Positions 1-64,000 of a stretch of DNA of 64,000 nucleotides are shown piece by piece (the first letter of the stretch is position 1; every line of letters begins with the position of its first letter). The position numbers and the translations under genes were made by a program. The stretch covers positions 62,001 through 126,000 of the forward strand of contig JACRNB010000010.1 in NCBI GenBank assembly GCA_016219425.1, written 5' to 3'. The notes under the pieces are model-generated. The model was not told the DNA's origin. It was given only the letters and a program-made list of their open reading frames with translations, and ran no database searches. Origin of the DNA: Betaproteobacteria bacterium (GTDB taxonomy: Bacteria > Pseudomonadota > Gammaproteobacteria > Burkholderiales > Thiobacillaceae).

Positions 1-1151
1 TCTTCGGCGGCAAGAACCCCCACCCCAACTTCGTGGTGGGCGGCGCGCCCTGCGCCATCTCCCTGCACCCGGACCACCCCGGCCAGGGCAAGGGGCCGCA
101 CTACCGCGGCGGCCAGGACGCCACTGCCGTCAACATGGTGGGCCTCCAGGTCGTGCAGAACGTCATCAAGCAGATGCGCGAGTTTGTGGATCAGGTCTAT
201 GTCCCCGACACCCTCGCCATCGCCGGCTTCTACAAGGACTGGGGCGGCATCGGCAGTTCCGGCGGCAACTACCTCTCCTTCGGCGACCTGCCGGAGAAGG
301 ACATGTGGACGCCGGAATCCTTCCTGATCCCGCGCGGCGTCATCCTCGACGGCGACATCAGCACGGTGCACCCCATCAACCTGGACGACGAAAACGAGAT
401 CCAGGAATTCGTCACCCACGCCTGGTACAAGTACAACGAGGGCGACGCCAAGGGGCTGCACCCCTGGAAAGGCGAGACCGAGTTCAACTTCACCGGCCCC
501 AAACCGCCCTACGAGCACCTCGACGTGGAGCAGAAGTATTCCTGGCTCAAGTCCCCGCGCTGGAAGGGCAAGCCCATGGAGGTCGGCCCTCTGGCCCGTG
601 TCCTGATGATGTACGCCAAGGGCCACAAGCAGACCAGGGAACTGGTGGAATTCACCTTGAAACACCTCAACGTGCCGGTGTCCGCCCTGTTCTCCACCCT
701 GGGCCGCACCGCCGCCCGCACCCTGGAGACCAAGATCCTGGCCGACTCCATGCAAGGCATGTACGACAGCCTCATCGCCAACATCAAGAGCGGCGACCTG
801 CGCACCTTCAACGACCAGTACTGGGAACCCTCCAGCTGGCCCAAATCCATGCACGGCGTTGGCCTTACCGAGGCCCCGCGCGGCGGTTTGTCTCACTGGA
901 TCGTGGTGGAGGACGCCAGGATCGCCAACTATCAGGCCATCGTGCCTTCCACCTGGAACGCCGGCCCGCGTGATGCAGCGGGCGTCTCCGGCCCCTACGA
1001 AGCCGCCTTGCAGCACAACCATGTGATGCACGACCCCAAGCAACCCATCGAGATCCTCCGCACCATCCACAGCTTCGACCCCTGCATCGCCTGTGCGGTG
1101 CATGTGACCGACCCGGACGGCGAAGAGCTGGTGCAGGTAAAAGTGAAATAA
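1..1151 (+). CDS. hupL: [NiFe] uptake hydrogenase large subunit, 3' part
   Basis: This is the C-terminal part of a group 1 membrane-bound [NiFe] hydrogenase large subunit, which oxidises H2 at a Ni-Fe(CN)2CO centre and passes electrons to the quinone pool. The reading frame is open from the window edge, so the start lies upstream. The conserved FGGKNPHPNF-VVGG segment lies at the edge. The C-terminal Ni-binding motif DPCIACAVH is followed by a 15-residue tail that the HupD/HyaD-type protease should remove after the His. The small subunit, with the N-terminal Ni motif partner, and the cytochrome b subunit must lie outside the window. The family assignment is firm; the choice between hupL and hyaB naming is not. 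Confidence 0.95.
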   Translation, partial: FGGKNPHPNFVVGGAPCAISLHPDHPGQGKGPHYRGGQDATAVNMVGLQVVQNVIKQMREFVDQVYVPDTLAIAGFYKDWGGIGSSGGNYLSFGDLPEKDMWTPESFLIPRGVILDGDISTVHPINLDDENEIQEFVTHAWYKYNEGDAKGLHPWKGETEFNFTGPKPPYEHLDVEQKYSWLKSPRWKGKPMEVGPLARVLMMYAKGHKQTRELVEFTLKHLNVPVSALFSTLGRTAARTLETKILADSMQGMYDSLIANIKSGDLRTFNDQYWEPSSWPKSMHGVGLTEAPRGGLSHWIVVEDARIANYQAIVPSTWNAGPRDAAGVSGPYEAALQHNHVMHDPKQPIEILRTIHSFDPCIACAVHVTDPDGEELVQVKVK

Positions 1152-1250
1152 CGCGTCCCTTTCCCCCCTGGGAGGCGGTCCCTGGGGCCGGGCGCGGCGT
1201 CGCAATGACGAGATCGCCCCCGAACAACCCGCCCACTGAAAAAGCAAGCC

Positions 1251-1568
1251 ATGGATGACGCACTGAAACGTCTGCTGGAAGCCGAGACCCGCGCCCAAAG
1301 CATCATCGAGGCGGCCACGATGGAACGGCAGCGCATCCTCGACGAGGCCCTGGCGGCGGCGCGGGAAGCGGAAACCCGGTTCGAGGCGGGGCGCGCCGAC
1401 CTGCGCGCCCCCTTCCTCAAGGAGGCTCATGGCCGCGCCGAGCAGGCGGTGGCCGAGTTGACCCGCAAATATGAGGAACGCCAGCGCAGCCTGCGCGATC
1501 TGGCTACCCGTCACGAACAGGAGGCGGTCGAAGCCGCGCTGGACCTGCTGCTCGACCCGGCGCGATGA
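1251..1568 (+). CDS. ntpF: V/A-type ATPase peripheral stalk subunit G/H (NtpF)
   Basis: This 105-residue protein is almost entirely charged alpha helix with heptad-like Ala/Glu/Arg spacing (LLEAETRAQSIIEAA near the N-terminus). That is typical of the coiled-coil G/H subunit, which pairs with subunit E to form the peripheral stalk of rotary V/A-ATPases. The primary sequence is only weakly conserved, so the assignment rests on helix pattern, length and being first in an operon that encodes every other V/A-ATPase subunit. The gene begins 99 nt after the hydrogenase gene, so the operon promoter may lie in that gap. Confidence 0.85.
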   Translation: MDDALKRLLEAETRAQSIIEAATMERQRILDEALAAAREAETRFEAGRADLRAPFLKEAHGRAEQAVAELTRKYEERQRSLRDLATRHEQEAVEAALDLLLDPAR

Positions 1569-1587
1569 GCCGCCCCCCGCCGCTGCC

Positions 1588-2613
1588 ATGTCCGCCTACC
1601 TCAATACCCGCGTAAGCCTGTATTCCAGCCGCCTCTGGCAGGGCGACCAGTTTCAGGCGCTGCTGCGGGCCGCCGAGGGCGACATCCCCCCGCTGCTCGC
1701 CGCAGGCGGCCTGACGCAACTGGCCGACATCCTCCCCGGCAAGGACCAGAGCTCTCTGGAGCAAAGCATCATCGCCCGCCTGCTGGACGAGACCGTGGTG
1801 CTGCTGCGGCCCCTGAGCGGCGATGCCCGCGCCTTCCTGCTCTACTGGACCGAGCGTTTCGAGGTCAGCAACCTCAAGACCCTGCTGCGGGGCAAGATGA
1901 CCGGCGAGCGGCCCGCCGTCCTGCTGAACCGCCTGACGCCCATGGGCGGCTTCGCCCGCCTGGATGCCCAGGAACTGGCCCACGCCGAGGACGTGACGGA
2001 GCTCCTGCGACGGCTGGAGGCCGGCCACTACGCCCGCATCGTGCGCACGGCGCGCCTGGCCTTCGAAGACAGCCGCGACCCCTTCCTGCTCGATGCGGTG
2101 CTGGATCGTGAGTATTACGAAGGTCTGGCGCGGCGCGCCCGCGCCCTGGAACAGACGCTTCCCGCCCTGGCGCGGCTCATGGCCCCCCTCATCGACCGCA
2201 TCAACCTGGTCTGGTTGCTGCGTTACCGCTTCAACTACCTGCTCCCCCCCGCCCAGGTCTACTACCTGCTGGTGGCCGCCCACTACGCCCTGCCCGTATC
2301 CCGCCTCAAGGCCCTGGCGGCGCAGGACAGTCTGGAGGCGGCGCTGGCGACCCTGCCTCCGCCTCTGCACGCCCTGTTGGCCGGGGTTCGCGGCATTCCG
2401 GAAGTCTTCTCCCGCATGGAGCAGGAAGCGGCCCGCACTGCCGCCCGGGTGCTGCGATCCAACGCCCCCGCCCTGGTGCGCGCCTACGCCTACCTGATCC
2501 TGCGGGAGCGCAACCTGCGCGCCGTGCGGGCGGTGATGCGGGGCCGCAACCTCGGGCTGGATGCGAACCTGATCGGAGACACCCTGGGGGGTATGACGGA
2601 GGCCTTGCACTGA
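1588..2613 (+). CDS. ntpC: V/A-type ATPase subunit C (AC39/d-like)
   Basis: This 341-residue protein belongs to the V-ATPase AC39/subunit C family, the funnel-shaped connector that sits on the membrane c-ring and links it to central stalk subunits D and F. I placed the start at the ATG giving MSAYLNTRVSLYSSRLW, because the family usually opens with a similar Y-x-N-x-R...L segment; the frame stays open upstream but overlaps ntpF there. It is helical throughout with many Leu/Ala/Arg residues, as expected. It follows ntpF by 19 nt, and its stop codon overlaps the ntpI start by 1 nt (TGATG), indicating translational coupling. Confidence 0.88.
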   Translation: MSAYLNTRVSLYSSRLWQGDQFQALLRAAEGDIPPLLAAGGLTQLADILPGKDQSSLEQSIIARLLDETVVLLRPLSGDARAFLLYWTERFEVSNLKTLLRGKMTGERPAVLLNRLTPMGGFARLDAQELAHAEDVTELLRRLEAGHYARIVRTARLAFEDSRDPFLLDAVLDREYYEGLARRARALEQTLPALARLMAPLIDRINLVWLLRYRFNYLLPPAQVYYLLVAAHYALPVSRLKALAAQDSLEAALATLPPPLHALLAGVRGIPEVFSRMEQEAARTAARVLRSNAPALVRAYAYLILRERNLRAVRAVMRGRNLGLDANLIGDTLGGMTEALH

Positions 2614-4523
2614 TGTTCCGCGCCCTGCCCATGTCCCGCGTCAGCCTGATCACCCTGGCCAGCGAGGCCCAGGATGCCGCCCTGCTGCTGGCGCGTTACG
2701 GCCACTTCGCGCCGGTGACGGAGGAGGAGGGCCTGCGCGAGCGTTTCCCGGAACAGCCGGGCGAGCGCTATCGGGAGATCTATCTGGAGGCCGAGGCGCG
2801 ACTGGCCAAGATCATCGGCATGTGCGGCCAGGATTCATTCCCTTCCATCCCCGTAGACGCCATCGCCCCCAACCTGCGCGAATTGAAGGGCATCAACGAG
2901 CGCCTGCGGGCGTTGTGGCAGCAATGCTCCGCCTGCGCCGATGTGGGCCATCGTCTGGAGCAGGAGCATCAGCGGCTGGCCGCCCTGCGCGAATCCTTCG
3001 CCCGTCTCAAGGCCCTGGACGTGGACCTGTCGCGGCTGGTGCAGACGGATGCGGAATCCTTGCTGGATGTGCGTATCGGCCAGATTCCCCGCGCCAACGT
3101 GAAGCGGCTTCAGGACGCCCTGGCCCTGGCTGGCTATCTCCTCACCCTGTTCGACCAGGAAGGGGAACAGGCCTTTGTGGTGGTGGCGGGCCCCCGTACC
3201 GGGGCGGGGCCGGACGCCCGCCTCGGCGGCGTACTTTCCCAGGCGGGCTGGCGGGAACTGGTGATTCCGCCTGAATTGCGTGCGCATCCCGAGGCGGTGA
3301 CGCGCTATCTGGAGCAGGAAGAGGCGCGACTGAATCGGCAGGATCAGGATCACTGCGATCTGAAAACCCGGAGCCTGGGCAAGCAGGCGCACTGGCTGGG
3401 CGAGGTGCGGGTGCTGTTGCAGCTGGCGCGTCCCCTGGCGGAAACCGCCCTGGCCGGGTTGCGGGGCCGGGGACAGTTGACGCACTTCAGCGGCTGGGTT
3501 CCCCGCGACGGCGTGCCGGAATTGCAGGCGGCCCTGGCCGTCCGTTTCTCCGCCCGCCATCTGCTGCACGCGCGCGAGCCGGCGCCGGGCGAGCGCATCC
3601 CCTCCTTCCTGCGCTACCCGGTGTGGCTGCGCCCCTTCGCGCCCCTGGTGCAGAGTTACGGCATTCCCCGCTACGGCGAGTTCGACCCCTCCCTGCTGTT
3701 CGCCCTGACCTATCTGCTCCTGTTCGGGGCCATGTTCGGCGATGTGGGGCATGGCGGCGTCATCGCCCTGCTGGCGCTGCTGGCGCTGCCCCGGCTGGGA
3801 CCGTCCGCCTGGGTGGGGGTGGCGGCGGGCCTCGCTTCCGTGGGCTTCGGCGTTCTTTACGGCAGCGTGTTCGGGTACGAAGACCTGATCGAACCCGTCT
3901 GGATCTCCCCCCTGCATGACCCCATCCGCGTGCTCACCGTCGCCATCCTGTTCGGCGTCGGCTTCATCGTCTTCACCCTGCTGGCCCGCATCTACAACCG
4001 GCTGGCGGAAGGCCGCACGGCGGAGGCCCTGTTCGATTCCGCCGGTCTCGCCGGACTGCTGTTCTACCTGGGCGCAGCGGGCGGTCTTGCCGCCCTGGCG
4101 GGGCTGCCCGCCGTGGCGGCCTGGGCCTCCCCCGCCTGGGGGCTGGCCCTGACGGGGATCACCACGGTGGCCCTGTACAAGTGGGCGGAGACCCGTGCGC
4201 CCCTGGGGGAGCGCCTGCTGGTGACCGCCATCGAGACCCTGGAGACCGGCATCAACCTGTTCGCCAACACCCTCTCCTTCATGCGGGTGGCCGCCTTCAG
4301 CCTCAACCATGTGGCCCTGGCCCTGGCCGTGTTCACCATCGCCGGCGGGCTGGAGGCCATGGGCCACGGCATCACCCTCGTCCTGGGAAATCTCGTCATC
4401 ATCGTGCTGGAGGGCGGCATCGTCGCCATCCAGGCCCTGCGTCTCATGTATTACGAAGGTTTTTCCCGCTTCTTCAGCGGCGACGGGGTGGAATTCGTCC
4501 CGCTACGGCTGGCGGGCAATTGA
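2613..4523 (+). CDS. ntpI: V/A-type ATPase subunit I (a-like, ion-channel stator)
   Basis: This 636-residue protein has the two-part layout of subunit I/a. The soluble helical N-terminal half (about 1-340) binds the peripheral stalks. The C-terminal half has about seven to eight membrane helices, beginning near FDPSLLFALTYLLLFGAMFGDVG, with the family's FGxMFGDxGHG segment. A later helix contains NTLSFMRVAAFSLNHVALA, which carries the Arg expected to face the c-ring carboxylate. The start at 2613 overlaps the ntpC stop; an internal ATG at 2631 (MSRVSLITL) would give a terminus more like that of other members. It forms the ion half-channels of the membrane sector. Confidence 0.93.
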   Translation: MFRALPMSRVSLITLASEAQDAALLLARYGHFAPVTEEEGLRERFPEQPGERYREIYLEAEARLAKIIGMCGQDSFPSIPVDAIAPNLRELKGINERLRALWQQCSACADVGHRLEQEHQRLAALRESFARLKALDVDLSRLVQTDAESLLDVRIGQIPRANVKRLQDALALAGYLLTLFDQEGEQAFVVVAGPRTGAGPDARLGGVLSQAGWRELVIPPELRAHPEAVTRYLEQEEARLNRQDQDHCDLKTRSLGKQAHWLGEVRVLLQLARPLAETALAGLRGRGQLTHFSGWVPRDGVPELQAALAVRFSARHLLHAREPAPGERIPSFLRYPVWLRPFAPLVQSYGIPRYGEFDPSLLFALTYLLLFGAMFGDVGHGGVIALLALLALPRLGPSAWVGVAAGLASVGFGVLYGSVFGYEDLIEPVWISPLHDPIRVLTVAILFGVGFIVFTLLARIYNRLAEGRTAEALFDSAGLAGLLFYLGAAGGLAALAGLPAVAAWASPAWGLALTGITTVALYKWAETRAPLGERLLVTAIETLETGINLFANTLSFMRVAAFSLNHVALALAVFTIAGGLEAMGHGITLVLGNLVIIVLEGGIVAIQALRLMYYEGFSRFFSGDGVEFVPLRLAGN

Positions 4524-4536
4524 AAAGGAGTAAGCA

Positions 4537-4983
4537 ATGAACGGACTGATCGCACTGATGGCGTTTTCCGTCGCCGCCACGATAGGCGCGGGGGTGTGGC
4601 TGGAACTGAGGCCGCATCGCCTGCCTTCCCCGCGTTGGCTGCAAGGGGGGCTGCTGGCCAATATCGCCCTGTTCGGTCTGACCCTTGCCTCCACGCTGTT
4701 GCTGGGGATGCAGGAGGTTCTGGCGGCGGAGCCCATGGCCGCCGCCGGCGCAACGGCGGAGATCACTCTGGGCAAGGGCCTGGCCCTGATCGGCATCGGT
4801 CTGCCCACGGCCCTGGCGGCCATCGGCGCCGGCCTGGCCCTGGGGCCGGTGGGCTCCGCCGCCCTGGCGGTCATCGCCGAGAAGCCGGAGATGTTCGGGC
4901 GCACCCTGATCTACATGGGGCTGGCGGAAGGCGTGGCCATCTACGGCCTGGTCATGTCCATCCTGATGCTGGGCAAGATCTGA
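4537..4983 (+). CDS. ntpK: V/A-type ATPase proteolipid subunit K (c-ring)
   Basis: This is a 148-residue membrane protein with four predicted helices (about 3-24, 37-60, 78-105 and 122-147). The C-terminal hairpin is a clear c/K proteolipid. Its last helix has GLAEGVAIYGLVMS, with the ion-binding Glu in mid-membrane, and its partner helix is glycine-rich (IGAGLALGPVGSAAL). The N-terminal pair is less glycine-rich and carries no matching carboxylate, so each protomer would have one ion site per four helices, as in Enterococcus NtpK. A good ribosome site (AAGGAG) lies 8 nt upstream of the ATG. The coupling ion (H+ or Na+) cannot be decided by eye. Confidence 0.9.
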   Translation: MNGLIALMAFSVAATIGAGVWLELRPHRLPSPRWLQGGLLANIALFGLTLASTLLLGMQEVLAAEPMAAAGATAEITLGKGLALIGIGLPTALAAIGAGLALGPVGSAALAVIAEKPEMFGRTLIYMGLAEGVAIYGLVMSILMLGKI

Positions 4984-4984
4984 C

Positions 4985-5308
4985 ATGACTCCCGGTGCGC
5001 GACTGGTGGTGCTGGGCAGCGCCGGGCTGACCGAGGGCTTCAGCCTGATCGGCGCCGAGGTCCACCCGGACGCCGACCCGGCGCGGGTGGAAGAGGTGCT
5101 GGCGCAACTGGTCAAGGACGGCAGCGAGGCGCTGGTGTTGCTGGAGTCCAACCTGGCCCATGCCGGCGGCGTCTGGCTCAACCGCCTGCGCAACGAGGGC
5201 GGGCGCATCGTGGTCACCGAGTTGCCGCCCCTGGCCGCCCCGCACGACTACGCGCCCGCCGTGGACGAGGTGGTGCGCGCGGTGCTGGGGCCGGAAGCCC
5301 TGAGATGA
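4985..5308 (+). CDS. ntpG: V/A-type ATPase subunit F (NtpG)
   Basis: This 107-residue protein has the alternating beta-alpha pattern of the subunit F family: an N-terminal LVVLGSAGLTEGFSLIGAE segment and a central VLLESNL. Subunit F sits with subunit D in the central rotor stalk and modulates ATP hydrolysis. The start codon lies 1 nt after the ntpK stop, and the stop overlaps the ntpE start by 4 nt (ATGA), so the three genes are probably translated together. In Enterococcus nomenclature subunit F is NtpG; other naming schemes call it AtpF. Confidence 0.87.
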   Translation: MTPGARLVVLGSAGLTEGFSLIGAEVHPDADPARVEEVLAQLVKDGSEALVLLESNLAHAGGVWLNRLRNEGGRIVVTELPPLAAPHDYAPAVDEVVRAVLGPEALR

Positions 5309-5997
5309 CGGAGAAGTGGGAGATGACGGAGAAACGGGTCATGGAAGCGGATGCACAAGTCACCCAACTGGAAGCGGCGTTGATCCATCAGGCCGAGACC
5401 CTGGCGCGGGAACAGCGCCAGAACGCGGAATCGGCCCGAACCCGCATCCTGAAAGAGGCCGCCGAGCGCCTGAAACTGGCGGAGGAGCGGGAGGTTCTGG
5501 CCGCCAAGGCGGAGGCGGAACGCCGGATGCGACGTCAGGTCCAGGCGGCGGAAACCCGTCTGGCCGGCGAACTGGACCGGCAACGCTGGGCGCTGACCGA
5601 AGCCACCCTGTCGGGAGTGCGGCTGGCCTTCCAGGACTTGGCGGACGATGACGCGCGCTATCTGAAGACCCTGGAACACTGGCTTGCGGCGGCGGCAAAG
5701 GCCCTGCCGGCGGGCGATCTGGTGGTGGAGATGCGGGCGGCGGACCAACCGCGTCTGGCGCCGGTCCAGGCGGAGATGGTCCAGCGCGCCGCGCCGGGGC
5801 GCGGGGTGGCATGGGTGGTGTCGGGCCTGCACAGCCAGACCAGCGAAGGCGGCATCCGTGTGCGCCTGGCGGACAACCGGGCGCAGTTGGACCAGACCTT
5901 CGAGGCGCGCCAATCCAGACTGGCGGACGATCTGGCCCGGGTGGCCATGGAACGCCTGTTCGCGAGTGCGCCGGACTTGAGCGTACTGGCGCGGTGA
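5305..5997 (+). CDS. ntpE: V/A-type ATPase peripheral stalk subunit E
   Basis: This 230-residue protein has a long charged N-terminal helix (about 10-110, rich in Glu/Arg/Ala) and a compact C-terminal domain (about 120-230) ending with GGIRVRLADNRAQLDQTFEARQ. That C-terminal pattern, with conserved Asn and Thr-Phe, is typical of subunit E, which anchors the peripheral stalk to the top of the A3B3 head and dimerises with the ntpF product. The start overlaps ntpG by 4 nt. Another in-frame ATG 12 codons downstream (MEADAQVTQ) could be the true start. A palindromic repeat pair separates it from ntpA. Confidence 0.88.
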   Translation: MTEKWEMTEKRVMEADAQVTQLEAALIHQAETLAREQRQNAESARTRILKEAAERLKLAEEREVLAAKAEAERRMRRQVQAAETRLAGELDRQRWALTEATLSGVRLAFQDLADDDARYLKTLEHWLAAAAKALPAGDLVVEMRAADQPRLAPVQAEMVQRAAPGRGVAWVVSGLHSQTSEGGIRVRLADNRAQLDQTFEARQSRLADDLARVAMERLFASAPDLSVLAR

Positions 5998-6022
5998 CCA
6001 TGGCCACGGACACCCCCACCTC

Positions 6023-6104
6023 CGTCATTCCCGCGAACGCGGGAATCCAGAGTGTGAATCTGATCAGGAAAGACCCTGGATTCCCGCTTTCGCGGGAATG
6101 ACGG
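6023..6104. repeat. Inverted pair of a dispersed palindromic repeat (GTCATTCCCGC family)
   Basis: Two oppositely oriented copies of an about 28-nt element (CGTCATTCCCGCG...CGCGGGAATCCAG), each itself a hairpin, are separated by about 25 nt. Together they can fold into one long stem-loop in the ntpE-ntpA gap. Related single copies occur at 40266-40295 and 60417-60446. This type of repeat is widespread in proteobacterial intergenic DNA. It may stabilise or attenuate the polycistronic message. Confidence 0.9.
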
Positions 6105-6119
6105 GTCACGGGAACAAAC

Positions 6120-7898
<1,779 letters not shown>

Positions 7899-7939
7899 CA
7901 TAAGATGGCAATGTATACACCGACATACAGGAGCCTCTC

Positions 7940-8200
7940 ATGAGCAGCGTATTGACCGTTCGTGTCGCCGACGACATGAAAAATCAGATGGATGCCTTGG
8001 CCGAGGCCACCGGTCGCACCCGTTCCTGGATCGCCGCAGAAGCCATCCGCCAATATGTGGACAGCGAAAGCTGGCAGGTGGCCGAAATCAAAAAGGCGTT
8101 GATCGAAGCCGATGCGGGCGATTTCGCCGATCCAGAGGAAGTCAAGCGTGTTTTCAGCAAGTATTCCCCCGCCAACCGGGGAACGCCGAATGCGGATTGA
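7940..8200 (+). CDS. ParD/RelB-like ribbon-helix-helix antitoxin
   Basis: This 86-residue protein begins with SSVLTVRVADDMKNQMDALA followed by TGRTRSWIAAEAIRQYV, the beta-strand and two helices of a CopG/ParD-type ribbon-helix-helix DNA-binding domain. The acidic C-terminal half would wrap the partner toxin. It is preceded by AGGAG and overlaps the downstream toxin gene by 11 nt, the usual antitoxin-first layout. It lies between ntpA and ntpB on the same strand and may be transcribed with them, though such modules normally have their own autoregulated promoter. Confidence 0.85.
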   Translation: MSSVLTVRVADDMKNQMDALAEATGRTRSWIAAEAIRQYVDSESWQVAEIKKALIEADAGDFADPEEVKRVFSKYSPANRGTPNAD

Positions 8201-8474
8201 GTGGCTGAACCAGGCGCTGCGTGATTTGGAGCAGGAAGCTGATTGGCTGGCCGCGAAGAATCCCGACGCCGCTGACGACTTGCTGAACACGCTGGACGAG
8301 CAAGTCAGCCTCCTCGTACAGCAGCCCGGCATCGGTCGTCCAGGGCGTGTGCCGGGGACGCGGGAGCTGGTGATCCGGCGTTTCCCCTATCTAATTCCTT
8401 ATCGAGTGCGCGGCGAGACGCTGGAGATCCTCCGCGTCTTCCACACCTCACGTAAGCCGCCGGAAAAATGGTGA
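8190..8474 (+). CDS. ParE/RelE-family toxin
   Basis: This 94-residue protein has the ParE/RelE fold signature: MRIEWLNQALRDLEQ at the N-terminus, a central helix pair, and a C-terminal beta sheet with RRFPYLIPYRVRGETLEILRVFHTSR. The ATG at 8190 was chosen because it gives the standard family start and overlaps the antitoxin gene. The conserved Arg and His in the last strands are present, so the toxin looks intact. ParE toxins act on DNA gyrase and RelE toxins cut ribosome-bound mRNA; the sequence does not settle which. Its stop lies only 4 nt before a duplicated copy of the ntpB start. Confidence 0.87.
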   Translation: MRIEWLNQALRDLEQEADWLAAKNPDAADDLLNTLDEQVSLLVQQPGIGRPGRVPGTRELVIRRFPYLIPYRVRGETLEILRVFHTSRKPPEKW

Positions 8475-8478
8475 TGGC

Positions 8479-8577
8479 ATGAAAAACATCGAATTCCGTG
8501 TCACTCCCCTCCCCCTTGAGGGGGGAGGGGTAGGGGGAGAGGGTGGGGCGCGCAGCGCCTGCCAACATCCAACATGA
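8479..8577 (+). other. Duplicated ntpB start running into repeat DNA (relic mini-ORF)
   Basis: The first 20 nt here (8479-8498) are identical to the first 20 nt of the intact ntpB gene (9029-9048), including its ATG. The frame then enters a CCCTCTCC-type palindromic repeat and stops after 32 codons, with the stop overlapping the start of the DUF559 gene (ATGA). This looks like the original ntpB start, cut off when the DUF559 cassette came in. The ParE-like toxin gene would then once have ended 4 nt before ntpB. It probably has no function of its own apart from possible translational coupling. Confidence 0.75.
8506..8548. repeat. CCCTCTCC-family palindromic repeat, left side of DUF559 cassette
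   Basis: A C-run/G-run palindrome (CTCCCCCTTGAGGGGGGAG) is followed by GGGGGAGAGGGTGG. The same element family flanks the other side of the DUF559 gene (8910-9019) and recurs at 27268-27398 and 43390-43488. Confidence 0.9.
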
Positions 8578-9032
8578 AAGCGCTGACCTTCGCCCGCCAA
8601 CTCCGCACGGCCCAGACCGATGCCGAAACCCTGCTCTGGTCCCGCCTGCGCGCGCACCGGCTGCTGGGCCTGAAATTCCGCCGCCAGCAGCCTCTCGGCC
8701 CCTATGTGGTGGATTTCTCCTGCCCGGAGAAGAAACTGATCGTGGAACTGGACGGCGGGCAGCATCAGGAACAGGCGGTGTATGACGAGGAACGGGATGC
8801 CTGGTTGAAGGCGGAGGGCTATGCCGTGCTGCGGTACTGGAACAACGAGCTGATGAGTAATCTGGAGGGGGTATTGGAAGATATTTGCCGCTGCGCGGGA
8901 GTGTTGGAACCACCCTCTCCCCAACCCCTCTCCCCTCAAGGGAGAGGGGCTAACCCCCCCACGAACCCCTGCCTTGCTCCCCTCCCTCTTGAGGGGGGAG
9001 GGGTCGGGGGAGAGGGTGGAGCCACCCCATGA
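8574..9032 (+). CDS. DUF559 (Vsr/REase-like) endonuclease-domain protein
   Basis: This 152-residue protein has its DUF559 core at about 1-110: an N-terminal segment on recombined or mobile DNA proteins (ARQLRTAQTDAETLLWSRLR), then the predicted nuclease strand pattern DFSCPEKKLIVELDGGQHQE with the conserved D...E-x-D-G...H acidic/His set, and YAVLRYWNNEL. The family resembles Vsr and other restriction-endonuclease-fold nucleases; its biological role is unknown. The last 40 residues are translated from flanking repeat DNA. The stop codon overlaps the start of ntpB (ATGA), so the inserted gene hands ribosomes on to ntpB. The insert is bounded by a 20-nt direct repeat of ntpB sequence. Confidence 0.88.
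   Translation: MKALTFARQLRTAQTDAETLLWSRLRAHRLLGLKFRRQQPLGPYVVDFSCPEKKLIVELDGGQHQEQAVYDEERDAWLKAEGYAVLRYWNNELMSNLEGVLEDICRCAGVLEPPSPQPLSPQGRGANPPTNPCLAPLPLEGGGVGGEGGATP
8910..9019. repeat. CCCTCTCC-family palindromic repeats, right side of DUF559 cassette
   Basis: Two units: CCACCCTCTCCCC...CAAGGGAGAGGGG, and CTCCCCTCCCTCTTGAGGGG with GGGGGAGAGGGTGG. The outer ends are complementary to each other and match the left repeat at 8506-8548, so the nuclease gene sits between related palindromes. Confidence 0.9.
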
Positions 9033-10435
9033 AAAACATCGAATTCCGCACCGCCACCAGCGCCCAGGGCGGCCTGTTGGTGATGGCGGGCGTACCCGGC
9101 GTGGCCGCCGGCTCGCGCGTGCAGATCAAGGACCACGCCGGCAGGCTGCGTAACGGCTTGGTGATCCGCAGCGCGGACGACGCGGTGCTGGTGGAAGTGT
9201 TCGAAGGCACCGACGATCTGGACCTGGAACGCACCTGGGTGCGTTTCCTGGACGAGCCCTTCAAGCTGCCGGTCTCGCGCGACCTCCTGGGCCGTGTGTT
9301 CAACGGCGCCGGGCTGCCGCGCGACGGACGTCCGCCCATCATCTCCGCCGACCGCCGCAACGTGAACGGCGAGCCGCTCAACCCCGCCGCGCGCGCCTAC
9401 CCGCGCGAGTTCATCCAGACCGGCCTCTCCGCCATCGACGGCATGAACTCGCTCACGCGCGGCCAGAAGCTGCCCATCTTCTCCGGCGGCGGCCTGCCGC
9501 ATAACCGGGTGGCGGCGCAGATCGTGCGTCAGGCCAAGCTGCTGGGCGAGGCATCGTCCGAGTTTGTGGTGGTGTTCGCCGCCTTCGGCGCCTCCCATGC
9601 CGACGCCCGTTTCTTCCAGGAAAGCTTTGAAGAGTCCGGCGTGTTGAACAAGGTGGTGATGTTCCTCAACCTCGCCGACGAGCCGGTGATCGAGCGCCTG
9701 CTCACCCCGCGCGCGGCGCTCACCGCCGCCGAGTACCTGGCGTTCGACCTGGATTACCACGTTCTCGTGGTGATGACCGACATGACCGCCTACGCCGAGG
9801 CCCTGCGCGAGGTGGCGGTGCTGCGCGGCGACGTGCCGGCGCGCAAGGGCTATCCCGGCTACCTCTATTCCGATCTGGCCGAGATCTACGAACGCGCGGG
9901 GCGCATCAAGAACCGGCGCGGCTCCATCACCCTGATCCCGGTGCTGTCCATGCCGTCGGACGACATCACCCACCCCATCCCCGACCTCACCGGCTACATC
10001 ACCGAAGGCCAGATCGTGCTGGGGCGCGAACTCGCCAACCAGGGCGTGTATCCGCCGGTCACCGTGCTGCCGTCGCTGTCGCGCCTGATGAAGGACGGCA
10101 TCGGCAAGAACTTCACGCGCGAGGATCACCCCCACGTCGCCAGCCAGCTCTTCGCCAGCTACGCCAAGGCGCTGGAGGTGCGCGGTCTGGCGGCCATCAT
10201 CGGGGCGGAGGAATTGAGCGACGCCGACCGCCGCTACCTGGAATTTGCGGAACACTTCGAGCGCCGCTTCATCGCCCAGGGCGAGGATGAAGACCGCAGC
10301 GTGTTCGAGACCCTCAACCTCGCTTGGGAACTCCTCTCCATGCTGCCCGCCGAGTCGCTGATCCGCGTGAGCGAGGAGGAGATCGCGAAGCATCACAAGG
10401 GGGCTGCTGTAGCGCCGGCATCCCTGCCGGCCTAG
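9029..10435 (+). CDS. ntpB: V/A-type ATPase regulatory subunit B
   Basis: This 468-residue protein is the non-catalytic nucleotide-binding partner of NtpA in the A3B3 ring. Family blocks present: DLLGRVFNGAGLPRDG, GLSAIDGMNSLTRGQKLPIFSGGGLPHN (with no Walker A lysine, as expected for B), the VVMTDMTAYAEALREV block and ARKGYPGYLYSDLAEIYERAG. The first 20 nt are duplicated at 8479-8498 as part of the DUF559 insertion. The last residues ([10 protein letters not shown]) and the stop come from a GTAGCGCCGGC-type repeat, so the natural C-terminus has been replaced or extended. It should be functional, because B-subunit C-termini tolerate variation. Confidence 0.97.
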   Translation: MKNIEFRTATSAQGGLLVMAGVPGVAAGSRVQIKDHAGRLRNGLVIRSADDAVLVEVFEGTDDLDLERTWVRFLDEPFKLPVSRDLLGRVFNGAGLPRDGRPPIISADRRNVNGEPLNPAARAYPREFIQTGLSAIDGMNSLTRGQKLPIFSGGGLPHNRVAAQIVRQAKLLGEASSEFVVVFAAFGASHADARFFQESFEESGVLNKVVMFLNLADEPVIERLLTPRAALTAAEYLAFDLDYHVLVVMTDMTAYAEALREVAVLRGDVPARKGYPGYLYSDLAEIYERAGRIKNRRGSITLIPVLSMPSDDITHPIPDLTGYITEGQIVLGRELANQGVYPPVTVLPSLSRLMKDGIGKNFTREDHPHVASQLFASYAKALEVRGLAAIIGAEELSDADRRYLEFAEHFERRFIAQGEDEDRSVFETLNLAWELLSMLPAESLIRVSEEEIAKHHKGAAVAPASLPA

Positions 10436-10449
10436 TTGCCCGGCGCTAC
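10409..10449. repeat. GTAGCGCCGGC-family palindromic repeat at ntpB 3' end
   Basis: This inverted repeat starts GTAGCGCCGGCATCCCTGCC and ends CGGCGCTAC. It overlaps the last codons of ntpB and supplies its stop. Family members lie at 32033-32090, 45143-45172, 49631-49688 and 51153-51209. Confidence 0.9.
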
Positions 10450-10457
10450 GGAAAACC

Positions 10458-11084
10458 ATGAAAAAACGCCTCTCCGTCCCCCCCACCAAGAGCGCCCTGC
10501 TCCAGGTCGGTCGCCAGGCCAAATTCCTGGAACAGGGCCGGCAGATGCTGGAGAAGAAGCGCGATCTGCTCACCCGCCTGGTTTATGAGCGCCTGGCCCA
10601 GTACCGCGAACTGCGCGCCCAGACCGTGCAGGAACTGGCCGAGGCCTACCACTGGCTGGGCATCGTGCAGATGCGCATGGGCGGGCAGATGTTGCGCCAG
10701 TCCTCCGTGGGCCTGAAGCCGGCGGTGGCCATCAAGGTGACGGCCCGTTCCAGCGTCGGCGTGGAATACCCCAGCGTCACCGCCGAGGCCCTGCCCCTGC
10801 AACCCGTGGGCCTGATGTGGACCGACGTCAGCTTCGACGAAGCGCGCCTGCGCCTGCGCAACCTCACCATCACCCTGGCGCGCCTGGGCGAGGCGGAAAA
10901 CGCCCTCTGGCGTCTGTTGGCAGCCAGCCGCAAGACCCAGAAGCGGGTCAACGCCCTGAAATACAACATCATCCCGCGCTATGTGGCCACGGTGCATCAC
11001 ATCCGCGCCGCCCTGGAGGAGGACGAACGCAACACCCTGTTCCAGATCAAGGTGCTGCGGGCGCGCTCACACTCTTTGACATAG
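10458..11084 (+). CDS. ntpD: V/A-type ATPase subunit D (rotor), altered C-terminus
   Basis: This 208-residue protein is the long two-helix coiled coil of the central rotor. The N-terminal helix begins with the family motif PTKSALLQVGRQAKFLEQG, and the C-terminal helix contains TQKRVNALKYNIIPRYVATV followed by EEDERNTLFQIKVLR. The last nine residues (ARSHSLT and preceding) come from inserted DNA. The ancestral end, KQAAV, survives downstream in a duplicated 3' fragment at 12119-12209. The swap follows insertion of a RES/MbcA cassette and leaves the coiled coil nearly intact, so the protein is probably still functional. Confidence 0.93.
   Translation: MKKRLSVPPTKSALLQVGRQAKFLEQGRQMLEKKRDLLTRLVYERLAQYRELRAQTVQELAEAYHWLGIVQMRMGGQMLRQSSVGLKPAVAIKVTARSSVGVEYPSVTAEALPLQPVGLMWTDVSFDEARLRLRNLTITLARLGEAENALWRLLAASRKTQKRVNALKYNIIPRYVATVHHIRAALEEDERNTLFQIKVLRARSHSLT
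10988..11059 (+). repeat. 72-nt direct repeat, left copy (within ntpD)
   Basis: It matches 12119-12190 over 72 nt with one difference (T at 10997 against C at 12128). The pair brackets the 1,059-nt RES/MbcA insert. The left copy is the functional 3' coding part of ntpD. Confidence 0.95.
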
Positions 11085-11122
11085 CTTGCGCGCAGGGGGC
11101 TGGAGCGTGAGGCGAGGCAGGC

Positions 11123-11584
11123 TTACCGAAACATCCTGGGATCGAAGTCGAAAGGCCGGGTTACGGCCATGCTCACCTCACCGAATCTCGGATGCAGGGG
11201 GTTGATCAGGGCGTTTCGGGCCTCGGGCACAATGACCGAAGGCAGCAGCAGTACCAGTTGTTGCGCTTGCCGCAGCCAGCGGGTGCCATAGGCCTGGGCT
11301 TCGTCGGAGCCGGGCAGGGCGTTCCAGGCTTTCGGCAACTCGTAGAGAGGCGCTACTTGTGTCAGGCCATCGTCATCCGGGACATCCACCGCTACCAGCA
11401 ACAAATCCCTGGGAGTGAGTCCGCTGGTGTGGACGAGTTTCTCCAGAGTAGCCAGTTCGACGCTTGTGGAAGCGTATAGCGCGCCGAAGCCCGCCTTGTT
11501 CCAGCGACCGCCATGGAGGCGACTGCCCTCACAGCTTCTATCCAGAGCGAAACGCTGCTGAGCAATACGCCAGTAGCGCGCCAC
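11123..11584 (-). CDS. RES-domain toxin
   Basis: This 153-residue protein is a RES-family toxin. Members characterised elsewhere are ADP-ribosyltransferase-fold enzymes that deplete or use NAD+. Visible signatures are YWRIAQQRFA, GGRWNKAGFGALYASTSVELATLEKL (the conserved Arg and Glu/Ser set after which the family is named) and LLLVAVDVPDD. It starts at a GTG immediately after the antitoxin stop, so the pair is tightly coupled with the antitoxin first. It is opposite in strand to the ATPase operon in which it sits and so must have its own promoter. Confidence 0.9.
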   Translation of the reverse strand: MARYWRIAQQRFALDRSCEGSRLHGGRWNKAGFGALYASTSVELATLEKLVHTSGLTPRDLLLVAVDVPDDDGLTQVAPLYELPKAWNALPGSDEAQAYGTRWLRQAQQLVLLLPSVIVPEARNALINPLHPRFGEVSMAVTRPFDFDPRMFR

Positions 11585-12040
11585 TCAGACCACGCCGCCT
11601 TCGCTGATGGCCACCAGGATGCGACGCGCAGCCGTGGCGCCCACCTCCGTGTCGAGCAAATCCAGCGGAGGCGAATCGCCCAGAGCCTGGTTTGGGCGCA
11701 GCAGCCACTCCCGTGCCAGGGCATCGTCACCGAACGCTTCCAGCGCTTCACGGGAGAGCATGGCAATGCGGTGCATACGCTCCGAGGCGGCAGGGTCCAA
11801 CGATGCAACCCTGGTCGTACGCCGGTGCAGGGTGCTGGCTGAGACACCCAGGATGTCGCATAGGCGTTTTTCCGGCACTTTGAAGTATTCCCCAGCCTGC
11901 TTGACCAGGGCGGCGGGATAGCCGGTGCGCAACCTGCGGATCAAGGCCTCGCCCATGCTGGGCTCATCCTGGATGAAGCGGTTGAACGGAAGGACGGGCG
12001 CCGATTCGGCCACCTGGGGGGGGAGTGGTTTAAGGTCCAT
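11585..12040 (-). CDS. MbcA/ParS/Xre-type antitoxin (DUF2384)
   Basis: This 151-residue protein carries a helix-turn-helix near residues 50-80 (VPEKRLCDILGVSASTLHRR) and the C-terminal DUF2384 toxin-binding segment (EREWLLRP-like AREWLLRPNQALGDSPPLDLLDTEVGA). Both are standard for antitoxins paired with RES toxins. The N-terminal 25 residues are unstructured. It lies directly upstream of the RES gene. The intergenic DNA at 12041-12118 should contain the autoregulated promoter, but I could not identify clear boxes. Confidence 0.9.
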   Translation of the reverse strand: MDLKPLPPQVAESAPVLPFNRFIQDEPSMGEALIRRLRTGYPAALVKQAGEYFKVPEKRLCDILGVSASTLHRRTTRVASLDPAASERMHRIAMLSREALEAFGDDALAREWLLRPNQALGDSPPLDLLDTEVGATAARRILVAISEGGVV

Positions 12041-12118
12041 TTCGAGAGCCCGTTATGTCAATTGATGGTCTGCAATCTATCACATGACCGCTTCTCGGTT
12101 TGCCTACTGATTGACCGT

Positions 12119-12209
12119 CACGGTGCACCACATCCGCGCCGCCCTGGAGGAGGACGAACGCAACACCCTGTTCCAGATCAAGGTGCTGCGCAAGCAGGCG
12201 GCGGTGTAA
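12119..12209 (+). pseudogene. Duplicated 3' end of ntpD (72-nt direct repeat, right copy)
   Basis: This fragment encodes the last part of subunit D, from T-V-H-H-I-R through LRKQAAV and a TAA stop. It has no start codon of its own. The first 72 nt repeat 10988-11059 with a single difference. It preserves what must have been the original ntpD terminus before the toxin-antitoxin cassette was inserted. Confidence 0.92.
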
Positions 12210-12259
12210 CGGGTTTTATCGCGCACCCTGGCCCTCGCATCGCGAGGGAAATGACGGGG

Positions 12260-12667
12260 TTACTGCGGGTTCAGAAAATCCAGCACGGTGACGCCCGCCA
12301 GCCTGCGGAAGTCCTTGCCATTGTTGGTGAGCACCGGAAACCCGTGGCGCAGCGCGGTCGCGGCGATGAGAAGGTCATGGGCGCCGACGGTCTCGTTTTT
12401 CGGCAGATCCGCCAGCATGCGTGCATGGATGCGCGCGGTTTCCAGATCGAAGGGCAACGCTGGCAGGGCGGCCAGGATGCCTTCCACATAGGCGGTACGC
12501 CGCGCCCTCTGCGCCTCGGTCTGAGCGCGCAGGACGCCGACCAGCAGTTCCGAGGCGGTGACCGCGCTGATGAACGCGCTGCCGTATTGCTGCCAGGGGG
12601 TGAAGTCGAGGCGCGTTCTTTGGCGGTCGGCCAGGATGAGGACGTCGCTGTCGATCAGGAGTCCCAT
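12260..12667 (-). CDS. VapC-like PIN-domain toxin
   Basis: This 135-residue PIN-domain protein begins MGLLIDSDVLILADRQ, with the first metal-binding Asp at positions 6 and 8. It has an internal Glu (TASELLVGV) and a C-terminal Asp in GAHDLLIAATALRHGFPVLTNN. PIN toxins are Mg2+-dependent RNases that cut tRNA or rRNA. It overlaps the upstream antitoxin gene by 13 nt. It lies directly after the duplicated ntpD tail and points against the ATPase operon, so transcripts converge here. Confidence 0.9.
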   Translation of the reverse strand: MGLLIDSDVLILADRQRTRLDFTPWQQYGSAFISAVTASELLVGVLRAQTEAQRARRTAYVEGILAALPALPFDLETARIHARMLADLPKNETVGAHDLLIAATALRHGFPVLTNNGKDFRRLAGVTVLDFLNPQ

Positions 12668-12933
12668 GCGTCCGTCTCTGTGGTCAGGCCAGCGACGGCG
12701 CCATGGATGTCCTGCACAAAGTCATCGGCGTCGCCCGCCAGCGTCGGCAATCCGGCCAGCAAGGCGGCCAGGCCTTCCAGGGGATAACCGGCAACGGGTT
12801 CGGGCGGGCCGATGCGGGCGATGATTTCATTGCCGCGCGTGATGTCATAACTCGCGCCCTGGTAGCGCACCCGGTTGAGGTAGTCCGAGAAATTGCGCGC
12901 CAGGGTGGTGGCGGTGAGGGGGGTAGGGGTCAT
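12655..12933 (-). CDS. Phd/YefM-like antitoxin of PIN toxin
   Basis: This 92-residue protein has the N-terminal layout of Phd/YefM-type antitoxins: TATTLARNFSDYLNRV, then YDITRGNEIIARIGP, matching the strand that reads '...VTRNGKPVAVL' in the family. The acidic tail DADDFVQDIHG would bind the PIN toxin. An AT-rich promoter-like region lies upstream on the same strand, with TATAAT and a TGATAATCA palindrome. The gene overlaps the toxin start, as is usual for vapBC modules. Confidence 0.83.
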   Translation of the reverse strand: MTPTPLTATTLARNFSDYLNRVRYQGASYDITRGNEIIARIGPPEPVAGYPLEGLAALLAGLPTLAGDADDFVQDIHGAVAGLTTETDAWDS

Positions 12934-12952
12934 GACAAGGACTCCGTTTATT

Positions 12953-12968
12953 TGATAATCATATTATA
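12953..12968 (-). promoter_or_regulatory. Putative -10 box and operator for PIN toxin-antitoxin pair
   Basis: On the minus strand a consensus -10 (TATAAT, 12963-12968) is followed by the odd-centred palindrome TGAT-n-ATCA (12953-12961), 20 to 35 nt before the antitoxin ATG. This AT-rich patch stands out in GC-rich surroundings and would suit autoregulation by the antitoxin. No good -35 box is visible. Confidence 0.5.
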
Positions 12969-13057
12969 TGCTTTCGTCGAGCCAGGGGCGCATCTGGCCG
13001 GCGCGTTGCCGCGCGTCGGCCAGATACACTACGCGCCCGTTTTTTCATCTCGTCCCG

Positions 13058-13999
13058 ATGCGCCTGCCTCTTGCCCTCTGCCTTCTGGGCCCCACCGCCA
13101 GCGGCAAGACCGATCTGGCCGCGGACCTGGTGCAGCGATTTCCGGTGGAGATCGTGAGTGTGGATTCGGCCCTGGTCTATCGCGGCATGGACATCGGCAC
13201 GGCCAAGCCGGATGCCGCCCTTCTGCGCCGAGCGCCGCACCACCTCATTGATCTGGCGGACCCCACCGAGACCTATTCCGCCGGACGCTTCAAGCGCGAC
13301 GCCCTGGCGGTGATGGATGCGATCCGGGCGCGGGGGCGCGTCCCCCTGCTGGTCGGCGGCTCCATGCTCTATTTCAAGGCCCTGCTGGATGGGCTGGACG
13401 AACTGCCGCAGGCCGCGCCGGCTCTGCGCGCCGACCTGGAGGCCCGTGCTGCGCGGGAAGGCTGGCCCGCCCTGCACGCCGAGCTTGCGCGCCTGGACCC
13501 AGTCACGGCGGCGCGTCTCGCCCCCAACGACAGCCAGCGCATCCAGCGCGCCCTGGAGCTTTGTTTCACCACCGGCGGCCCCATGTCCGCCCTGCTTGGG
13601 GCTCGCGCCGGCGCGTCACCGGCATGGCGCTTCGTCCGCTTCGCGCTTGTGCCGACAGATCGGGAATGGTTGCGCCAGCGCATCAACCGCCGTTTCGACG
13701 CCATGCTGGCGGCGGGACTGGTGGAGGAGTTGCGGGGCCTGCGCGCGCGCCTGCCTCTTGCGCGCGAGATGCCTTCCATGCGCTGTGTCGGCTACCGTCA
13801 GGCCTGGGCGTTTCTGGAAGGCGAGATCGACGCGGGTGAGCTGGCCCGGCAGGGCGCCGCCGCCACGCGCCAGCTCGCCAAGCGCCAGCTCACCTGGCTG
13901 CGCGGCTGGCCGGGCGCGGAGACTCTGGACCCGCAATCTCCGGATACGCCGGATCGCCTGTTCTCCCAGGCGGAGGCCTTTTTGAAGGACGGAAATTGA
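13058..13999 (+). CDS. miaA: tRNA dimethylallyltransferase
   Basis: This 313-residue enzyme transfers the dimethylallyl group to A37 of tRNAs reading UNN codons. Walker A GPTASGKT is at residues 11-18. Other family blocks follow: [63 protein letters not shown] and [12 protein letters not shown] chose the ATG at 13058 because it places the P-loop at the standard distance from the N-terminus. The stop overlaps the next gene's TTG start. Confidence 0.96.
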
Positions 14000-14772
14000 T
14001 CAACACGTTCGGACGCAGGCGCGCCGCGACCCCCGCAGTGCAGATCAGCGAAAAACAGGGGGTGCGCTATCTGCACCTGGCCGGGCCGGCGGTGCAGAGC
14101 GCCATGCGCATCCGCGCGCCCTGGGCGCTGGAGCTGGAATACACCCGCGCCATGATGGCCTTTCTGCTGTTTCGTCCGCAGGCGCGGGAGATTGCCCTGA
14201 TCGGCCTGGGCGGCGGCTCCATCGCCAAGTTTGTGCATCGCTTTCTGCCGGAGTGCCGCATGACCGCGCTGGAGATCAACCCGGAGGTGGTGGCGGCGGC
14301 GCGGGGCTTTTTTCTGCTGCCCCCGGATGATGAGCGCCTGGAAGCGCTTACCGGCGACGGCGCGGCCTATGTCCATGCCCGCCCCGCCAGCCGGGACGTG
14401 TTGATGGTGGATGGCTATGACGAAAAGCGCATCGTCGAAGACCTCGCCAGCCCTGCCTTCTACGCCGCCGCCCGCGCCATGTTGCGCCCCGGCGGGGTGG
14501 CCGCCTTCAACCTGTGGGGTTCGGACGCCTCGTTCCCCGTCTATTTCGAGCGCATCCACGCCGCCTTCGATGACCATGTCCTGCGTCTGCCTTCGGAACG
14601 CAAGGGCAACATCGTGGTGTTCGCCTTCAATGATCCCCCGCCGCCGGTGGCGCATGCCGACCTGGAGCAGGCGGCTCAGGTCTGGAGCGCACGTCTGGGA
14701 CTGGAGTTCGAGGAGTTTCTGGCGCGCATCTGGCGCTGGAATCCGGTGCAGGAAGGGCGCTTGCTGGTGTAG
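13996..14772 (+). CDS. Spermidine synthase-like methyltransferase-fold protein
   Basis: This 258-residue protein has a Rossmann fold of the spermidine synthase family: an SAM-type glycine loop in [19 protein letters not shown], an acidic strand end in [15 protein letters not shown], and [23 protein letters not shown]. The spermidine synthase N-terminal tetramerisation strand region is short, so the substrate may differ from putrescine. It starts at TTG overlapping the miaA stop (TTGA), suggesting coupled translation. The 3' end converges with a minus-strand YgfX-like frame. Confidence 0.8.
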
Positions 14773-15181
14773 GCGGCTCGGCGCCCCAGCGCAACCACAC
14801 CGCCAGGCGGCGGTAGTCCTCCCGTTCCAGACTGTCCGCGCCGATGAAGGTCGTGGCGACCCTGCCGTCCTCCTTGATCCGGTAGCGCAGGAGCATGAAT
14901 CCCGGCAGCGTCGCCGCGCCGGACATCAGGGCGGCGGGACGCCAGGTCTCCCGTTCAAACGTCTCCAGTCCGCCTGCGGCGGTGCAGCGGAAGCGGCGTT
15001 CCCGCTGCCCGCGTCCGCGCCATGCGAGGCCGAGCAGCAGGAGCATCAGACCGAGGACGCGCATGGGGAGAGGGAGGTCGGCAAGGAGCAGCGCCGCGGC
15101 GGCGAGGACGCCTCCCGCCGCGCCCGCCCAACGCAGATGCCGGGATGCGCGCACCGTCACCACCAGCGGCAGGGGGAACAC
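14627..15181 (-). CDS. YgfX/CptA-like membrane protein
   Basis: This 184-residue frame starts at GTG. Two hydrophobic segments (about 18-34 and 39-53) are followed by a soluble part with GWRPA-like ETWRPAALMSG, LLRYRIKE and a DSLEREDYRRLAVWLRWG block, which match the YgfX family. YgfX partners the SdhE/CptB protein in some bacteria. The last about 45 residues are Pro/Arg-rich, do not look like the family, and run antisense to the 3' end of the spermidine synthase-like gene for 146 nt. The natural stop may therefore have been lost. Confidence 0.6.
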   Translation of the reverse strand: MFPLPLVVTVRASRHLRWAGAAGGVLAAAALLLADLPLPMRVLGLMLLLLGLAWRGRGQRERRFRCTAAGGLETFERETWRPAALMSGAATLPGFMLLRYRIKEDGRVATTFIGADSLEREDYRRLAVWLRWGAEPPTPASALPAPDSSARCAPETPRTPVPDVRSRPEPPAPGRHAPPAAGDH

Positions 15182-15190
15182 GCTTCCCCC

Positions 15191-15961
15191 TCAGGGCTTG
15201 AGCCCGGCGCGTTCCAGCAGGGCGCGCACATAGCGGGAGGGGATGGCGTAGGTGATGCCGCTGGGGTCTTTGATGGCGTTTTCCTTCGCGCCTTTCACGA
15301 ACACGGCGTTGATGACGGCCATGACCTCGCCGGTGCTGCCGTCATACAGGGGGCTGCCGCTGTTGCCGGGGTAGGCGGTCCCATCCAGTTGGAACATGAG
15401 ATAGGGGTCCGCCGCGCGGCGGATGAGCTGGGGGGTGAGCCCCTTTACCGTGGCGGGAGGCTGGTAGATGGGGGCGATGGCGGCCAGGCCGGCGCGATGC
15501 GTGGCCGGGTAAAGGCCGATGGCCGCGCCGATGGGGAAGCCAGTGAAATAGTAGGTCTGACCTTCCCGCGCCTGGTCGGAATCCCCGATCTTGAGGGCCG
15601 GCAGGGGGTCGCCCTCCACGCGCAGCAGCAGCAGATCCTGATCCGGCGCGTCCGCCACTTTTTCAGCCCGACGCACCTGGATGCCATTCCCCGTGCGAAT
15701 CAGGATGGCCAGGGTCTCGCCCTTTTCCACCTCCATGAGCTGGGGCGCGACATGGGCGTTGGTGATGACGTGGCGGCCATCCGCCACCACGAAGCCGGTG
15801 CCGGCGAGTCTTTGGCGCGGGATGCGCAGGGGGTGGATAGAGCCCACGCCCACCACGGAAGGTTTGATGGCGGGGAGCAGTTCGACGATGTCAGCGGCGG
15901 CTCCCCCGGAGGTCAGGGAGGCCGCAGCCAGTACGGAAACGAGTAGGGAGCGCCAGTGCAT
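15191..15961 (-). CDS. Periplasmic trypsin-like serine protease (DegP-type catalytic domain)
   Basis: This 256-residue protein has a signal peptide (about 1-23, ending GGAAA). It has a chymotrypsin-fold catalytic triad: His in ITNAHV, Asp in ADAPDQDLLLLRV, and Ser in the oxyanion motif YPGNSGSPL. There is no PDZ domain, so it is shorter than DegP/DegQ and cannot be regulated in the usual PDZ-dependent way. It probably cleaves misfolded or specific envelope proteins. It is divergent from the downstream UDP-sugar gene with a 77-nt gap. Confidence 0.87.
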   Translation of the reverse strand: MHWRSLLVSVLAAASLTSGGAAADIVELLPAIKPSVVGVGSIHPLRIPRQRLAGTGFVVADGRHVITNAHVAPQLMEVEKGETLAILIRTGNGIQVRRAEKVADAPDQDLLLLRVEGDPLPALKIGDSDQAREGQTYYFTGFPIGAAIGLYPATHRAGLAAIAPIYQPPATVKGLTPQLIRRAADPYLMFQLDGTAYPGNSGSPLYDGSTGEVMAVINAVFVKGAKENAIKDPSGITYAIPSRYVRALLERAGLKP

Positions 15962-16038
15962 TTTGATTCCTCCTGCACTGCATCATGCCATGTCCTTAAT
16001 CGCTACAATGCCTGCATTTTTCCCCCTATGGAGTCGCC

Positions 16039-17322
<1,284 letters not shown>

Positions 17323-17341
17323 TCACCCACCTCCGCCTGCC

Positions 17342-18385
17342 ATGACCGCCTACACCGACCTCTGCAATCGCCTTCCCTCCCAACCCAAGACCTGGCTCGT
17401 TACCGGCGTGGCCGGGTTTATCGGCAGCAACCTGCTGGAGACCTTGCTCAAACTGGGGCAAACGGTCGTTGGCCTGGACAACTTCTCCACCGGGCACCAG
17501 CACAACCTGGATCAGGCCCAGGCGGCGGTGACCCCGGAACAGTGGGCGCGTTTCCGTTTCATTCGCGGCGACATCCGCTCCCTGGAGGACTGTCAGCAAG
17601 CCTGTGAGGGCGTGAACCACGTCCTGCACCAGGCCGCGCTGGGCTCCGTGCCGCGCTCCCTGGAAGACCCCATCCTCACCAATACCGCCAACATTGACGG
17701 CTTCCTCAACATGCTGGTGGCGGCGCGGGATGCGGGAACGTCCAGCTTCGTTTATGCCGCCTCTTCCTCCACCTACGGCGACCACCCCGGCCTGCCCAAG
17801 GTGGAAGACCGCATCGGCAAGCCCCTCTCGCCTTACGCCGTCACCAAATACGTCAACGAGCTGTACGCCGACGTATTCGCCCGCGCCTATGGCTTCCGCA
17901 CCATCGGCCTGCGCTACTTCAACATCTTCGGCGCGCGCCAGGATCCGGAGGGCGCCTACGCCGCCGTGGTGCCCAAGTGGGCCGCGGCCATGATTCACGG
18001 CGAACCGGTGTGGATCAACGGCGACGGTGAGACCAGCCGCGACTTCTGCTACATCGCCAACACCGTGCAGGCCAACCTGCTGGCCGCCACGGCCACCAGC
18101 GAAGAGGCCACGAACCAGGTTTACAACGTCGCGGTGGGCGACCGCACCAACCTCAACGAGTTGTTCGAGGCCATCCGCGTCGCGCTGGAACCCCGCTTCC
18201 CCCACCTCAAGGGATTCAAGCCGCAGTACCGCGACTTCCGCGCCGGCGATGTGCGCCATTCCCTGGCGGACGTCAGCAAGGCCCGCACCCTGCTTGGGTA
18301 CGAGCCCAGCCACCGCATCCAGGAAGGTCTGCTGGAGGCGATGGACTGGTACATCAGCGACCTGACCGGGCGTGACCAGGGCTGA
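17342..18385 (+). CDS. wbpP: UDP-GlcNAc/GlcNAcA C4-epimerase (TviC/WbpP-like)
   Basis: This 347-residue extended short-chain dehydrogenase has an NAD-binding motif [17 protein letters not shown], a catalytic S-x24-Y-x3-K arrangement (ASSSSTYG... then [13 protein letters not shown]), and [11 protein letters not shown]. The long N-terminal lead ([17 protein letters not shown]-like) is typical of WbpP/TviC epimerases. It converts UDP-GlcNAc-type sugars to the galacto form and pairs with the preceding dehydrogenase. Its 3' end overlaps the annotated dacB start. Confidence 0.93.
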
Positions 18386-19838
18386 TCCTGGCAGCGCAGG
18401 CGTCCGCGCCTGCATCCAGGTCGTGTTGCAGGCGCGGGCGCCTGCGCTGCTTCTCGGCCTGATCCTTGCCTGTTCCGCTCGCGCAGAACTCCCGGAAACC
18501 GTCGCACTGGCCTTGAAAAAGGCCGGCATCCCCGACAGCCACATCGGCATCGTGGTACAGGAAACGGATGGCAGCGCCCTGCTGAGTCACGGCGAACAGC
18601 GTTCCTTCAATCCGGCCTCCGTCATGAAGCTGGTCACCACCCTGGCGGCGCTCGACACCCTGGGGCCGGCCCACACCTTCAAGACCCGCATCTGGGTGGA
18701 AGGCGAGGTCAAGGACGGCGTGCTCACCGGCAACCTCACGTTCCAGGGCGGCGGCGACCCCGCGCTCACCCTGGAGCGTCTGTGGCTGCTGCTGCGTGAG
18801 ATTCGGGAACGCGGCATCCGCGAGATTCGCGGCGACGTCCTGCTCGACAACACCCAGTACGAGCTTGACCCCATCGACCCCGCCGCCTTCGACCAGGCCC
18901 CCCTGCGTCCCTACAACGCCCCGGTGGCGGCCCTGCTGGCCAGTTTCAACACCCTCAACCTGCGGCTGGGCGTGACGGAGGCCGGCATCACCGCCCGCAT
19001 CGACGGTGCGGACGCCCCCCCGGTGCAGAACCAGTTGACCGCCGGACCCGGCGCCTGCAACGGCTGGCGTGAACGCCTGGGCATGCGACTGGAGGAGGGC
19101 CGCCTGCACCTCACGGGCCAGTACCCCATCGCCTGCGGGGAGCAGACGCACCCCCTCAACCTGCGTTCCCCCGAGGCCACCTTCGCCACCCAGTTCCGCA
19201 CCCTCTGGCGCGAACTGGGCGGCGCTCATGAGGGGGCGATACGCCCATGCGCCCCCGCCCTCCAGGCGCGCCTGCTGCTGGAGTTCGATTCCGCCCCCCT
19301 GGCCCTGCTGGTGCGCGACACCAACAAGTACAGCAACAACGTCATGGCGCGGATGTTGTTCCTCAACCTGGGCGCGCAGCGTTACGGCGCACCCGCCACG
19401 CTGGACAAGGGCAACCGCGCCCTGCGCGCCTGGCTGGAGGAGCGCGGCCTGAGCGCGCCGGAGCTGGTGCTGGAGAACGGCGCCGGTCTGTCGCGCCAGG
19501 AGCGCATCGCCAGCGCCACCCTGGCCAGCCTGCTCACCTGGGCGGCGCGCCAGCCGGCCTATTACGACTTTGCCGCCTCCTTGCCCGCCATCGGCCTGGA
19601 AGGCACACAGAAGAATCGCCAGAGCGACGCCACCGGGCGCGCCTGGCTCAAGACCGGCAGCCTCAACAACGTGCGCGCCCTGGCCGGCTATGTGCTGGGG
19701 GCGGATGGCCGCCGCCGGGTGCTGGTATTCCTGGTGAACCACCCCCTGGCCGGGGCCGCCACGGCGGCGCAGGACGCACTCATCCTATGGGCCATGAAGC
19801 CGCCGCAGACGCCGCCGGAAGCATCAGGAAAACAGTAA
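18372..19838 (+). CDS. dacB: D-alanyl-D-alanine carboxypeptidase/endopeptidase (PBP4)
   Basis: This 488-residue class C penicillin-binding protein trims or cuts peptidoglycan cross-links in the periplasm. The three active-site motifs are present: SVMK at 83-86, SNN from 321, and KTG from 427. The large inserted domain typical of PBP4 lies between the first two. The GTG start overlaps wbpP by 14 nt; an in-frame GTG at 18423 gives a cleaner signal peptide ([20 protein letters not shown]). The N-terminal codons up to about residue 26 are drawn from a palindromic repeat (18391-18450), so the true start is uncertain. Confidence 0.93.
18391..18450. repeat. GCAGCGCAGGCG-family inverted repeat at wbpP-dacB junction
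   Basis: GCAGCGCAGGCGTCCGCGCC at 18391-18410 and its near-complement ending GGCGCCTGCGCTGC at 18450 form an inverted pair, each arm being internally palindromic. It lies 6 nt after the wbpP stop and inside the 5' part of dacB, where it encodes part of the leader peptide. Confidence 0.8.
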
Positions 19839-20110
19839 TTCAGCAAAAACTTATACACATTTTTGCGCTTGACACGCAGCACCGCCGCGGTTAGCCCGCA
19901 CCAATCCGGGGCTATTTATAACTCATTGTTTATAAACGACAATTTATCTGCGTAAAAATTGAGCCTGCGCGCTAAACTGCCGTTCCGTAAGCCTTTTTTA
20001 CCCTTTGGTGACGGCTTGTCCACACAGTTATCCACAGGTTCCGGGGACAATCTGAAAATGGGCATACAGGCCTGCCAGTTCCCCCATAGACCTCCCAAGT
20101 CACTTTAACT
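19839..20110. promoter_or_regulatory. AT-rich dacB-priA gap with DnaA-box-like sites
   Basis: This 272-nt gap is far more AT-rich than its surroundings. It carries TTATACACA (19851-19859), TTGTCCACA (20017-20025) and a perfect TTATCCACA (20028-20036), all on the plus strand and similar to the DnaA box. It also carries a perfect GTTTATAAAC palindrome (19928-19937). This could be a DnaA-regulated priA promoter or a DnaA-binding cluster. No coding sequence is evident. Confidence 0.55.
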
Positions 20111-22312
20111 TTGCCCCCTAACACCCCCCCTGAAATTGCTGCGCTGCACATCGCACGCGTGGCGCTCGACGCCCCGGTGGATCGGCTGTTCGATTACCTC
20201 GCGCCGGGGTGCGACGAGGCCGATCTGGGGCGTCGGGTGGAAGTTCCGTTCGGGCGGCGCACCCTGGTGGGGGTGCTGCTGGAACGGGTCAGCGTCTCGG
20301 ACCTGCCCGAGGCCGGGCTCAAGCCCCTGCATGCCATCGACCGCAGCACCCCGGCGCTGCCCGCCGACCTGATCGAACTCGCCCGATTCGCCGCCGGCTA
20401 CTACCGCTTTCCTCTGGGCGCGGTGCTGGCCAGCCTGCTGCCCCCGGCCCTGCGCCGCACGGAACGGCAACGGCGCGACGCGCTCCCCGCCGCCTACGCC
20501 CTGACCGGAGCCGGACGCGAGGCCGTCGCCGCACTGCCCGCGCGCGCGCCGGCGCAACGCGCCCTGGCGCAACGCCTTCTCGCCGGCCCCGTGGTGCGCG
20601 ACGACCTGGACGAACGCGAACGCGCCCTGGTGCGGGAATGGCGGCGACTGGGCTGGCTGGAGGCGGCGGACGCGCAGAACATCCCCGACGCCGAGACCCC
20701 GCCCGCGCTCACCGAAGAACAGGCCGCTGCGCTCATTGCCCTGGATCAGCACGGCGACGGCTACGCCGCCACGCTCCTGTACGGCGTCACCGGCAGCGGC
20801 AAGACCGAGGTCTACCTGCGCCGCATCGGCGCGGTGATCGAGTCGGGTCGCCAGGCCCTGGTGCTGGCGCCGGAGATCCACCTCATCCCGCAACTGGAAG
20901 AGCGCCTGCGCCGCCGCTTCCCCGCGCGCCGCATCCTCGCCCTGCACAGCGGTCTGGCGGAGGGCGAGCGTCGCCAGGACTGGCTGGCGGCGCTCGCGGG
21001 CGCGGCGGACATCGTCCTCGGCACGCGCCTGTCGGTGTTCACCCCCATGCCCCGGCTCGGACTGCTCATCGTCGATGAGGAGCACGACGCCGCCTACAAG
21101 CAGCTCGAAGGCATGCGCTATTCCGCGCGCGACGTCGCGGTCTGGCGCGCGCACCAGCGCGGCGTGCCGGTGATCCTGGGTTCCGCCACCCCGGCGCTGG
21201 AAACCTGGAAGAACGCGCAGGACGGGCGCTACCACCTGATCCGCCTCACCCGCCGCGCCCATGCCGAAGCGGTGCTGCCCGCTGTGCGTCTGGTGGACAC
21301 GCGCGGCGACCGTCCGCGCATGGGGCTCACCCACAGCCTGGGCGCGGCGCTGGAAGACCGGCTCAACCGTGGCGAACAGTCGCTGGTGTTCATCAACCGG
21401 CGCGGCTACGCCCCCACCCTGCGCTGCAACGCCTGCGGCCACGTCACCCCCTGTCCGCGCTGCACCGCGCATCTGGTGCTGCACCGCGCCGGGCCGGGCT
21501 ACCGCCTCACCTGCCACCACTGCGGCCTCACCACGCGCCCGCCGCCGGCCTGTCCGGAATGCGGCAGCCTGGACATGCGCGCCGCCGGCCAGGGCACCCA
21601 GCGCGTGGAAGAGACCCTGGCGGAACGCTTCCCCGCCGCGCGCATCCTGCGCATCGACCGCGACAGCACCGGACGTCGCGGCGCTTTCGCCGTCATGCGC
21701 GATCAGGTCGCGGCGCGCGAGGTGGACATCCTGGTGGGCACGCAACTGGTGGCCAAAGGGCACGATTTCCCGCACCTGACCCTGGTGGGCGTGATCGGCG
21801 CGGACATGGCCCTTTCCTCGCCCGACTGGCGCGCGAGCGAACGCCTGTTCGCCCTGCTCATGCAGGTGGCGGGTCGCGCCGGGCGGGCGGAACGGCCCGG
21901 CGAGGTCTTGATCCAGACCGGCTATCCGCATCACCCGCTGTATCAGGCCCTGATCCGCCACGACTACCCCGGCTTCGCGCGCCAGACCCTGAACGAACGC
22001 CGCGCCGCCGGATTCCCGCCCTATTCCGCCCAGGCGGTGCTGCGCGCGGAAGGGCGCGACGGCGATGCGGTGATGGGGTTTCTGGAAGCGGCGCGAGAGA
22101 CGGGGGAAGGGCAGGAGAAGGGGGTGGCGCTGTTCGACCCCGTGCCGGCCCTGATGAGCCGCATCGCCCACCAGACCCGGGCGCAACTGCTGGTGCAGGC
22201 CACGGCGCGCGCGCCCCTGCGCCGCTTTCTCGACCTCTGGCTGCCACGGCTGGGCGGCCTGCCGGGCAAGGGCGTGAAGTGGGGGCTGGATGTGGACCCC
22301 ATTGAAGGGTGA
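20111..22312 (+). CDS. priA: Primosomal replication helicase PriA
   Basis: This 733-residue superfamily 2 helicase restarts stalled replication forks. The N-terminal DNA-binding domain begins ARVALDAPVDRLFDYLAP. Helicase motifs include LLYGVTGSGKTEVYLR (Walker A), IVDEEHDAAYKQ (DEEH box), GSATPALET, and VGTQLVAKGHDFPHLTLVG; the arginine finger is in QVAGRAGRAERPG. The eight zinc-binding Cys are present (CNACGHVTPCPRC and CHHCG...CPECG). The start is a TTG, the only plausible initiator before the conserved region. Its last 70 nt are tandemly duplicated downstream. Confidence 0.97.
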   Translation: MPPNTPPEIAALHIARVALDAPVDRLFDYLAPGCDEADLGRRVEVPFGRRTLVGVLLERVSVSDLPEAGLKPLHAIDRSTPALPADLIELARFAAGYYRFPLGAVLASLLPPALRRTERQRRDALPAAYALTGAGREAVAALPARAPAQRALAQRLLAGPVVRDDLDERERALVREWRRLGWLEAADAQNIPDAETPPALTEEQAAALIALDQHGDGYAATLLYGVTGSGKTEVYLRRIGAVIESGRQALVLAPEIHLIPQLEERLRRRFPARRILALHSGLAEGERRQDWLAALAGAADIVLGTRLSVFTPMPRLGLLIVDEEHDAAYKQLEGMRYSARDVAVWRAHQRGVPVILGSATPALETWKNAQDGRYHLIRLTRRAHAEAVLPAVRLVDTRGDRPRMGLTHSLGAALEDRLNRGEQSLVFINRRGYAPTLRCNACGHVTPCPRCTAHLVLHRAGPGYRLTCHHCGLTTRPPPACPECGSLDMRAAGQGTQRVEETLAERFPAARILRIDRDSTGRRGAFAVMRDQVAAREVDILVGTQLVAKGHDFPHLTLVGVIGADMALSSPDWRASERLFALLMQVAGRAGRAERPGEVLIQTGYPHHPLYQALIRHDYPGFARQTLNERRAAGFPPYSAQAVLRAEGRDGDAVMGFLEAARETGEGQEKGVALFDPVPALMSRIAHQTRAQLLVQATARAPLRRFLDLWLPRLGGLPGKGVKWGLDVDPIEG

Positions 22313-22430
22313 CCTTCGTAGGAGCCCGGCTGCGCCGGGCGATCAACGTTCGCGTCCTGTAACCCGGCTATCGCCCGGCGCAGCCGGGCTCCTACCTTCA
22401 CCTGAGCTTCATCTCCCGCCCGCATCCCCG
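22236..22430 (+). repeat. Tandem duplication, unit A (priA 3' end plus palindromic repeat)
   Basis: This 195-nt unit covers the last 77 nt of priA and the GTAGGAGCCCGGCT-type repeat. It recurs at 22439-22633, offset by 203 nt, with about five differences. The two are joined by ATGACCGATCT, which is the start of hoxF. Confidence 0.92.
22318..22395. repeat. GTAGGAGCCCGGCT-family palindromic repeat, copy 1
   Basis: Inverted arms GTAGGAGCCCGGCTGCGCCG and CGGCGCAGCCGGGCTCCTAC enclose a short spacer, giving a very stable hairpin just after priA. It could terminate or protect the priA message. Confidence 0.9.
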
Positions 22431-22438
22431 ATGACCGA

Positions 22439-22633
22439 TCTGGCTGCCACGGCTGGGCGGCCTGCCGGGCAAGGGCGTGAAGTGGGGGCTGGATGTGGAT
22501 CCCATTGAAGGATGACTTTCGTAGGAGCCCGGCTGCGCCGGGCGATCAACGTTCGCGTCCTGTAACCCGGCTATCGCCCGGCGCAGCCGGGCTCCTACCT
22601 TCACCTGAGCTTCATCTCCTGCCCGCATCCCCG
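22439..22633 (+). repeat. Tandem duplication, unit B (untranslated priA tail copy plus repeat)
   Basis: This second copy of unit A includes a non-coding copy of the priA 3' end and a second GTAGGAGCCCGGCT palindrome (22521-22598). It fills most of the 358-nt gap between priA and hoxF; nothing else is seen in the gap. Confidence 0.92.
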
Positions 22634-22670
22634 CGCTAGACTGCGCTCACCCCCTCCGCCCGCCGCCCCG

Positions 22671-24428
22671 ATGACCGATCTCGCCTCCCTGCTCGAACGC
22701 CACGGTTGCCGCCCCGAACAACTGCTCCAGATCCTGATCGAGATCCAGGCGCGCGCGCAGTGGGTGTCGCCCGAGGCGCAGCAACAGGTGGCCGACGCCC
22801 TCGGCCTGCCGCTGGCGCGGGTGCAGGGTGTGATCGGTTTCTACGCCTTTCTCTCCGACCGACCCTGGGGGCGCTACCGCGTCCTGTTTTCCGACAACGT
22901 CACCGACCGCATGCTGGGCAGCCGCGAGCTGCTCGACCGGCTCTGCGCCCGGCTTTGGGTGGAGCGCGGCCATGTCTCGGGCGATGGCCTGGTGTCGGTT
23001 GATTTCACCTCCTGCACCGGCCTGTGCGACCAGGGGCCGGGGCTGCTGGTAAACGGCCACGCCATCCCGCGCCTCACCTGCGAGCGCGTGGACCGCATCG
23101 CCGACCTGATCCTGGCGCAACAGCCGCTGGAGGCCTGGCCGGCGGACCTGTTCGACATCGAGGACAACGTGCGCCGCGCCGACCTCCTGCTGGGACACGA
23201 CCTGGCGCTGGGCGAGATCCTGCGTTCCGTGCGCGCCGCCACGCCCGAGGCCATCCTGGCGGAGATCAAGAAATCCGGCCTGCGCGGGCGCGGCGGTGCG
23301 GGCTTCGCCACCGGCCTCAAGTGGGAGGCCTGCCGCGCCGCCCCCGGCGCGCAACGCTATGTGGTGTGCAACGCCGACGAGGGCGAGCCCGGCACCTTCA
23401 AGGATCGCGTCCTGCTCACGCGCCAGGCCGACCTGGTGTTCGACGGCATGAGCGTCTGCGCCTGGGCCATCGGCGCAAGCCAGGGCTTCCTCTACCTGCG
23501 CGGCGAATACCGCCATCTGCTGGAGCCGCTCAACGCCGCGCTCGCGCGCCGGCGCGCCGCCGGGCTGCTGGGGCGGGGGTTCGACATCGAGATCCACCTG
23601 GGCGCGGGGGCCTACGTCTGCGGCGAGGAATCGGCCCTGATCGAGTCTCTGGAAGGCAAACGCGGGGTGCCGCGCAACCGCCCGCCGTACCCCGTCACGC
23701 ACGGCTACCTGCAACGCCCCACGGTGGTGAACAACGTCGAGACCTTCGCCGCGGCGGCCCTCATCGCGCACCACGGCGCAGATGCGTATCGCGCCCTCGG
23801 AACGGCCAAGTCCGCCGGCACAAAGCTGCTCTCGGTGGCGGGGGATTGCGCGCGGCCCGGCATCTACGAATACCCCTTCGGCGTGACGGTGCGCCAGGTG
23901 CTGGCGGACTGTCACGCCGAAGATGCCCAGGCGGTGCAGATCAGCGGTCCTTCCGGCGTATGCATCGACGCCTCCGAGTTCGACCGCCGCATCGCCTTCG
24001 AAGACCTGCCCACGGCGGGGGCGTTCACGGTGTTCGGGCCGGGGCGCGACCTGTTCGAGATGGCGCGCGCGTACACGGATTTCTTCGCCCACGAGTCCTG
24101 CGGCTTCTGCACCCCCTGTCGCGTGGGCACGGCCATGTTGAAGGGCGTGATGGACAAGATCGCGGGAGGCCACGGCGCCCCCTGCGACCTGGCCGAGATC
24201 GAGAAACTCGACAAGGTGCTGCACCAGTCCGCCCACTGCGGCCTGGGGCACACCGCCTGCAACCCCACCCTGGACACCCTGAAGCGCTTCAAACCCACCT
24301 ATGTGCGCCGCTTGAAACACCAGGACTTCGAGCCTGCCTTCGACCTCGACGGCGCGCTGGAACGGGCGCGGCAGATGACCGGGCGCGACGATGTCGGGGC
24401 GCATTTGGGCGAGGAGACAGTGGAATGA
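22671..24428 (+). CDS. hoxF: NAD-reducing hydrogenase diaphorase subunit HoxF
   Basis: This 585-residue protein is the NAD(H)- and FMN-binding subunit of a bidirectional HoxFUYH hydrogenase. An N-terminal NuoE-like domain (about 1-160) is fused to a NuoF-like part with GLRGRGGAGFATGLKW (FMN/NADH binding), YVCGEESALIESLEGKRG, and 4Fe-4S ligands in SCGFCTPCRVGT and HCGLGHTACN. In the NuoE-like domain only one Cys pair (SCTGLC) is visible; the other pair is replaced around VLFSDNVTDRMLG, so the thioredoxin-like 2Fe-2S cluster is doubtful. This fused form matches the NAD-reducing hydrogenases of betaproteobacteria. Confidence 0.94.
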   Translation: MTDLASLLERHGCRPEQLLQILIEIQARAQWVSPEAQQQVADALGLPLARVQGVIGFYAFLSDRPWGRYRVLFSDNVTDRMLGSRELLDRLCARLWVERGHVSGDGLVSVDFTSCTGLCDQGPGLLVNGHAIPRLTCERVDRIADLILAQQPLEAWPADLFDIEDNVRRADLLLGHDLALGEILRSVRAATPEAILAEIKKSGLRGRGGAGFATGLKWEACRAAPGAQRYVVCNADEGEPGTFKDRVLLTRQADLVFDGMSVCAWAIGASQGFLYLRGEYRHLLEPLNAALARRRAAGLLGRGFDIEIHLGAGAYVCGEESALIESLEGKRGVPRNRPPYPVTHGYLQRPTVVNNVETFAAAALIAHHGADAYRALGTAKSAGTKLLSVAGDCARPGIYEYPFGVTVRQVLADCHAEDAQAVQISGPSGVCIDASEFDRRIAFEDLPTAGAFTVFGPGRDLFEMARAYTDFFAHESCGFCTPCRVGTAMLKGVMDKIAGGHGAPCDLAEIEKLDKVLHQSAHCGLGHTACNPTLDTLKRFKPTYVRRLKHQDFEPAFDLDGALERARQMTGRDDVGAHLGEETVE

Positions 24429-24451
24429 ACCCGTGCGTCCCGCTTCCCCCT

Positions 24452-24529
24452 GTAGGAGCCCGGCTGTGCCGGGCGATCCCGCCCTCCGCTCTGCTACCGT
24501 CCTGTCGCCCGGCACAGCCGGGCTCCTAC
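24452..24529. repeat. GTAGGAGCCCGGCT-family palindromic repeat between hoxF and hoxU
   Basis: GTAGGAGCCCGGCTGTGCCG pairs with CGGCACAGCCGGGCTCCTAC. It is the same family as 22318-22395 and 22521-22598, with a compensating G-A pair change in both arms, which supports conservation of the stem. It fills the 123-nt hoxF-hoxU gap. Confidence 0.9.
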
Positions 24530-24551
24530 ATGCCGCCTCCCGTCGCCTGCC

Positions 24552-25307
24552 ATGACTGAACCCGCCACCTTCCTCCTCGACGGCGTCGAGATCCCCTTCG
24601 CCCCCGGCCAGACCGTGATCCAGGCGGCCTTGAGCGCGGGGCGCTACATCCCCCACCTCTGCTACCACCCGGAGTTCCGCCCCCACGGCAGTTGCAAGCT
24701 GTGCACCGTGAAGGTGAACGGTCGCACTGCGGCAAGCTGCACCCTGCCGGCGCAGGCGGGCCTGGAGGTGGAGAGCGAGACGGAAGAGCTCAACAGCCTG
24801 CGCCGCACCCTGGTGCAGATGCTGTTCGCCGAGGGCAACCACTTCTGCCCCTCGTGCGAGAAGAGCGGCAACTGCGTCCTGCAGGCCCTGGGCTACGACC
24901 TCAAGGTGATGAGCGCGGGCTTCCGCCACTTCTTCCCCGACCGGCCCGTGGACGCCTCGCACCCGGACATCCTGCTCGACTTCAACCGCTGCGTTCTGTG
25001 CGAGTTGTGCGTGCGCGCCTCCAGCGAGGTCGATGGCAAGCGCGTGTTTGCCCTTTCGGGGCGCGGCGCGGACAAGCATCTCATCGTCAATTCCGCCAGC
25101 GGCCTGCTTGCGGACACCGACATGGCGCTGACCGACAAGGCCATGGAGGTGTGTCCCGTGGGCGTGATCCTGAAGAAGCGGGCGGGCTTCGCCCAGCCCA
25201 TCGGCGCGCGCCGCTATGACACCCGCCCGATCAGCGCCCAGGCCCTGGAGGATGCGCCCCGGCCCCTGGGGCAGGGGCATTGCGAAGCGTGCGAGGCCAG
25301 CGAATGA
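24552..25307 (+). CDS. hoxU: NAD-reducing hydrogenase diaphorase subunit HoxU
   Basis: This 251-residue iron-sulfur protein relays electrons between HoxF and HoxY. Cluster motifs in order: an N-terminal 2Fe-2S ferredoxin set (CYHPEFRPHGSCKLC then SCTLPA), a His-Cys3 4Fe-4S set (NHFCPSCEKSGNCVLQ), and ferredoxin-type ligands (CVLCELCVRA with a later CPVGVI). It resembles the N-terminal part of NuoG. The stop overlaps the hoxY start (ATGA). Confidence 0.94.
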   Translation: MTEPATFLLDGVEIPFAPGQTVIQAALSAGRYIPHLCYHPEFRPHGSCKLCTVKVNGRTAASCTLPAQAGLEVESETEELNSLRRTLVQMLFAEGNHFCPSCEKSGNCVLQALGYDLKVMSAGFRHFFPDRPVDASHPDILLDFNRCVLCELCVRASSEVDGKRVFALSGRGADKHLIVNSASGLLADTDMALTDKAMEVCPVGVILKKRAGFAQPIGARRYDTRPISAQALEDAPRPLGQGHCEACEASE

Positions 25308-25840
25308 GCAAGCTCAAGGTCGCCACCACCTCCCTGGCCGGCTGCTTCGGCTGCCACACGTCGTTCCTGGATATCGACGAACGCCTGTTCACCCTGCTCG
25401 ACCTGGTGGAGTTCAACCGCACCCCGCTCACCGACATCAAGCACTGCGCGCCCAGCGACCTGGGGCTGATCGAGGGCGGCATCTGCAACGCGGAAAACGT
25501 GCATGTGCTGCGCGAGTTCCGTCGCAACTGCAAGGTGATCGTGGCCCTGGGGGCGTGCGCGGTGACGGGCGGTCTGCCGGCGCAGCGCAACCACCTGGAC
25601 CTGGGCGCATGCCTCACCGAGGTCTACCTCACCGAGCGCGGCATGGCGCACGGCCTCATCCCCAACGACCCGGAACTGCCCCTGCCGCTGGACAAGGTCC
25701 ACCCCCTGCATGAAGTGGTGCGGGTGGATTACTTCCTGCCCGGCTGCCCGCCCTCGGCGGATGCGATCTGGGCCTTCCTCACCGATTTCGTGGCCGGGCG
25801 CGAGCCGCGTCTGGACTATGGATTGATCAAATATGACTGA
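25304..25840 (+). CDS. hoxY: NAD-reducing hydrogenase small subunit HoxY
   Basis: This 178-residue small subunit carries the cluster proximal to the NiFe site. Ligand motifs are SLAGCFGCHTSFLD, ALGACAVTGG and LPGCPPSADAIW, the four-Cys set of group 3 hydrogenases. It has no Tat signal and lacks the C-terminal medial and distal cluster domain of uptake hydrogenases, as expected for the cytoplasmic enzyme. I used the ATG at 25304 that overlaps the hoxU stop. Confidence 0.94.
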   Translation: MSKLKVATTSLAGCFGCHTSFLDIDERLFTLLDLVEFNRTPLTDIKHCAPSDLGLIEGGICNAENVHVLREFRRNCKVIVALGACAVTGGLPAQRNHLDLGACLTEVYLTERGMAHGLIPNDPELPLPLDKVHPLHEVVRVDYFLPGCPPSADAIWAFLTDFVAGREPRLDYGLIKYD

Positions 25841-27266
25841 GACCCTGCGCCGCGTCGCCATCGACCCCATCTCGCGCGTGGAGGGCCACGGCAAGGTGAC
25901 CCTGCTGCTGGACGAGGCCGGCATCGTGCAGCAGGCGCGCCTGCATATCGTCGAATTCCGCGGCTTCGAGAAGTTCATCCAGGGCCGGCCCTACTGGGAG
26001 GCCCCGGTGATGGTGCAGCGCCTGTGCGGCATCTGCCCGGTGTCGCACCACCTGGCGGCGGCCAAGGCCATGGACCAGATCGTGGGCGCGAAACTCACCC
26101 CCACGGCGGAGAAGCTGCGCCGGCTCATGCACTACGGCCAGATCCTGCAATCCCACGCCCTGCACTTCTTCCACCTGTCCGCGCCCGACCTGCTGTTCGG
26201 TTTCGGCTCCGATGTGGCGCGGCGCAACATCGTCGGCGTTGCCGCCGCGTACCCCGAGGTGGCGCGTCAGGGCGTGCTGCTGCGCAAGTTCGGCCAGGAG
26301 GTCATTCGCGTCACCGCCGGCAAGCGGGTGCATGGCACCAGCGCGGTGCCGGGGGGCGTCAACAAGAACCTGTCCCTGGCGGAGCGGGACGTGCTGCTCA
26401 AGGACATCTACCAGATCGTGGCCTGGAGCCGGGACGCGGTGCATCTGGCGCGCCGCCTGTTCGAGCAGGATCTGGAAATGCACACCGCCTTCGGCAGCTT
26501 CGACGCCCACACCCTGAACCTGGTGCGCGCCGACGGGGCCATGGACCTGTACCACGGCGGCCTGCGCGCCCGCACCATGGACGGCAAGACCCTGTTCGAC
26601 CACCTGGACTATGACCGCTACTGGGAGGAGATCTTCGAGGAGGTGAAGTCCTGGTCCTACATGAAGTTCCCCTACTTCCGGGAACTGGGGCCGGAGACCG
26701 GCTGGTACCGCGTCGGCCCGCTCACGCGCGTGACGCAATGCGACTTCATCCCCACGCCCCTGGCGGATATGGAGCGGCGCGAGTTCCTGGCCTTCGACGG
26801 AGGCCGCGCCGCCAACGCCACCCTGGCCTTCCACTGGGCGCGCATGATCGAGATGCTGCACGCCGCCGAGGCGATCAAGGATTTGCTGCACGACGACGAC
26901 CTGCAAGGGACGGAACTGATGGCGAAGGGCGAGCGCCAGGAACGCGGCGTAGGCGTGATCGAGGCCCCGCGCGGGACGCTCATCCACCACTACAAGGTGG
27001 ACGAGAACGACCTCATCACGCGCTGCAACCTGATCGTTTCCACCACCCACAACAACCAGTCCATGAACGAGGCCATCCGCCAGGTGGCGCGTCAGCACCT
27101 GGACGGTCAGGAGTTGACCGAGGGCCTGCTCAACCACATCGAGGTGGCGGTGCGCGCCTTTGACCCCTGCCTGTCCTGCGCCACCCACGCGCTGGGCCAG
27201 ATGCCGTTACAGGTGGAACTGGTGGACGCGGCGGGGACGGTGCTGGATGAGCGGCTACGTTCTTAG
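25833..27266 (+). CDS. hoxH: NAD-reducing hydrogenase large subunit HoxH
   Basis: This 477-residue catalytic subunit has the N-terminal Ni-binding motif RLCGICPVSHH, preceded by DPISRVEGHGKV, and the C-terminal motif DPCLSCATH. Nickel insertion should be followed by removal of the tail beginning ALGQMP by HoxW. It overlaps hoxY by 8 nt. With HoxFUY it couples H2 oxidation to NAD+ reduction in the cytoplasm, which would give a lithoautotroph NADH without reverse electron flow. Two CCCTCTCC-type repeats separate it from hoxW. Confidence 0.96.
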   Translation: MTETLRRVAIDPISRVEGHGKVTLLLDEAGIVQQARLHIVEFRGFEKFIQGRPYWEAPVMVQRLCGICPVSHHLAAAKAMDQIVGAKLTPTAEKLRRLMHYGQILQSHALHFFHLSAPDLLFGFGSDVARRNIVGVAAAYPEVARQGVLLRKFGQEVIRVTAGKRVHGTSAVPGGVNKNLSLAERDVLLKDIYQIVAWSRDAVHLARRLFEQDLEMHTAFGSFDAHTLNLVRADGAMDLYHGGLRARTMDGKTLFDHLDYDRYWEEIFEEVKSWSYMKFPYFRELGPETGWYRVGPLTRVTQCDFIPTPLADMERREFLAFDGGRAANATLAFHWARMIEMLHAAEAIKDLLHDDDLQGTELMAKGERQERGVGVIEAPRGTLIHHYKVDENDLITRCNLIVSTTHNNQSMNEAIRQVARQHLDGQELTEGLLNHIEVAVRAFDPCLSCATHALGQMPLQVELVDAAGTVLDERLRS

Positions 27267-27267
27267 C

Positions 27268-27398
27268 CCCTCCCCCTTGAGGGGGGAGGGGTTGGGGAGA
27301 GGGTGGGGCGAGCGCAGCTCGTCCGCTTTGTTCACATCAAGTCGATCTACGCCCTCCACACCCTCACCCTGCCCTCTCCCCTCAAGGGAGAGGGTTCT
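27268..27398. repeat. Pair of CCCTCTCC-family palindromic repeats, hoxH-hoxW gap
   Basis: One unit (CCCCTCCCCCTTGAGGGGGG...GAGAGGGTGGGG) at 27268-27308 and an inverted unit (CACCCTGCCCTCTCCCCTCA...GGGAGAGGG) at 27363-27395 can pair over a distance. The arrangement mirrors the repeats around the DUF559 gene, but here with only about 55 nt between them and no gene. Confidence 0.88.
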
Positions 27399-27404
27399 GG
27401 TTTG

Positions 27405-27881
27405 ATGGTGAAGTCCGTCCCCACCCTCATCCTCGCCATCGGCAACCCCAGCCGGGGCGATGACGCCCTGGGGCCACTGGCTATCGAGCGCCTGGAGGCG
27501 ATGAAGCTGCCCGACGTGGAATTGCTCACCGACTTCCAGCTCCAGGTGGAACACGTCCTCGACCTGGAGGGCCGCAACGAGGTGATCTTTATCGACGCCG
27601 CCGCGAGCGGGCCGGAGCCGTTTGAATTCCGCCCCCTGCTCCCCGCGCACGACTTCGCCCACACCAGCCATGCCCTGGCGCCGGAAACGGTGTTGGGCGT
27701 CTGCGCGCGCGTGGGCGTGACCCCGCCTGTACAGGCCCATGTGCTGGCCATACGCGGTTACAGGTTCGAACTGGGCGAGCCGCTTTCCGCCGCCGCCGCC
27801 GCCAACCTGGAGGCGGCCCTGCGCTTCCTTCTCGCCAGGGGGTTCCCCCCTTTGCAAAAGGGGGGCAGGGGGGATTTCTGA
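27405..27881 (+). CDS. hoxW: HoxW hydrogenase maturation endopeptidase
   Basis: This 158-residue protease trims the C-terminus of the HoxH precursor after nickel insertion. The N-terminal strand and nickel-contact Asp are in LILAIGNPSRGDDALGP, and the second acidic region is VIFIDAAASGPEP. The His-containing segment FAHTSHALAPETVLG matches the third metal-contact region of the family. I chose the ATG at 27405; the frame upstream is repeat DNA. The last residues (FPPLQKGGRGDF) are encoded by another repeat, so the C-terminus is extended. Confidence 0.9.
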   Translation: MVKSVPTLILAIGNPSRGDDALGPLAIERLEAMKLPDVELLTDFQLQVEHVLDLEGRNEVIFIDAAASGPEPFEFRPLLPAHDFAHTSHALAPETVLGVCARVGVTPPVQAHVLAIRGYRFELGEPLSAAAAANLEAALRFLLARGFPPLQKGGRGDF

Positions 27882-27942
27882 GCCGGCCCGCCTGCGCCGA
27901 GGTCGCTAAATCCCCCTCCTTCCCCCTTTTCCAAAGGGGGAA
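27840..27942. repeat. CCCCCTTTGCAAAAGGGGG-type inverted repeat pair after hoxW
   Basis: Two units, one with CCCCCCTTTGCAAAAGGGGGG at 27845-27865 and an inverted relative (TCCCCCTTTTCCAAAGGGGGA) ending near 27941, surround about 45 nt. The left unit overlaps the hoxW 3' end and supplies its stop. Confidence 0.85.
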
Positions 27943-27983
27943 GTCGCTCAAGTTGACCGCAACGCCCCGCGCGAGCCGCGCGC

Positions 27984-28014
27984 AATAAAAAACGACCGCC
28001 GCAGCGGTCGTTTT
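27984..28014 (-). terminator. Rho-independent terminator of dksA
   Basis: On the minus strand a 9-bp stem (AACGACCGC/GCGGTCGTT) with a 4-nt loop is followed by TTTTTATT, 17 nt after the dksA stop. It is the end of a long minus-strand run of genes that begins at fbpA. Confidence 0.85.
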
Positions 28015-28030
28015 CGGGAGAGGCGGAGCC

Positions 28031-28915
28031 TCAGTCCGCGTACAGCTTCTCCAGGCGCTCGTGTTTTTCCTGCGCCTCAATCGATAGGTCGGCGGTGGGG
28101 CGGGCGAGCAGGCGGGGGATGCCGATGGGGTCGCCGGTCTCCTTGCAGTAGCCGTAGTCGCCGCTCTCGATGCGCGCGAGGGTGGAGTTGATCTTCTTCA
28201 GCAGCTTGCGCTCGCGGTCGCGCACGCGCTGTTCCAGCATGTTTTCCTCTTCCACCGTGGCGCGGTCGTTGGGGTCGGCGAAGACCTCGTTCTCCTTGAG
28301 GTGTTCGCCGGTCTCGCGCGCGTTTTCCAGCATCTCTTCACGCATGGCCTCCAGCTTGGCCTTGAAGTAGGCGAGCTGGACTTCGTTCATGTATTCGTCG
28401 TCCGACATGGTGAGGATGTCGGCGTCGGTCAGCGGCACGCCGACGGCCATCTTCCTCGCCTTGGCGGCGGGTTTTGCGGAGGTCTTGGGGGCGGGGGTTG
28501 CAGCAGCCTGGGGCTTGGCGGGTTTGGTTTCAGCAGATTTCATCGGTGTCGCAGGTTTGGCCGGCGCTGTTGCCGTCTTGGCCGCGGGGGCCTTGGCGGC
28601 GGTCTTGGCGACCGGTTTCGCCGGCGCGGGGGCCGGTGCGGGTTGTACGGAGGCGGCGGTCTTCTTGCCCGTTGCCTTGCTCGCGGTAGCGGCTTTGGCA
28701 GGCGTCGCCTTGGTCGGGGCGGGCGCGATTTTCGCCGGTTTGGGTTTCGCCGGTATTACTTTGGCCGTTGCCTTGGCTGGCGCGGCCTTGGCGGCAGGTT
28801 TTGCGGCGACAGGTTTCGTCGCGGGCGCCTTGGCCGGGGCGGCCTTGGCGGTGGTCTTCTTGGTACTGGCTGTCTTGGCAGCCGGTTTCGGTGTAGCCAC
28901 GCCCGTCTCCTCCAT
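28031..28915 (-). CDS. dksA: DksA-family RNA polymerase secondary-channel protein with long AKP-rich extension
   Basis: Of the 294 residues, the last about 125 are DksA: the coiled coil with an acidic tip (DPNDRATVEEENMLEQRVRDR) and the globular end YGYCKETGDPIGIPRLLARP-TADLS. DksA binds in the RNA polymerase secondary channel and, with ppGpp, tunes rRNA and amino acid promoters. Only one of the four zinc Cys remains (residue 257), as in zinc-free DksA variants. The first about 165 residues are a low-complexity Ala/Lys/Pro/Thr chain resembling histone H1-like tails and absent from E. coli DksA. I chose the ATG at 28915; an upstream ATG at 28966 overlaps the metA stop. Confidence 0.88.
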   Translation of the reverse strand: MEETGVATPKPAAKTASTKKTTAKAAPAKAPATKPVAAKPAAKAAPAKATAKVIPAKPKPAKIAPAPTKATPAKAATASKATGKKTAASVQPAPAPAPAKPVAKTAAKAPAAKTATAPAKPATPMKSAETKPAKPQAAATPAPKTSAKPAAKARKMAVGVPLTDADILTMSDDEYMNEVQLAYFKAKLEAMREEMLENARETGEHLKENEVFADPNDRATVEEENMLEQRVRDRERKLLKKINSTLARIESGDYGYCKETGDPIGIPRLLARPTADLSIEAQEKHERLEKLYAD

Positions 28916-28962
28916 CTGTTGACCGCGCGGAAAAATTAGCGGCGGATTATCCCCCAGAACAC

Positions 28963-30045
28963 TCATCCGTCAACGCCATACAGCCCCAGGGGGTCCGCAG
29001 GGTCTATGCCTTCCATGAACGGGAGGCGGCGTATGGCGTTGGTGACCTGATACATGCAGCCCATCCAGTTGCCCACCACGCCCTCGGCGGTGTCGTGCCA
29101 GGTGTTGTCCAGGGCCGGCGCGACCAGGGCCTCGGGGAACTCCGGCGCGGGCCGGCCCTGTGCGGTGGCCGCCAGCAGGCGCTCGCGCCATTCCAGCAGG
29201 ATGGCCTGCTCGTGCCTGGGCGCATAGTTGTCCGGGAAGGGCGGGAACTCGGGCAGCTTGCCCGCTGCGTAAAGCAGGGCGTCGCGCTTGTATTCCTTGA
29301 GCAGGGAGATGGTGTCGTACTCCGGGTGGCCCTGAAAAAAGACCTGTCGGAAGCCGTCGCGGCTGGTGGCCAGGTGTACGCCCACCGCGTCGCTTTCCAC
29401 CAGTACGCGTAGGCCGGCGGCCTCGAACTGGGCGCGCGAGACGTCGTTCCAGCGCGAGTGCGGCACGTCGAAACGGGTGTTCACGTCCGCCACCAGCGGG
29501 TGGTGCGGTTCCACCACGCGGTGCGAGAACACGCCCCAGCGCTTGGCGGGCTGCTTCACGCGCGGCTGGCCGTAACGGAAATGCAGCACGGCATGGGTGG
29601 CGAGGCAGGAGAGCAGGGTGGTGGTGACGTTGTCCCAGGCCCAGTCGATCACCTCGGAGAGCGGTCCCCAGAACGGCTCCTGCGACAGGTCTTCGCCGGT
29701 GACGTTGGCGCCGGTGATGATGAGGGCGTCCAGGCCGTCGGCCTTCACCTGGTCGAAGGTCTCGTAATAGCGCGCGATATGCGCCGCCGCCTTGGGGCCG
29801 CGCGGGATGGCGTCGAGCGTAAAGGGGTGGACGTAGAACTGGGCGATGGGGTTGCTCTCGCCGATCAGGCGGAAGAACTGGCGCTCGGTCGGCTCCAGGG
29901 CCGCGTCCGGCATCATGTTGAGCAGGCCGATATGCAGTTCGCGGATGGTCTGGTGCAGCGCCCGGCCTTCCGGTAGGACGATGGTGGCGCCTTCCGCCTT
30001 GAGGCGTTGCAGGGTGGGGAGATCGTTGTGGGCGACTAAAGGCAT
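28963..30045 (-). CDS. metA: Homoserine O-succinyltransferase (MetA family)
   Basis: This 360-residue acyltransferase activates homoserine in methionine synthesis. The catalytic Cys147 is in LLSCLATHAVL; the partner His240 and Glu242 are in FFQGHPEYD. It also has MMPDAALEPTERQFFRLI near the N-terminus. Members of this family use either succinyl-CoA or acetyl-CoA, and specificity cannot be read safely here. The start overlaps the stop of the upstream P-loop ATPase gene by 1 nt, so the two are probably translated together. No SAM riboswitch was seen upstream. Confidence 0.93.
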   Translation of the reverse strand: MPLVAHNDLPTLQRLKAEGATIVLPEGRALHQTIRELHIGLLNMMPDAALEPTERQFFRLIGESNPIAQFYVHPFTLDAIPRGPKAAAHIARYYETFDQVKADGLDALIITGANVTGEDLSQEPFWGPLSEVIDWAWDNVTTTLLSCLATHAVLHFRYGQPRVKQPAKRWGVFSHRVVEPHHPLVADVNTRFDVPHSRWNDVSRAQFEAAGLRVLVESDAVGVHLATSRDGFRQVFFQGHPEYDTISLLKEYKRDALLYAAGKLPEFPPFPDNYAPRHEQAILLEWRERLLAATAQGRPAPEFPEALVAPALDNTWHDTAEGVVGNWMGCMYQVTNAIRRLPFMEGIDPADPLGLYGVDG

Positions 30046-30896
30046 CAGGTTTCCTTGCGCGCGATGGCCTTTTCCACCAGCGCGAGAAAGTCCGCCTCGC
30101 TCCGCACCTGGGCGACTTCCTGCGAGGTGACGGTGTAGCCGTGCGGTTCGGCGATGGCTTCGTAGCGCGGCACACGCGAGCGGAACAGGCGCGGGAACAC
30201 CCAGCGCGTGAAGTCGTTGGGTTCCACCTGGGCGACGAACTCCAGACCCTTTTCCTGCATGTAGACGGGCAGGTTCTCGGCCAGGAAGGCGGGGCGGTAG
30301 TACAGGGGCTTGGGGTCGCTCTGGGCGCGGCGGATCAGGGTGTCCTCCTCCTCCGGCGTGGTGACCTTGATGTAGAGGATGAGGGTGTGCGCGGCCAGTT
30401 GGTCGATCACGGCGTCGTCTTCCAGTTCACACAGGCTGCCGCCCACGTCGTTGACGAAGTGGTGGTAGCCGTAGGTCTCCTGCGCCTTGCGCACGAACTC
30501 GGGCACGTCCTTCATGGCGGCGATCTCCGCCTCGCGGTACATGGCCTGGCGGCGCGTGAATTCGGGCAGGGAGAGGCCGTCGAAATCCGGGTTGCCCAGC
30601 TTGCCGACGAAGGACAGCACCGGCCCCAGGTCTTCGATCTTGATGTTGTTGCGGATGTTGATCCAGTCGCGCCGCAGCAGCTCCTTGAGGAAGGGCGCCT
30701 GCATCGCCTGCTGCTTGATCAGGTCGAGGATGGGCTCGTCCAGGTAGCGCGTGCCGATGCGGTAGTCGCCCGAGTAATGGAACCAGTCATGCCGCCGCAG
30801 CAGCGTGGAGATGTAGGTCTTGCCCACGCCGGACATGCCCAGCAGGGTGATGCGTTTGGTTTCCCAGGTGCGAAATTGCTCGGGGGTGAATTTCAT
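30045..30896 (-). CDS. Conserved P-loop ATPase of unknown function, coupled to metA
   Basis: This 283-residue protein has a Walker A motif GMSGVGKT at residues 20-27, after ITLL, then a long acidic/basic soluble region with no membrane segment. Noted segments: YRIGTRYLDEPILDLI, LSFVGKLGNPDFDGLSLPEF and HHFVNDVGGSLCELEDD, the last resembling a Walker B-type strand end. It looks like a small kinase- or GTPase-like P-loop enzyme, but I do not recognise a characterised family. I chose the ATG at 30896, giving MKFTPEQFRTWETKRI; the frame runs open upstream without family-like sequence. Translational coupling with metA suggests a link to methionine or sulfur metabolism, which is inference only. Confidence 0.8.
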   Translation of the reverse strand: MKFTPEQFRTWETKRITLLGMSGVGKTYISTLLRRHDWFHYSGDYRIGTRYLDEPILDLIKQQAMQAPFLKELLRRDWINIRNNIKIEDLGPVLSFVGKLGNPDFDGLSLPEFTRRQAMYREAEIAAMKDVPEFVRKAQETYGYHHFVNDVGGSLCELEDDAVIDQLAAHTLILYIKVTTPEEEDTLIRRAQSDPKPLYYRPAFLAENLPVYMQEKGLEFVAQVEPNDFTRWVFPRLFRSRVPRYEAIAEPHGYTVTSQEVAQVRSEADFLALVEKAIARKET

Positions 30897-30949
30897 GGTG
30901 CGGCGCGGTGTGGATGAAAGGGCGCAAGTGTGCCGCAGATTGACGGTTT

Positions 30950-32020
30950 CTAGGCCGTAAACGCCACCACATGATCCACCCCCAGGGTGATGCCGATGCG
31001 CTCGCCGATGGCGTGGTTGTGGTGCGAGGGCACCAGGGCCAGCACGCGCGCGCCGCTGGGCAGGCGCAGGGTGTAGAGGAACTCCGCGCCGCGGAAGGCC
31101 TTGCGCTCGATCTCCGCCATGAGCAGGCTGGAATCGTCGTGAATGATGTCGTCCGGGCGGATCAGCACCTCCACGCGGCAGCCGCGTTCGCAGTTCAGGC
31201 ACTCGGGCTCAATCTTCTCGGCGTTGCATTGGGTGGGCAGATGCCCTTCCAGCACCCCCAGTTCGATCTCCACCTGATGCTCGTTGAGCACCTCGCCGGT
31301 CAGCAGCACCCCCTGGCCCACGAAGTCGGCCACGAAGCGGTTGGCGGGCTCGTGGTAGAGGCGGTAGGGGGTGTCCCACTGCTGGATCAGGCCCTGGTTC
31401 ATCACTCCCACCACGTCCGCCACGGCGAAGGCCTCGTGCTGGTCGTGGGTCACCAGGAGGGCGGTGATGGCCTCGTGCTTGAGGATGTCGCGCACCTCCA
31501 GCGAGAGTTTTTCCCTGAGTTCCACATCCAGGTTGGAGAAGGGCTCATCCAGCAGCAACAGGCGCGGGCGCGGGGCCAGGGCGCGGGCCAGGGCCACGCG
31601 CTGCTGCTGGCCGCCGGAAAGCTGGTGCGGCCAGGCCTTGGCCTCCGCCTCCAGGCCCACCAGTTCCAGCATCTCGTGCACCCGGTAGTCGCGGTCGCGC
31701 CGGGGCAGATGCGAGAGGCCGAAGTCCACGTTGGCGGCCACGCTGAGGTGGGGGAACAGGGCGTAGTCCTGGAACACCAGCCCCACCCGGCGCTGTTCCG
31801 GCGGCAGGCTGAAGCCGGGCCGGGCCACGGTCTGGCCGTCTATATAAATAGCGCCGGCGGAAAGCTGCTCGAACCCCGCCACCAGGCGCAGGGCGGTGGT
31901 CTTGCCGCAGCCGGAAGGCCCCAGCAGACAGCCGATCTGGCCCGGCTTGAGGGTGAACTGGATGTCCTTCAACACGGCCTTGGGGCCGTAGGACTGGGCG
32001 ACGTTTTCAAGCAGGAGCAT
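30950..32020 (-). CDS. fbpC: Fe(3+) ABC transporter ATP-binding protein (FbpC-like)
   Basis: This 356-residue ATPase powers ferric iron import. Walker A GPSGCGKT is at 34-41, with Q-loop VFQDYALFPHLSV, signature LSGGQQQRVALARAL, Walker B LLLLDEPFSNLD and switch His in LLVTHDQHEAFAVAD. The C-terminal regulatory domain contains an unusual cysteine group, C265-x8-C274-x2-C277-x3-C281, which could bind iron or an Fe-S cluster. A palindromic repeat separates it from fbpB. Confidence 0.92.
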   Translation of the reverse strand: MLLLENVAQSYGPKAVLKDIQFTLKPGQIGCLLGPSGCGKTTALRLVAGFEQLSAGAIYIDGQTVARPGFSLPPEQRRVGLVFQDYALFPHLSVAANVDFGLSHLPRRDRDYRVHEMLELVGLEAEAKAWPHQLSGGQQQRVALARALAPRPRLLLLDEPFSNLDVELREKLSLEVRDILKHEAITALLVTHDQHEAFAVADVVGVMNQGLIQQWDTPYRLYHEPANRFVADFVGQGVLLTGEVLNEHQVEIELGVLEGHLPTQCNAEKIEPECLNCERGCRVEVLIRPDDIIHDDSSLLMAEIERKAFRGAEFLYTLRLPSGARVLALVPSHHNHAIGERIGITLGVDHVVAFTA

Positions 32021-32032
32021 GGCGAGGTTCGC

Positions 32033-32090
32033 GTAGCGCCGGCATCCCTGCCGGCAGGTTGAAAGGAGCCGGCAAGGATGCCGGCGCTAC
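32033..32090. repeat. GTAGCGCCGGC-family inverted repeat between fbpB and fbpC
   Basis: Arms GTAGCGCCGGCATCCCTGCC and its complement ending GGCGCTAC enclose about 12 nt. The minus-strand TAG inside the outer arm is the stop codon of fbpB. Confidence 0.92.
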
Positions 32091-33685
32091 AAGGTCTTCT
32101 CTCGGTCCGAATGCCGTATCAACAGATACACCGGCAACAACCCCGCCAGGGCGATGGCGGCGGCGGGCAGGGCGGCGCGCTCCCACTCCCCCTCGGCGGT
32201 CATCTCGAACACCCGCACCGCCAGGGTGTCCCAGCCGAAGGGGCGGGTCATGAGGGTGATGGGCAGCTCCTTCATGATGTCCACAAAGGTGAGCGCCAGG
32301 GCGGTGAACAGGCTCACCCGCAGCATGGGCAGGTGCACCCGGGTCAGCCGCCGCCAGCCCGTCACCCCGAGGATGCGGGCGGCCTCGTCCACCGAGCGGG
32401 TGATGCGGGCCAGACCCGACTCCAGGGGGCCGAAGCCCACCGCCATGAAGCGGGCGCAATAGGCCAGCAGCATCACCAGCAGGGTGCCCGCCAACACCTG
32501 ACCATCGAGGTGGAAGGCGTCGATCAGCCAGTTGTCCGCCCAGGCCACGGGGATGAACACCCCCACCGCCAGCACCGCCCCCGGCAGGGCGTAGCCCAGA
32601 GCGCCCAGGCGCACGGTGGCGCGCAGGGCGGGAGTGGGATGTAAGCGCTGGCTATACGCCAAAGCCAGCGCCAGAGCCGTCACCAGCAGCGCCCCGAGGC
32701 CCGAGAGCAGCAGGGAATGCCAGGCGAAATCCAGATAGCGGGCGTCGAAATCCTGCTCGAAAGCGGCGGCGGCCCACAGTCCGATCTGCCCCATGGGGAT
32801 GACGAAGGCGAGCAGGAACACGGCCCCGGTCCAGCCCAGGGCCAGCCCCGCGCGCCAGCCGCCGAGGCGGATGCGGGCCGCCTGGGCGGTGCGGGTGGAG
32901 GCGGCGTAGCTGCGCCGGGCGCGCATGGCCGATTCCAGCACCGCCGCCAGGAACACGAAACCGATGAGGATGGAGGCCAGTTGCGCAGCGGCGGGCAGGG
33001 AGAAGAGGGAGAACCAGGCCTTGTAGATGGCGGTGGTGAAGGTGTTGTAGTTGAACACCGAGACCGTGCCGAAGTCCGCCAGGGTCTCCATCAGGGCCAG
33101 CAGCAGCCCCGCCACGATGCCGGGCCGGGCCATGGGCAGGGCGACGCGCCAGAAGCCGGACCAGCGGCTCTGGCCCAGGGACTGGGCCGCCTCCATCAAC
33201 CGCCGGCCCTGGCCCAGAAAGGCGGCGCGGGCGGTGAGGTAGACGTAGGGGTAGAGGGCCAGGGCCATGACGACGATCACCCCGGCGCGGCTGCGGATGG
33301 GCGGCGGCGTCTGAATGCCCCAGACCTCCCGCAGCCAGGTGGCGAGGGGGCCGGTGAAATCCAGCAGGCCCAGCCAGACGAAGCCGGTGACGTAGGCGGG
33401 CAAGGCCAGGGGCAGCAGCAGCGCCCAGGTGAAGAAGCGCCGCCCCGGAAACTCGCAGGCCGCCGTGAGCCAGGCCAGGGACACCCCCAACAGGGTCACG
33501 CCCGCGCCGACTCCCGCCAGCAGCCAGGCGGTGTTCACCAGCAGTTCCGGCAGCACATGCTCGGACAGGTGCGCCCAGAGGGCCGGGTCGGGGTGCAGCA
33601 GGTGAGCCGCCACCACCGCCACCGGGAGGACGGTGATGAGGGCGATGGGGAGGGCGAGGAGCCAGGGGGAAAGCACGGGGATCAA
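32087..33685 (-). CDS. fbpB: Fe(3+) ABC transporter permease (FbpB-like)
   Basis: This 532-residue double permease has about twelve membrane helices in two tandem binding-protein-dependent transport domains. Each half has the EAA-type cytoplasmic loop: EAAQSLGQSRWSGFWRVALP in the first and DEAARILGVTGWRRLTRVHLP in the second, which contact FbpC. The stop codon comes from a palindromic repeat. The gene starts inside the end of the upstream HNH-like frame (4-nt overlap), which separates it from fbpA. Confidence 0.93.
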   Translation of the reverse strand: MIPVLSPWLLALPIALITVLPVAVVAAHLLHPDPALWAHLSEHVLPELLVNTAWLLAGVGAGVTLLGVSLAWLTAACEFPGRRFFTWALLLPLALPAYVTGFVWLGLLDFTGPLATWLREVWGIQTPPPIRSRAGVIVVMALALYPYVYLTARAAFLGQGRRLMEAAQSLGQSRWSGFWRVALPMARPGIVAGLLLALMETLADFGTVSVFNYNTFTTAIYKAWFSLFSLPAAAQLASILIGFVFLAAVLESAMRARRSYAASTRTAQAARIRLGGWRAGLALGWTGAVFLLAFVIPMGQIGLWAAAAFEQDFDARYLDFAWHSLLLSGLGALLVTALALALAYSQRLHPTPALRATVRLGALGYALPGAVLAVGVFIPVAWADNWLIDAFHLDGQVLAGTLLVMLLAYCARFMAVGFGPLESGLARITRSVDEAARILGVTGWRRLTRVHLPMLRVSLFTALALTFVDIMKELPITLMTRPFGWDTLAVRVFEMTAEGEWERAALPAAAIALAGLLPVYLLIRHSDREKTL

Positions 33686-34398
33686 GGCTGAGGTTCTCGA
33701 TCTCGGTAGTTATCAGGGTCCGTGCCTTTGAGTGAACCGCGTAATTTGAATAGGGAATGGGGCTGGTCAGGCTGTCCGTCGGGCTGATTCACATCAATGG
33801 CTGAAAGGCCTACTGAAATTTTCTCAAGGTATTCAAGACGCCGCGCTTTCAGCGACCGTAGCACTTGAGTAGACCAAGGTTCGGGCGCTCGCCAATTGTG
33901 CGGATAGCGTTCTGGCCGATGAGGTTCAGGCTGCTGCGGCGGACACCAGGAGAACAACTCGAAAGCTCGGTACTGAAGGGCCGATAAAACCTGATCGTAA
34001 TAGTCCGAGAGTGCCGCTAACGGGCTGGGCAGCAGGACAAGATTGGCTACTACGGTGTGACAACTCGAGTCGTAGCAGGACTGAGGCCAGATGTGACAGG
34101 CGTGGTAGTTCAGGATTTGTCCACGGGGCGCGCCTATCGCCTGCCGAATGGCATGGTTGGCGTAGGTGTTGTCATCAAGGCGTTCCGTTGCCGTAAATAT
34201 GCCCCTAACCTCGCCACTCCCTGCACGAAATCTGCGTGTTTGTGGAAAGTAGGCCGCCGTTGGATGCTGCGCCAATAGCCAGGAGTGAACGGAAGGGTTT
34301 GCCCAGAGCGCTGTTTCTGCCACCAGAGCAACGAGATCAATGTTGAGTCTTGAGGTTGCTTCCTTAAGTTGTCGAAGGCCATCAATTGGCATAGACAA
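33682..34398 (-). CDS. Uncharacterised protein with HNH-like motif
   Basis: This 238-residue protein has a central segment NYHACHIWPQSCYDSSCHTV, followed by VANLVLLPSPLAALSDYYD. The spacing of His, Asn and Asp resembles an HNH nuclease core, but the match is loose. Base composition is clearly lower in GC than the neighbouring transporter genes, a sign of acquisition. It lies between vapBC and fbpB inside an otherwise standard fbpABC operon and overlaps the fbpB start by 4 nt. The function is not known; a nuclease role is a guess from the motif. Confidence 0.65.
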   Translation of the reverse strand: MSMPIDGLRQLKEATSRLNIDLVALVAETALWANPSVHSWLLAQHPTAAYFPQTRRFRAGSGEVRGIFTATERLDDNTYANHAIRQAIGAPRGQILNYHACHIWPQSCYDSSCHTVVANLVLLPSPLAALSDYYDQVLSALQYRAFELFSWCPPQQPEPHRPERYPHNWRAPEPWSTQVLRSLKARRLEYLEKISVGLSAIDVNQPDGQPDQPHSLFKLRGSLKGTDPDNYRDREPQP

Positions 34399-34458
34399 AT
34401 CCGTTCAGGCCCAAATTTGCATTACCCGGCCATGTGGTTCCGGTGTCGCCACAAGTCA

Positions 34459-34854
34459 TCAACGTGGTATCCAGTTTTCCAGCATCAAACCGGCTACCCG
34501 TTCGTAGTGGCGACGATTGCCGGTGACGAGAACCGCACCGTGGACAAGGCTTATGGAGGCTATCCACAAGTCCGCATCCGCAATGAGTTGCCCGCTTCGC
34601 TCCAGTTGCGCCTTGATGGCGCCGAACCGTTCGGCGGCCAACATGTTCATCTCAATAACCGGCAGGGAATGTAGAAAGGCGATGACCCGGTTTTGGTTCC
34701 TTTCCGGGTGCAATGACTTTGCCGCCCCGAAGGCCAGTTCCGCTGCTGTTATCCAGGTGGTGGCAATCGCATCCAGAGTCGCTTCCCTTTGCGCGATCAC
34801 CGCCCGGTTACCGCGCAGGATTTCCACGCAGGTATCGGTATCCAGCACCCTCAC
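34459..34854 (-). CDS. VapC-type PIN-domain toxin
   Basis: This 131-residue PIN RNase toxin has MRVLDTDTCVEILRG (metal-binding Asp5 and Asp7), an internal Glu in AAELAFGAAKS, and Asp residues in LIADADLWIASISLVHGAVLVTGN. All catalytic positions appear intact. Its start overlaps the antitoxin stop by 4 nt. Base composition is below that of fbpA and fbpB, so it is probably recently acquired. Confidence 0.9.
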   Translation of the reverse strand: MRVLDTDTCVEILRGNRAVIAQREATLDAIATTWITAAELAFGAAKSLHPERNQNRVIAFLHSLPVIEMNMLAAERFGAIKAQLERSGQLIADADLWIASISLVHGAVLVTGNRRHYERVAGLMLENWIPR

Positions 34855-35132
34855 AGCTGTACCTCCCGGCCCAGGCTGCGACTTGCGTAAATAGCACTGA
34901 TTTCTCCTTCAACCGTCAGGTTCGATTCCCACTGCCCAGCCAACTCGTTCCACAAGGCGACCTGGCGGGCGGTTTCCTGCGGGTCATACCCCTGCGTGGG
35001 CAATTGTCCGTGCAGGCCTTGCTCTACCAAATGGATAAAGGCCTTGTTGACGCTGCGGTGATGACGCTCCGCATCACGACGAACTTGATCCAACAGAAAA
35101 TCTGGAATGTCTTTGATAGTCATGGAAGACAT
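34851..35132 (-). CDS. VapB/FitA-type ribbon-helix-helix antitoxin
   Basis: This 93-residue protein begins SSMTIKDIPDFLLDQVRRDA with HHRSVNKAFIHLVEQGL, a ribbon-helix-helix DNA-binding fold of the FitA/StbC type. The C-terminal part (ALWNELAGQWESNL) would bind the toxin. It directly precedes the PIN toxin gene and lies 66 nt downstream of the fbpA stop. Confidence 0.85.
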   Translation of the reverse strand: MSSMTIKDIPDFLLDQVRRDAERHHRSVNKAFIHLVEQGLHGQLPTQGYDPQETARQVALWNELAGQWESNLTVEGEISAIYASRSLGREVQL

Positions 35133-35198
35133 GGCGGCCCCAATAAGAACGGATAGAAACCATTATGGTTGCCATCCATCCTCGTCAACAAGCGTTGA

Positions 35199-36206
35199 TT
35201 ACTTGTACCCCACCCGATCCATCATCATCACCGCCTTGGTCTGGAGTTTGCCCGCCTCGGCCACGTTGATGAGGTTCTGTTTGAACGCGCCCCAGGCTGC
35301 CACGGCGGCATCCGGCTTCACCTTGGGGTTGGCGGGGTATTCCATGTTCACGTCGGCGTACAGGTTCTGCGCCTGGTCGGAAGACAGCCACTCCAGCAGC
35401 TTCACCGCCTCCGCCTCATGTTTGGCGTGCTTGGTGAGGCCCGCGCCGGAGACGTTCACATGCACCCCGGCGGCCTTGCTCTTCAGGTTCTGATTCGGCC
35501 AGAAGATCGCCAGCGGCAGGTTGGGGTTCTTCTCCATCAGACGCCCGTAGTAATAGGTGTTCACCACGGTCACGTCGCACTGGCCGGCGGCCACCGCCTC
35601 CATGGCCTTGTTGTCGTTGGCGAAGGGGGCCGTGGCCAGGTTCGCCACCCAGCCCTTGAGGATGTCCTCGGTCTGACCCTCGCCGTGCTCCCAGATCATC
35701 ATGGCCGCCAGGGACTGGTTGTAGACCTTCTTGGAAGTGCGCAGGCACAGACGGCCCTTCCACTTCGGGCTGGCCAGATCCTCGTAGGTGGAGAGGTCGG
35801 CGGGCTTCACCTTGTTCTTGTTGTAAACCAGGGTGCGGGCGCGCACTGAAAGGCCGAACCACTCGTTATCCGGGTCTTTCAGGTGAGCGGGGATGTTGGC
35901 CGCCAGGGTCTTGGAAGTGACGGGCTTCAGCAGCCCCTCGTTGGCGGCCTGCCACAGATTGCCGGCATCCACGGTCATGAAGATATCGGCGGGGGTGTTC
36001 TTGCCTTCGGCCTTGAGACGGGCCATCAAGGGGCCTTCGCCATCGGTCACGAACTTCACCTGCACCCCGGTTTCCTTGGTGTAGGCGTCGAACAGCGGCT
36101 TGATGAGCTGCTCGTTGCGGGCGGAATAGACCACCACCTCGGCGGCCAGGGCAGGGAGGGTGGCAACAGCCGCCAGAGCGGCCAGGAAAGAGGCGATCAA
36201 CTTCAT
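35199..36206 (-). CDS. fbpA: Fe(3+) ABC transporter periplasmic binding protein (FbpA/FutA-like)
   Basis: This 335-residue protein has a signal peptide ([23 protein letters not shown]) and the two-lobed ferric-binding fold. Diagnostic segments: [36 protein letters not shown], and the iron-ligand tyrosine cluster in [10 protein letters not shown]. It delivers ferric iron to FbpB/FbpC. I chose the ATG at 36206 because it gives a standard signal peptide. It is divergent from hemP, with two Fur-box-like palindromes between them, so both should be iron-repressed. Confidence 0.93.
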
Positions 36207-36253
36207 GGGAAGGCTCCTGATAAAGGGTTGCGAGACGTGAAAACCGGCGTTGA

Positions 36254-36296
36254 TGAGAATATATCTCAAAATGCTTGCAACTGAGAAGTTTTCTCA
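36254..36296. promoter_or_regulatory. Two Fur-box-like palindromes between fbpA and hemP
   Basis: TGAGAATATATCTCA (36254-36268) and TGAGAAGTTTTCTCA (36282-36296) each resemble a 7-1-7 Fur site of TGAGAAT-n-ATTCTCA form, at 28-nt centre spacing. They lie in the AT-rich divergent promoter region and probably control both fbpA (minus strand) and hemP/ftrA (plus strand). Confidence 0.7.
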
Positions 36297-36311
36297 AATA
36301 AGATTCGGCTT

Positions 36312-36479
36312 ATGGATAAGCCCACCGTTTCTCCCGCTTCGCAACCGACCCCGCCCAGGCCCGAGGTGGTGAGCGCCAGTCTGCTGCTGTGCGGCAAAGG
36401 CGTACTGCTGATCGAGCACGCCGGCGAGCGTTACCAGTTGCGTCTCACCAAGAACGGCAAGCTGATCCTGACGAAATAA
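36312..36479 (+). CDS. hemP: HemP family small protein
   Basis: This 55-residue gene has a HemP signature in its second half: SLLLCGKGVLLIEHAGERYQ, then LRLTKNGKLILTK at the very end. HemP proteins in betaproteobacteria act as small activators of heme uptake genes or accompany iron uptake operons. No heme receptor gene lies in the window; the next genes are ftrA and its neighbours. It starts 16 nt after the second Fur-like palindrome. Confidence 0.88.
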   Translation: MDKPTVSPASQPTPPRPEVVSASLLLCGKGVLLIEHAGERYQLRLTKNGKLILTK

Positions 36480-36556
36480 CCCATCCCCTCAGCCAGCCAG
36501 GGGGCTTCTCCGCCCCGGTAGCCAGCCATCCCCAAGGCCCTATCAAGGAGAAGTCC

Positions 36557-37111
36557 ATGTACGTACAACGCCTCATCGCCGGCCTCGCCCTCGCCGGATT
36601 CCTTTCCACTCCCGCCCTGGCCGTGGAATACCCCCTCGGCGCACCCCAGAACCGCAACGGCATGGAGATCGGCGCGGTCTATCTCCAGCCGGTGGAGATG
36701 GAGTCCGTCATGGGCCACCAGATGCTCCCCGCCAACAAGGCCGACGTGCATCTGGAGGCCGACATCCACGCCCTGGGCAACAACCCCAACGGCTTTGCCG
36801 AAGGGGCCTGGATTCCCTATCTGCTGGTGAAGTACGAGGTGTGCAAACAGGGCGGCGAGTGCCTCAAGGGCGACTTTCTGCCCATGGTGGCCTCGGACGG
36901 CCCGCACTACGGCGACAACCTCAAGCTGATGGGGCCGGGCAAATACCGCGTCAAGTTCACCATCCTGCCGCCCAACGACGCCAACAACCACGCCGGCCAC
37001 CACTTTCACCGCCATACCGACCGCCTGACCGGCGTGCGTCCCTGGTTCAAGGCCTTTGACGCGGAGTGGGATTTCACCTTTGCCGGCATCGGCAAGAAAG
37101 GCGGGTACTGA
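36557..37111 (+). CDS. ftrA: Periplasmic Fe(2+)-binding protein P19/FtrA
   Basis: This 184-residue secreted protein has a signal peptide (about 1-22) and belongs to the P19/Tp34/FetP family of periplasmic iron-binding proteins. Metal-site residues are visible in VMGHQMLP, ADVHLEADIHALGNNPNGF, and the His cluster HAGHHFHRHTDR; there is also a Cys pair in CKQGGEC. In Brucella and Bordetella FtrABCD this protein binds ferrous iron and presents it to a cupredoxin and Ftr1-type permease. A strong AAGGAG ribosome site precedes the ATG. It follows hemP by 77 nt. Confidence 0.92.
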   Translation: MYVQRLIAGLALAGFLSTPALAVEYPLGAPQNRNGMEIGAVYLQPVEMESVMGHQMLPANKADVHLEADIHALGNNPNGFAEGAWIPYLLVKYEVCKQGGECLKGDFLPMVASDGPHYGDNLKLMGPGKYRVKFTILPPNDANNHAGHHFHRHTDRLTGVRPWFKAFDAEWDFTFAGIGKKGGY

Positions 37112-37112
37112 C

Positions 37113-38468
37113 ATGCGCCGTCTGCTCCTGCCCCTGGCCCTGGCGCTTTCTGCTCCCGCCCAGGCTGAAGACGCCGAGACCCTGCGCCTGCTCAAGGATC
37201 TTCAGGCCCGCCTGGAAAAACTGGAGGCGCGCAACACTGAACTGGAACAGGCCCTCACCAGCGAGCGCCTATCGCAGAACGAGCCCGAGATCGCCACCCG
37301 CCTCAAGGCGGTGGAGTTCCAGGCGCTTGGGATGCAGAAACAGGCCCGCATGGTGGATGCCCTGGACGGCATCACTGCCGGAGTTTCCTTCACCACTGTG
37401 GCTCAGCGCGCCAGTGGCGCCGTCGCGCCGGGCAGTGCGCGGGACCAGCTCACCTGGCGCGGCGACGCCCAGGTGAGCTTGCCCGGCGGCGGTTCCGGCT
37501 TCACCGAAGGCAACCTGTTTTTCCACTTCCGTGCGGGCCAGGGCAACGGCGCCAGCCTGAACGGCGCATTCGCCGGAACCAACGCCAGCGCCTTCCAACT
37601 GGGCGGCGTCAGTCAGGCGGACGACGCCGCGCCCATCCTGGCCCAAGCCTGGTACCAACTCTCCACGCCCCTGGACGACAAGCCGCTGGGCAAGAGCCAA
37701 CATCATCTCGACGTCAACTTCGGCAAGATCGACCCCTTCCTGTTCTTCGACCAGAACGGCGCGGCGGATGACGAAACGGCCAAGTTTCTCAACGCCGCCT
37801 TCGTGCACAACCCGCTGCTGGACGCGGGCGGCCAGGCCGGGGTGGACGCCTACGGCTTCACGCCCGGCCTGCGCATTGCCTACAGCAACACCGTGGACGG
37901 GCCGGAACCCTGGGGCGTCTCTTTGGGCGTGTTCGGGTCTGACTCCGGGGCCTCCTTCAGCAACAGCCTGAAGAGTCCCTTCGTCATCGCCCAGGCCGAA
38001 ACCACGCAACGCATCGCGGGTTTCACCGGCAACTACCGGCTCTACGCCTGGCGCAACGGGCGCGCCACCCACTTCGACGGCGCGACCCGCGAGGCCCAGG
38101 CCGGATGGGGGCTGTCGGCGGACCAGCAGGTGGCGGACGGACTCACCCTATGGGGCCGTTACGGCCATGGCGTGAAAGGCCATCCCACCTTCGACCGGGC
38201 CTTCACCCTGGGCGCGGAACTGCAAGGCGACGCCTGGGGGCGCGGCGCGGACAGCCTCGGCCTGGGGCTGGGCTGGCTCACCGTGTCGAACGACAACAAG
38301 ACGGCCAACCCCACCCTCACCGGCTCCGAGCGCATCACCGAGCTGTACTACCGCTGGCGCGTGAATCCGAAGTTCGAACTCTCGCCGGATTACCAGATCG
38401 TGCAGCGGCCCGGCGGTGCGGCAGGCAGCGCCCGCGTCCTCGGCCTGCGCGCCCAGGCCACGTTCTGA
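37113..38468 (+). CDS. Outer-membrane beta-barrel protein, porin-like
   Basis: This 451-residue protein has a signal peptide (MRRLLLPLALALSAPAQAED), a short coiled coil (about 22-55, LLKDLQARLEKLEARNTELE) and a long C-terminal region of alternating strands ending in an aromatic residue (LGLRAQATF), as in outer-membrane barrels. It resembles carbohydrate- or phosphate-selective porins with a coiled-coil periplasmic part. Its start is 1 nt after the ftrA stop, so it is likely co-expressed with iron uptake; it could carry iron chelates or siderophores, which is inference. Confidence 0.8.
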   Translation: MRRLLLPLALALSAPAQAEDAETLRLLKDLQARLEKLEARNTELEQALTSERLSQNEPEIATRLKAVEFQALGMQKQARMVDALDGITAGVSFTTVAQRASGAVAPGSARDQLTWRGDAQVSLPGGGSGFTEGNLFFHFRAGQGNGASLNGAFAGTNASAFQLGGVSQADDAAPILAQAWYQLSTPLDDKPLGKSQHHLDVNFGKIDPFLFFDQNGAADDETAKFLNAAFVHNPLLDAGGQAGVDAYGFTPGLRIAYSNTVDGPEPWGVSLGVFGSDSGASFSNSLKSPFVIAQAETTQRIAGFTGNYRLYAWRNGRATHFDGATREAQAGWGLSADQQVADGLTLWGRYGHGVKGHPTFDRAFTLGAELQGDAWGRGADSLGLGLGWLTVSNDNKTANPTLTGSERITELYYRWRVNPKFELSPDYQIVQRPGGAAGSARVLGLRAQATF

Positions 38469-38482
38469 GCGGGGGCGGGGAC

Positions 38483-38809
38483 ATGCGTAGCGTCATCCTC
38501 CTTGCGCTCCTCGTCGTCGCGCAGTCCCTGCCCGCCCGGGCCGACAACCCCGTGTACGTCCTGACGGCCAGGGATGGGCGGCTGACGCCCGCCACCCTGG
38601 ACGTACCCGCCGGACAGCGTTTCAAGATCGTCATCAAGAACGCAGGCCGCGACGCCATCGAGTTCGAAAGCCTCAGCCTGAAAAAGGAAAAGGCGCTCGC
38701 ACCGGGGGCCGAGTCCTTCGTCGTCATTGCCCCCTTGAAGCCCGGCAATTACGACTTCTTCGACGAATTCCATCCCGACACGGCCAAAGGCCGCATCGTC
38801 GCCCGCTAG
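38483..38809 (+). CDS. ftrB: Periplasmic cupredoxin-like protein FtrB
   Basis: This 108-residue protein has a signal peptide (about 1-20) and a cupredoxin fold: VYVLTARDGRLTPATLDVPAG, FKIVIKNAGRDAIEFESLS, LKPGNYDFFDEFHPDTAKG. In FtrABCD this protein is thought to oxidise ferrous iron before transport. The C-terminal FFDEFHPD segment could supply metal ligands; I do not see a full type-1 copper set (no Cys). It lies 14 nt after the porin gene. Confidence 0.85.
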   Translation: MRSVILLALLVVAQSLPARADNPVYVLTARDGRLTPATLDVPAGQRFKIVIKNAGRDAIEFESLSLKKEKALAPGAESFVVIAPLKPGNYDFFDEFHPDTAKGRIVAR

Positions 38810-38818
38810 GAGCACACC

Positions 38819-39019
38819 ATGTCCCGATCCTCCGCCCTGCTGATCGCCGGTAGCCTGGAGCACCTCATGCGCTACCAGCTCACCGGCTGCTCCCACTCCG
38901 CCCACATCGCCGCCCACCTGCTGGACGAACTGGCCGAACGCCCCGACGTGAACGGCGACACCCGCGCCTTGTGCGGGTGCATGAGTGAAGCGCTGGGGGA
39001 AAGGGGCTGCCATGTGTGA
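38819..39019 (+). CDS. Small Cys/His-rich protein of unknown function
   Basis: This 66-residue protein has LLIAGSLEHLMRYQLTGCSHSAHIAAHLLDELA and a C-terminal C-x-C pair (ALCGCMSEALGERGCHV). No signal peptide and no recognised domain. It overlaps the following DUF2325 gene by 8 nt and lies 9 nt after ftrB, so it belongs to the iron operon. The cysteines could bind a metal. Unrecognised. Confidence 0.6.
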   Translation: MSRSSALLIAGSLEHLMRYQLTGCSHSAHIAAHLLDELAERPDVNGDTRALCGCMSEALGERGCHV

Positions 39020-40259
39020 ACGCCACCCGGAAAGTGCGCCCCCGCCGCCCCCGGAAGCGGCCAGGAAAAGCCGCCGCAAGCTGTGGGAAGTGGAAGAGAA
39101 ATACCACTGCCCCGTCATCGGCTCCTGCCTCAACCTGGACGAACTGGGCCGACTCGCGCGCAAATCCGGCTACGCGGGCAAACGCATCGAACCCTACGAA
39201 CTGCACCTGGAGGCGGTCTCCCTGAGCCTCGCGCGCAATGACGCCTCGACGCGCATACACAAATGGCTGGAGAAAAAGCACGACCTCGCCATTCGCCGCT
39301 TCGAGCGCGCCAAGGCCGACGCCGAGGTGCTGGCCCTGTGGAAGGAACACCTGCAACGCGGCGACGTGGCGGGCGCGTTCTGGGCCGTCATGACCCACAA
39401 GGCGGCGGGCAAGGAAACCCGCCACACCGCCTATGCCGACCTGCACATGCTCTCGCACCAGGTGGGCGCGGGTCAGGCCGCCGATCTCGTCCGCCTGGCC
39501 TGGCTGGAAAAGGAACGCCACGCCCAGGCCGCCGAGGCGGAACGGCAACAAGGACAACTGGCCCTCAAGGGCATGGAGGCGGAGCGCCTGCGCCAGGCCC
39601 TGGCGGAAGCGCAGGAGCGACTTTCCCGCATGGATGCCCTGGAAGCGCGGCTGACCGAGCTGGAATCGGGCCAGGCCATCGTGGCGTTGGGGCGGCGGCT
39701 GCTCATGGCGGAAGCCGAATCCGCCCGCGCCAGGGAACTTGCCGCCCGCCAGCGCGTCCTGGAAGAGCGCGTGGGTGTGCTGCGCGCGGACAAGGCCCGC
39801 CTCACGCGGGAGCTGGATGAAGTCCGCGCCGAACGCGATGCCCTGGAAATGGCCTGGACCGCCGAAAACGCCGCGCCCACGGACTGCTCCGGTGAATGCC
39901 ACCGCTGCGCCGACCGGCTGGCGGGCCGCTGCGTACTGTGCGTGGGCGGACGCACCCCGCTGCTGCCCCACTACCGGCAACTGGCCGAGCGTCTGGGGGT
40001 GCGCCTGCTGCACCACGATGGTGGACGGGAAGAACACCTCTCACGCCTGCCCGACCTGCTCAACGCCTCGGACGCCGTGGTCTGCCCCACCGATTGCGTC
40101 GGCCACCTGGCCTACTACCAGCTCAAAAAACACTGCAAACAGACCAACAAGCCCTGCGTGCTGGCAAAAAACTCCAGCGTGGCGGGCTTTGCCGCCGCCC
40201 TGACGCGCCTGGCCCAGGGCCGCGCCGAGATCGGCGTGCGGGAGGCGGACCATGCCTAG
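39012..40259 (+). CDS. DUF2325 domain protein with long coiled coil
   Basis: This 415-residue protein consists of an N-terminal region (about 1-120), a long coiled coil (about 130-285, many Glu/Arg/Ala heptads) and a C-terminal DUF2325 domain (about 305-400) with VLCVGGRTPLLPHYRQLAE, and CPTDCVGHLAYYQLKKHCKQ. A Cys pair near the domain start (CSGECHRCADRLAGRC) is Cys-rich and may bind metal. The function of DUF2325 is unknown. Inclusion in an ftr-type operon suggests a part in iron handling. Translation is coupled to the small upstream gene by an 8-nt overlap. Confidence 0.82.
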   Translation: MCERHPESAPPPPPEAARKSRRKLWEVEEKYHCPVIGSCLNLDELGRLARKSGYAGKRIEPYELHLEAVSLSLARNDASTRIHKWLEKKHDLAIRRFERAKADAEVLALWKEHLQRGDVAGAFWAVMTHKAAGKETRHTAYADLHMLSHQVGAGQAADLVRLAWLEKERHAQAAEAERQQGQLALKGMEAERLRQALAEAQERLSRMDALEARLTELESGQAIVALGRRLLMAEAESARARELAARQRVLEERVGVLRADKARLTRELDEVRAERDALEMAWTAENAAPTDCSGECHRCADRLAGRCVLCVGGRTPLLPHYRQLAERLGVRLLHHDGGREEHLSRLPDLLNASDAVVCPTDCVGHLAYYQLKKHCKQTNKPCVLAKNSSVAGFAAALTRLAQGRAEIGVREADHA

Positions 40260-40265
40260 GAAAAC

Positions 40266-40295
40266 CCTGGATTCCCGCGTGCGCGGGAAGGACGG
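40266..40295. repeat. GTCATTCCCGC-family palindromic repeat, single copy
   Basis: CTGGATTCCCGCGTGCGCGG followed by GAAGGACGG matches the right half-unit of the pair at 6023-6104. It lies just after the DUF2325 gene stop. Confidence 0.85.
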
Positions 40296-40376
40296 CTTTT
40301 TCGAGGCGCCCGCCATCGCGGGTCGGATCAATAACGCCGCCCTGGTGCTGCGCGTCCGGCCTGCGGGGGCGCGGCG

Positions 40377-41726
40377 GTGAACCTGCGCCGGGAAACCCCA
40401 TGCCGGACGACGCCCGGCGGCCTTGCCCGCGCAGGGCTGGCCCTGCGCCGCCATCGCGGACTCCTCCTCGGCGTGCAGTGGGCGGTGGTGCTGTTCTACG
40501 CCGTGGTGGTGGCGCTTCCCGCCTTCCTGCCCCTGCCGGGTGAGGGCGACCGCATCCTCAACCACCTCACCCGCTTCGCCCAGTTTCTGTTCTGGGGCGT
40601 GTGGTGGCCCTTCGTCATCCTCTCCGTCATGGCCCTGGGCCGGGTCTGGTGCGGCGTGTTCTGCCCGGAGGGGGCGCTGTCCGAATTCGCTTCCCGCTGG
40701 AGCCTCGACCGGCCCATCCCCGCCTGGCTGAAATGGGGCGGCTGGCCTTTTGTCGCCTTCCTCCTCACCACCGCCTACGGGCAGATGGTGAGCGTGTACG
40801 AATACCCCCGTCCCGCCCTCCTGATCCTGGGCGGTTCCACCCTGGTCGCCATCGCCGTGGGGCTGCGTTACGGGCGGGGCCGGCGCGTGTGGTGCCGCCA
40901 CCTGTGCCCCGTCTCCGGCGTGTTCGGCCTGCTCGCGCGCATCGCCCCGGTCCACTTCGCCGTGGACCGCGCCGCCTGGGACGCCGCGCCCAGCCACGGT
41001 GCGCCGGTGCGCTGCGCGCCGCTCATCGACATCCGCCGCATGCAGTCCGCCAGCGCCTGCCACATGTGCGGCCAGTGCGCCGGCCAGCGCGGCGCGGTGG
41101 CCCTGGCCGGGCGCAGGCCGGGGGCGGAGATCGTCCCCGGCGCCGCACCGGACCCCTGGGGCGCGCGCCTGCTGGTGTACGGCATGCTGGGCGCGGCCCT
41201 GGGCGCTTTCCAGTGGAGCGCCTCGCCCTGGTTCATCGCCGCCAAGCAGGGCCTCGCCGTCGGGTTGCTGGAACGGGATATCGCCTGGCCGCTGGAGACG
41301 CCCGGCCAGTGGTGGCTGTTCACGCATTACCCGGAGGTCAACGACGCCTTCACCTGGCTGGATGGCGGCCTGCTGCTCGCCTACCTCGCCGCCACCGCGC
41401 TGGTCGCGGGGGGCTGGATCAGGCTGTGCCTGGGCCTGGCCGCGCGCACTGCGGGGAGGGGCTGGGTGCGGCTGGCCCCGGCCCTGATTCCCTACGCCGG
41501 GGCCAGCGTATTCGTCGGCCTGTCGCTGCTCACCACCGGCCAGTTGTCCGGCGAGGGCGTGACGCTGCCCTGGGCGCACCCCGCGCGCCTCGCCCTGCTG
41601 GCCCTGGCGGCGCTGTGGAGCGCCCGCCTCGCCTGGCGTTTGGGGCGCGCCCCCGCCGCGCTGGCCGCGCTCGCCGCCGCCGCCCTGCCGGGGTGGCTGT
41701 GGTGGCAGCAGTTTTACGTCTGGTAG
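40377..41726 (+). CDS. ftrD: Membrane polyferredoxin FtrD-like (NapH/CcoG-type)
   Basis: This 449-residue membrane protein has about nine hydrophobic helices and Fe-S ligand motifs WCGVFCPEGALSE, WCRHLCPVSGVFGLL and CHMCGQCAGQRG. It resembles NapH/NosR-type polyferredoxins and the FtrD component, which is proposed to take electrons from iron oxidation. The GTG start is the first initiator after the repeat. The FTR1-type permease expected beside it (FtrC) is not in this cluster. No other function is obvious, though a role in cytochrome oxidase assembly cannot be excluded. Confidence 0.82.
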   Translation: MNLRRETPCRTTPGGLARAGLALRRHRGLLLGVQWAVVLFYAVVVALPAFLPLPGEGDRILNHLTRFAQFLFWGVWWPFVILSVMALGRVWCGVFCPEGALSEFASRWSLDRPIPAWLKWGGWPFVAFLLTTAYGQMVSVYEYPRPALLILGGSTLVAIAVGLRYGRGRRVWCRHLCPVSGVFGLLARIAPVHFAVDRAAWDAAPSHGAPVRCAPLIDIRRMQSASACHMCGQCAGQRGAVALAGRRPGAEIVPGAAPDPWGARLLVYGMLGAALGAFQWSASPWFIAAKQGLAVGLLERDIAWPLETPGQWWLFTHYPEVNDAFTWLDGGLLLAYLAATALVAGGWIRLCLGLAARTAGRGWVRLAPALIPYAGASVFVGLSLLTTGQLSGEGVTLPWAHPARLALLALAALWSARLAWRLGRAPAALAALAAAALPGWLWWQQFYVW

Positions 41727-41803
41727 GCCATGGCGATGCTGGCCGTCCATCCCTCGCTTTGATGTGGTTATTTTTGCATATTAATCAGTGTATTACATTG
41801 TTA

Positions 41804-41831
41804 TTGACAGACGCTCTCATCCGCATAAACT
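41804..41831 (+). promoter_or_regulatory. bfd: Putative sigma70 promoter of bfd
   Basis: TTGACA (41804-41809) and TAAACT (41826-41831) at 16-nt spacing lie 29 nt upstream of the bfd ATG, in a short AT-rich patch (41760-41830) between ftrD and bfd. Repression by Fur would be expected from the gene function, but no clear Fur box is visible. Confidence 0.6.
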
Positions 41832-41859
41832 TGCCCCATACGAGTATTTGGAGTCCGCC

Positions 41860-42060
41860 ATGTACGTCTGTATCTGCCAAGCCGTGACCGAACGCCAGGT
41901 GCGCGAGGCCGTTGAGAAGGGGGTCAGCAACCTGCGGGGTTTGCGCGAGCATCTTGGGGTGGCGGCGGACTGCGGGCGGTGCGCCCGGTGCGCCCACGGC
42001 ATCCTCAAGGAGTGCCGTAACTGCCCCAGCCGGGAAGAGGCCCTGGCCTGCTCCGCCTGA
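41860..42060 (+). CDS. bfd: Bacterioferritin-associated ferredoxin
   Basis: This 66-residue [2Fe-2S] protein reduces the core iron of bacterioferritin so it can be released. The Bfd-type Cys arrangement is CICQAV near the N-terminus and CGRCARC (about 45-51), with conserved VTERQVREAVEKG and LREHLGVAADCG. The ATG at 41860 gives the usual MYVCIC start. It lies 117 nt upstream of bfr, its functional partner. Confidence 0.93.
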   Translation: MYVCICQAVTERQVREAVEKGVSNLRGLREHLGVAADCGRCARCAHGILKECRNCPSREEALACSA

Positions 42061-42177
42061 TTCGCCGCAGAATGCGGACTCGGCCCGCCCATTAGCCAGT
42101 CACCACGGCAAGCCAACGGCCCGCCGGAACGTGTCGGAGCGCAAGGCTCCACTTCTTCATCTCTTCAGGAGCGTTCC

Positions 42178-42657
42178 ATGAAAGGCGACAAAAAAGTTCT
42201 CCAGTACCTGAACAAGGCTCTGACCGTCGAGTTGACGGCCATCAACCAATATTTTCTCCACGCCCGCATGTACAAAAACTGGGGCCTGCTGGTCCTGGGC
42301 AAGCACGAGTACGAGGAGTCGATCGAGGAGATGCACCACGCGGACAAACTGATCGAGCGCATCCTGTTCCTGGAGGGTTTGCCCAACCTGCAAGACCTGG
42401 GCAAATTGATGATCGGCGAGGATGTGCCGGAGTGCCTGGCTTGCGACCTCAAGCTGGAACACCAGGGCCACGCCCTCTACGTGGAGGCCATCGCCTACTG
42501 CGAGACCGTCAAGGACTATGTGTCGCGGGATATCCTGGTTTCCATCCAGGAAGACACTGAAGAGCACATCGACTACCTGGAAACCCAGTTGGGCCTGATC
42601 GAGAAGGTCGGAGTGCAGAACTACCTGCAAACCGCCATGGGCGGCCTACAGAGTTGA
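42178..42657 (+). CDS. bfr: Bacterioferritin
   Basis: This 159-residue heme-containing ferritin stores iron as a 24-mer cage. The ferroxidase residues E18, E51 and H54 are visible in [16 protein letters not shown] and [18 protein letters not shown]52, which binds heme between subunits, is present in the same segment. Further ferroxidase residues lie in [11 protein letters not shown] and [14 protein letters not shown]. Length and order match Bfr. It is followed by a strong terminator. Confidence 0.96.
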
Positions 42658-42676
42658 CCCTGGCGTCCGCCGTGCG

Positions 42677-42708
42677 AACGGGGCCCTGCGGGGCCCCGTT
42701 TAGTTTTT
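42677..42708 (+). terminator. Rho-independent terminator after bfr
   Basis: A 10-bp GC-rich stem (AACGGGGCCC/GGGCCCCGTT) with a 4-nt loop is followed by TAGTTTTT, 19 nt after the bfr stop. It separates bfd-bfr from ahpC. Confidence 0.9.
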
Positions 42709-42710
42709 AA

Positions 42711-42747
42711 CTATCCATCTTTTTTAGGCAATCAATTGGATGGATAG
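42711..42747. promoter_or_regulatory. ahpC: Inverted repeat upstream of ahpC, possible operator
   Basis: CTATCCATC (42711-42719) and GATGGATAG (42739-42747) are perfect 9-nt inverted arms 19 nt apart in the AT-rich DNA upstream of ahpC. The CTAT and ATAG half-sites recall OxyR motifs, but the spacing does not match the standard four-box pattern. Confidence 0.45.
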
Positions 42748-42817
42748 ATGCGCCATCCGTAGAGTTCATCCCGTCGCAGCCCCACGCAACACCTCTTAAC
42801 CCGACTGGAGAACTCTG

Positions 42818-43384
42818 ATGCAAACCCTGATCAACACCGAAATCAAACCCTTCAAGGCCACCATGTTTCACAAGGGCGCCTTCGAGCACGTTTCCGACGA
42901 AGACCTGAAAGGCAAGTGGTCCGTGGTGTTCTTCTACCCTGCCGACTTCACCTTCGTCTGCCCCACCGAGCTGGGTGATCTGGCGGACCACTACGCCGAG
43001 TTCCAGAAGCTGGGCGTGGAGATCTACGCGGTGTCCACCGACACCCACTTCACCCACAAGGCCTGGCACGACACCAGCGACACCATCGGCAAGATCGACT
43101 TCCCGATGGTTGGCGACCCCACCGGCGTCCTTACCCGCAACTTCGGCGTGATGATCGAGGAAGCCGGTCTGGCCGAGCGCGGCAGCTTCGTGATCGACCC
43201 CCAGGGCAAGATCCAGATCATCGAGATCAACGCCGGCGGCATCGGGCGTGACGCCTCCGAACTGCTGCGCAAGGTGAAGGCCGCCCAGTACGTCGCCGCT
43301 CACCCGGGCGAGGTCTGCCCCGCCAAGTGGAAGGAAGGCGAAGCCACCCTGGCCCCGTCGCTGGACCTGGTCGGCAAGATCTGA
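42818..43384 (+). CDS. ahpC: Alkyl hydroperoxide reductase peroxiredoxin AhpC
   Basis: This 188-residue typical 2-Cys peroxiredoxin reduces H2O2, organic peroxides and peroxynitrite. The peroxidatic Cys48 is in [13 protein letters not shown] and the resolving Cys167 in [10 protein letters not shown]. The GGxG loop (NAGGIGRD) and the C-terminal helix are present, so it is the sensitive form. AhpF, its reductase, is encoded 180 nt downstream, separated by a repeat. Confidence 0.97.
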
Positions 43385-43389
43385 TCGTC

Positions 43390-43488
43390 TTTCCCTCTCC
43401 CTCCGGGAGAGGGCAGGGTGAGGGAACCCGGCCAGCACTATCCACCGTCGCTCCCTCACCCCAACCCTCTCCCGGAGGGGGAGGGAGC
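43390..43488. repeat. CCCTCTCC-family inverted repeats between ahpC and ahpF
   Basis: CCCTCTCCCTCCGGGAGAGGG at 43393-43413 with CAGGGTGAGGG, and the inverted counterpart CCCTCACCCCAACCCTCTCC followed by CGGAGGGGGAGGG, span the gap. This family also flanks the DUF559 gene and separates hoxH from hoxW. Confidence 0.9.
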
Positions 43489-43564
43489 AAACCCCCAAAG
43501 TGCAACACCAAGCCGTTTCCAACGGTGACGCCTTCGTATTGCCCTTTGAATCAGGAGAAACACC

Positions 43565-45139
43565 ATGCTCGACGCCCACATCAAGACCCAACTCAAGGCC
43601 TATCTGGAAAAGCTCGTGGACCCCATCGAACTGGTGGCCTCCCTGGACGACAGCGCCAAGTCCGCCGAGATGCGCGGCCTGCTGGAGGACATCGCCAGCC
43701 TGTCCGCCAAGGTCTCCCTCCTGGAGAACGGCCATGACGCCCGCCGGCCCTCCTTCAGCATCGGCAAGGTGGGTCAACAAGCCCGCATCCGCTTCGCCGG
43801 CCTGCCCATGGGCCACGAATTCACCTCTCTCATCCTCGCCCTGCTCCAGGCCAGCGGTTACGCGCCCAAGCTGTCGGAGGCGCTGATGGGGCAGATACGC
43901 GGCATCCAGGGCGCAAAGGGCCAACCTCTCCGCTTCGAGACCTACATCTCTCTCTCCTGCCACAACTGCCCGGACGTGGTGCAGGCCCTCAACGCCATGG
44001 CGGCGCTGAACCCGCGCATCCAGAACGTGATGATCGACGGCGCGCTGTTCCAGGACGAGGTGCAGGGCCGCCAGATCATGGCCGTGCCCAGCGTCTATCT
44101 GAATGGCGAGCTGTTCGCCAACGGGCGCATGAGCGTGGAGGAGATGGCGGCCAGGCTGGACACCGGCGCGGCGGATCGGGAGGCCGCGCGGCTGGCGCAA
44201 CAGACTCCCTTCGACGTGCTGGTGGTGGGGGGCGGCCCGGCGGGCGCGGCGGCGGCGGTGTACGCGGCGCGCAAGGGCATCCGCACCGGCGTGCTGGCGG
44301 AGCGTTTCGGCGGCCAGGTGATGGATACCCTGGCCATCGAAAACCTGATCTCCGCGCCCCACACCGACGGCCCCAGGTTGGCCCGCGCCCTGGAGGAACA
44401 CGTCAAGGAATACGCCGTGGACATCATGAACCTGCAAAAGGCGGCGGCCCTCGTCCCTTCCGCACTCCCCGGCGAGGCCGGCGGCTTCCACGAAATCCGC
44501 CTGGAGAGCGGTGCGGTGCTCAAGGCCAAGGCCCTGATCCTGGCCACCGGCGCGCGCTGGCGCGAGCTGAACGTGCCCGGCGAGCGGGAATATCGCGGCA
44601 AGGGGGTGGCCTACTGCCCCCACTGCGACGGCCCCCTGTTCAAGGGCAAGCATGTGGCGGTGGTGGGGGGCGGCAACTCCGGCGTGGAAGCGGCCATCGA
44701 CCTGGCCGGCATCGTCGCCCACGTCACCCTGTTGGAGTTCGGCGACGCCCTGCGCGCCGATGCGGTGTTACAGGACAAGCTCCACAGCCTGCCCAATGTC
44801 ACCGTCATCAAGAGCGCCCAGACCACCGAGGTAACGGGCGCGGACGGCAAGGTGAACGGCCTGGGCTACACCGACCGGGTCACCGGCCAGGCGCAGCACA
44901 TCGCCCTGGAAGGCGTGTTCGTGCAGATTGGCCTGCTGCCCAATACCGACTGGTTGAAGGGGGTGGTCAACTTGTCCCGCTTCGGCGAGATCGAGGTGGA
45001 CGCCCGAGGCCAGACCAGCGTGCCCGGCGTGTTCGCGGCGGGGGACTGCACCACTGTGCCCTTCAAGCAGATCGTCATCGCCATGGGCGAGGGGGCCAAG
45101 GCCAGTCTGTCGGCCTTCGACTACCTGATTCGGGGCTGA
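43565..45139 (+). CDS. ahpF: Alkyl hydroperoxide reductase flavoprotein AhpF
   Basis: This 524-residue NAD(P)H-dependent flavoprotein regenerates AhpC. An N-terminal tandem thioredoxin-like domain (about 1-195) carries the redox pair C132-H-N-C135. The thioredoxin-reductase-like part begins with the FAD loop [20 protein letters not shown] near 219-238 and contains a second redox-active pair in YCPHCDG (351/354) and the NAD(P)H loop [17 protein letters not shown]. It ends with the FAD-binding [15 protein letters not shown]. Full length for the family. Confidence 0.97.
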
Positions 45140-45142
45140 TCC

Positions 45143-45172
45143 GGCAGCGCCGGCAGGGATGCCGGCGCTGCC
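45143..45172. repeat. GCGCCGGCAGGGATGCCGGCG-type palindromic repeat after ahpF
   Basis: This 30-nt palindrome (GGCAGCGCCGGC...GCCGGCGCTGCC) is a single-arm member of the GTAGCGCCGGC family. It sits between convergent ahpF and the small secreted-protein gene, where it could act as a bidirectional terminator. Confidence 0.85.
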
Positions 45173-45180
45173 GTGTGCGA

Positions 45181-45591
45181 TTACAACGCCGGTTTCTCCT
45201 GCACCAGCCGTTCCGTCTCCTTCATCAGCGCCCGCATCAGGGTGGAGGCGGTCTGCATGCCGGACTTGGCCATCTCGCCCAGGGGAGCGAGGTCCACGCC
45301 CAGACCCGAGTTGCAACCGCCCGCACGCGGAGCGGCGGCGGCAGCGGGTTCCAGGAAACCACGCTGGAACTGGGCCATCTCCCATTGCTGGCGCATCTGG
45401 CGACCCGCCTCATAGGGCGTGAGCTGGCCGCTGCGCAGGGCGGCCTCGATGCGGGCCATTTCCGCCGGGATCGTCTGGCGCGCAGTCGGGGCGGGCGCGT
45501 CCAGCGGGCAGGTGCGGGCATCCGCCTGCGCCGCGCCGGCGGAGAGGGAAAGGGCGGCCACGAGGGCCAGAATGGTGAGGGGGGATTTCAT
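45181..45591 (-). CDS. Small secreted protein of unknown function
   Basis: This 136-residue protein has a signal peptide (MKSPLTILALVAALSLSAGAAQAD). Its mature part has a Cys near the N-terminus (ARTCPLDAPAP), a second in RAGGCNSGLG, and a helical segment MARIEAALRSGQLTPYEAGRQMRQQWE that would suit a periplasmic helix-rich protein, possibly a metal- or stress-related factor. It has a good ribosome site (AAGGAG) before the ATG at 45591. I do not recognise the family. Confidence 0.72.
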   Translation of the reverse strand: MKSPLTILALVAALSLSAGAAQADARTCPLDAPAPTARQTIPAEMARIEAALRSGQLTPYEAGRQMRQQWEMAQFQRGFLEPAAAAAPRAGGCNSGLGVDLAPLGEMAKSGMQTASTLMRALMKETERLVQEKPAL

Positions 45592-45705
45592 GAGGGGACT
45601 CCTTGAGGTTGGCCGCCGGCGCGGTATGCGCGGCGGGTGAGTCCACTCTGGGCGGGCGGCGTCAGGCGGGTATGTCCGGGCCATTACCGGATGTAAGCGT
45701 CTGTT

Positions 45706-46260
45706 TCAGCGCCGCACTATCCCCCCGCTCAACGGGTCCAGGATGGTGGAAGGCCGTTTGCGCTCCCCCGTGCGTCCGGGCAGCGCCAGCACCTGCGGGC
45801 CAAAGGCGCGGACACACTCCTGCGCGGTTTTCAGCGCCCGCCGTCCGGAGCGGTTGGCGCTGGTGGAGACCAGGGCCATGCCCAGAACCCTGCACAGGCG
45901 GGCAGCGCCGGGGTGGGCGGTAACGCGCACCGCCAGCTTGTCATGGCGACCGCGCAGCCAGGGCGGGCAGCGGGGAGCGGCGGGGAGCAGCAGGGTGACG
46001 GGGCCGGGCCACCATTCGCCCAGACGTGCGGCCAGGACGGCGGGCAGGGGCCGAAGATAGCGTCGGAATTGTCCCGACGCGCTGCCCAGGAGGATCAGCC
46101 CCTTGGCCTGGGGCCGGCCCTTGAGTCGCAGCAGGCGGCGCACCGCCTTGGCGTTGGTCGGGTCGCAGCCCAGGCCATAACAGGACTCCGTGGGGTAGGC
46201 GATGAGGCCGCCGCGCCGCAGGTGGGCGCGTAGCCGCGACACGTTCGGAAGCCGCCGCAC
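45706..46260 (-). CDS. tsaC: L-threonylcarbamoyladenylate synthase (TsaC/YrdC family)
   Basis: This 184-residue protein makes threonylcarbamoyl-AMP for t6A at tRNA position 37. Motifs: GGLIAYPTESCYGLGCDPTN, LKGRPQAKGLILLGS, the substrate loop GPVTLLLPA, VRVTAHP and ALVSTSANRSG. I placed the start at GTG 46260, 8 nt after the purD stop; family length is about 185-190. It is last in a purH-ORF6N-purD-tsaC run. Confidence 0.9.
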   Translation of the reverse strand: MRRLPNVSRLRAHLRRGGLIAYPTESCYGLGCDPTNAKAVRRLLRLKGRPQAKGLILLGSASGQFRRYLRPLPAVLAARLGEWWPGPVTLLLPAAPRCPPWLRGRHDKLAVRVTAHPGAARLCRVLGMALVSTSANRSGRRALKTAQECVRAFGPQVLALPGRTGERKRPSTILDPLSGGIVRR

Positions 46261-46268
46261 GGGCCGGG

Positions 46269-47549
46269 CTATCTGTGCCCTTTGCGCCCGATGGCGCGCC
46301 AGCCGATGTCGCGCCGCATCTGGCGACCGGCGAAGTCGATGCCGTCCGCCACCTCGTAGGCGCGCGCCTGGGCGATCTTGACGGTGTCGCCCAGCGTGGT
46401 GACGCACAACACGCGTCCGCCCGCCGTGATGATCTGGTCGCCCTGCACGGCGGTGCCGGCGTGGAATACATGCCAGTCTTCCTCGCCCTTTTTCAGGCCG
46501 GTGATGGCGTCGCCCTTGCGCGGGCTGTCCGGGTAACCGGCGGCGGCCATCACCACGCCCAGGGCGCAGCGGCGGTCCCAGAGCGCCTCCACCTGATCCA
46601 GGCGGCCTTCCACGGCGGCCTCCACCAGGCCCACCAGGTCGGACTTGAGCCGCATCATGATGGGTTGGGTCTCCGGGTCGCCCATGCGGCAGTTGAATTC
46701 CAGAACGCCCAGCTTGCCTTCGGGGGTAATCATCAGGCCGGCGTAGAGGAAGCCGGTGTAAGGGATGCCGTCCGCCTTCATGCCCGCCACCACGGGGCGG
46801 ATCACCTCGCGCATGATCTTGGCGTGGAGTTCCGGCGTGACCACCGGGGCGGGGGAATAGGCCCCCATGCCGCCGGTGTTGGGGCCCTGGTCGCCGTCTT
46901 TCAGGCGCTTGTGGTACTGGCTGGTGGCGAGCGTCAGGATGTGTTCGCCGTCCACCATGACGATGAAGCTGGCCTCTTCACCCGTCAGGCATTCCTCGAT
47001 CACCACGCGCGCGCCGGCGTCGCCGAAGGTATTGCCCTCCAGCATCCTCTCCACGGCCTCGTGCGCCTGCGCCAGCGTTTCCGCCACCACCACGCCCTTG
47101 CCCGCAGCCAGGCCATCCGCCTTGACCACGATGGGCGCGCCCTGGGCGTCGATGTAGGCGTGGGCGGCGGAGGCGTCGGTGAAGGTGGCGAACGCGGCAG
47201 TGGGGATCTTGTGGCGCGCCATGAACTGCTTGGCGAAATCCTTGGACGATTCGAGCTGGGCGGCGGCGCGGGTTGGGCCGAAGACCTTCAGCCCGGCGGC
47301 GCGGAAGGCGTCCACCACCCCGGCGGCCAGGGGCGCTTCCGGGCCCACCACGGTGAGCTGGATGCCTTCGTTCTGGGCGAAGGCGACCAGGCCGGGGATG
47401 GTGTGGATATCGACGTTCTCGACGCCCTCCTCGCGCGCCGTGCCGCCGTTGCCGGGGGCCACGAACACGGTCTGGATGCGGGGAGACTGGGTGAGCCGCC
47501 AGGCCAGGGCGTGTTCACGCCCGCCGGAGCCGATGACGAGTAGTTTCAT
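46269..47549 (-). CDS. purD: Phosphoribosylamine-glycine ligase
   Basis: This 426-residue ATP-grasp enzyme makes glycinamide ribonucleotide in purine synthesis. It begins [19 protein letters not shown] and contains [40 protein letters not shown] and the ATP-grasp strand [22 protein letters not shown]. Length and motif order are standard. Its start overlaps the stop of the inserted ORF6N gene by 4 nt. Confidence 0.97.
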
Positions 47550-48058
47550 GGGGTTTTCTTGTCTTCAGGGGTAATGAATCCGATGGGGCGGCGTTTCTTC
47601 TCGGGCGGCTGCATCAGTTGGCGCAGGGCGTCGAAGACGGTCTTGAATTGTTCGTCATAGCGGTTTTCGAGTTCATCCAGGCGACGCGCCAGGTCCGCGT
47701 TTTCCGACAGTATCCGGCGCAGCCGCACGAAGGCGCGCATGACTTCGATGTTGACCTGGATGGCGCGGTCGCTGCGCAAGACGCTGGATAGCATGGCCAC
47801 ACCCTGTTCCGTGAAGGCATAGGGCGGCGTTCGCGCGCCGCCCCAACTTGAAATCACATTTTGTGATTTCAAGTCCGCCCACTCTTCCCGCGATAGTTGA
47901 AACATGAAGTCATCGGGGAAACGCTCCAGATTGCGTTTGACCGCCTGGATCAGGACACGGGGTTCCACCTCATAGAGGATCGCCAGATCGTTGCTGAGCA
48001 TCACCCGATGCCTACGCAACGACAGGATGCGCCCGAGCGGGTCCATCACCATCTTCAT
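47546..48058 (-). CDS. ORF6N/KilA-N-domain protein inserted in pur operon
   Basis: This 170-residue protein begins with an ORF6N domain: [50 protein letters not shown], then [39 protein letters not shown] and a C-terminal coiled coil ([20 protein letters not shown]). The family is common on phages and mobile DNA. It is likely a DNA-binding regulator. It sits between purH and purD, 4 nt from the purH stop and overlapping the purD start, so it is woven into the operon without breaking it. Confidence 0.88.
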
Positions 48059-48062
48059 GGCA

Positions 48063-49619
48063 TCAATGCCGGAAATGCCGCACCCCGGTGAACACCATGG
48101 CGATGCCGTGCTCGTTGGCGGCGGCGATGACTTCCTCGTCGCGCATCGAACCGCCGGGCTGGATCACCGCGCGGATGCCGGCCTGGGCGGCGTTGTCGAT
48201 GCCGTCGCGGAAGGGGAAGAAGGCGTCGGACGCCATCACCGAGCCGGGCACCACCAGGCCGGCCTGTTCCGCCTTGATGCCGGCGATGCGCGCCGAGTTG
48301 ACGCGGCTCATCTGGCCCGCGCCCACGCCGATGGTCATGTGGTCGCGGGCGTAGATGATGGCGTTGGATTTGACGAACTTGGCCACGCGCCAGGCGAACA
48401 GCAGGTCTTCCATCTCCTTCTCGCTGGGCGCGCGCGCGGTCACCACCTTCAACTCGCCATGCAGCAGGATGTCGGCGTCCTGCACCAGCAGGCCGCCGGC
48501 TACGCGCTTCATCTCCATCTGCGCCACAGCGCCTTCCCACTGGCCGCATTCCAGCAGGCGCACATTCTTCTTGGCGGCGACGGCGGCGCTGGCCTCCAGG
48601 CTCACCTCGGGGGCGATGATCACCTCAACGAACTGGCGCTCGACGATGGCCTGGGCGGTGTCGCCGTCCAGCCTGCCGTTGAAGGCGATGATGCCGCCGA
48701 AGGCGGATTCGGGGTCGGTCTGGTAGGCGCGGTCGTAGGCGTCCAGCAGGTTGACGCCGTAGGCCACGCCGCAGGGGTTGGCGTGTTTGACGATGACGCA
48801 GGCGGGGCCGTGGGTGAATTGCTTGATGCACTCCAGCGCGGCGTCGGTGTCGGCGAGGTTGTTGTAGCTGAGTTCCTTGCCCTGGATCTGGCGGGCGGTG
48901 GAAATCGTGCCTGCGGGGGCGTCGGCCTCCACGTAGAACGCGCCGTTCTGATGCGGGTTCTCGCCGTAGCGGCAGGTCTGGGCGCGGGTGAATTGCAGGG
49001 TCAGTTTTTCCCCAAACGCGGCGCGTTCGCCGGCCTCGTTGAGCGAGGTCAGGTAATTGCTGATGTGGCCGTCGTACTGGGCGGTGTGGGTGAAGGCCTT
49101 TTTCGCCAGGTTGAAGCGGGTGGCATCCGACAGAGAGCCGCCGCCCGCCTGCATCTCCTGAATCAGGGCGGCGTAGTCGGCGGGGTCGGTGACGATGGCG
49201 ACATGGCGGTAGTTCTTGGCTGAGGACCGCACCATGGCCGGGCCGCCGATGTCGATGTTCTCGATGGCGTCTTCCAGGGTGTGGGGCTTGGAGACGGTGG
49301 CCACGAAGGGGTAGAGGTTCACGCACACCAGGTCGATGTAGCCCAGGCCATGTTCGTTCATGGTGGCGACGTGGGCCGGGTTGTCGCGCACCGCGAGGAT
49401 GCCGGCGTGGACCTTGGGATGCAGGGTCTTCACCCGCCCGTCCAGCATCTCCGGAAAGCCGGTGAATTCGGACACGTCCTTGACTGCGATGCCCGCGTCG
49501 CGGATGGCCTTGGCGGTGCCGCCGGTGGAGAGGAGTTCCACGCCCTGATCGGCGAGGGCGCGGGCGAAGTCGAGGAGGCCGGTTTTGTCGGAGACGGAGA
49601 GGAGGGCGCGTTTCATCAT
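48063..49619 (-). CDS. purH: Bifunctional AICAR formyltransferase/IMP cyclohydrolase
   Basis: This 518-residue enzyme catalyses the last two steps of IMP synthesis. The N-terminal cyclohydrolase (about 1-195) opens [18 protein letters not shown] and contains [13 protein letters not shown] and [16 protein letters not shown]. The C-terminal transformylase has [16 protein letters not shown] and the active-site [11 protein letters not shown], then [12 protein letters not shown] and ending with [16 protein letters not shown] chose ATG 49619; the next codon is also ATG. Upstream in-frame sequence is repeat DNA. Confidence 0.97.
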
Positions 49620-49630
49620 GGTGGCTCTGG

Positions 49631-49688
49631 GTAGCGCCGGCATCCCTGCCGGCTCTTTTGAAATTGCCGGCAGGGATGCCGGCGCTAC
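49631..49688. repeat. GTAGCGCCGGC-family inverted repeat between fis and purH
   Basis: GTAGCGCCGGCATCCCTGCC... with its complement ending GATGCCGGCGCTAC, about 14 nt apart, fills the gap between the fis stop and purH start on the minus strand. A sibling is at 51153-51209. Confidence 0.92.
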
Positions 49689-49694
49689 ATACAA

Positions 49695-49958
49695 CTACTT
49701 GATTCCGTGCTGCGACATCTTCTTGCGCAGCGTGTTGCGGTTGATGCCCAGCATCTCGGCGGCGCGGCTCTGGTTGCCGTCGGCCCTGTCCAGGATCAGT
49801 TCCAGCAGGGGCTTCTCCACACTGTGCAGGACCATGTCGTAGATGCCGCTGGGGGTTTCGCCGTCCAGATCGCGGAAATACTGGCCCAGCACCTGGCGCA
49901 CGCAGGCGGCCAGTTCGTTTTCGTCGAGGTGTCGCTCCATCTTTGTATCCCTTGTCAT
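49695..49958 (-). CDS. fis: DNA-binding protein Fis
   Basis: This 87-residue nucleoid protein binds and bends DNA at rRNA promoters and recombination sites. The C-terminal helix-turn-helix is GNQSRAAEMLGINRNTLRKKM. Family length is nearer 80, which the internal ATG at 49940 (MERHLDENEL) would give; the ATG at 49958 overlaps the dusB stop (ATGA). The dusB-fis order is a conserved arrangement in gamma- and betaproteobacteria. Confidence 0.94.
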   Translation of the reverse strand: MTRDTKMERHLDENELAACVRQVLGQYFRDLDGETPSGIYDMVLHSVEKPLLELILDRADGNQSRAAEMLGINRNTLRKKMSQHGIK

Positions 49959-50989
49959 GCCGCTTCGAGGTGTGGCGTATTGAGGTGCGAGGCATCGACG
50001 TACACGAGGCGCCTCCCGCGCTCACGGGTACGCCAGAAAAAATCATTCACCGCGTCGAGTTGCTGGCGCGTGGTCTCCAACTGATTCATGGCGTGGCGGA
50101 AACCGGCGGAATCGGCCAGCCCGCGCGTGTACCAGGCGATGTGCTTCCTCGCCATGCGCGCGCCGGAGTACTCGCCATAGAAGCGGTAGAGATCGTCCAG
50201 ATGCTCCAGCAGCACCTGATGGATCTCCTCCACCTCGGGCGCGGGCAGCGTCTCCCCCGTCGCCAGGAAATGCCCGATCTCGCGGAACAGCCAGGGCCGC
50301 CCCTGGGCGGCGCGACCGATCATGATGGCGTCGGCACCGGTGTACTCCAGAACGTGTTTCGCCTTCTCCGGCGTGGTGATGTCGCCGTTGGCGATCACCG
50401 GGATGCGCGCCTGGGCCTTCACCGCCTTGATGGTGTCGTACTCCGCATTGCCGTGATAGGCGCAGGCGCGGGTGCGGCCATGGATCGCCAGGGCCTGGAT
50501 GCCGGACTCCTGGGCGATGTGCAGGATGGTGCGCGCGTTGCGGTGCTCCTTGTCCCAGCCGGTGCGTATCTTCAGCGTCACCGGCGCGCCCGCCGCGCCC
50601 TGCACCACCGCCGCCAGGATGCGCCCCACCAGGGGCTCGTCCTGCAACAGGGCGGAGCCGGCCATGACGTTGCACACCTTCTTGGCCGGGCAGCCCATGT
50701 TGATGTCGATGATCTGCGCCCCGTTGTCCACGTTGTAGCGCGCCGCCTGCGCCATCATCTCCGGTGCGGAACCGGCGATCTGCACCGAGATCGGCTCCAC
50801 CTCGCCGGCATGGTCGGCGCGCCGCCGGGTCTTGGCGGAGCCGTACAGCAGGGAGTTGGAAGTGACCATCTCCGACACCGCCATGCCCGCCCCCATGCGC
50901 TTGCACAACTGCCGAAAAGGCCGATCCGTCACCCCCGCCATGGGCGCGACGATCAGGTTGTTGCGAAGCGGGTAAGGGCCGATCTGCAT
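49955..50989 (-). CDS. dusB: tRNA-dihydrouridine synthase B
   Basis: This 344-residue FMN enzyme reduces uridines to dihydrouridine in tRNA. Motifs: NNLIVAPMAGVTDRPFRQLC, GSAPEMMAQAARYNVDNGAQ, the catalytic Cys region DINMGCPAKKVCNVMAGSAL, KIRTGWDKEHRNA and ANGDITTPEKAKHVL. The ATG at 50989 gives the standard start. The stop overlaps the fis start. Confidence 0.95.
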   Translation of the reverse strand: MQIGPYPLRNNLIVAPMAGVTDRPFRQLCKRMGAGMAVSEMVTSNSLLYGSAKTRRRADHAGEVEPISVQIAGSAPEMMAQAARYNVDNGAQIIDINMGCPAKKVCNVMAGSALLQDEPLVGRILAAVVQGAAGAPVTLKIRTGWDKEHRNARTILHIAQESGIQALAIHGRTRACAYHGNAEYDTIKAVKAQARIPVIANGDITTPEKAKHVLEYTGADAIMIGRAAQGRPWLFREIGHFLATGETLPAPEVEEIHQVLLEHLDDLYRFYGEYSGARMARKHIAWYTRGLADSAGFRHAMNQLETTRQQLDAVNDFFWRTRERGRRLVYVDASHLNTPHLEAA

Positions 50990-51152
50990 GGGGGGTGCGG
51001 GGTCGTGCGAGTCGCTGGGGAAAAGGGGGCGGATTTTAGCCCCCTGCGGAAAAAATGGGCAGCCGACCCGTGGGCTGGGCAGATCAGGCGGGTTGTGTGA
51101 TGCTTGGCCCGCCCCCACCCCCCGCGCCTCCATCCGCCCATGTACCGCCCCT

Positions 51153-51209
51153 GTAGCGCCGGCATCCCTGCCGGCATCTTGAACTTGCCGGCAGGGATGC
51201 CGGCGCCAC
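51153..51209. repeat. GTAGCGCCGGC-family inverted repeat upstream of nadD
   Basis: The same element as at 49631-49688, arms GTAGCGCCGGCATCCC and GGGATGCCGGCGCCAC with a short loop. It sits 16 nt before the nadD ATG, in the divergent gap between dusB and nadD (50990-51225), and may affect nadD translation. No clear promoter box is seen there. Confidence 0.9.
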
Positions 51210-51225
51210 GAAAGCCGTCGTCCCC

Positions 51226-51873
51226 ATGAGCCTCGGCATCCTGGGCGGCACCTTCGATCCCATCCACTTCGGCCACCTGCGCCTCGCCGTGGAGATGGCC
51301 GAGGCGCTGCATCTGGAGCAGGTGCGCCTGATCCCCGCCGGCGCGCCGCCGCACCGGGCGCGCCCCCGCGCCACCCCCGCCCAACGCCTGGAGATGGTGC
51401 GCCGCGCCATCGCCGGCCACCCGCTGCTTGCCGCCGATGACCGCGAGGTGCGCAAGGACGGCCCCAGTTACACCGTGGACACCCTCGCCGCCCTGCGCGC
51501 GGAACAGCCGCCCGGCGCGCCCCTGATCCTGCTGCTGGGGGCCGACGCCCTGCTTGGCCTGTCCGGCTGGCATGAATGGCGCAAGCTGTTCGACCTGGCC
51601 CACCTGGCCGTCGCCCACCGTCCCGGCTTTCCCGCCGCAGCCTGGGAGGACGCCCTGCCGGACGAACTGCGCCGCCAGCTCGCCGTGCGCCGCACCGACC
51701 AGCCCGGCGAGCTCTCCGCCCTGCCCGCCGGGCGCATCTATTTACATGGCATCACCCAGCTCGACCTCTCTGCCAGCCGCATCCGCGAACGCGCCCTGCG
51801 CGGGCAAAGCCTGCGCTACCTCTTACCCGATTCCGTCATCGACTACCTTCAGGAAAACCGCCTCTATGTCTGA
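51226..51873 (+). CDS. nadD: Nicotinate-nucleotide adenylyltransferase
   Basis: This 215-residue enzyme makes nicotinic acid adenine dinucleotide in NAD synthesis. The ATP-binding motif is GGTFDPIHFGHLRLA, with FDLAHLAVAHRPGF and the second nucleotide motif LDLSASRIRERALRG; the C-terminal helix ends PDSVIDYLQENRLYV. Length and motif spacing are standard. It overlaps rsfS by 8 nt. Confidence 0.96.
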   Translation: MSLGILGGTFDPIHFGHLRLAVEMAEALHLEQVRLIPAGAPPHRARPRATPAQRLEMVRRAIAGHPLLAADDREVRKDGPSYTVDTLAALRAEQPPGAPLILLLGADALLGLSGWHEWRKLFDLAHLAVAHRPGFPAAAWEDALPDELRRQLAVRRTDQPGELSALPAGRIYLHGITQLDLSASRIRERALRGQSLRYLLPDSVIDYLQENRLYV

Positions 51874-52222
51874 TCTGCCCACCGCCGAAGCCCTCGCCGA
51901 AATCGCCATCAACGCCCTGGAAGACATCAAGGGCAAGGAAATCCTGGTGATGGACGTATCCCGCCTCACCACCCTGTTCGACCGCATGATCATCGCCACC
52001 GGCGACTCCAACCGCCATGTGCGCTCCCTGGCCGACAACGTGCGGGAAAAGCTCAAGGAGGCCGGGGCCGACATCATCGGCACCGAAGGCGAGGAAGGCG
52101 GCGAATGGGTGCTGGTGGACGCCGGCGTCCTGGTGGTGCACGTCATGCACCCCGCCATCCGCGCCCACTACAACCTGGAAGAACTCTGGGGCGCACCGCA
52201 TCGGGCCAAGGCGGCGCACTGA
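51866..52222 (+). CDS. rsfS: Ribosome silencing factor RsfS/YbeB
   Basis: This 118-residue protein binds ribosomal protein L14 and blocks subunit joining in starved cells. Motifs: ALEDIKGKEILVMDVS, FDRMIIATGDSNRHVRSLADNV, GEEGGEWVLVDAGVLVVHVMHP and YNLEELWG. It commonly follows nadD, usually with rlmH next; here an accessory island begins instead. Confidence 0.95.
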   Translation: MSDLPTAEALAEIAINALEDIKGKEILVMDVSRLTTLFDRMIIATGDSNRHVRSLADNVREKLKEAGADIIGTEGEEGGEWVLVDAGVLVVHVMHPAIRAHYNLEELWGAPHRAKAAH

Positions 52223-52345
52223 CTAGTCATGCAGAAGCGTTTGCATCTACAGGGGAACCATGGTCTGACCCAGGACGGAAGAAAACGCTGCGAGTCTCTG
52301 TTGATGAGGGGGGCGCAGCCTCGCCAATCGAGCTTGGGGGAGTGA

Positions 52346-53986
52346 ATGGCAACAGAAAGCATGAGTAGTTACGGCATCCGAGATAACCACGGGCACGGCA
52401 AGATCGCAGATTTCCTGGATGGAAAACTGTCGGATGGCAGTGTGTTCTCTGTTGTCTCGGCTTACTTCACGATCTACGCCTATGAGGCCATGTCGGGCCG
52501 ACTGGATCGCATTAACTCACTTCGATTTCTGTTTGGCGAACCCCGCTTCATTGCCACGCTAGACCCCGAAAAAACCGACAAGAAATCCTTCAAGATCGAG
52601 GACGAAGGCCTGGAACTGGTCAACCGCCTGCAACAGAAGGAAATCGCCCGCCGCTGCGCGCAGTGGATCAACGACAAGGTGGAAATCCGCTCCATCCGCC
52701 AGGCCAATCTGCTGCACGGCAAGCTTTATCACATCCATGATGGCCACCGGGAGCACGCCATCCTGGGCAGTTCCAACTTCACCCGCCGTGGTTTGGGCCT
52801 GTCCAGCACGCCCAATATCGAACTGAATCTGGTCGTGGACAGCGACCGCGACCGCGCCGAACTCAAGGCCTGGTTCGACGAAATCTGGGGCGACGAAACC
52901 CTGGTCGAAGACGTGAAGGCGGAAGTCCTGCGCTATCTGGAACAGCTCTACGTCAACCACGCCCCTGAATTCATCTACTTCAAGACGCTGTTCCACATCT
53001 TCGAGCGCTTCCTTTCCGGCCAGGCCGACGATGCACGCCTGTTCGACCAGACCGCCATCGTCGATAGCGAAATCTGGAAAGCCCTGTTCGACTTCCAGAA
53101 GGACGGCGTCAAGGGCGCCATCCACAAGATCAACACCCACAACGGCTGCATCCTGGCCGACAGCGTGGGCCTGGGTAAAACCTATTCAGCCCTGGCGGTC
53201 ATCAAGTATTTCGAGTTGCGCAACCACCGCGTCCTGGTGCTCTGCCCCAAGAAGCTGCGCGATAACTGGACGGTCTATCTCGCCCAGAACAACAGCGAAC
53301 TCAACCCGTTCCTGAAAGACCGCTTCGCCTACACCGTGCTTTCCCATACCGACCTGTCCAGGGAAAGCGGCAAGGTCGATGGTGTCGATCTCGCCGCCCT
53401 CAACTGGGGCAACTACGACCTGATCGTCATCGACGAATCGCACAACTTCCGCAACAACACCAAGGGCAAGCGCGACGAAGACGGCAATGTCATCAGGAAG
53501 AGCCGCTACGAGCGGCTGATGGAAGACATCATCCAGTCCGGCGTCAAAACCAAAGTCATGCTGCTTTCCGCCACGCCGGTCAACAACGACCTTAAGGATC
53601 TGCGCAACCAGATTTACTTCGTCACCGAAGGCCGCGATTTCGCCTTTTCGCAAAGTTTCGGCATCCACAGCATCAAGGACACCCTGGCCGTCGCGCAAAA
53701 GACCTTCATGGAATGGGCGCGCAGGAGCGGCGAGAAAGATGCCCGTGACCTGATGGAACGCCTGTCTGCCGGCTTCTTCACGCTGCTCGACGAACTCACC
53801 ATCGCCCGCTCGCGCAAGCACATCCAGCGTTATTACCGCGCCTCTCTGGCCCAGATCGGCCAATTCCCCAAGCGCAAGAAACCGGAATCCATCTACTCGG
53901 AAATCGACCTCAAGGGCCATCGCCCTCTATCTCGCCACCCTGCTCATCACCCCGCCGTCAAAGTTGCGCCTGCTGGTGCAGGATGA
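52346..53986 (+). pseudogene. Truncated PLD-SNF2 helicase (defence-type), C-terminal half lost
   Basis: This frame encodes a phospholipase-D-like nuclease domain (HGKLYHI and GSSNFTRRGLG near residues 120-155), then an SNF2-type helicase N-lobe with ILADSVGLGKTYSALAVIKYF (Walker A), LIVIDESHNFRNNTKGK (DEAH-like box) and LLSATPVNNDLKDLR. Such proteins are usually about 1,000 residues or more and occur in phage-defence and restriction islands. Homology stops near residue 523 (nt 53914): helicase motifs IV-VI are missing, and the frame runs into an out-of-frame copy of another gene. It should lack helicase activity. It opens the accessory island after rsfS. Confidence 0.85.
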
Positions 53987-54165
53987 CCTGTTGATTGGCA
54001 TAGACATGTCCAACCGCATGGCCGTGCTCCATATCCTGCGGGAGCATTTCAAGGACTGGCAGATCATCCTGATGACCCATGACCGGGTTTGGTACGAAAC
54101 CGTGCGCATGAGCACCCGGGGCGAGGAAACCTGGTGGCACGCCGAGTTGTTTGCCCAGCCAGGAC
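53916..54165 (+). pseudogene. C-terminal fragment of an SMC/RecF-like ATPase
   Basis: The frame +1 to the helicase contains the end of an ABC-type ATPase: ALYLATLLITPPSKLRLLVQDD, then LLIGIDMSNRMAVLHILREH, then DWQIILMTHDRVWYETVR. The DD and the THDR segment correspond to Walker B and the H-loop of the RecF/SbcC-like family. It has no start codon and no upstream domain. It was probably joined to the helicase remnant by a deletion. Confidence 0.8.
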
Positions 54166-54178
54166 ATGATGGCGTCAC

Positions 54179-54266
54179 CGAACTCAACGCCGCCGACGAA
54201 TCGCCGCGCATCGAGGCCAAGCGCTCGCGCGAAGTCGGCAAGTCGATCATCGAGGGGCGGGAATGA
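54179..54266 (+). pseudogene. 5' fragment of an AlbA/Schlafen-domain gene
   Basis: Seventy-five nt (54179-54253) match the start of the intact AlbA gene (55719-55793) with four differences and encode ELNAADESPRIEAKRSREVG. It ends with a stop after GRE, overlapping the DUF1016 start. It is a relic of the AlbA gene or of a close paralogue. Confidence 0.85.
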
Positions 54267-55330
54267 GTACATCGAAAGCACTGGGCACGCCTGCGGGTTA
54301 CGCCGATTGGCTGGCCGGGATCAAGACCCGCGTCAACGCCGCACGGCAGCGCGCTGTGCTGGCCGCCAACGCCGAACTGGTGGCACTGTATTGGCAGATT
54401 GGGCAGGACATTCTGCAACGGCAGAAGGCTCAAGGCTGGGGTGCCAAGGTCATTGAGCGGCTGGCCAGCGACCTGCGCGAGGCCTTCCCGGAAATGAAGG
54501 GGTTTTCCGCCCGCAACCTCAAGTACATGCGCTACTTCGCGGAGCATTGCCCGCAGCAGCGATTTGGGCAGCAACCTGCTGCCCAATTGCCCTGGTTTCA
54601 CATCGTTACGCTGTTGACCCAGCTCGATGACGAACCCGACCGTGCCTGGTATGCCGAGCAAGCAGTGAAGCAAGGTTGGTCGCGCACCACGCTGACCCTG
54701 AGCATCAAACACCAGGACTGGCAGCGCCAGGGGCGGGCCGTCACCAATTTTGAAGCCCGCCTGCCAGCGCCACATTCCGAGCTGGCGCACGAAACCCTGA
54801 AAGACCCTTACCTCTTTGATTTTCTGGGCTTGGGCAAGGACGCTCACGAACGCGAGATTGAAAACGCACTGGTGCGACACATCACGCGCTTTTTGCTGGA
54901 GCTGGGCACCGGCTTTGCCTTCGTTGGCCGCCAGCATCGGCTGGAGGTGGCAGGCGACGAGTTTTTCATCGATTTGTTGTTCTATCACACCCGTCTGAAA
55001 TGCTATGTGGTGGTGGAACTGAAGGCCACCGCGTTCAAACCCGAACATGCCGGGCAGTTGAACTTCTATCTGTCTGCCGTGGATGCGCAGATCAAGGCGC
55101 CGGACGACAAACCCACCATCGGCTTGCTGTTGTGCAAGAGCCAGAACTGGCTGGTGGCGGAATATGCGCTCTCGGGCATCGAAAAACCCATTGGCGTCGC
55201 CGAATACGAGCTGGTGCGCGCCTTGCCGGAACCGCTCACCACCAGCCTGCCGACAGTGGAGCAACTGGAAAGCGAACTGGCCGATGAGATGGCGGGAGAT
55301 TCCCAAGTCACAGGGGGCGGCGAAGGATGA
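54263..55330 (+). CDS. DUF1016/YhcG-type PD-(D/E)XK nuclease-domain protein
   Basis: This 355-residue protein has the DUF1016 N-terminal region (AGYADWLAGIKTRVNAARQRA, LYWQIGQDILQRQKAQGWG, FSARNLKYMRYFAE) and a PD-(D/E)XK nuclease domain with EIENALVRHITRFLLELGTGFAF, GDEFFIDLLFYH and CYVVVELKAT (the D...E-x-K core). Members are found in restriction-type and defence islands. It appears intact and starts at an ATG overlapping the stop of the AlbA fragment (ATGA). It lies between a partial and a full copy of AlbA sequence. Confidence 0.9.
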   Translation: MSTSKALGTPAGYADWLAGIKTRVNAARQRAVLAANAELVALYWQIGQDILQRQKAQGWGAKVIERLASDLREAFPEMKGFSARNLKYMRYFAEHCPQQRFGQQPAAQLPWFHIVTLLTQLDDEPDRAWYAEQAVKQGWSRTTLTLSIKHQDWQRQGRAVTNFEARLPAPHSELAHETLKDPYLFDFLGLGKDAHEREIENALVRHITRFLLELGTGFAFVGRQHRLEVAGDEFFIDLLFYHTRLKCYVVVELKATAFKPEHAGQLNFYLSAVDAQIKAPDDKPTIGLLLCKSQNWLVAEYALSGIEKPIGVAEYELVRALPEPLTTSLPTVEQLESELADEMAGDSQVTGGGEG

Positions 55331-55467
55331 GAGCCCGGCTGCTGCTCACCTGTTATCGCCACACGGGCGTACTGCTGGGCTATGGCCTGAAGTTCTGGCC
55401 GGGGGATTTCGAGGCGCTGAAAAAGGAAAACCCTCAGCGACTTGTGTTCGCTGAGGGTTTGAATTGA
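55327..55467 (+). CDS. Small 46-residue ORF after DUF1016 gene
   Basis: This frame starts ATGA-overlapped with the DUF1016 stop (MRARLLLTCYRHTGVLLGYG) and ends in a hairpin that is the terminator of the opposite strand. The last dozen residues are translated from that hairpin. It has no recognised homology and is a fragment or a spurious ORF. Confidence 0.3.
   Translation: MRARLLLTCYRHTGVLLGYGLKFWPGDFEALKKENPQRLVFAEGLN
55420..55460 (-). terminator. Strong minus-strand terminator
   Basis: A 13-bp stem (AAACCCTCAGCGA/TCGCTGAGGGTTT) with a 7-nt loop is followed on the minus strand by TTTTCCTTTTT. There is no identified minus-strand gene upstream of it, so it suggests a transcript from the 55470-55690 region. 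Confidence 0.75.
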
Positions 55468-55692
55468 TGCAGGCCCCAAGTTCGAGGATCCCACCCATCC
55501 GGGCTGCCGCTGTCGCCAGCGACCTCTACAAGCCTTGCGCTTGCCTGCTTGTGCAGCATAACGCGGCAGGATTTCCGATAGCCACCGGCAATTTTGTCCC
55601 GGCTGACCACGCGGGGATCCGGACCAACTCGACAGGGCGGAATTGGATGCCTTCTGATTGCCGTGACATTGAGGCGTGGAAATAACTCAATC
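55468..55692. other. Non-coding gap in accessory island
   Basis: Together with the preceding terminator this is part of a 362-nt stretch (55331-55692) with no convincing protein gene. It might encode a minus-strand non-coding RNA ending at the terminator at 55420-55460, or be debris. No tRNA fold could be confirmed in the sequence around 55480-55500. Confidence 0.45.
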
Positions 55693-57570
55693 ATGCGCAC
55701 CGCCCAAGACCTCCTATCCGAACTCAACGCCTCCGACGAATCGCCGCGCATCGAGGCCAAGCGCTCACGCGAAATCGGCAAGTCAATCATCGAAACCGTG
55801 CTGGCCTTCGCCAACGAGCCAGGGCTGGGTGGCGGCCATCTCTTGCTGGGGGTGGATAGTCGGGTGGATGAAAAAGGCGACACCCAGTATTGGCCGGAAG
55901 GACTGGCCGACCCCGACAAGATTCAGAAGGATCTGGCCAGCCAGTGCGCCTCGATGCTGAATGTGGCGATCCGCCCGGAAATGGTGGTGGAGCGCCTGGA
56001 TGGCAGGACGGTCATCGTGGTGTTCGTGCCGGAAGCGGATGTCAGCCAGAACCCCGTTTATCTCAAGGCCACGGGTTTGCCCAAGGGCGCTTTCCGGCGC
56101 ATCGGCTCCACCGACCAGCGTTGCACGGACGAGGACTTATGGGTGTTGCGCGGCGCCAGCCAGCCCCAGTTCGGTCCGGATATGGCGCCGGTGCCCGATG
56201 CCCGCATGGACGACCTCGATCCGCAGGCGATTGCCGAATATCGCCGACTGCGCGCCTTGGCGAATCCCCAGGCGGAAGAACTGGGGTACGACAACCCCGA
56301 CATGCTGGAGGCGTTGTCTGCTGTGCGTCGTGTGGACAACGTGCTGAAGCCGACATTGGCCGGCATCGTGTTGTTCGGCAAGTCGATGGCTTTGCGGCGG
56401 TTGTTTCCAGCCTTGCGCATCGACTACATCCGGGTGGTGGGCACCCAGTGGGTGGACGATCCGGAGCAGCGTTTCCAGTCGGTGGATATTCGCAAGCCGC
56501 TGATGCTGGCGCTGCCGGTGGCCGAGGCCAGCATCGTGGACGAGTTGCCCAAGGGCTTTCGTCTGCGGGAAGGTGAACTGCAAAGCCGCCAGGAGCCGGT
56601 GCTATCGCGCAAGGTGATCCGGGAGGCGCTGGCCAACGCGGTGATGCACCGCAGCTATCAGGAGCACAGCCCGGTCCAGATCATCCGTTACAGCAATCGA
56701 ATCGAAATTCTCAATCCCGGCTATTCACTGAAGGACATGGCAAGCCTGGGCACGCCCGGCTCGCGCCTGCGCAACCCGGCCATCGCGGCGGTGCTGCACG
56801 AGTTGAACTGGGCGGAAACCAAGGGGTCGGGTATCCGCACCATGCGCCGCATGGCGGGCGAGGCGGGTTTGCCACTGCCGGAATTTGCTTCGGATCGGCA
56901 GAAGAACGAATTCAAGGTCACGCTGTTCCTGCACCACCTGCTGACCGAGGACGACTACATCTGGCTCAAAGCGCTGGCAGGTGATGGACTCACTGGTGAC
57001 GAAGCCAAGGCGCTGATTTATGCGCGCGAAACCGGGGTGGTGGATAACACCGCCTGCCGGGACTTTTCCGGGCTCGATACCCTGCAAGCCAGCAGCCTGC
57101 TACGTCGGTTGCGTGACCGGGGTTTGCTGGAGAAGCAGGGGGCTGGGAGCCGTACCCATTACACCCTGGCTGCGCCACGGGATGAACTTGACGGGCACCC
57201 GGAACAAGGCGAACTCTCGTTGGAAGGTGGTAACCGGTTCGTCGAAGGTGGTAAGCAGGCGCCGCAAGGTGGTAAGCAGCGGTCTCTGCCAGATTTGCCA
57301 TCTGCACTAGCGGCACGCCTGCCCCAACCCCGGCAGCGCTTGGGAGGAGCGGCTTTACGCGCGCTCATCCGCGAACTGTGTGGGTGGCAAGCGCTGCGGG
57401 GCGAAGAGCTTGCCACCTTGCTGCACAAAGACCTGAAATACCTGCGCAACAAGCACCTGACCGAAATGGTGCAAACCGGCGAGCTTGCCTTCCTGTTCCC
57501 GGAGTCGCCCAACCATGCGTTGCAGGCTTACAAGTTGCCTGCGCGGGATGATCAATACGGCTGCCCATAA
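55693..57570 (+). CDS. AlbA_2 (Schlafen-like) ATP-binding protein with HATPase domain
   Basis: This 625-residue protein has an N-terminal AlbA_2/Schlafen nucleic-acid-binding domain (about 1-150: ESPRIEAKRSREIGKSIIETVLAFANE, GGGHLLLGVD, LKATGLPKGAFRRIGSTD) and a central HATPase_c_4 region with REALANAVMHRSYQEHSPVQ, RIEILNPGYSLKDM, and ELNWAETKGSGIRTM. The C-terminal 200 residues include winged-helix-like segments and low-complexity GGK repeats. Such proteins are common in defence islands and are often called ATP-dependent DNA helicase-related or transcriptional regulators. It looks full-length. A 75-nt copy of its 5' end is at 54179-54253. Confidence 0.88.
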   Translation: MRTAQDLLSELNASDESPRIEAKRSREIGKSIIETVLAFANEPGLGGGHLLLGVDSRVDEKGDTQYWPEGLADPDKIQKDLASQCASMLNVAIRPEMVVERLDGRTVIVVFVPEADVSQNPVYLKATGLPKGAFRRIGSTDQRCTDEDLWVLRGASQPQFGPDMAPVPDARMDDLDPQAIAEYRRLRALANPQAEELGYDNPDMLEALSAVRRVDNVLKPTLAGIVLFGKSMALRRLFPALRIDYIRVVGTQWVDDPEQRFQSVDIRKPLMLALPVAEASIVDELPKGFRLREGELQSRQEPVLSRKVIREALANAVMHRSYQEHSPVQIIRYSNRIEILNPGYSLKDMASLGTPGSRLRNPAIAAVLHELNWAETKGSGIRTMRRMAGEAGLPLPEFASDRQKNEFKVTLFLHHLLTEDDYIWLKALAGDGLTGDEAKALIYARETGVVDNTACRDFSGLDTLQASSLLRRLRDRGLLEKQGAGSRTHYTLAAPRDELDGHPEQGELSLEGGNRFVEGGKQAPQGGKQRSLPDLPSALAARLPQPRQRLGGAALRALIRELCGWQALRGEELATLLHKDLKYLRNKHLTEMVQTGELAFLFPESPNHALQAYKLPARDDQYGCP

Positions 57571-57707
57571 CAAAGGGACGGTATTCATCGGCACGACCCC
57601 ATCAGCAATTTCCCTTATCCCCCAATAAAAAAACCCTAGCCCATCCGGGGCGAGCCCCCGGTAAAGTGCGCGGGTTCACCGTAACCCCCTGATTCCCGGA
57701 GATTCCC

Positions 57708-59555
57708 ATGGCCAACCGCACCACCCTCGAACCCCGTGTCGCCGCCGCCGCCAAGGGCGCAGACCTGTATGACCTGGCGCGCGAGTGCTTCGAAGCCCCG
57801 GCGGACATGGCCTACGCCAAAGACATCCTGAACGCCGCCGCCTTCACCGGCGCCGAGGACGCCAAGAAGGCCCTGGACAAGGTGGCCGGCGACGCCATGT
57901 TCACCAAGGACTTCGTCACCCTGGCGATTGGTTATGCGGCCATCGGCGACGCCGCCAAGGCCAAGGAGATGCTGGGCCAGGGCGCGGATTACGCCATGGA
58001 CGGCAGCGAAAAGGTCGCCGTGGGCATGGGCCAGTGGCTCGCCCTTGCGGACGCCGCCGCCGCCGCCAAGGCCCTGGCTGGCGCGTTGAAGGAAGTCTCC
58101 GCCACCGAAGAGTTGTACGGTCTGGCCGATGTGGCGGCCAACCTCAACGACGCCGCCCTGTTCGGCCAGATCGCCGACAAGATCAAGGCCAAGGCGGGTC
58201 GCGCCGCCGACTTCGCCCGTCTCGGCAAGCTCATCGGCAAGGCCGATGTCGCCAAGGGCGTGGAGATCATCAACGAGGGCGCGGCCAAGTACGGCAGCGC
58301 CGCCGACCTCATCACCCTGTCCGGCGCCATGGGCGAGGTTGACGCCGCCGCCGCCGGCGCGCTGTACGCCAAGGCCCTGGACTCCGCCAAGGACTTCACC
58401 GCCCTGATGCAGGTGCTGGCCGCCGCCGCCGGCAACGCCGAATTCACCAAGGCGGTGCTGGCCAAGGCCGGCGCCGTTGCCACCGTCACCGGCGAGTTGC
58501 TGCAACTCGCCGACGCCTGCGCCGGCATCGGTGACGCCGCCGCCGTGACCGAGATGCTGGACAAGGCCGAAGGGGCCGTCGCCAACCTGGACGAGATGCG
58601 CAAGGTGGTGGAAGGCGTGAACAAGCATGCCGCCGGCGATGCCGAGCGCGTGGCGCGCGTGGCCGACAAGCTCACCCGGCGCGAGGCCAACCAGGCCAAG
58701 TACGTCGCCTTCCAGAACGAAGAGCCCAAGTGCACCACCTTCAAACAGATCATCGCCCTGGCCGACCGTATCGTCGCCGAACTGGATGACAAGGCCTACG
58801 CCGGCAAGATGCTGGGCGTGGCCGAGGCCAAGATGCGCGAAGACGGTTTCCACTTTGGCCGCTTCAAGCCCCTGATCCTGGCGGTGGACCGCCTGGGCGA
58901 CCGCACCTGGCTGGGCAAGCTGCTGGACGAGAGCGTGGCCGCCACCGGCGACGACTTCGTGTGGTTCCGCGAGATCGTCCTCACCTGCGCGCGCGAGATG
59001 AAGGACGCCGAATTCGGCAAGGCCCGCGCCAAGGCCTACATGGATGGCCGCAGCCTGAGCGACAGCCCCTACGACTACACCAAGATGGCCGAACTGGCCG
59101 CCGACGGCCTGGATGACGCCGCCCTCGCCGCCAAGCTGCTGGCCGACGCCGCAGCGCGCGCGCAGGACCATTTCGCCCTGGCCCACGTTGGCAACCTGTA
59201 CCGCGTCATCGGCGACAACGCCGCCGCCAATGCCCTGTTCGGCAAGGCCGTGGGCGCCTGCGCCAGCGGCGACGCCTGCGTGCAACTGGCCAGCCGCCTC
59301 AAGGGCTACGAACTGCCCGTGTCCGAGATCGCCCCGCTGATGGATGGCTGCGTGGCCAAGCTCGCCAGCAACACCGACAAGCTGCGCTGGGCCGAAGGCG
59401 TGGCCGACCTGCTGCGCAGCGACGACTGGGCGGACAAGGCGTTCAACAGCATCGCCGGCAGCTTCACGGACGGCGCCGAGGCCCGGCGTTTCGCCCTCAG
59501 CCGTCAGATGCGCACGGGCTACCGCTTCTTCGGACCTGGGGTGCAGGCGCACTGA
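57708..59555 (+). CDS. Large Ala-rich helical-repeat protein of unknown function
   Basis: This 615-residue protein is about one quarter alanine. It has no signal peptide or membrane segment, and consists of repeated helix pairs of roughly 30-38 residues, for example FTGAEDAKKALDKVAGDAMF, FVTLAIGYAAIGDAAKAKEML, DFTALMQVLAAAAGNAEFTK, and GELLQLADACAGIGDAAAVT. This is a TPR- or HEAT-like alpha solenoid, so it is likely a scaffold for protein or ligand binding. Only three Cys occur in the C-terminal third. A single gene with its own gap upstream (137 nt) and a strong terminator downstream. I do not recognise a named family. Confidence 0.8.
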   Translation: MANRTTLEPRVAAAAKGADLYDLARECFEAPADMAYAKDILNAAAFTGAEDAKKALDKVAGDAMFTKDFVTLAIGYAAIGDAAKAKEMLGQGADYAMDGSEKVAVGMGQWLALADAAAAAKALAGALKEVSATEELYGLADVAANLNDAALFGQIADKIKAKAGRAADFARLGKLIGKADVAKGVEIINEGAAKYGSAADLITLSGAMGEVDAAAAGALYAKALDSAKDFTALMQVLAAAAGNAEFTKAVLAKAGAVATVTGELLQLADACAGIGDAAAVTEMLDKAEGAVANLDEMRKVVEGVNKHAAGDAERVARVADKLTRREANQAKYVAFQNEEPKCTTFKQIIALADRIVAELDDKAYAGKMLGVAEAKMREDGFHFGRFKPLILAVDRLGDRTWLGKLLDESVAATGDDFVWFREIVLTCAREMKDAEFGKARAKAYMDGRSLSDSPYDYTKMAELAADGLDDAALAAKLLADAAARAQDHFALAHVGNLYRVIGDNAAANALFGKAVGACASGDACVQLASRLKGYELPVSEIAPLMDGCVAKLASNTDKLRWAEGVADLLRSDDWADKAFNSIAGSFTDGAEARRFALSRQMRTGYRFFGPGVQAH

Positions 59556-59576
59556 GGTTGCTCAGCGCCGCCGTCA

Positions 59577-59605
59577 AAACAGCCGGGAGACCGGCTGTTT
59601 TAGAT
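59577..59605 (+). terminator. Rho-independent terminator of the Ala-rich gene
   Basis: An 11-bp stem (AAAACAGCCGG/CCGGCTGTTTT) with a GAG-type loop is followed by TAGATT, 21 nt after the stop codon. The stem ends in a T run that would suit termination on the plus strand. Confidence 0.85.
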
Positions 59606-59722
59606 TGCGGGCCAGCCCGCTCCTATGCCTTAGCCGGCGAACTGGACCGCTACCGTGCTCGCTTGCGGTGTCCGCACCGCCTGACTACCATCCTTACCGA
59701 GTAATACATCCGAGGGTAGGAC

Positions 59723-59956
59723 ATGGAAGTCACCACCGTCACCAGCAAGGGCCAAGTCACCATTCCCCAGGCGTTGCGCCAGGAATTGGGTATTCGCCAG
59801 GGCAGCCGCATCGAGTTTTCGCGGGTGGATGACCACCTGGAAATGCGCGTGGAGCCACCGCCAGCCGCCCCGGCGGATAGCGGCTATGGTCTGCTCAAGA
59901 GTCGGCGCATCGCCGTTCCGGCGGACTTTGACCCGGCCAGCTTGCTGAAGCCGTGA
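59723..59956 (+). CDS. AbrB/SpoVT-type VapB antitoxin
   Basis: This 77-residue protein begins MEVTTVTSKGQVTIPQALRQELGIRQGSRI, the swapped-hairpin AbrB DNA-binding domain. The C-terminal region (SGYGLLKSRRIAVPADFDPASLL) is the toxin-binding tail seen in PIN-partner antitoxins. It overlaps the toxin gene by 4 nt (GTGA). Confidence 0.92.
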   Translation: MEVTTVTSKGQVTIPQALRQELGIRQGSRIEFSRVDDHLEMRVEPPPAAPADSGYGLLKSRRIAVPADFDPASLLKP

Positions 59957-60369
59957 TCGGCCTGGATACCAACATCCTGGCGCGTTATTACATCCAGGAC
60001 GAGGCGGATGCCGAAGCGCTGGTACAGCATGAGGCGGCCCGGAAGCTGATGGAGTCGGGCCAACCCTTGATGGTTTGCAAGACGGTGCTGCTGGAACTGG
60101 AATGGGTGATGCGGGGGTACTACGGCTTCAGTCCCGAGGAAATTTCAGCGGCGTTCAGCCATTTGTTGTCCTTGGCGCATATCCATATCGAGGACCGGGC
60201 CAGCGTGGTTCAGGCGTTCTCTCACATGGCCGGCGGCCTGGACTTCGCCGATGCCCTGCATCTGGCGGCGTATCGGGAGTGTTTGGAAATGGCGTCGTTC
60301 GATGACCGGAAGTTTGCTCGTCGCGCGCGGCGGCTCAATCTCTCGCCACGGGTGTTCGTGCCGAAATAA
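59953..60369 (+). CDS. VapC-type PIN-domain toxin
   Basis: This 138-residue PIN RNase has MIGLDTNILARYYIQDE (metal Asp5), an internal Glu in TVLLELEWVMRGYYGF, and GLDFADALHLAAYRE with further acidic residues. The start is GTG at 59953, overlapping the antitoxin stop. The catalytic acidic set appears complete, so this module should be active. Confidence 0.92.
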   Translation: MIGLDTNILARYYIQDEADAEALVQHEAARKLMESGQPLMVCKTVLLELEWVMRGYYGFSPEEISAAFSHLLSLAHIHIEDRASVVQAFSHMAGGLDFADALHLAAYRECLEMASFDDRKFARRARRLNLSPRVFVPK

Positions 60370-60382
60370 GGCTGGGGTGAGA

Positions 60383-60416
60383 AAGAGAAACGGGCGCTTT
60401 CGCGCCCGTTTCTCTT
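60383..60416. terminator. Bidirectional terminator between vapC and hdrB
   Basis: A 14-bp stem (AGAGAAACGGGCGC/GCGCCCGTTTCTCT) with a TTTC loop separates the convergent vapC and hdrB genes and can serve both strands. Confidence 0.85.
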
Positions 60417-60446
60417 CTGGATTCCCGCCTGCGCGGGAATGACGGG
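60417..60446. repeat. GTCATTCCCGC-family palindromic repeat, single copy
   Basis: CTGGATTCCCGCCTGCGCGG followed by GAATGACGG matches the right half-unit at 6075-6104. It lies just before the hdrB stop on the opposite strand. Confidence 0.88.
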
Positions 60447-60454
60447 GTTGTGGC

Positions 60455-61348
60455 TTACCCCGCGAACTGCTCCAGCTTGGTAGCCCGGATCACGTTGCCC
60501 TTGAGCCCCGCCTCCTTGGCGGAACCGCCGTAGGCCAGGGTCATCAACTGGGAGTAATACAGCACCGGCATGTTGAACTTGGTGCCGTACTTCTTGTTGA
60601 TCTGGCCCTGGTACACCTCGGTGTTGGCCTGGCACAGGGGGCAGGGGGTCACCAGCATCTCCGCACCGCTGTCGTAGGCGGATTCGATGATGTCCTTGAT
60701 CTGCGCCTGCGCCTTTTCCGGCTCGGAGAACGCCAGGGCGCCGCCGCAGCAGGTGACCTTCTGGTCGTAAGGCACGGCCTCGCCGCCCACGGTCTCGATC
60801 AGACGGTCGAGGTACATGGGGTTCTCGAACGACTCGTTGGCAATGCCGAAGGGGCGGTTGGTCTGGCAGCCGACGTAGCCCGCGAACTTCATGCCATCCA
60901 GAGGCTTTTTGACGGGCTTTTTCAGCTCGTCATAGCCCAGGTCTTCAATCAGCACTTCCACCATGTGCTTGATCTCGGGGATGACCTTGATATTGAGGCC
61001 GGCCTCTTTCAGGGCGGCCTGGGTATCGGCCATGAGGCCGGAACTGTGTTCCAGACGCTCTTTCGACTCGCGCGCGCCCAGCCAGCAGGCGGCGCAGGTG
61101 GCGACGATGGTCTGGCCCGGCAGGTTCTGTTCCGACAGGGCGAAGTTGCGCGCGTTCATGACGTGACGCGGCAGTTCGCCGGATTCGGCGTAGCTGACGG
61201 ACGCGCCGCAGCAGTTCCAGTCCGGGATCTCGGTCATCTTGATGTCCAGGGTCTTGCACATGGACTCGACGCTGACCAGATAGTTGGAGGCCGATGCGCC
61301 CTTTTGGGACGAGCAGCCGGGGTAGAAAGCGTATTCCTTGCGTGCCAT
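60455..61348 (-). CDS. hdrB: Heterodisulfide reductase-like subunit B (HdrB)
   Basis: This 297-residue protein has the two CCG-domain cysteine sets of HdrB. The N-terminal set is PGCSS..., DWNCCGA, CAACW; the C-terminal one is VGCQTNRP, VTCCGGAL and CPLCQ. These CX(31-39)CCX(35-36)CXXC arrays hold unusual [4Fe-4S] clusters. In Qmo-type complexes of sulfur bacteria the HdrCB pair replaces QmoC and links QmoAB to electron carriers. It ends 6 nt after the upstream hdrC stop region, indicating an operon with hdrC and qmoB. It should act in the cytoplasm. Confidence 0.93.
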   Translation of the reverse strand: MARKEYAFYPGCSSQKGASASNYLVSVESMCKTLDIKMTEIPDWNCCGASVSYAESGELPRHVMNARNFALSEQNLPGQTIVATCAACWLGARESKERLEHSSGLMADTQAALKEAGLNIKVIPEIKHMVEVLIEDLGYDELKKPVKKPLDGMKFAGYVGCQTNRPFGIANESFENPMYLDRLIETVGGEAVPYDQKVTCCGGALAFSEPEKAQAQIKDIIESAYDSGAEMLVTPCPLCQANTEVYQGQINKKYGTKFNMPVLYYSQLMTLAYGGSAKEAGLKGNVIRATKLEQFAG

Positions 61349-61354
61349 GTCTGA

Positions 61355-62005
61355 TTACTCCTTGCCAGCCGTGTCAGCTTTAGCAGCTTTGTTCTTGGCT
61401 TCCAGCTCTTCCGCCTTGGCCAGCATCTTGTGGATACCCGAGACATCCTTGCACTTGTGGCCCATGCCCAATGCTTCCATGGGGTTCAGGCGACCGGCCA
61501 TGACCAGACCCAGGGCTTCCTTCTGCATCTCCATGGCCTTCTTGATGCCGGAGCCGATGCCGTCCTTGAAGTACAGGCTCTGGGTGAGCTGCACTTCGTT
61601 GACGCGACCGTACTTGGTGGCGTTGGTCCAGAAGGTCTTGGACAGGTGCAGGGTGGGCTGGGCCTTGGGCGCGCGACCGATGCGGTAGGCGTATTCGGCG
61701 ATGCCGTGCATGACGTGGGTGACGGGCACCTTGCGCGGGCAGCGCACATAGCAGTTGTAGCAGGACGTGCACATGTACATGCCCTGGGAGTTCAGCACTT
61801 CCTCGCGCTTGCCGGCGCGGATCAGCATGAAGATCTCCTGGGGCGGGTGGTCCCAGCCGGAGTGGAAGTGGGTGGGGCAGGAGCCGGAACACAGGCCGCA
61901 CTGCATGCACATCTTCACCCACTCGCCCATCTCCGCCTGCTCTTCAATCTCCTTGAGGAAATTGTTCTTGTAGCGGTCGGCCATCTGTTCGTTGAGGTTG
62001 CTCAT
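61355..62005 (-). CDS. hdrC: Heterodisulfide reductase-like subunit C (HdrC)
   Basis: This 216-residue iron-sulfur protein has two [4Fe-4S] ferredoxin-type motifs: CMQCGLCSGSCP and CTSCYNCYVRCP. There is no membrane domain, unlike QmoC, in which an HdrC-like part is fused to cytochrome b helices. It lies between qmoB and hdrB with short gaps (10 nt and 6 nt) on the same strand. The charged Lys-rich C-terminus (AKAEELEAKNKAAKADTAGK) is a linker or docking tail. Confidence 0.93.
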   Translation of the reverse strand: MSNLNEQMADRYKNNFLKEIEEQAEMGEWVKMCMQCGLCSGSCPTHFHSGWDHPPQEIFMLIRAGKREEVLNSQGMYMCTSCYNCYVRCPRKVPVTHVMHGIAEYAYRIGRAPKAQPTLHLSKTFWTNATKYGRVNEVQLTQSLYFKDGIGSGIKKAMEMQKEALGLVMAGRLNPMEALGMGHKCKDVSGIHKMLAKAEELEAKNKAAKADTAGKE

Positions 62006-62015
62006 CTCTCTCTCC

Positions 62016-64000
62016 TTACAGGCCCTTGAACGGCGACGGGCCCATGGCCTTGATCTGTTCCGCGTAGGCGTTGATCTTGCCGGGCAGGGTGTCCATGTCG
62101 GTGATGGCCACTTCCATGTCCATCAGACGGTCGATCTCCAGGTTCATGCCCTTCAAGGTGTCGTACACCTTGGACATGCGGTAGCGGCCAAGTTCAGAAC
62201 CCTTCACGAAGTGGCACTGGTATTCGTCGCCGTGCTTGCAGCCCATGAGCATGACGCCGTCGTAACCGGAGTTGAGCGCATCGGTGATCCAGATGGTGTT
62301 GACGGAGCCGAGGCAGCGCACCGGGATGACGCGCACGAAGGGATCGTAGGCGTTGCGGTTCATGCCGGCCATGTCCAGCGCCGGGTAGGCGTCGTTCTCG
62401 CAGGCCAGGATCAGGATGCGGGGCTTTTCGGAGAACTCGTCCGGCATGTCCACGGCCTTGATCTGCATGCCCACGGTGTTCACCGAGTAGTTCTCGAAGG
62501 AGATCACGCGCACCGGGCAGGCGCCCATGCAGGTGCCGCAACGACGGCAGCGAGACTCGTTGAACAGCGGGAAGCGCTTCTCGTCTTCGTCGATGGCGCC
62601 GAAGGGGCACTCCACCGTGCAGCGCTTGCACTGGGTGCAGCCTTCGAGACGGGCGGTGGGGAAGGACAGATCGCCCGCACGGGGGTGGGCGGCCTTGCCC
62701 AGACCGGCGTTTTCCACCGCCTGGATGGCCTTCATGGCCGCACCCGTGGCGTCTTCCTGGGCTTGCAGGATGTCCATGGGACGGCGCACCGGGCCCGCGG
62801 CGTAGATGCCCGTGCGGCGGGTTTCGTAGGGGAAGCAGATGAAGTGGCTGTCGTTGAAGCCGTGCTTGAAGTGGGGGATGTCCGGGCCCTGGCGGTAATC
62901 CAGGTTGAGCACGGACTTGTCCATCATCTGGAGCACGACATTCTTGGTCTCTTCGGTGCCGCTCTCGGCGGCGCGCTTGGCGTCGGCCAGAGCCTCCAGT
63001 TCGGGGCCGGAGGTGGGCACGGAGCCCGTGGCCAGCACCACCAGGTCGGCTTCCGCTGCGGTGTCTTCGTTCAGGATCAGATCCTTGAACTGGACGGTGC
63101 AGGTGTTGCCGTTGGCGGTCACTTCAGAGACCACGCCCTTGGAGAAGATCACGCCGCGGTTCTGGGCGGAACGGTAGAAGTCCTCGCCATTGCCGGGGGT
63201 GCGCAGGTCGGTGAACAGGACCACGGTGTCGATGTCCGGGTTGCTGTCCTTGAAGTAGGTGGCCTGCTTGATGCTGACGTTGCAGCAGTAGCCGGAGCAG
63301 TACTGGAGGTGCTCACCGGAGGCATCCCGCTGGCCCGCGCACTGCACGAACACCACGGACTTGACCGGCTGACCGTCGGAGGGACGGCAGATGGGCTTGC
63401 CGGAGGCGGCGGCTTCCTTGGCCAGGGCTTCCAGACCGGCCTGGTCCACCACGTTGGGGGACTTGCCGTAGCCCAGATGGGGCAGCTTGTTGGCGTCGTA
63501 CAACGTAAATCCGGTCGCCTGAATGATCGCCCCTACGTCTTCGGTCACGACACTGCCGCTTTCGATGGCGATGTCGATCTTGAAACGACCGGGGGAACCG
63601 GAGGTCTTGGCGATGGTGGCGTTGAGGTAGACCTTGATGTTGGCGTCCGCGTCGATGCGGGCGGCCATGTCGGCCACGCCGTTGTCCTCGGGGGACTTGA
63701 ACGGCTCGCGGGTGGGCACGCGCTTGTGCAGCTTGGCGGCCCAACCGCCGAGGGCGGCGGCCTTCTCGATCAGCACGACCTTGTAGCCGGCCTTGGAGGC
63801 CTCCAGCGCGGCGGTCATGCCGGACACGCCACCACCCACCACGAGGATGGTCTTGATGGTGCCGGTCTTCTGGTTGCCGGCGGGAACCTGCATGGTCTTC
63901 ACTTCGGCGCACATCATGCGCACGTAGTCTTCCGCCATTTCCTGGGTGGTTTCCTGGGCGTCCGGGGTGTCGGGACGAATCCAGATCACGCCTTCGCGCA
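62016..64000 (-). CDS. qmoB: QmoB-like HdrA-type flavoprotein, 5' end missing
   Basis: This flavoprotein of the HdrA/QmoB type exchanges electrons in the Qmo complex, which in sulfur oxidisers and sulfate reducers works with APS reductase. Seen in order: FAD loop ILVVGGGVSGMTAALEASKAG, LGGWAAKL, a Cys cluster with YCSGYCCNVS, two ferredoxin motifs CTQCKRCTVECP and CRRCGTCMGACP, and a C-terminal MvhD-like domain (ILILACENDAYPALD, RVIPVRCLGSVN, GCKHGDEYQC). The frame is open at the window end; roughly 80-100 N-terminal residues are missing, judged by QmoB length of about 750. aprBA and qmoA would be expected just upstream, outside the window. Confidence 0.93.
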   Translation of the reverse strand, partial: REGVIWIRPDTPDAQETTQEMAEDYVRMMCAEVKTMQVPAGNQKTGTIKTILVVGGGVSGMTAALEASKAGYKVVLIEKAAALGGWAAKLHKRVPTREPFKSPEDNGVADMAARIDADANIKVYLNATIAKTSGSPGRFKIDIAIESGSVVTEDVGAIIQATGFTLYDANKLPHLGYGKSPNVVDQAGLEALAKEAAASGKPICRPSDGQPVKSVVFVQCAGQRDASGEHLQYCSGYCCNVSIKQATYFKDSNPDIDTVVLFTDLRTPGNGEDFYRSAQNRGVIFSKGVVSEVTANGNTCTVQFKDLILNEDTAAEADLVVLATGSVPTSGPELEALADAKRAAESGTEETKNVVLQMMDKSVLNLDYRQGPDIPHFKHGFNDSHFICFPYETRRTGIYAAGPVRRPMDILQAQEDATGAAMKAIQAVENAGLGKAAHPRAGDLSFPTARLEGCTQCKRCTVECPFGAIDEDEKRFPLFNESRCRRCGTCMGACPVRVISFENYSVNTVGMQIKAVDMPDEFSEKPRILILACENDAYPALDMAGMNRNAYDPFVRVIPVRCLGSVNTIWITDALNSGYDGVMLMGCKHGDEYQCHFVKGSELGRYRMSKVYDTLKGMNLEIDRLMDMEVAITDMDTLPGKINAYAEQIKAMGPSPFKGL

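Follow-up and report, generated by a model that had tools for sequence, protein, structure and literature searches.

The start of ntpB in the 64,000-nt stretch of DNA analyzed (the window) probably carries a compact mobile element of about 0.53 kb, whose parts are REP-like palindromic ends and a single Vsr/EDxHD-type nuclease gene of the DUF559 family. The insertion, the linkage of the gene to palindromes and gene-less copies of those palindromes were all observed. That palindromes and gene make up one mobile unit is very likely, and DUF559 is reasonably likely to be the enzyme that mobilizes it.

At the start of ntpB, the 21-nt sequence CATGAAAAACATCGAATTCCG occurs twice as an exact direct repeat with a spacing of 550 nt (Table 1); no further copy lies on the forward strand of the window. 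The initial annotation had described this repeat of the ntpB start with a length of 20 nt, and it holds at one nucleotide more. Between the copies is a 529-bp insert consisting of three CCCTCTCC-type palindromes and one DUF559 gene, and to the 5' side of the left copy are, in order, ntpA and the genes for an RHH antitoxin and a ParE toxin, as assigned by Pfam. The nuclease belongs to the family by a wide measure (144.8 bits to PF04480, E 1e-42, against a gathering score of 20.6), and the C-terminal part of the protein is translated palindrome. The ATGA start-stop overlaps that had been claimed for both sides of DUF559 are present in the sequence: the ORF begun at the left start copy terminates within the start of DUF559 (8574), and the nuclease gene in turn terminates within the ntpB start at 9029. 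The palindromes said to bound the gene number three; element ends are the best reading of them, and copies also stand alone.

Table 1. Features of the element at ntpB, its surroundings and a gene-less copy, in window coordinates
Feature	Position	Strand	Basis or remark
RHH antitoxin-like gene	7940..8200	+	ORF and Pfam
ParE toxin gene on the 5' side of the insert	8190..8474	+	Start read from sequence; ORF as listed 8112-8474
Left repeat copy (21 nt of the ntpB start)	8478..8498	+	Native position, ATG 4 nt past the parE stop as in relatives
32-aa ORF MKNIEFRVTPLPLEGGGVGGEGGARSACQHPT begun at the left start copy	8479..8577	+	Translation; terminates in the DUF559 ATGA
Palindrome P1, inward tail GGGGGAGAGGGTGG, left element end	8504..8549	+	Sequence
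DUF559 (PF04480) nuclease ORF	8574..9032	+	Pfam; final codon overlaps the start of ntpB
Palindrome P2, inverted relative to P1	8910..8950	-	Sequence
Palindrome P3	8977..9022	+	93% identity to P1 across 46 nt
Right repeat copy (21 nt), from which full-length ntpB starts	9028..9048	+	Repeat and alignment of relatives
ntpB (V/A-type ATPase subunit B), target gene, frame open	9029..10435	+	ORF and Pfam
Gene-less copy: P1-like and inverted P2-like palindromes, short spacer, no DUF559	27267..27395	+	Exact matches

Evidence of an empty site comes from the genus, where ntpB is present in 20 of 23 genomes. The end of ntpA is readable upstream of ntpB in the genome itself and in 15 relatives (it is unreadable in L125, L127, L135 and the fragment L143). 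Among these 15, ntpA stands directly before ntpB in 10, the order ntpA-RHH-ParE-ntpB is found in five (L133, L134, L136, L137 and L141), and none has DUF559 between ntpA and ntpB. The five relatives with a parE-ntpB junction have the ntpB ATG four nucleotides past the ParE stop, which is the spacing of the left copy in the window. When the flanks of the window are joined at the duplication, they align without gaps to all five (118-124 identical positions over 153-159 nt), and either element-bearing junction aligns to the relatives only as far as the duplication. Because the joined flanks align gaplessly and the left copy has native spacing, these alignments indicate that the element was inserted into an existing parE-ntpB junction and that 21 nt of target were duplicated. 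By virtue of the duplication, ntpB retains a start, and start-stop overlaps lie on both sides of the nuclease gene. The proposals of a mobile nuclease cassette and of a re-created ntpB start are thus supported, the former by empty sites in sister species and the latter by the right repeat copy, which serves full-length ntpB. Relatives with DUF559 at the same spot and no duplicates, a pattern that would speak against such a cassette, were sought and did not appear. The left copy had been termed a relic start; it is a copy of the ntpB start, but it is this copy, not the right one, that has the native distance to the parE stop.

The element ends also occur in the same genome as many gene-less copies, both inverted pairs and singles. 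The gene-less copy in the window sits between a nickel-hydrogenase gene and the next ORF and has two exact matches to the ntpB element, one of 26 nt at 8506 and one of 23 nt at 8926. Genome-wide, the relaxed pattern CCTCYCCC..GGGRGAGG yields 151 hairpins, the maximum for the genus, and an arm-plus-tail pattern has 20 matches. By eye, in the displayed stretches, a second inverted palindrome lies near 18 of these 20, and DUF559 lies beside none of them; with the copy at 27267-27395, they display the inverted, gene-less pairs that are a trait of RAYT/REPIN systems. The genome has three DUF559 genes: that of the window, one within recG, and one after a gene that by reading is hypE-like. The last has a different palindrome, CCCCCCTTTTTCAAAGGGGGG.

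To place this linkage in a wider setting, we drew on at least 574 confirmed DUF559 matches from one scan, of which the best 80 were named; these are the best matches to the query rather than a random sample, and they span Proteobacteria, Chloroflexi, Gastranaerophilales, Nitrospirae and others. Enrichment of flanking palindromes, set beforehand as a test in the initial annotation, was borne out in three comparisons whose controls were drawn from those loci themselves. The 9-mer GGGAGAGGG lies within 300 nt of DUF559 at 55 of the best 80 loci, compared to 47 of 1029 control chunks. The inverted-repeat score across the gene is at or above the 99th percentile of 1842 control windows at 42 of 79 of these loci (L062 was left out for its short flank), and perfect 8-bp stems occur on both sides at 37 of 77, three short-flank loci being left out, versus 30 of 1853 controls. 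Of the hairpin types compared at 135 DUF559 loci (2 of 137 left out), CCTCTCC hairpins accompany 63 loci versus 31 of 1077 controls. No enrichment beside DUF559 was seen for GTAGGAGC, which we take to be the GTAG-REP tag (1/135 loci versus 10/1077 controls). The repeat ATTCCC..GGGAAT, presumably of CGTC/dRS3 type, was rejected as a partner of DUF559, with 2/135 flanks versus 2/1077 controls.

Palindrome type could be assigned at 79 of the best 80 named loci (CCTCTCC 52, CCTCCCC 15, CCCCCTTT 1, none 11). In the class, 71 matches outside the genome of the window reached E 1e-25 or better, and 49 of their loci made up the sample; 11 loci in which the motif was not located were left out, and the other 38 gave CCTCTCC 23, CCTCCCC 6, CCCCCTTT 3 and none 6. 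Types cluster on a nuclease tree of 135 domains, a tree of few columns and many weak forks, with 3 changes versus 12.6 in shuffles for the CCCCCTTT type and 27 versus 42.8 for CCTCTCC. Among single genes inspected, palindromes stand on both sides in Azospirillum, Neisseria, Sinorhizobium, Deinococcus and Pseudanabaena, those of Neisseria and Deinococcus being imperfect on one side; ycjD, the DUF559 gene of E. coli BL21, has degenerate palindromes only, on one side. Many bacteria have similar pieces, a nuclease gene with hairpin ends, some of which sit within another gene without closing its frame.

The association extends to whole genomes. Across the 229 genomes sampled from the class, a strong DUF559 match (E 1e-25 or better) is present in 51, and 26 genomes with weaker matches were placed among the 178 lacking it. 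Hairpins of the CCTCTCCC..GGGAGAGG pattern are found in 78 of the 229, namely 44 of the 51 and 34 of the 178, and at least two hairpins are present in 40/51 versus 22/178 (odds ratio 26, p 5e-19). A reversed-pattern control gave at most one per genome, and as control genes, Y1 transposase and ParE had odds ratios of 2.7 and 1.0 with hairpins. Among Y1-negative genomes, hairpins occur in 7 of 9 with DUF559 versus 4 of 63 without. There are exceptions: at least five hairpins were counted in 14 genomes that lack strong DUF559, and none in 7 of the 51 that have it; gene loss after palindrome spread could account for the former. Within the genus, DUF559 has a patchy distribution (a match in 13/23 genomes). 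Six genomes with a CCTCTCC-type DUF559, a type assigned by eye, have 31-151 hairpins versus 0-69 in the other 17 (p 0.0002), and hairpin count has no significant link to other DUF559 types (p 0.22). The association between DUF559 and hairpins is correlational.

Long target duplication is not a general rule. A cassette that duplicates its target start codon had been suggested; direct repeats of 18 nt or more flank DUF559 at just 7 of 99 loci, and several of these are not clean. L067, L100 and L122 resemble local satellites, L058 and L087 resemble longer diverged duplications, and the clean cases are the window and L115. In control windows of the same geometry, placed at DUF559 loci but not over the gene, a repeat of at least 18 nt other than a C/G run occurs in 2 of 1683 and one of at least 20 nt in none, which together with the empty sites rules out a chance origin of the 21-nt duplication. 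At the recG insert, the longest direct repeat within 400 nt is 12 nt and far from the insert edges, and no repeat was seen at the edges. Measured against DDE-type insertion sequences and MITEs, inverted ends are present, with a duplication of 21 nt at ntpB and none seen at the recG edge. Inward tails are clear on the left side (85 versus 29) and not on the right (30 versus 26), and inward orientation was not accepted as proof of defined ends.

Sequence comparison in Deinococcus gives a second insertion at a start-stop overlap. Three species have hpaE overlapping the following gene by four nucleotides; strain NW-56 has a DUF559 element at the overlap point, with TCA on both sides, so that both genes remain whole. 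In E. coli, two genomes without full coverage have an efflux operon after sapF and offer no clean empty site, and no clean empty site was found among the matches listed for S. meliloti and Azospirillum.

Relatives of the element reside within other genes without closing their frames. At 20 of 136 loci, an open frame that contains DUF559 extends at least 200 aa to each side of the central motif: 10 of the best 80 named (of at least 574), 4 of 18 in the genus and 6 of 38 in the class, a share inflated by the choice of 8 of 20 loci in one batch for their long open frames. Host counts refer to open frames only, and we make no claim of frame preference. A Pfam scan of 17 of the 20 frames (all but L075, L098 and L120) found a host family in every one. 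The family matches on both sides of DUF559 in 11 frames (RecG, HsdR, YgiQ, BioF, one HsdS, ValRS, PriA, three HrpA and MmeI) and on one side in six (two PglX-like methylases, two HsdS and two DNA methylases). CobT (L024) is also split by DUF559, with 190 aa downstream. Spurious-looking long open frames, L026 and the upstream parts of L029, L030, L036 and L041, were not named as hosts. No intein/Hint family was among Pfam matches at E 0.001 in 22 scanned DUF559 frames. The occupation of RecG, HrpA, PriA and ValRS in open frame amounts to a natural set of domain insertions.

The insert in RecG lies between positions that correspond to residues 415 and 418 of the E. coli-type RecG structure 9wm0, with DEQHRFGV before it and ATPIPR after it. 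No other recG was found in the genome at the threshold used. The same loop in 21 relatives contains a palindrome pair in L154 and a single palindrome in L155, both in frame, and neither in 19. In a model of the RecG-DUF559 protein, the RecG parts are fair to good and the insert (398-544), with pLDDT below 50, is uninformative; alignment A4, in which stand-alone DUF559 rows were misplaced in RecG, was left out. The ValRS that carries DUF559 is the only full-length ValRS match in a 1.4-Mb Rickettsiales assembly that may be incomplete. Some hosts recur: the central region of HsdS in three families, at close and not identical positions, and HrpA and a PglX-like methylase, each occupied at one site shared by two taxa. 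Similarity between the two HrpA hosts, and between the two PglX-like ones, runs along the whole gene (78% and 65% identity), and shared ancestry or gene transfer is therefore possible.

The Vsr-like fold claimed for DUF559 is supported by structure search. With a model of mean pLDDT 85.1, the best Foldseek match was 3hrl, a DUF559 protein, followed by I-Bth0305I (3r3p_B; E 9.5e-4, TMt 0.70) and then by AbaSI, PvuRts1I and Vsr, with Toxoplasma mitoribosomal proteins ranking among them. Toxin-subunit matches in a separate search were taken as chance. Vsr itself (1vsr) is a distant fold match (E 0.055), and at the sequence level I-Bth0305I matches DUF559 at E 0.036. Residues invariant in 29 sequences include E18, D47, E58, D60 and H64, which are predicted to form an EDxHD active site. 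Passages of PMC9403480 file one DUF559 gene under EDxHD, and I-Bth0305I (Taylor 2011) is covered in passages of that paper and of PMC3943268.

RAYT/REPIN systems consist of a small Y1 gene flanked by palindromes that also occur as gene-less inverted pairs. By analogy, the best reading of our data is a nuclease-only element that spreads REP-like palindromes with an unrelated enzyme. DUF559 would recognize the palindromes, probably as hairpins or cruciforms, and would nick or cut both element and target, after which host repair would copy the element into the break. Widely staggered nicks or repair synthesis could give an occasional long duplication, such as the 21 nt here, and other events would leave none. 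Stop-free palindromes that can be read through, combined with selection, may then account for the finding of surviving copies at start-stop junctions or, within loops, in frame.

The order of events could be the reverse, with DUF559 having invaded pre-existing palindrome pairs rather than generated them. A site-targeting nuclease gene that uses such pairs as a landing site would fit the RecG loop, with the gene in the genome of the window, a palindrome pair in one relative and a single palindrome in another, as well as the 34 genomes that have hairpins without strong DUF559; there is also a precedent in ISPpu9, reportedly an insertion sequence that lies in REPs. We nevertheless judge this unlikely, as genomes without strong DUF559 seldom have two or more hairpins, the gene is flanked by complete palindromes on both sides and not by two halves of one, and the empty sites read at ntpB and in Deinococcus have no palindrome. 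Classical homing, in which DUF559 would cut the empty ntpB allele and other hosts and be copied by allelic gene conversion, draws on the fold of an EDxHD homing endonuclease and on the recurrence of HsdS, HrpA and PglX-like hosts. It seems quite unlikely: allelic gene conversion would not be expected to duplicate the target, insertions lie in many unrelated genes and between genes, and the recurrent hosts are similar over the whole gene (HrpA, PglX-like) or not identical in position (HsdS). Because elements occupy so many unrelated sites, strict homing is not what the data show, and because long target duplications are uncommon, the homing-like insertion first envisaged is supported only in part.

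A RAYT (Y1) transposase could be what moves the palindromes, which would then be ordinary REPs with DUF559 as a passenger or a REP-tolerant neighbor. This is suggested by two Y1_Tnp matches in the genome of the window, by repeats there that look GTAG-tagged and by the weak correlation of Y1 with hairpins. We consider this highly unlikely and rejected RAYT as the mobilizer on the odds ratios (26 for DUF559 versus 2.7 for Y1, a family that includes both IS200 and RAYT, so that RAYT is not isolated), on the hairpins of Y1-negative genomes and on the GTAGGAGC counts. Lastly, DUF559 might be a domesticated Vsr-like repair enzyme in an ordinary operon, the palindromes being terminators or mRNA stabilizers. 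The Vsr-like fold accords with this, as does a Caulobacter Vsr-like protein that takes part in a DNA-damage phenotype, according to passages of PMC12907096. The placement of DUF559 inside unrelated genes, its patchy distribution in the genus, and the 21-nt duplication with its empty sites make this account extremely unlikely.

On the preferred reading of a nuclease-only element, the wider proposition is that REP-like palindromes include a third superfamily, one that spans phyla and has DUF559 nucleases as its dedicated mobilizers. This would be a transposase-free new class of mobile element that spreads by nuclease cutting and host repair, enters essential genes in frame (ValRS in Rickettsiales) and leaves gene-less palindromes, a proposition for which we see the balance as even. 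If true, a widespread domain of unknown function would gain a job, a nuclease-only route of palindrome spread would stand beside RAYT and, by analogy, the way in which enzyme-less palindromes (RPE, CGTC) move may become apparent. DUF559 is offered as a candidate enzyme for the CCTCTCCC..GGGAGAGG repeat, which gives LPSPSGGGAGGEG-like linkers on translation. With its ycjD gene, laboratory E. coli BL21 offers a direct way to test the hypothesis. Among papers listed by full-text searches of open PubMed Central literature, none links DUF559 to palindromic repeats in its title or displayed abstract; prior work elsewhere is possible. In L. pneumophila, repeated segments with a transposase and DUF559 are recombination hot spots according to passages of PMC12308824, and the presence of a transposase in the repeated segment counts against a nuclease-only reading.

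Several known systems share features with the element. The distant fold likeness to the Vsr very-short-patch endonuclease is not matched by genetic context, as the DUF559 gene of the window is not in a repair or methylase operon. MITEs likewise have gene-less copies with inverted ends, but here the gene-bearing relative encodes a nuclease rather than a known transposase, and regular target duplication is not seen. Inteins share residence in frame, whereas Pfam scans of the DUF559 frames found no splicing (Hint) domain. I-Bth0305I and other EDxHD homing endonucleases have the same fold of the catalytic domain; the element differs in its ectopic sites, its own palindromic ends and the absence of an intein family from the scanned frames. 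Rickettsia palindromic elements (RPE) and CGTC REPs, as described in passages of PMC3733652, are similar in lying within ORFs, many of them DNA synthesis or repair genes, and differ in that the CGTC-type palindrome is rare beside DUF559. The strings CCCTC and GGGAG are absent from the main text of that paper (Di Nocera 2013), and a related family may still be present in its consensus figures. RAYT/REPIN systems likewise have one small gene between palindromes and the same palindromes as gene-less inverted pairs. The enzyme there is of Y1 type and here a Vsr/EDxHD-type nuclease, and in place of a GTAG tag the element has the palindrome CCCTCTCC..GGGAGAGG, with flanks that are not GTAG-tagged. 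With neither a Y1 gene nor a GTAG tag, it is not a member of the RAYT/REPIN group, yet by analogy it appears to work like one.

Toxin-antitoxin modules seem to accumulate in the ntp operon. Among 15 genus relatives in which the ntpA-ntpB gap was readable, an RHH-ParE pair occupies this position in 5 (L133, L134, L136, L137, and L141), as it does in the genome under study, and is missing from the gap in the remaining 10. The 3' region of ntpD is itself duplicated, and a PIN-domain gene comes next after this duplication and its RES/Xre pair.

Coordinates of modules, palindromes, and repeats in the window
Feature	Position	Strand	Setting
RHH-ParE pair	7940-8474		between ntpA and ntpB
ntpD 3' region, exact 62-nt duplicate	10998-11059; 12129-12190		
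RES/Xre toxin-antitoxin pair	11123-12040	minus	between the two 62-nt ntpD 3' copies
CCCCCTTTGCAAAAGGGGGG palindrome	27840-27881		in frame at 3' end of ORF after hydrogenase gene
GTAG-starting repeats	10409; 32033; 49631; 51153; 22315/22518		GTAGCGCCGGCATCCCTGCCGGC; GTAGGAGC within 102-nt direct repeat

The GTAG-starting repeats may constitute a second REP system in this genome. The palindrome in the ORF behind the hydrogenase gene, translated in frame as FPPLQKGGRGDF, resembles the type that flanks a second DUF559 clade. At the RecG loop, where this genome carries an in-frame DUF559 insert, five relatives (L156, L158, L159, L160, and L164) seem to hold a different, GCGAGT-like repeat, likewise in frame.

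Elsewhere, three DUF559 genes (L107, L087, and L058) have diverged duplications on both sides, which cover either the end of the host gene or longer stretches of flanking DNA. On reading, eight others (L003, L029, L030, L033, L034, L036, L038, and L210) appear to be located where hypE ends or beyond that point, most of them accompanied by CCCCCTTT palindromes; AIRS domains were confirmed by Pfam for L210 only. In the 229-genome class sample, 14 genomes with at least five hairpins (G036, G049, G057, G060, G067, G069, G090, G104, G115, G132, G135, G154, G185, and G192) lack a strong DUF559 match (E of 1e-25 or better), and weak or partial matches are present in some of them.

For ycjD, the DUF559 gene of E. 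coli, the sapF-fabI locus query was at least 80% covered in one place in 3362 of 5426 E. coli genomes, and in the two examined genomes that lack such coverage an efflux operon follows sapF.
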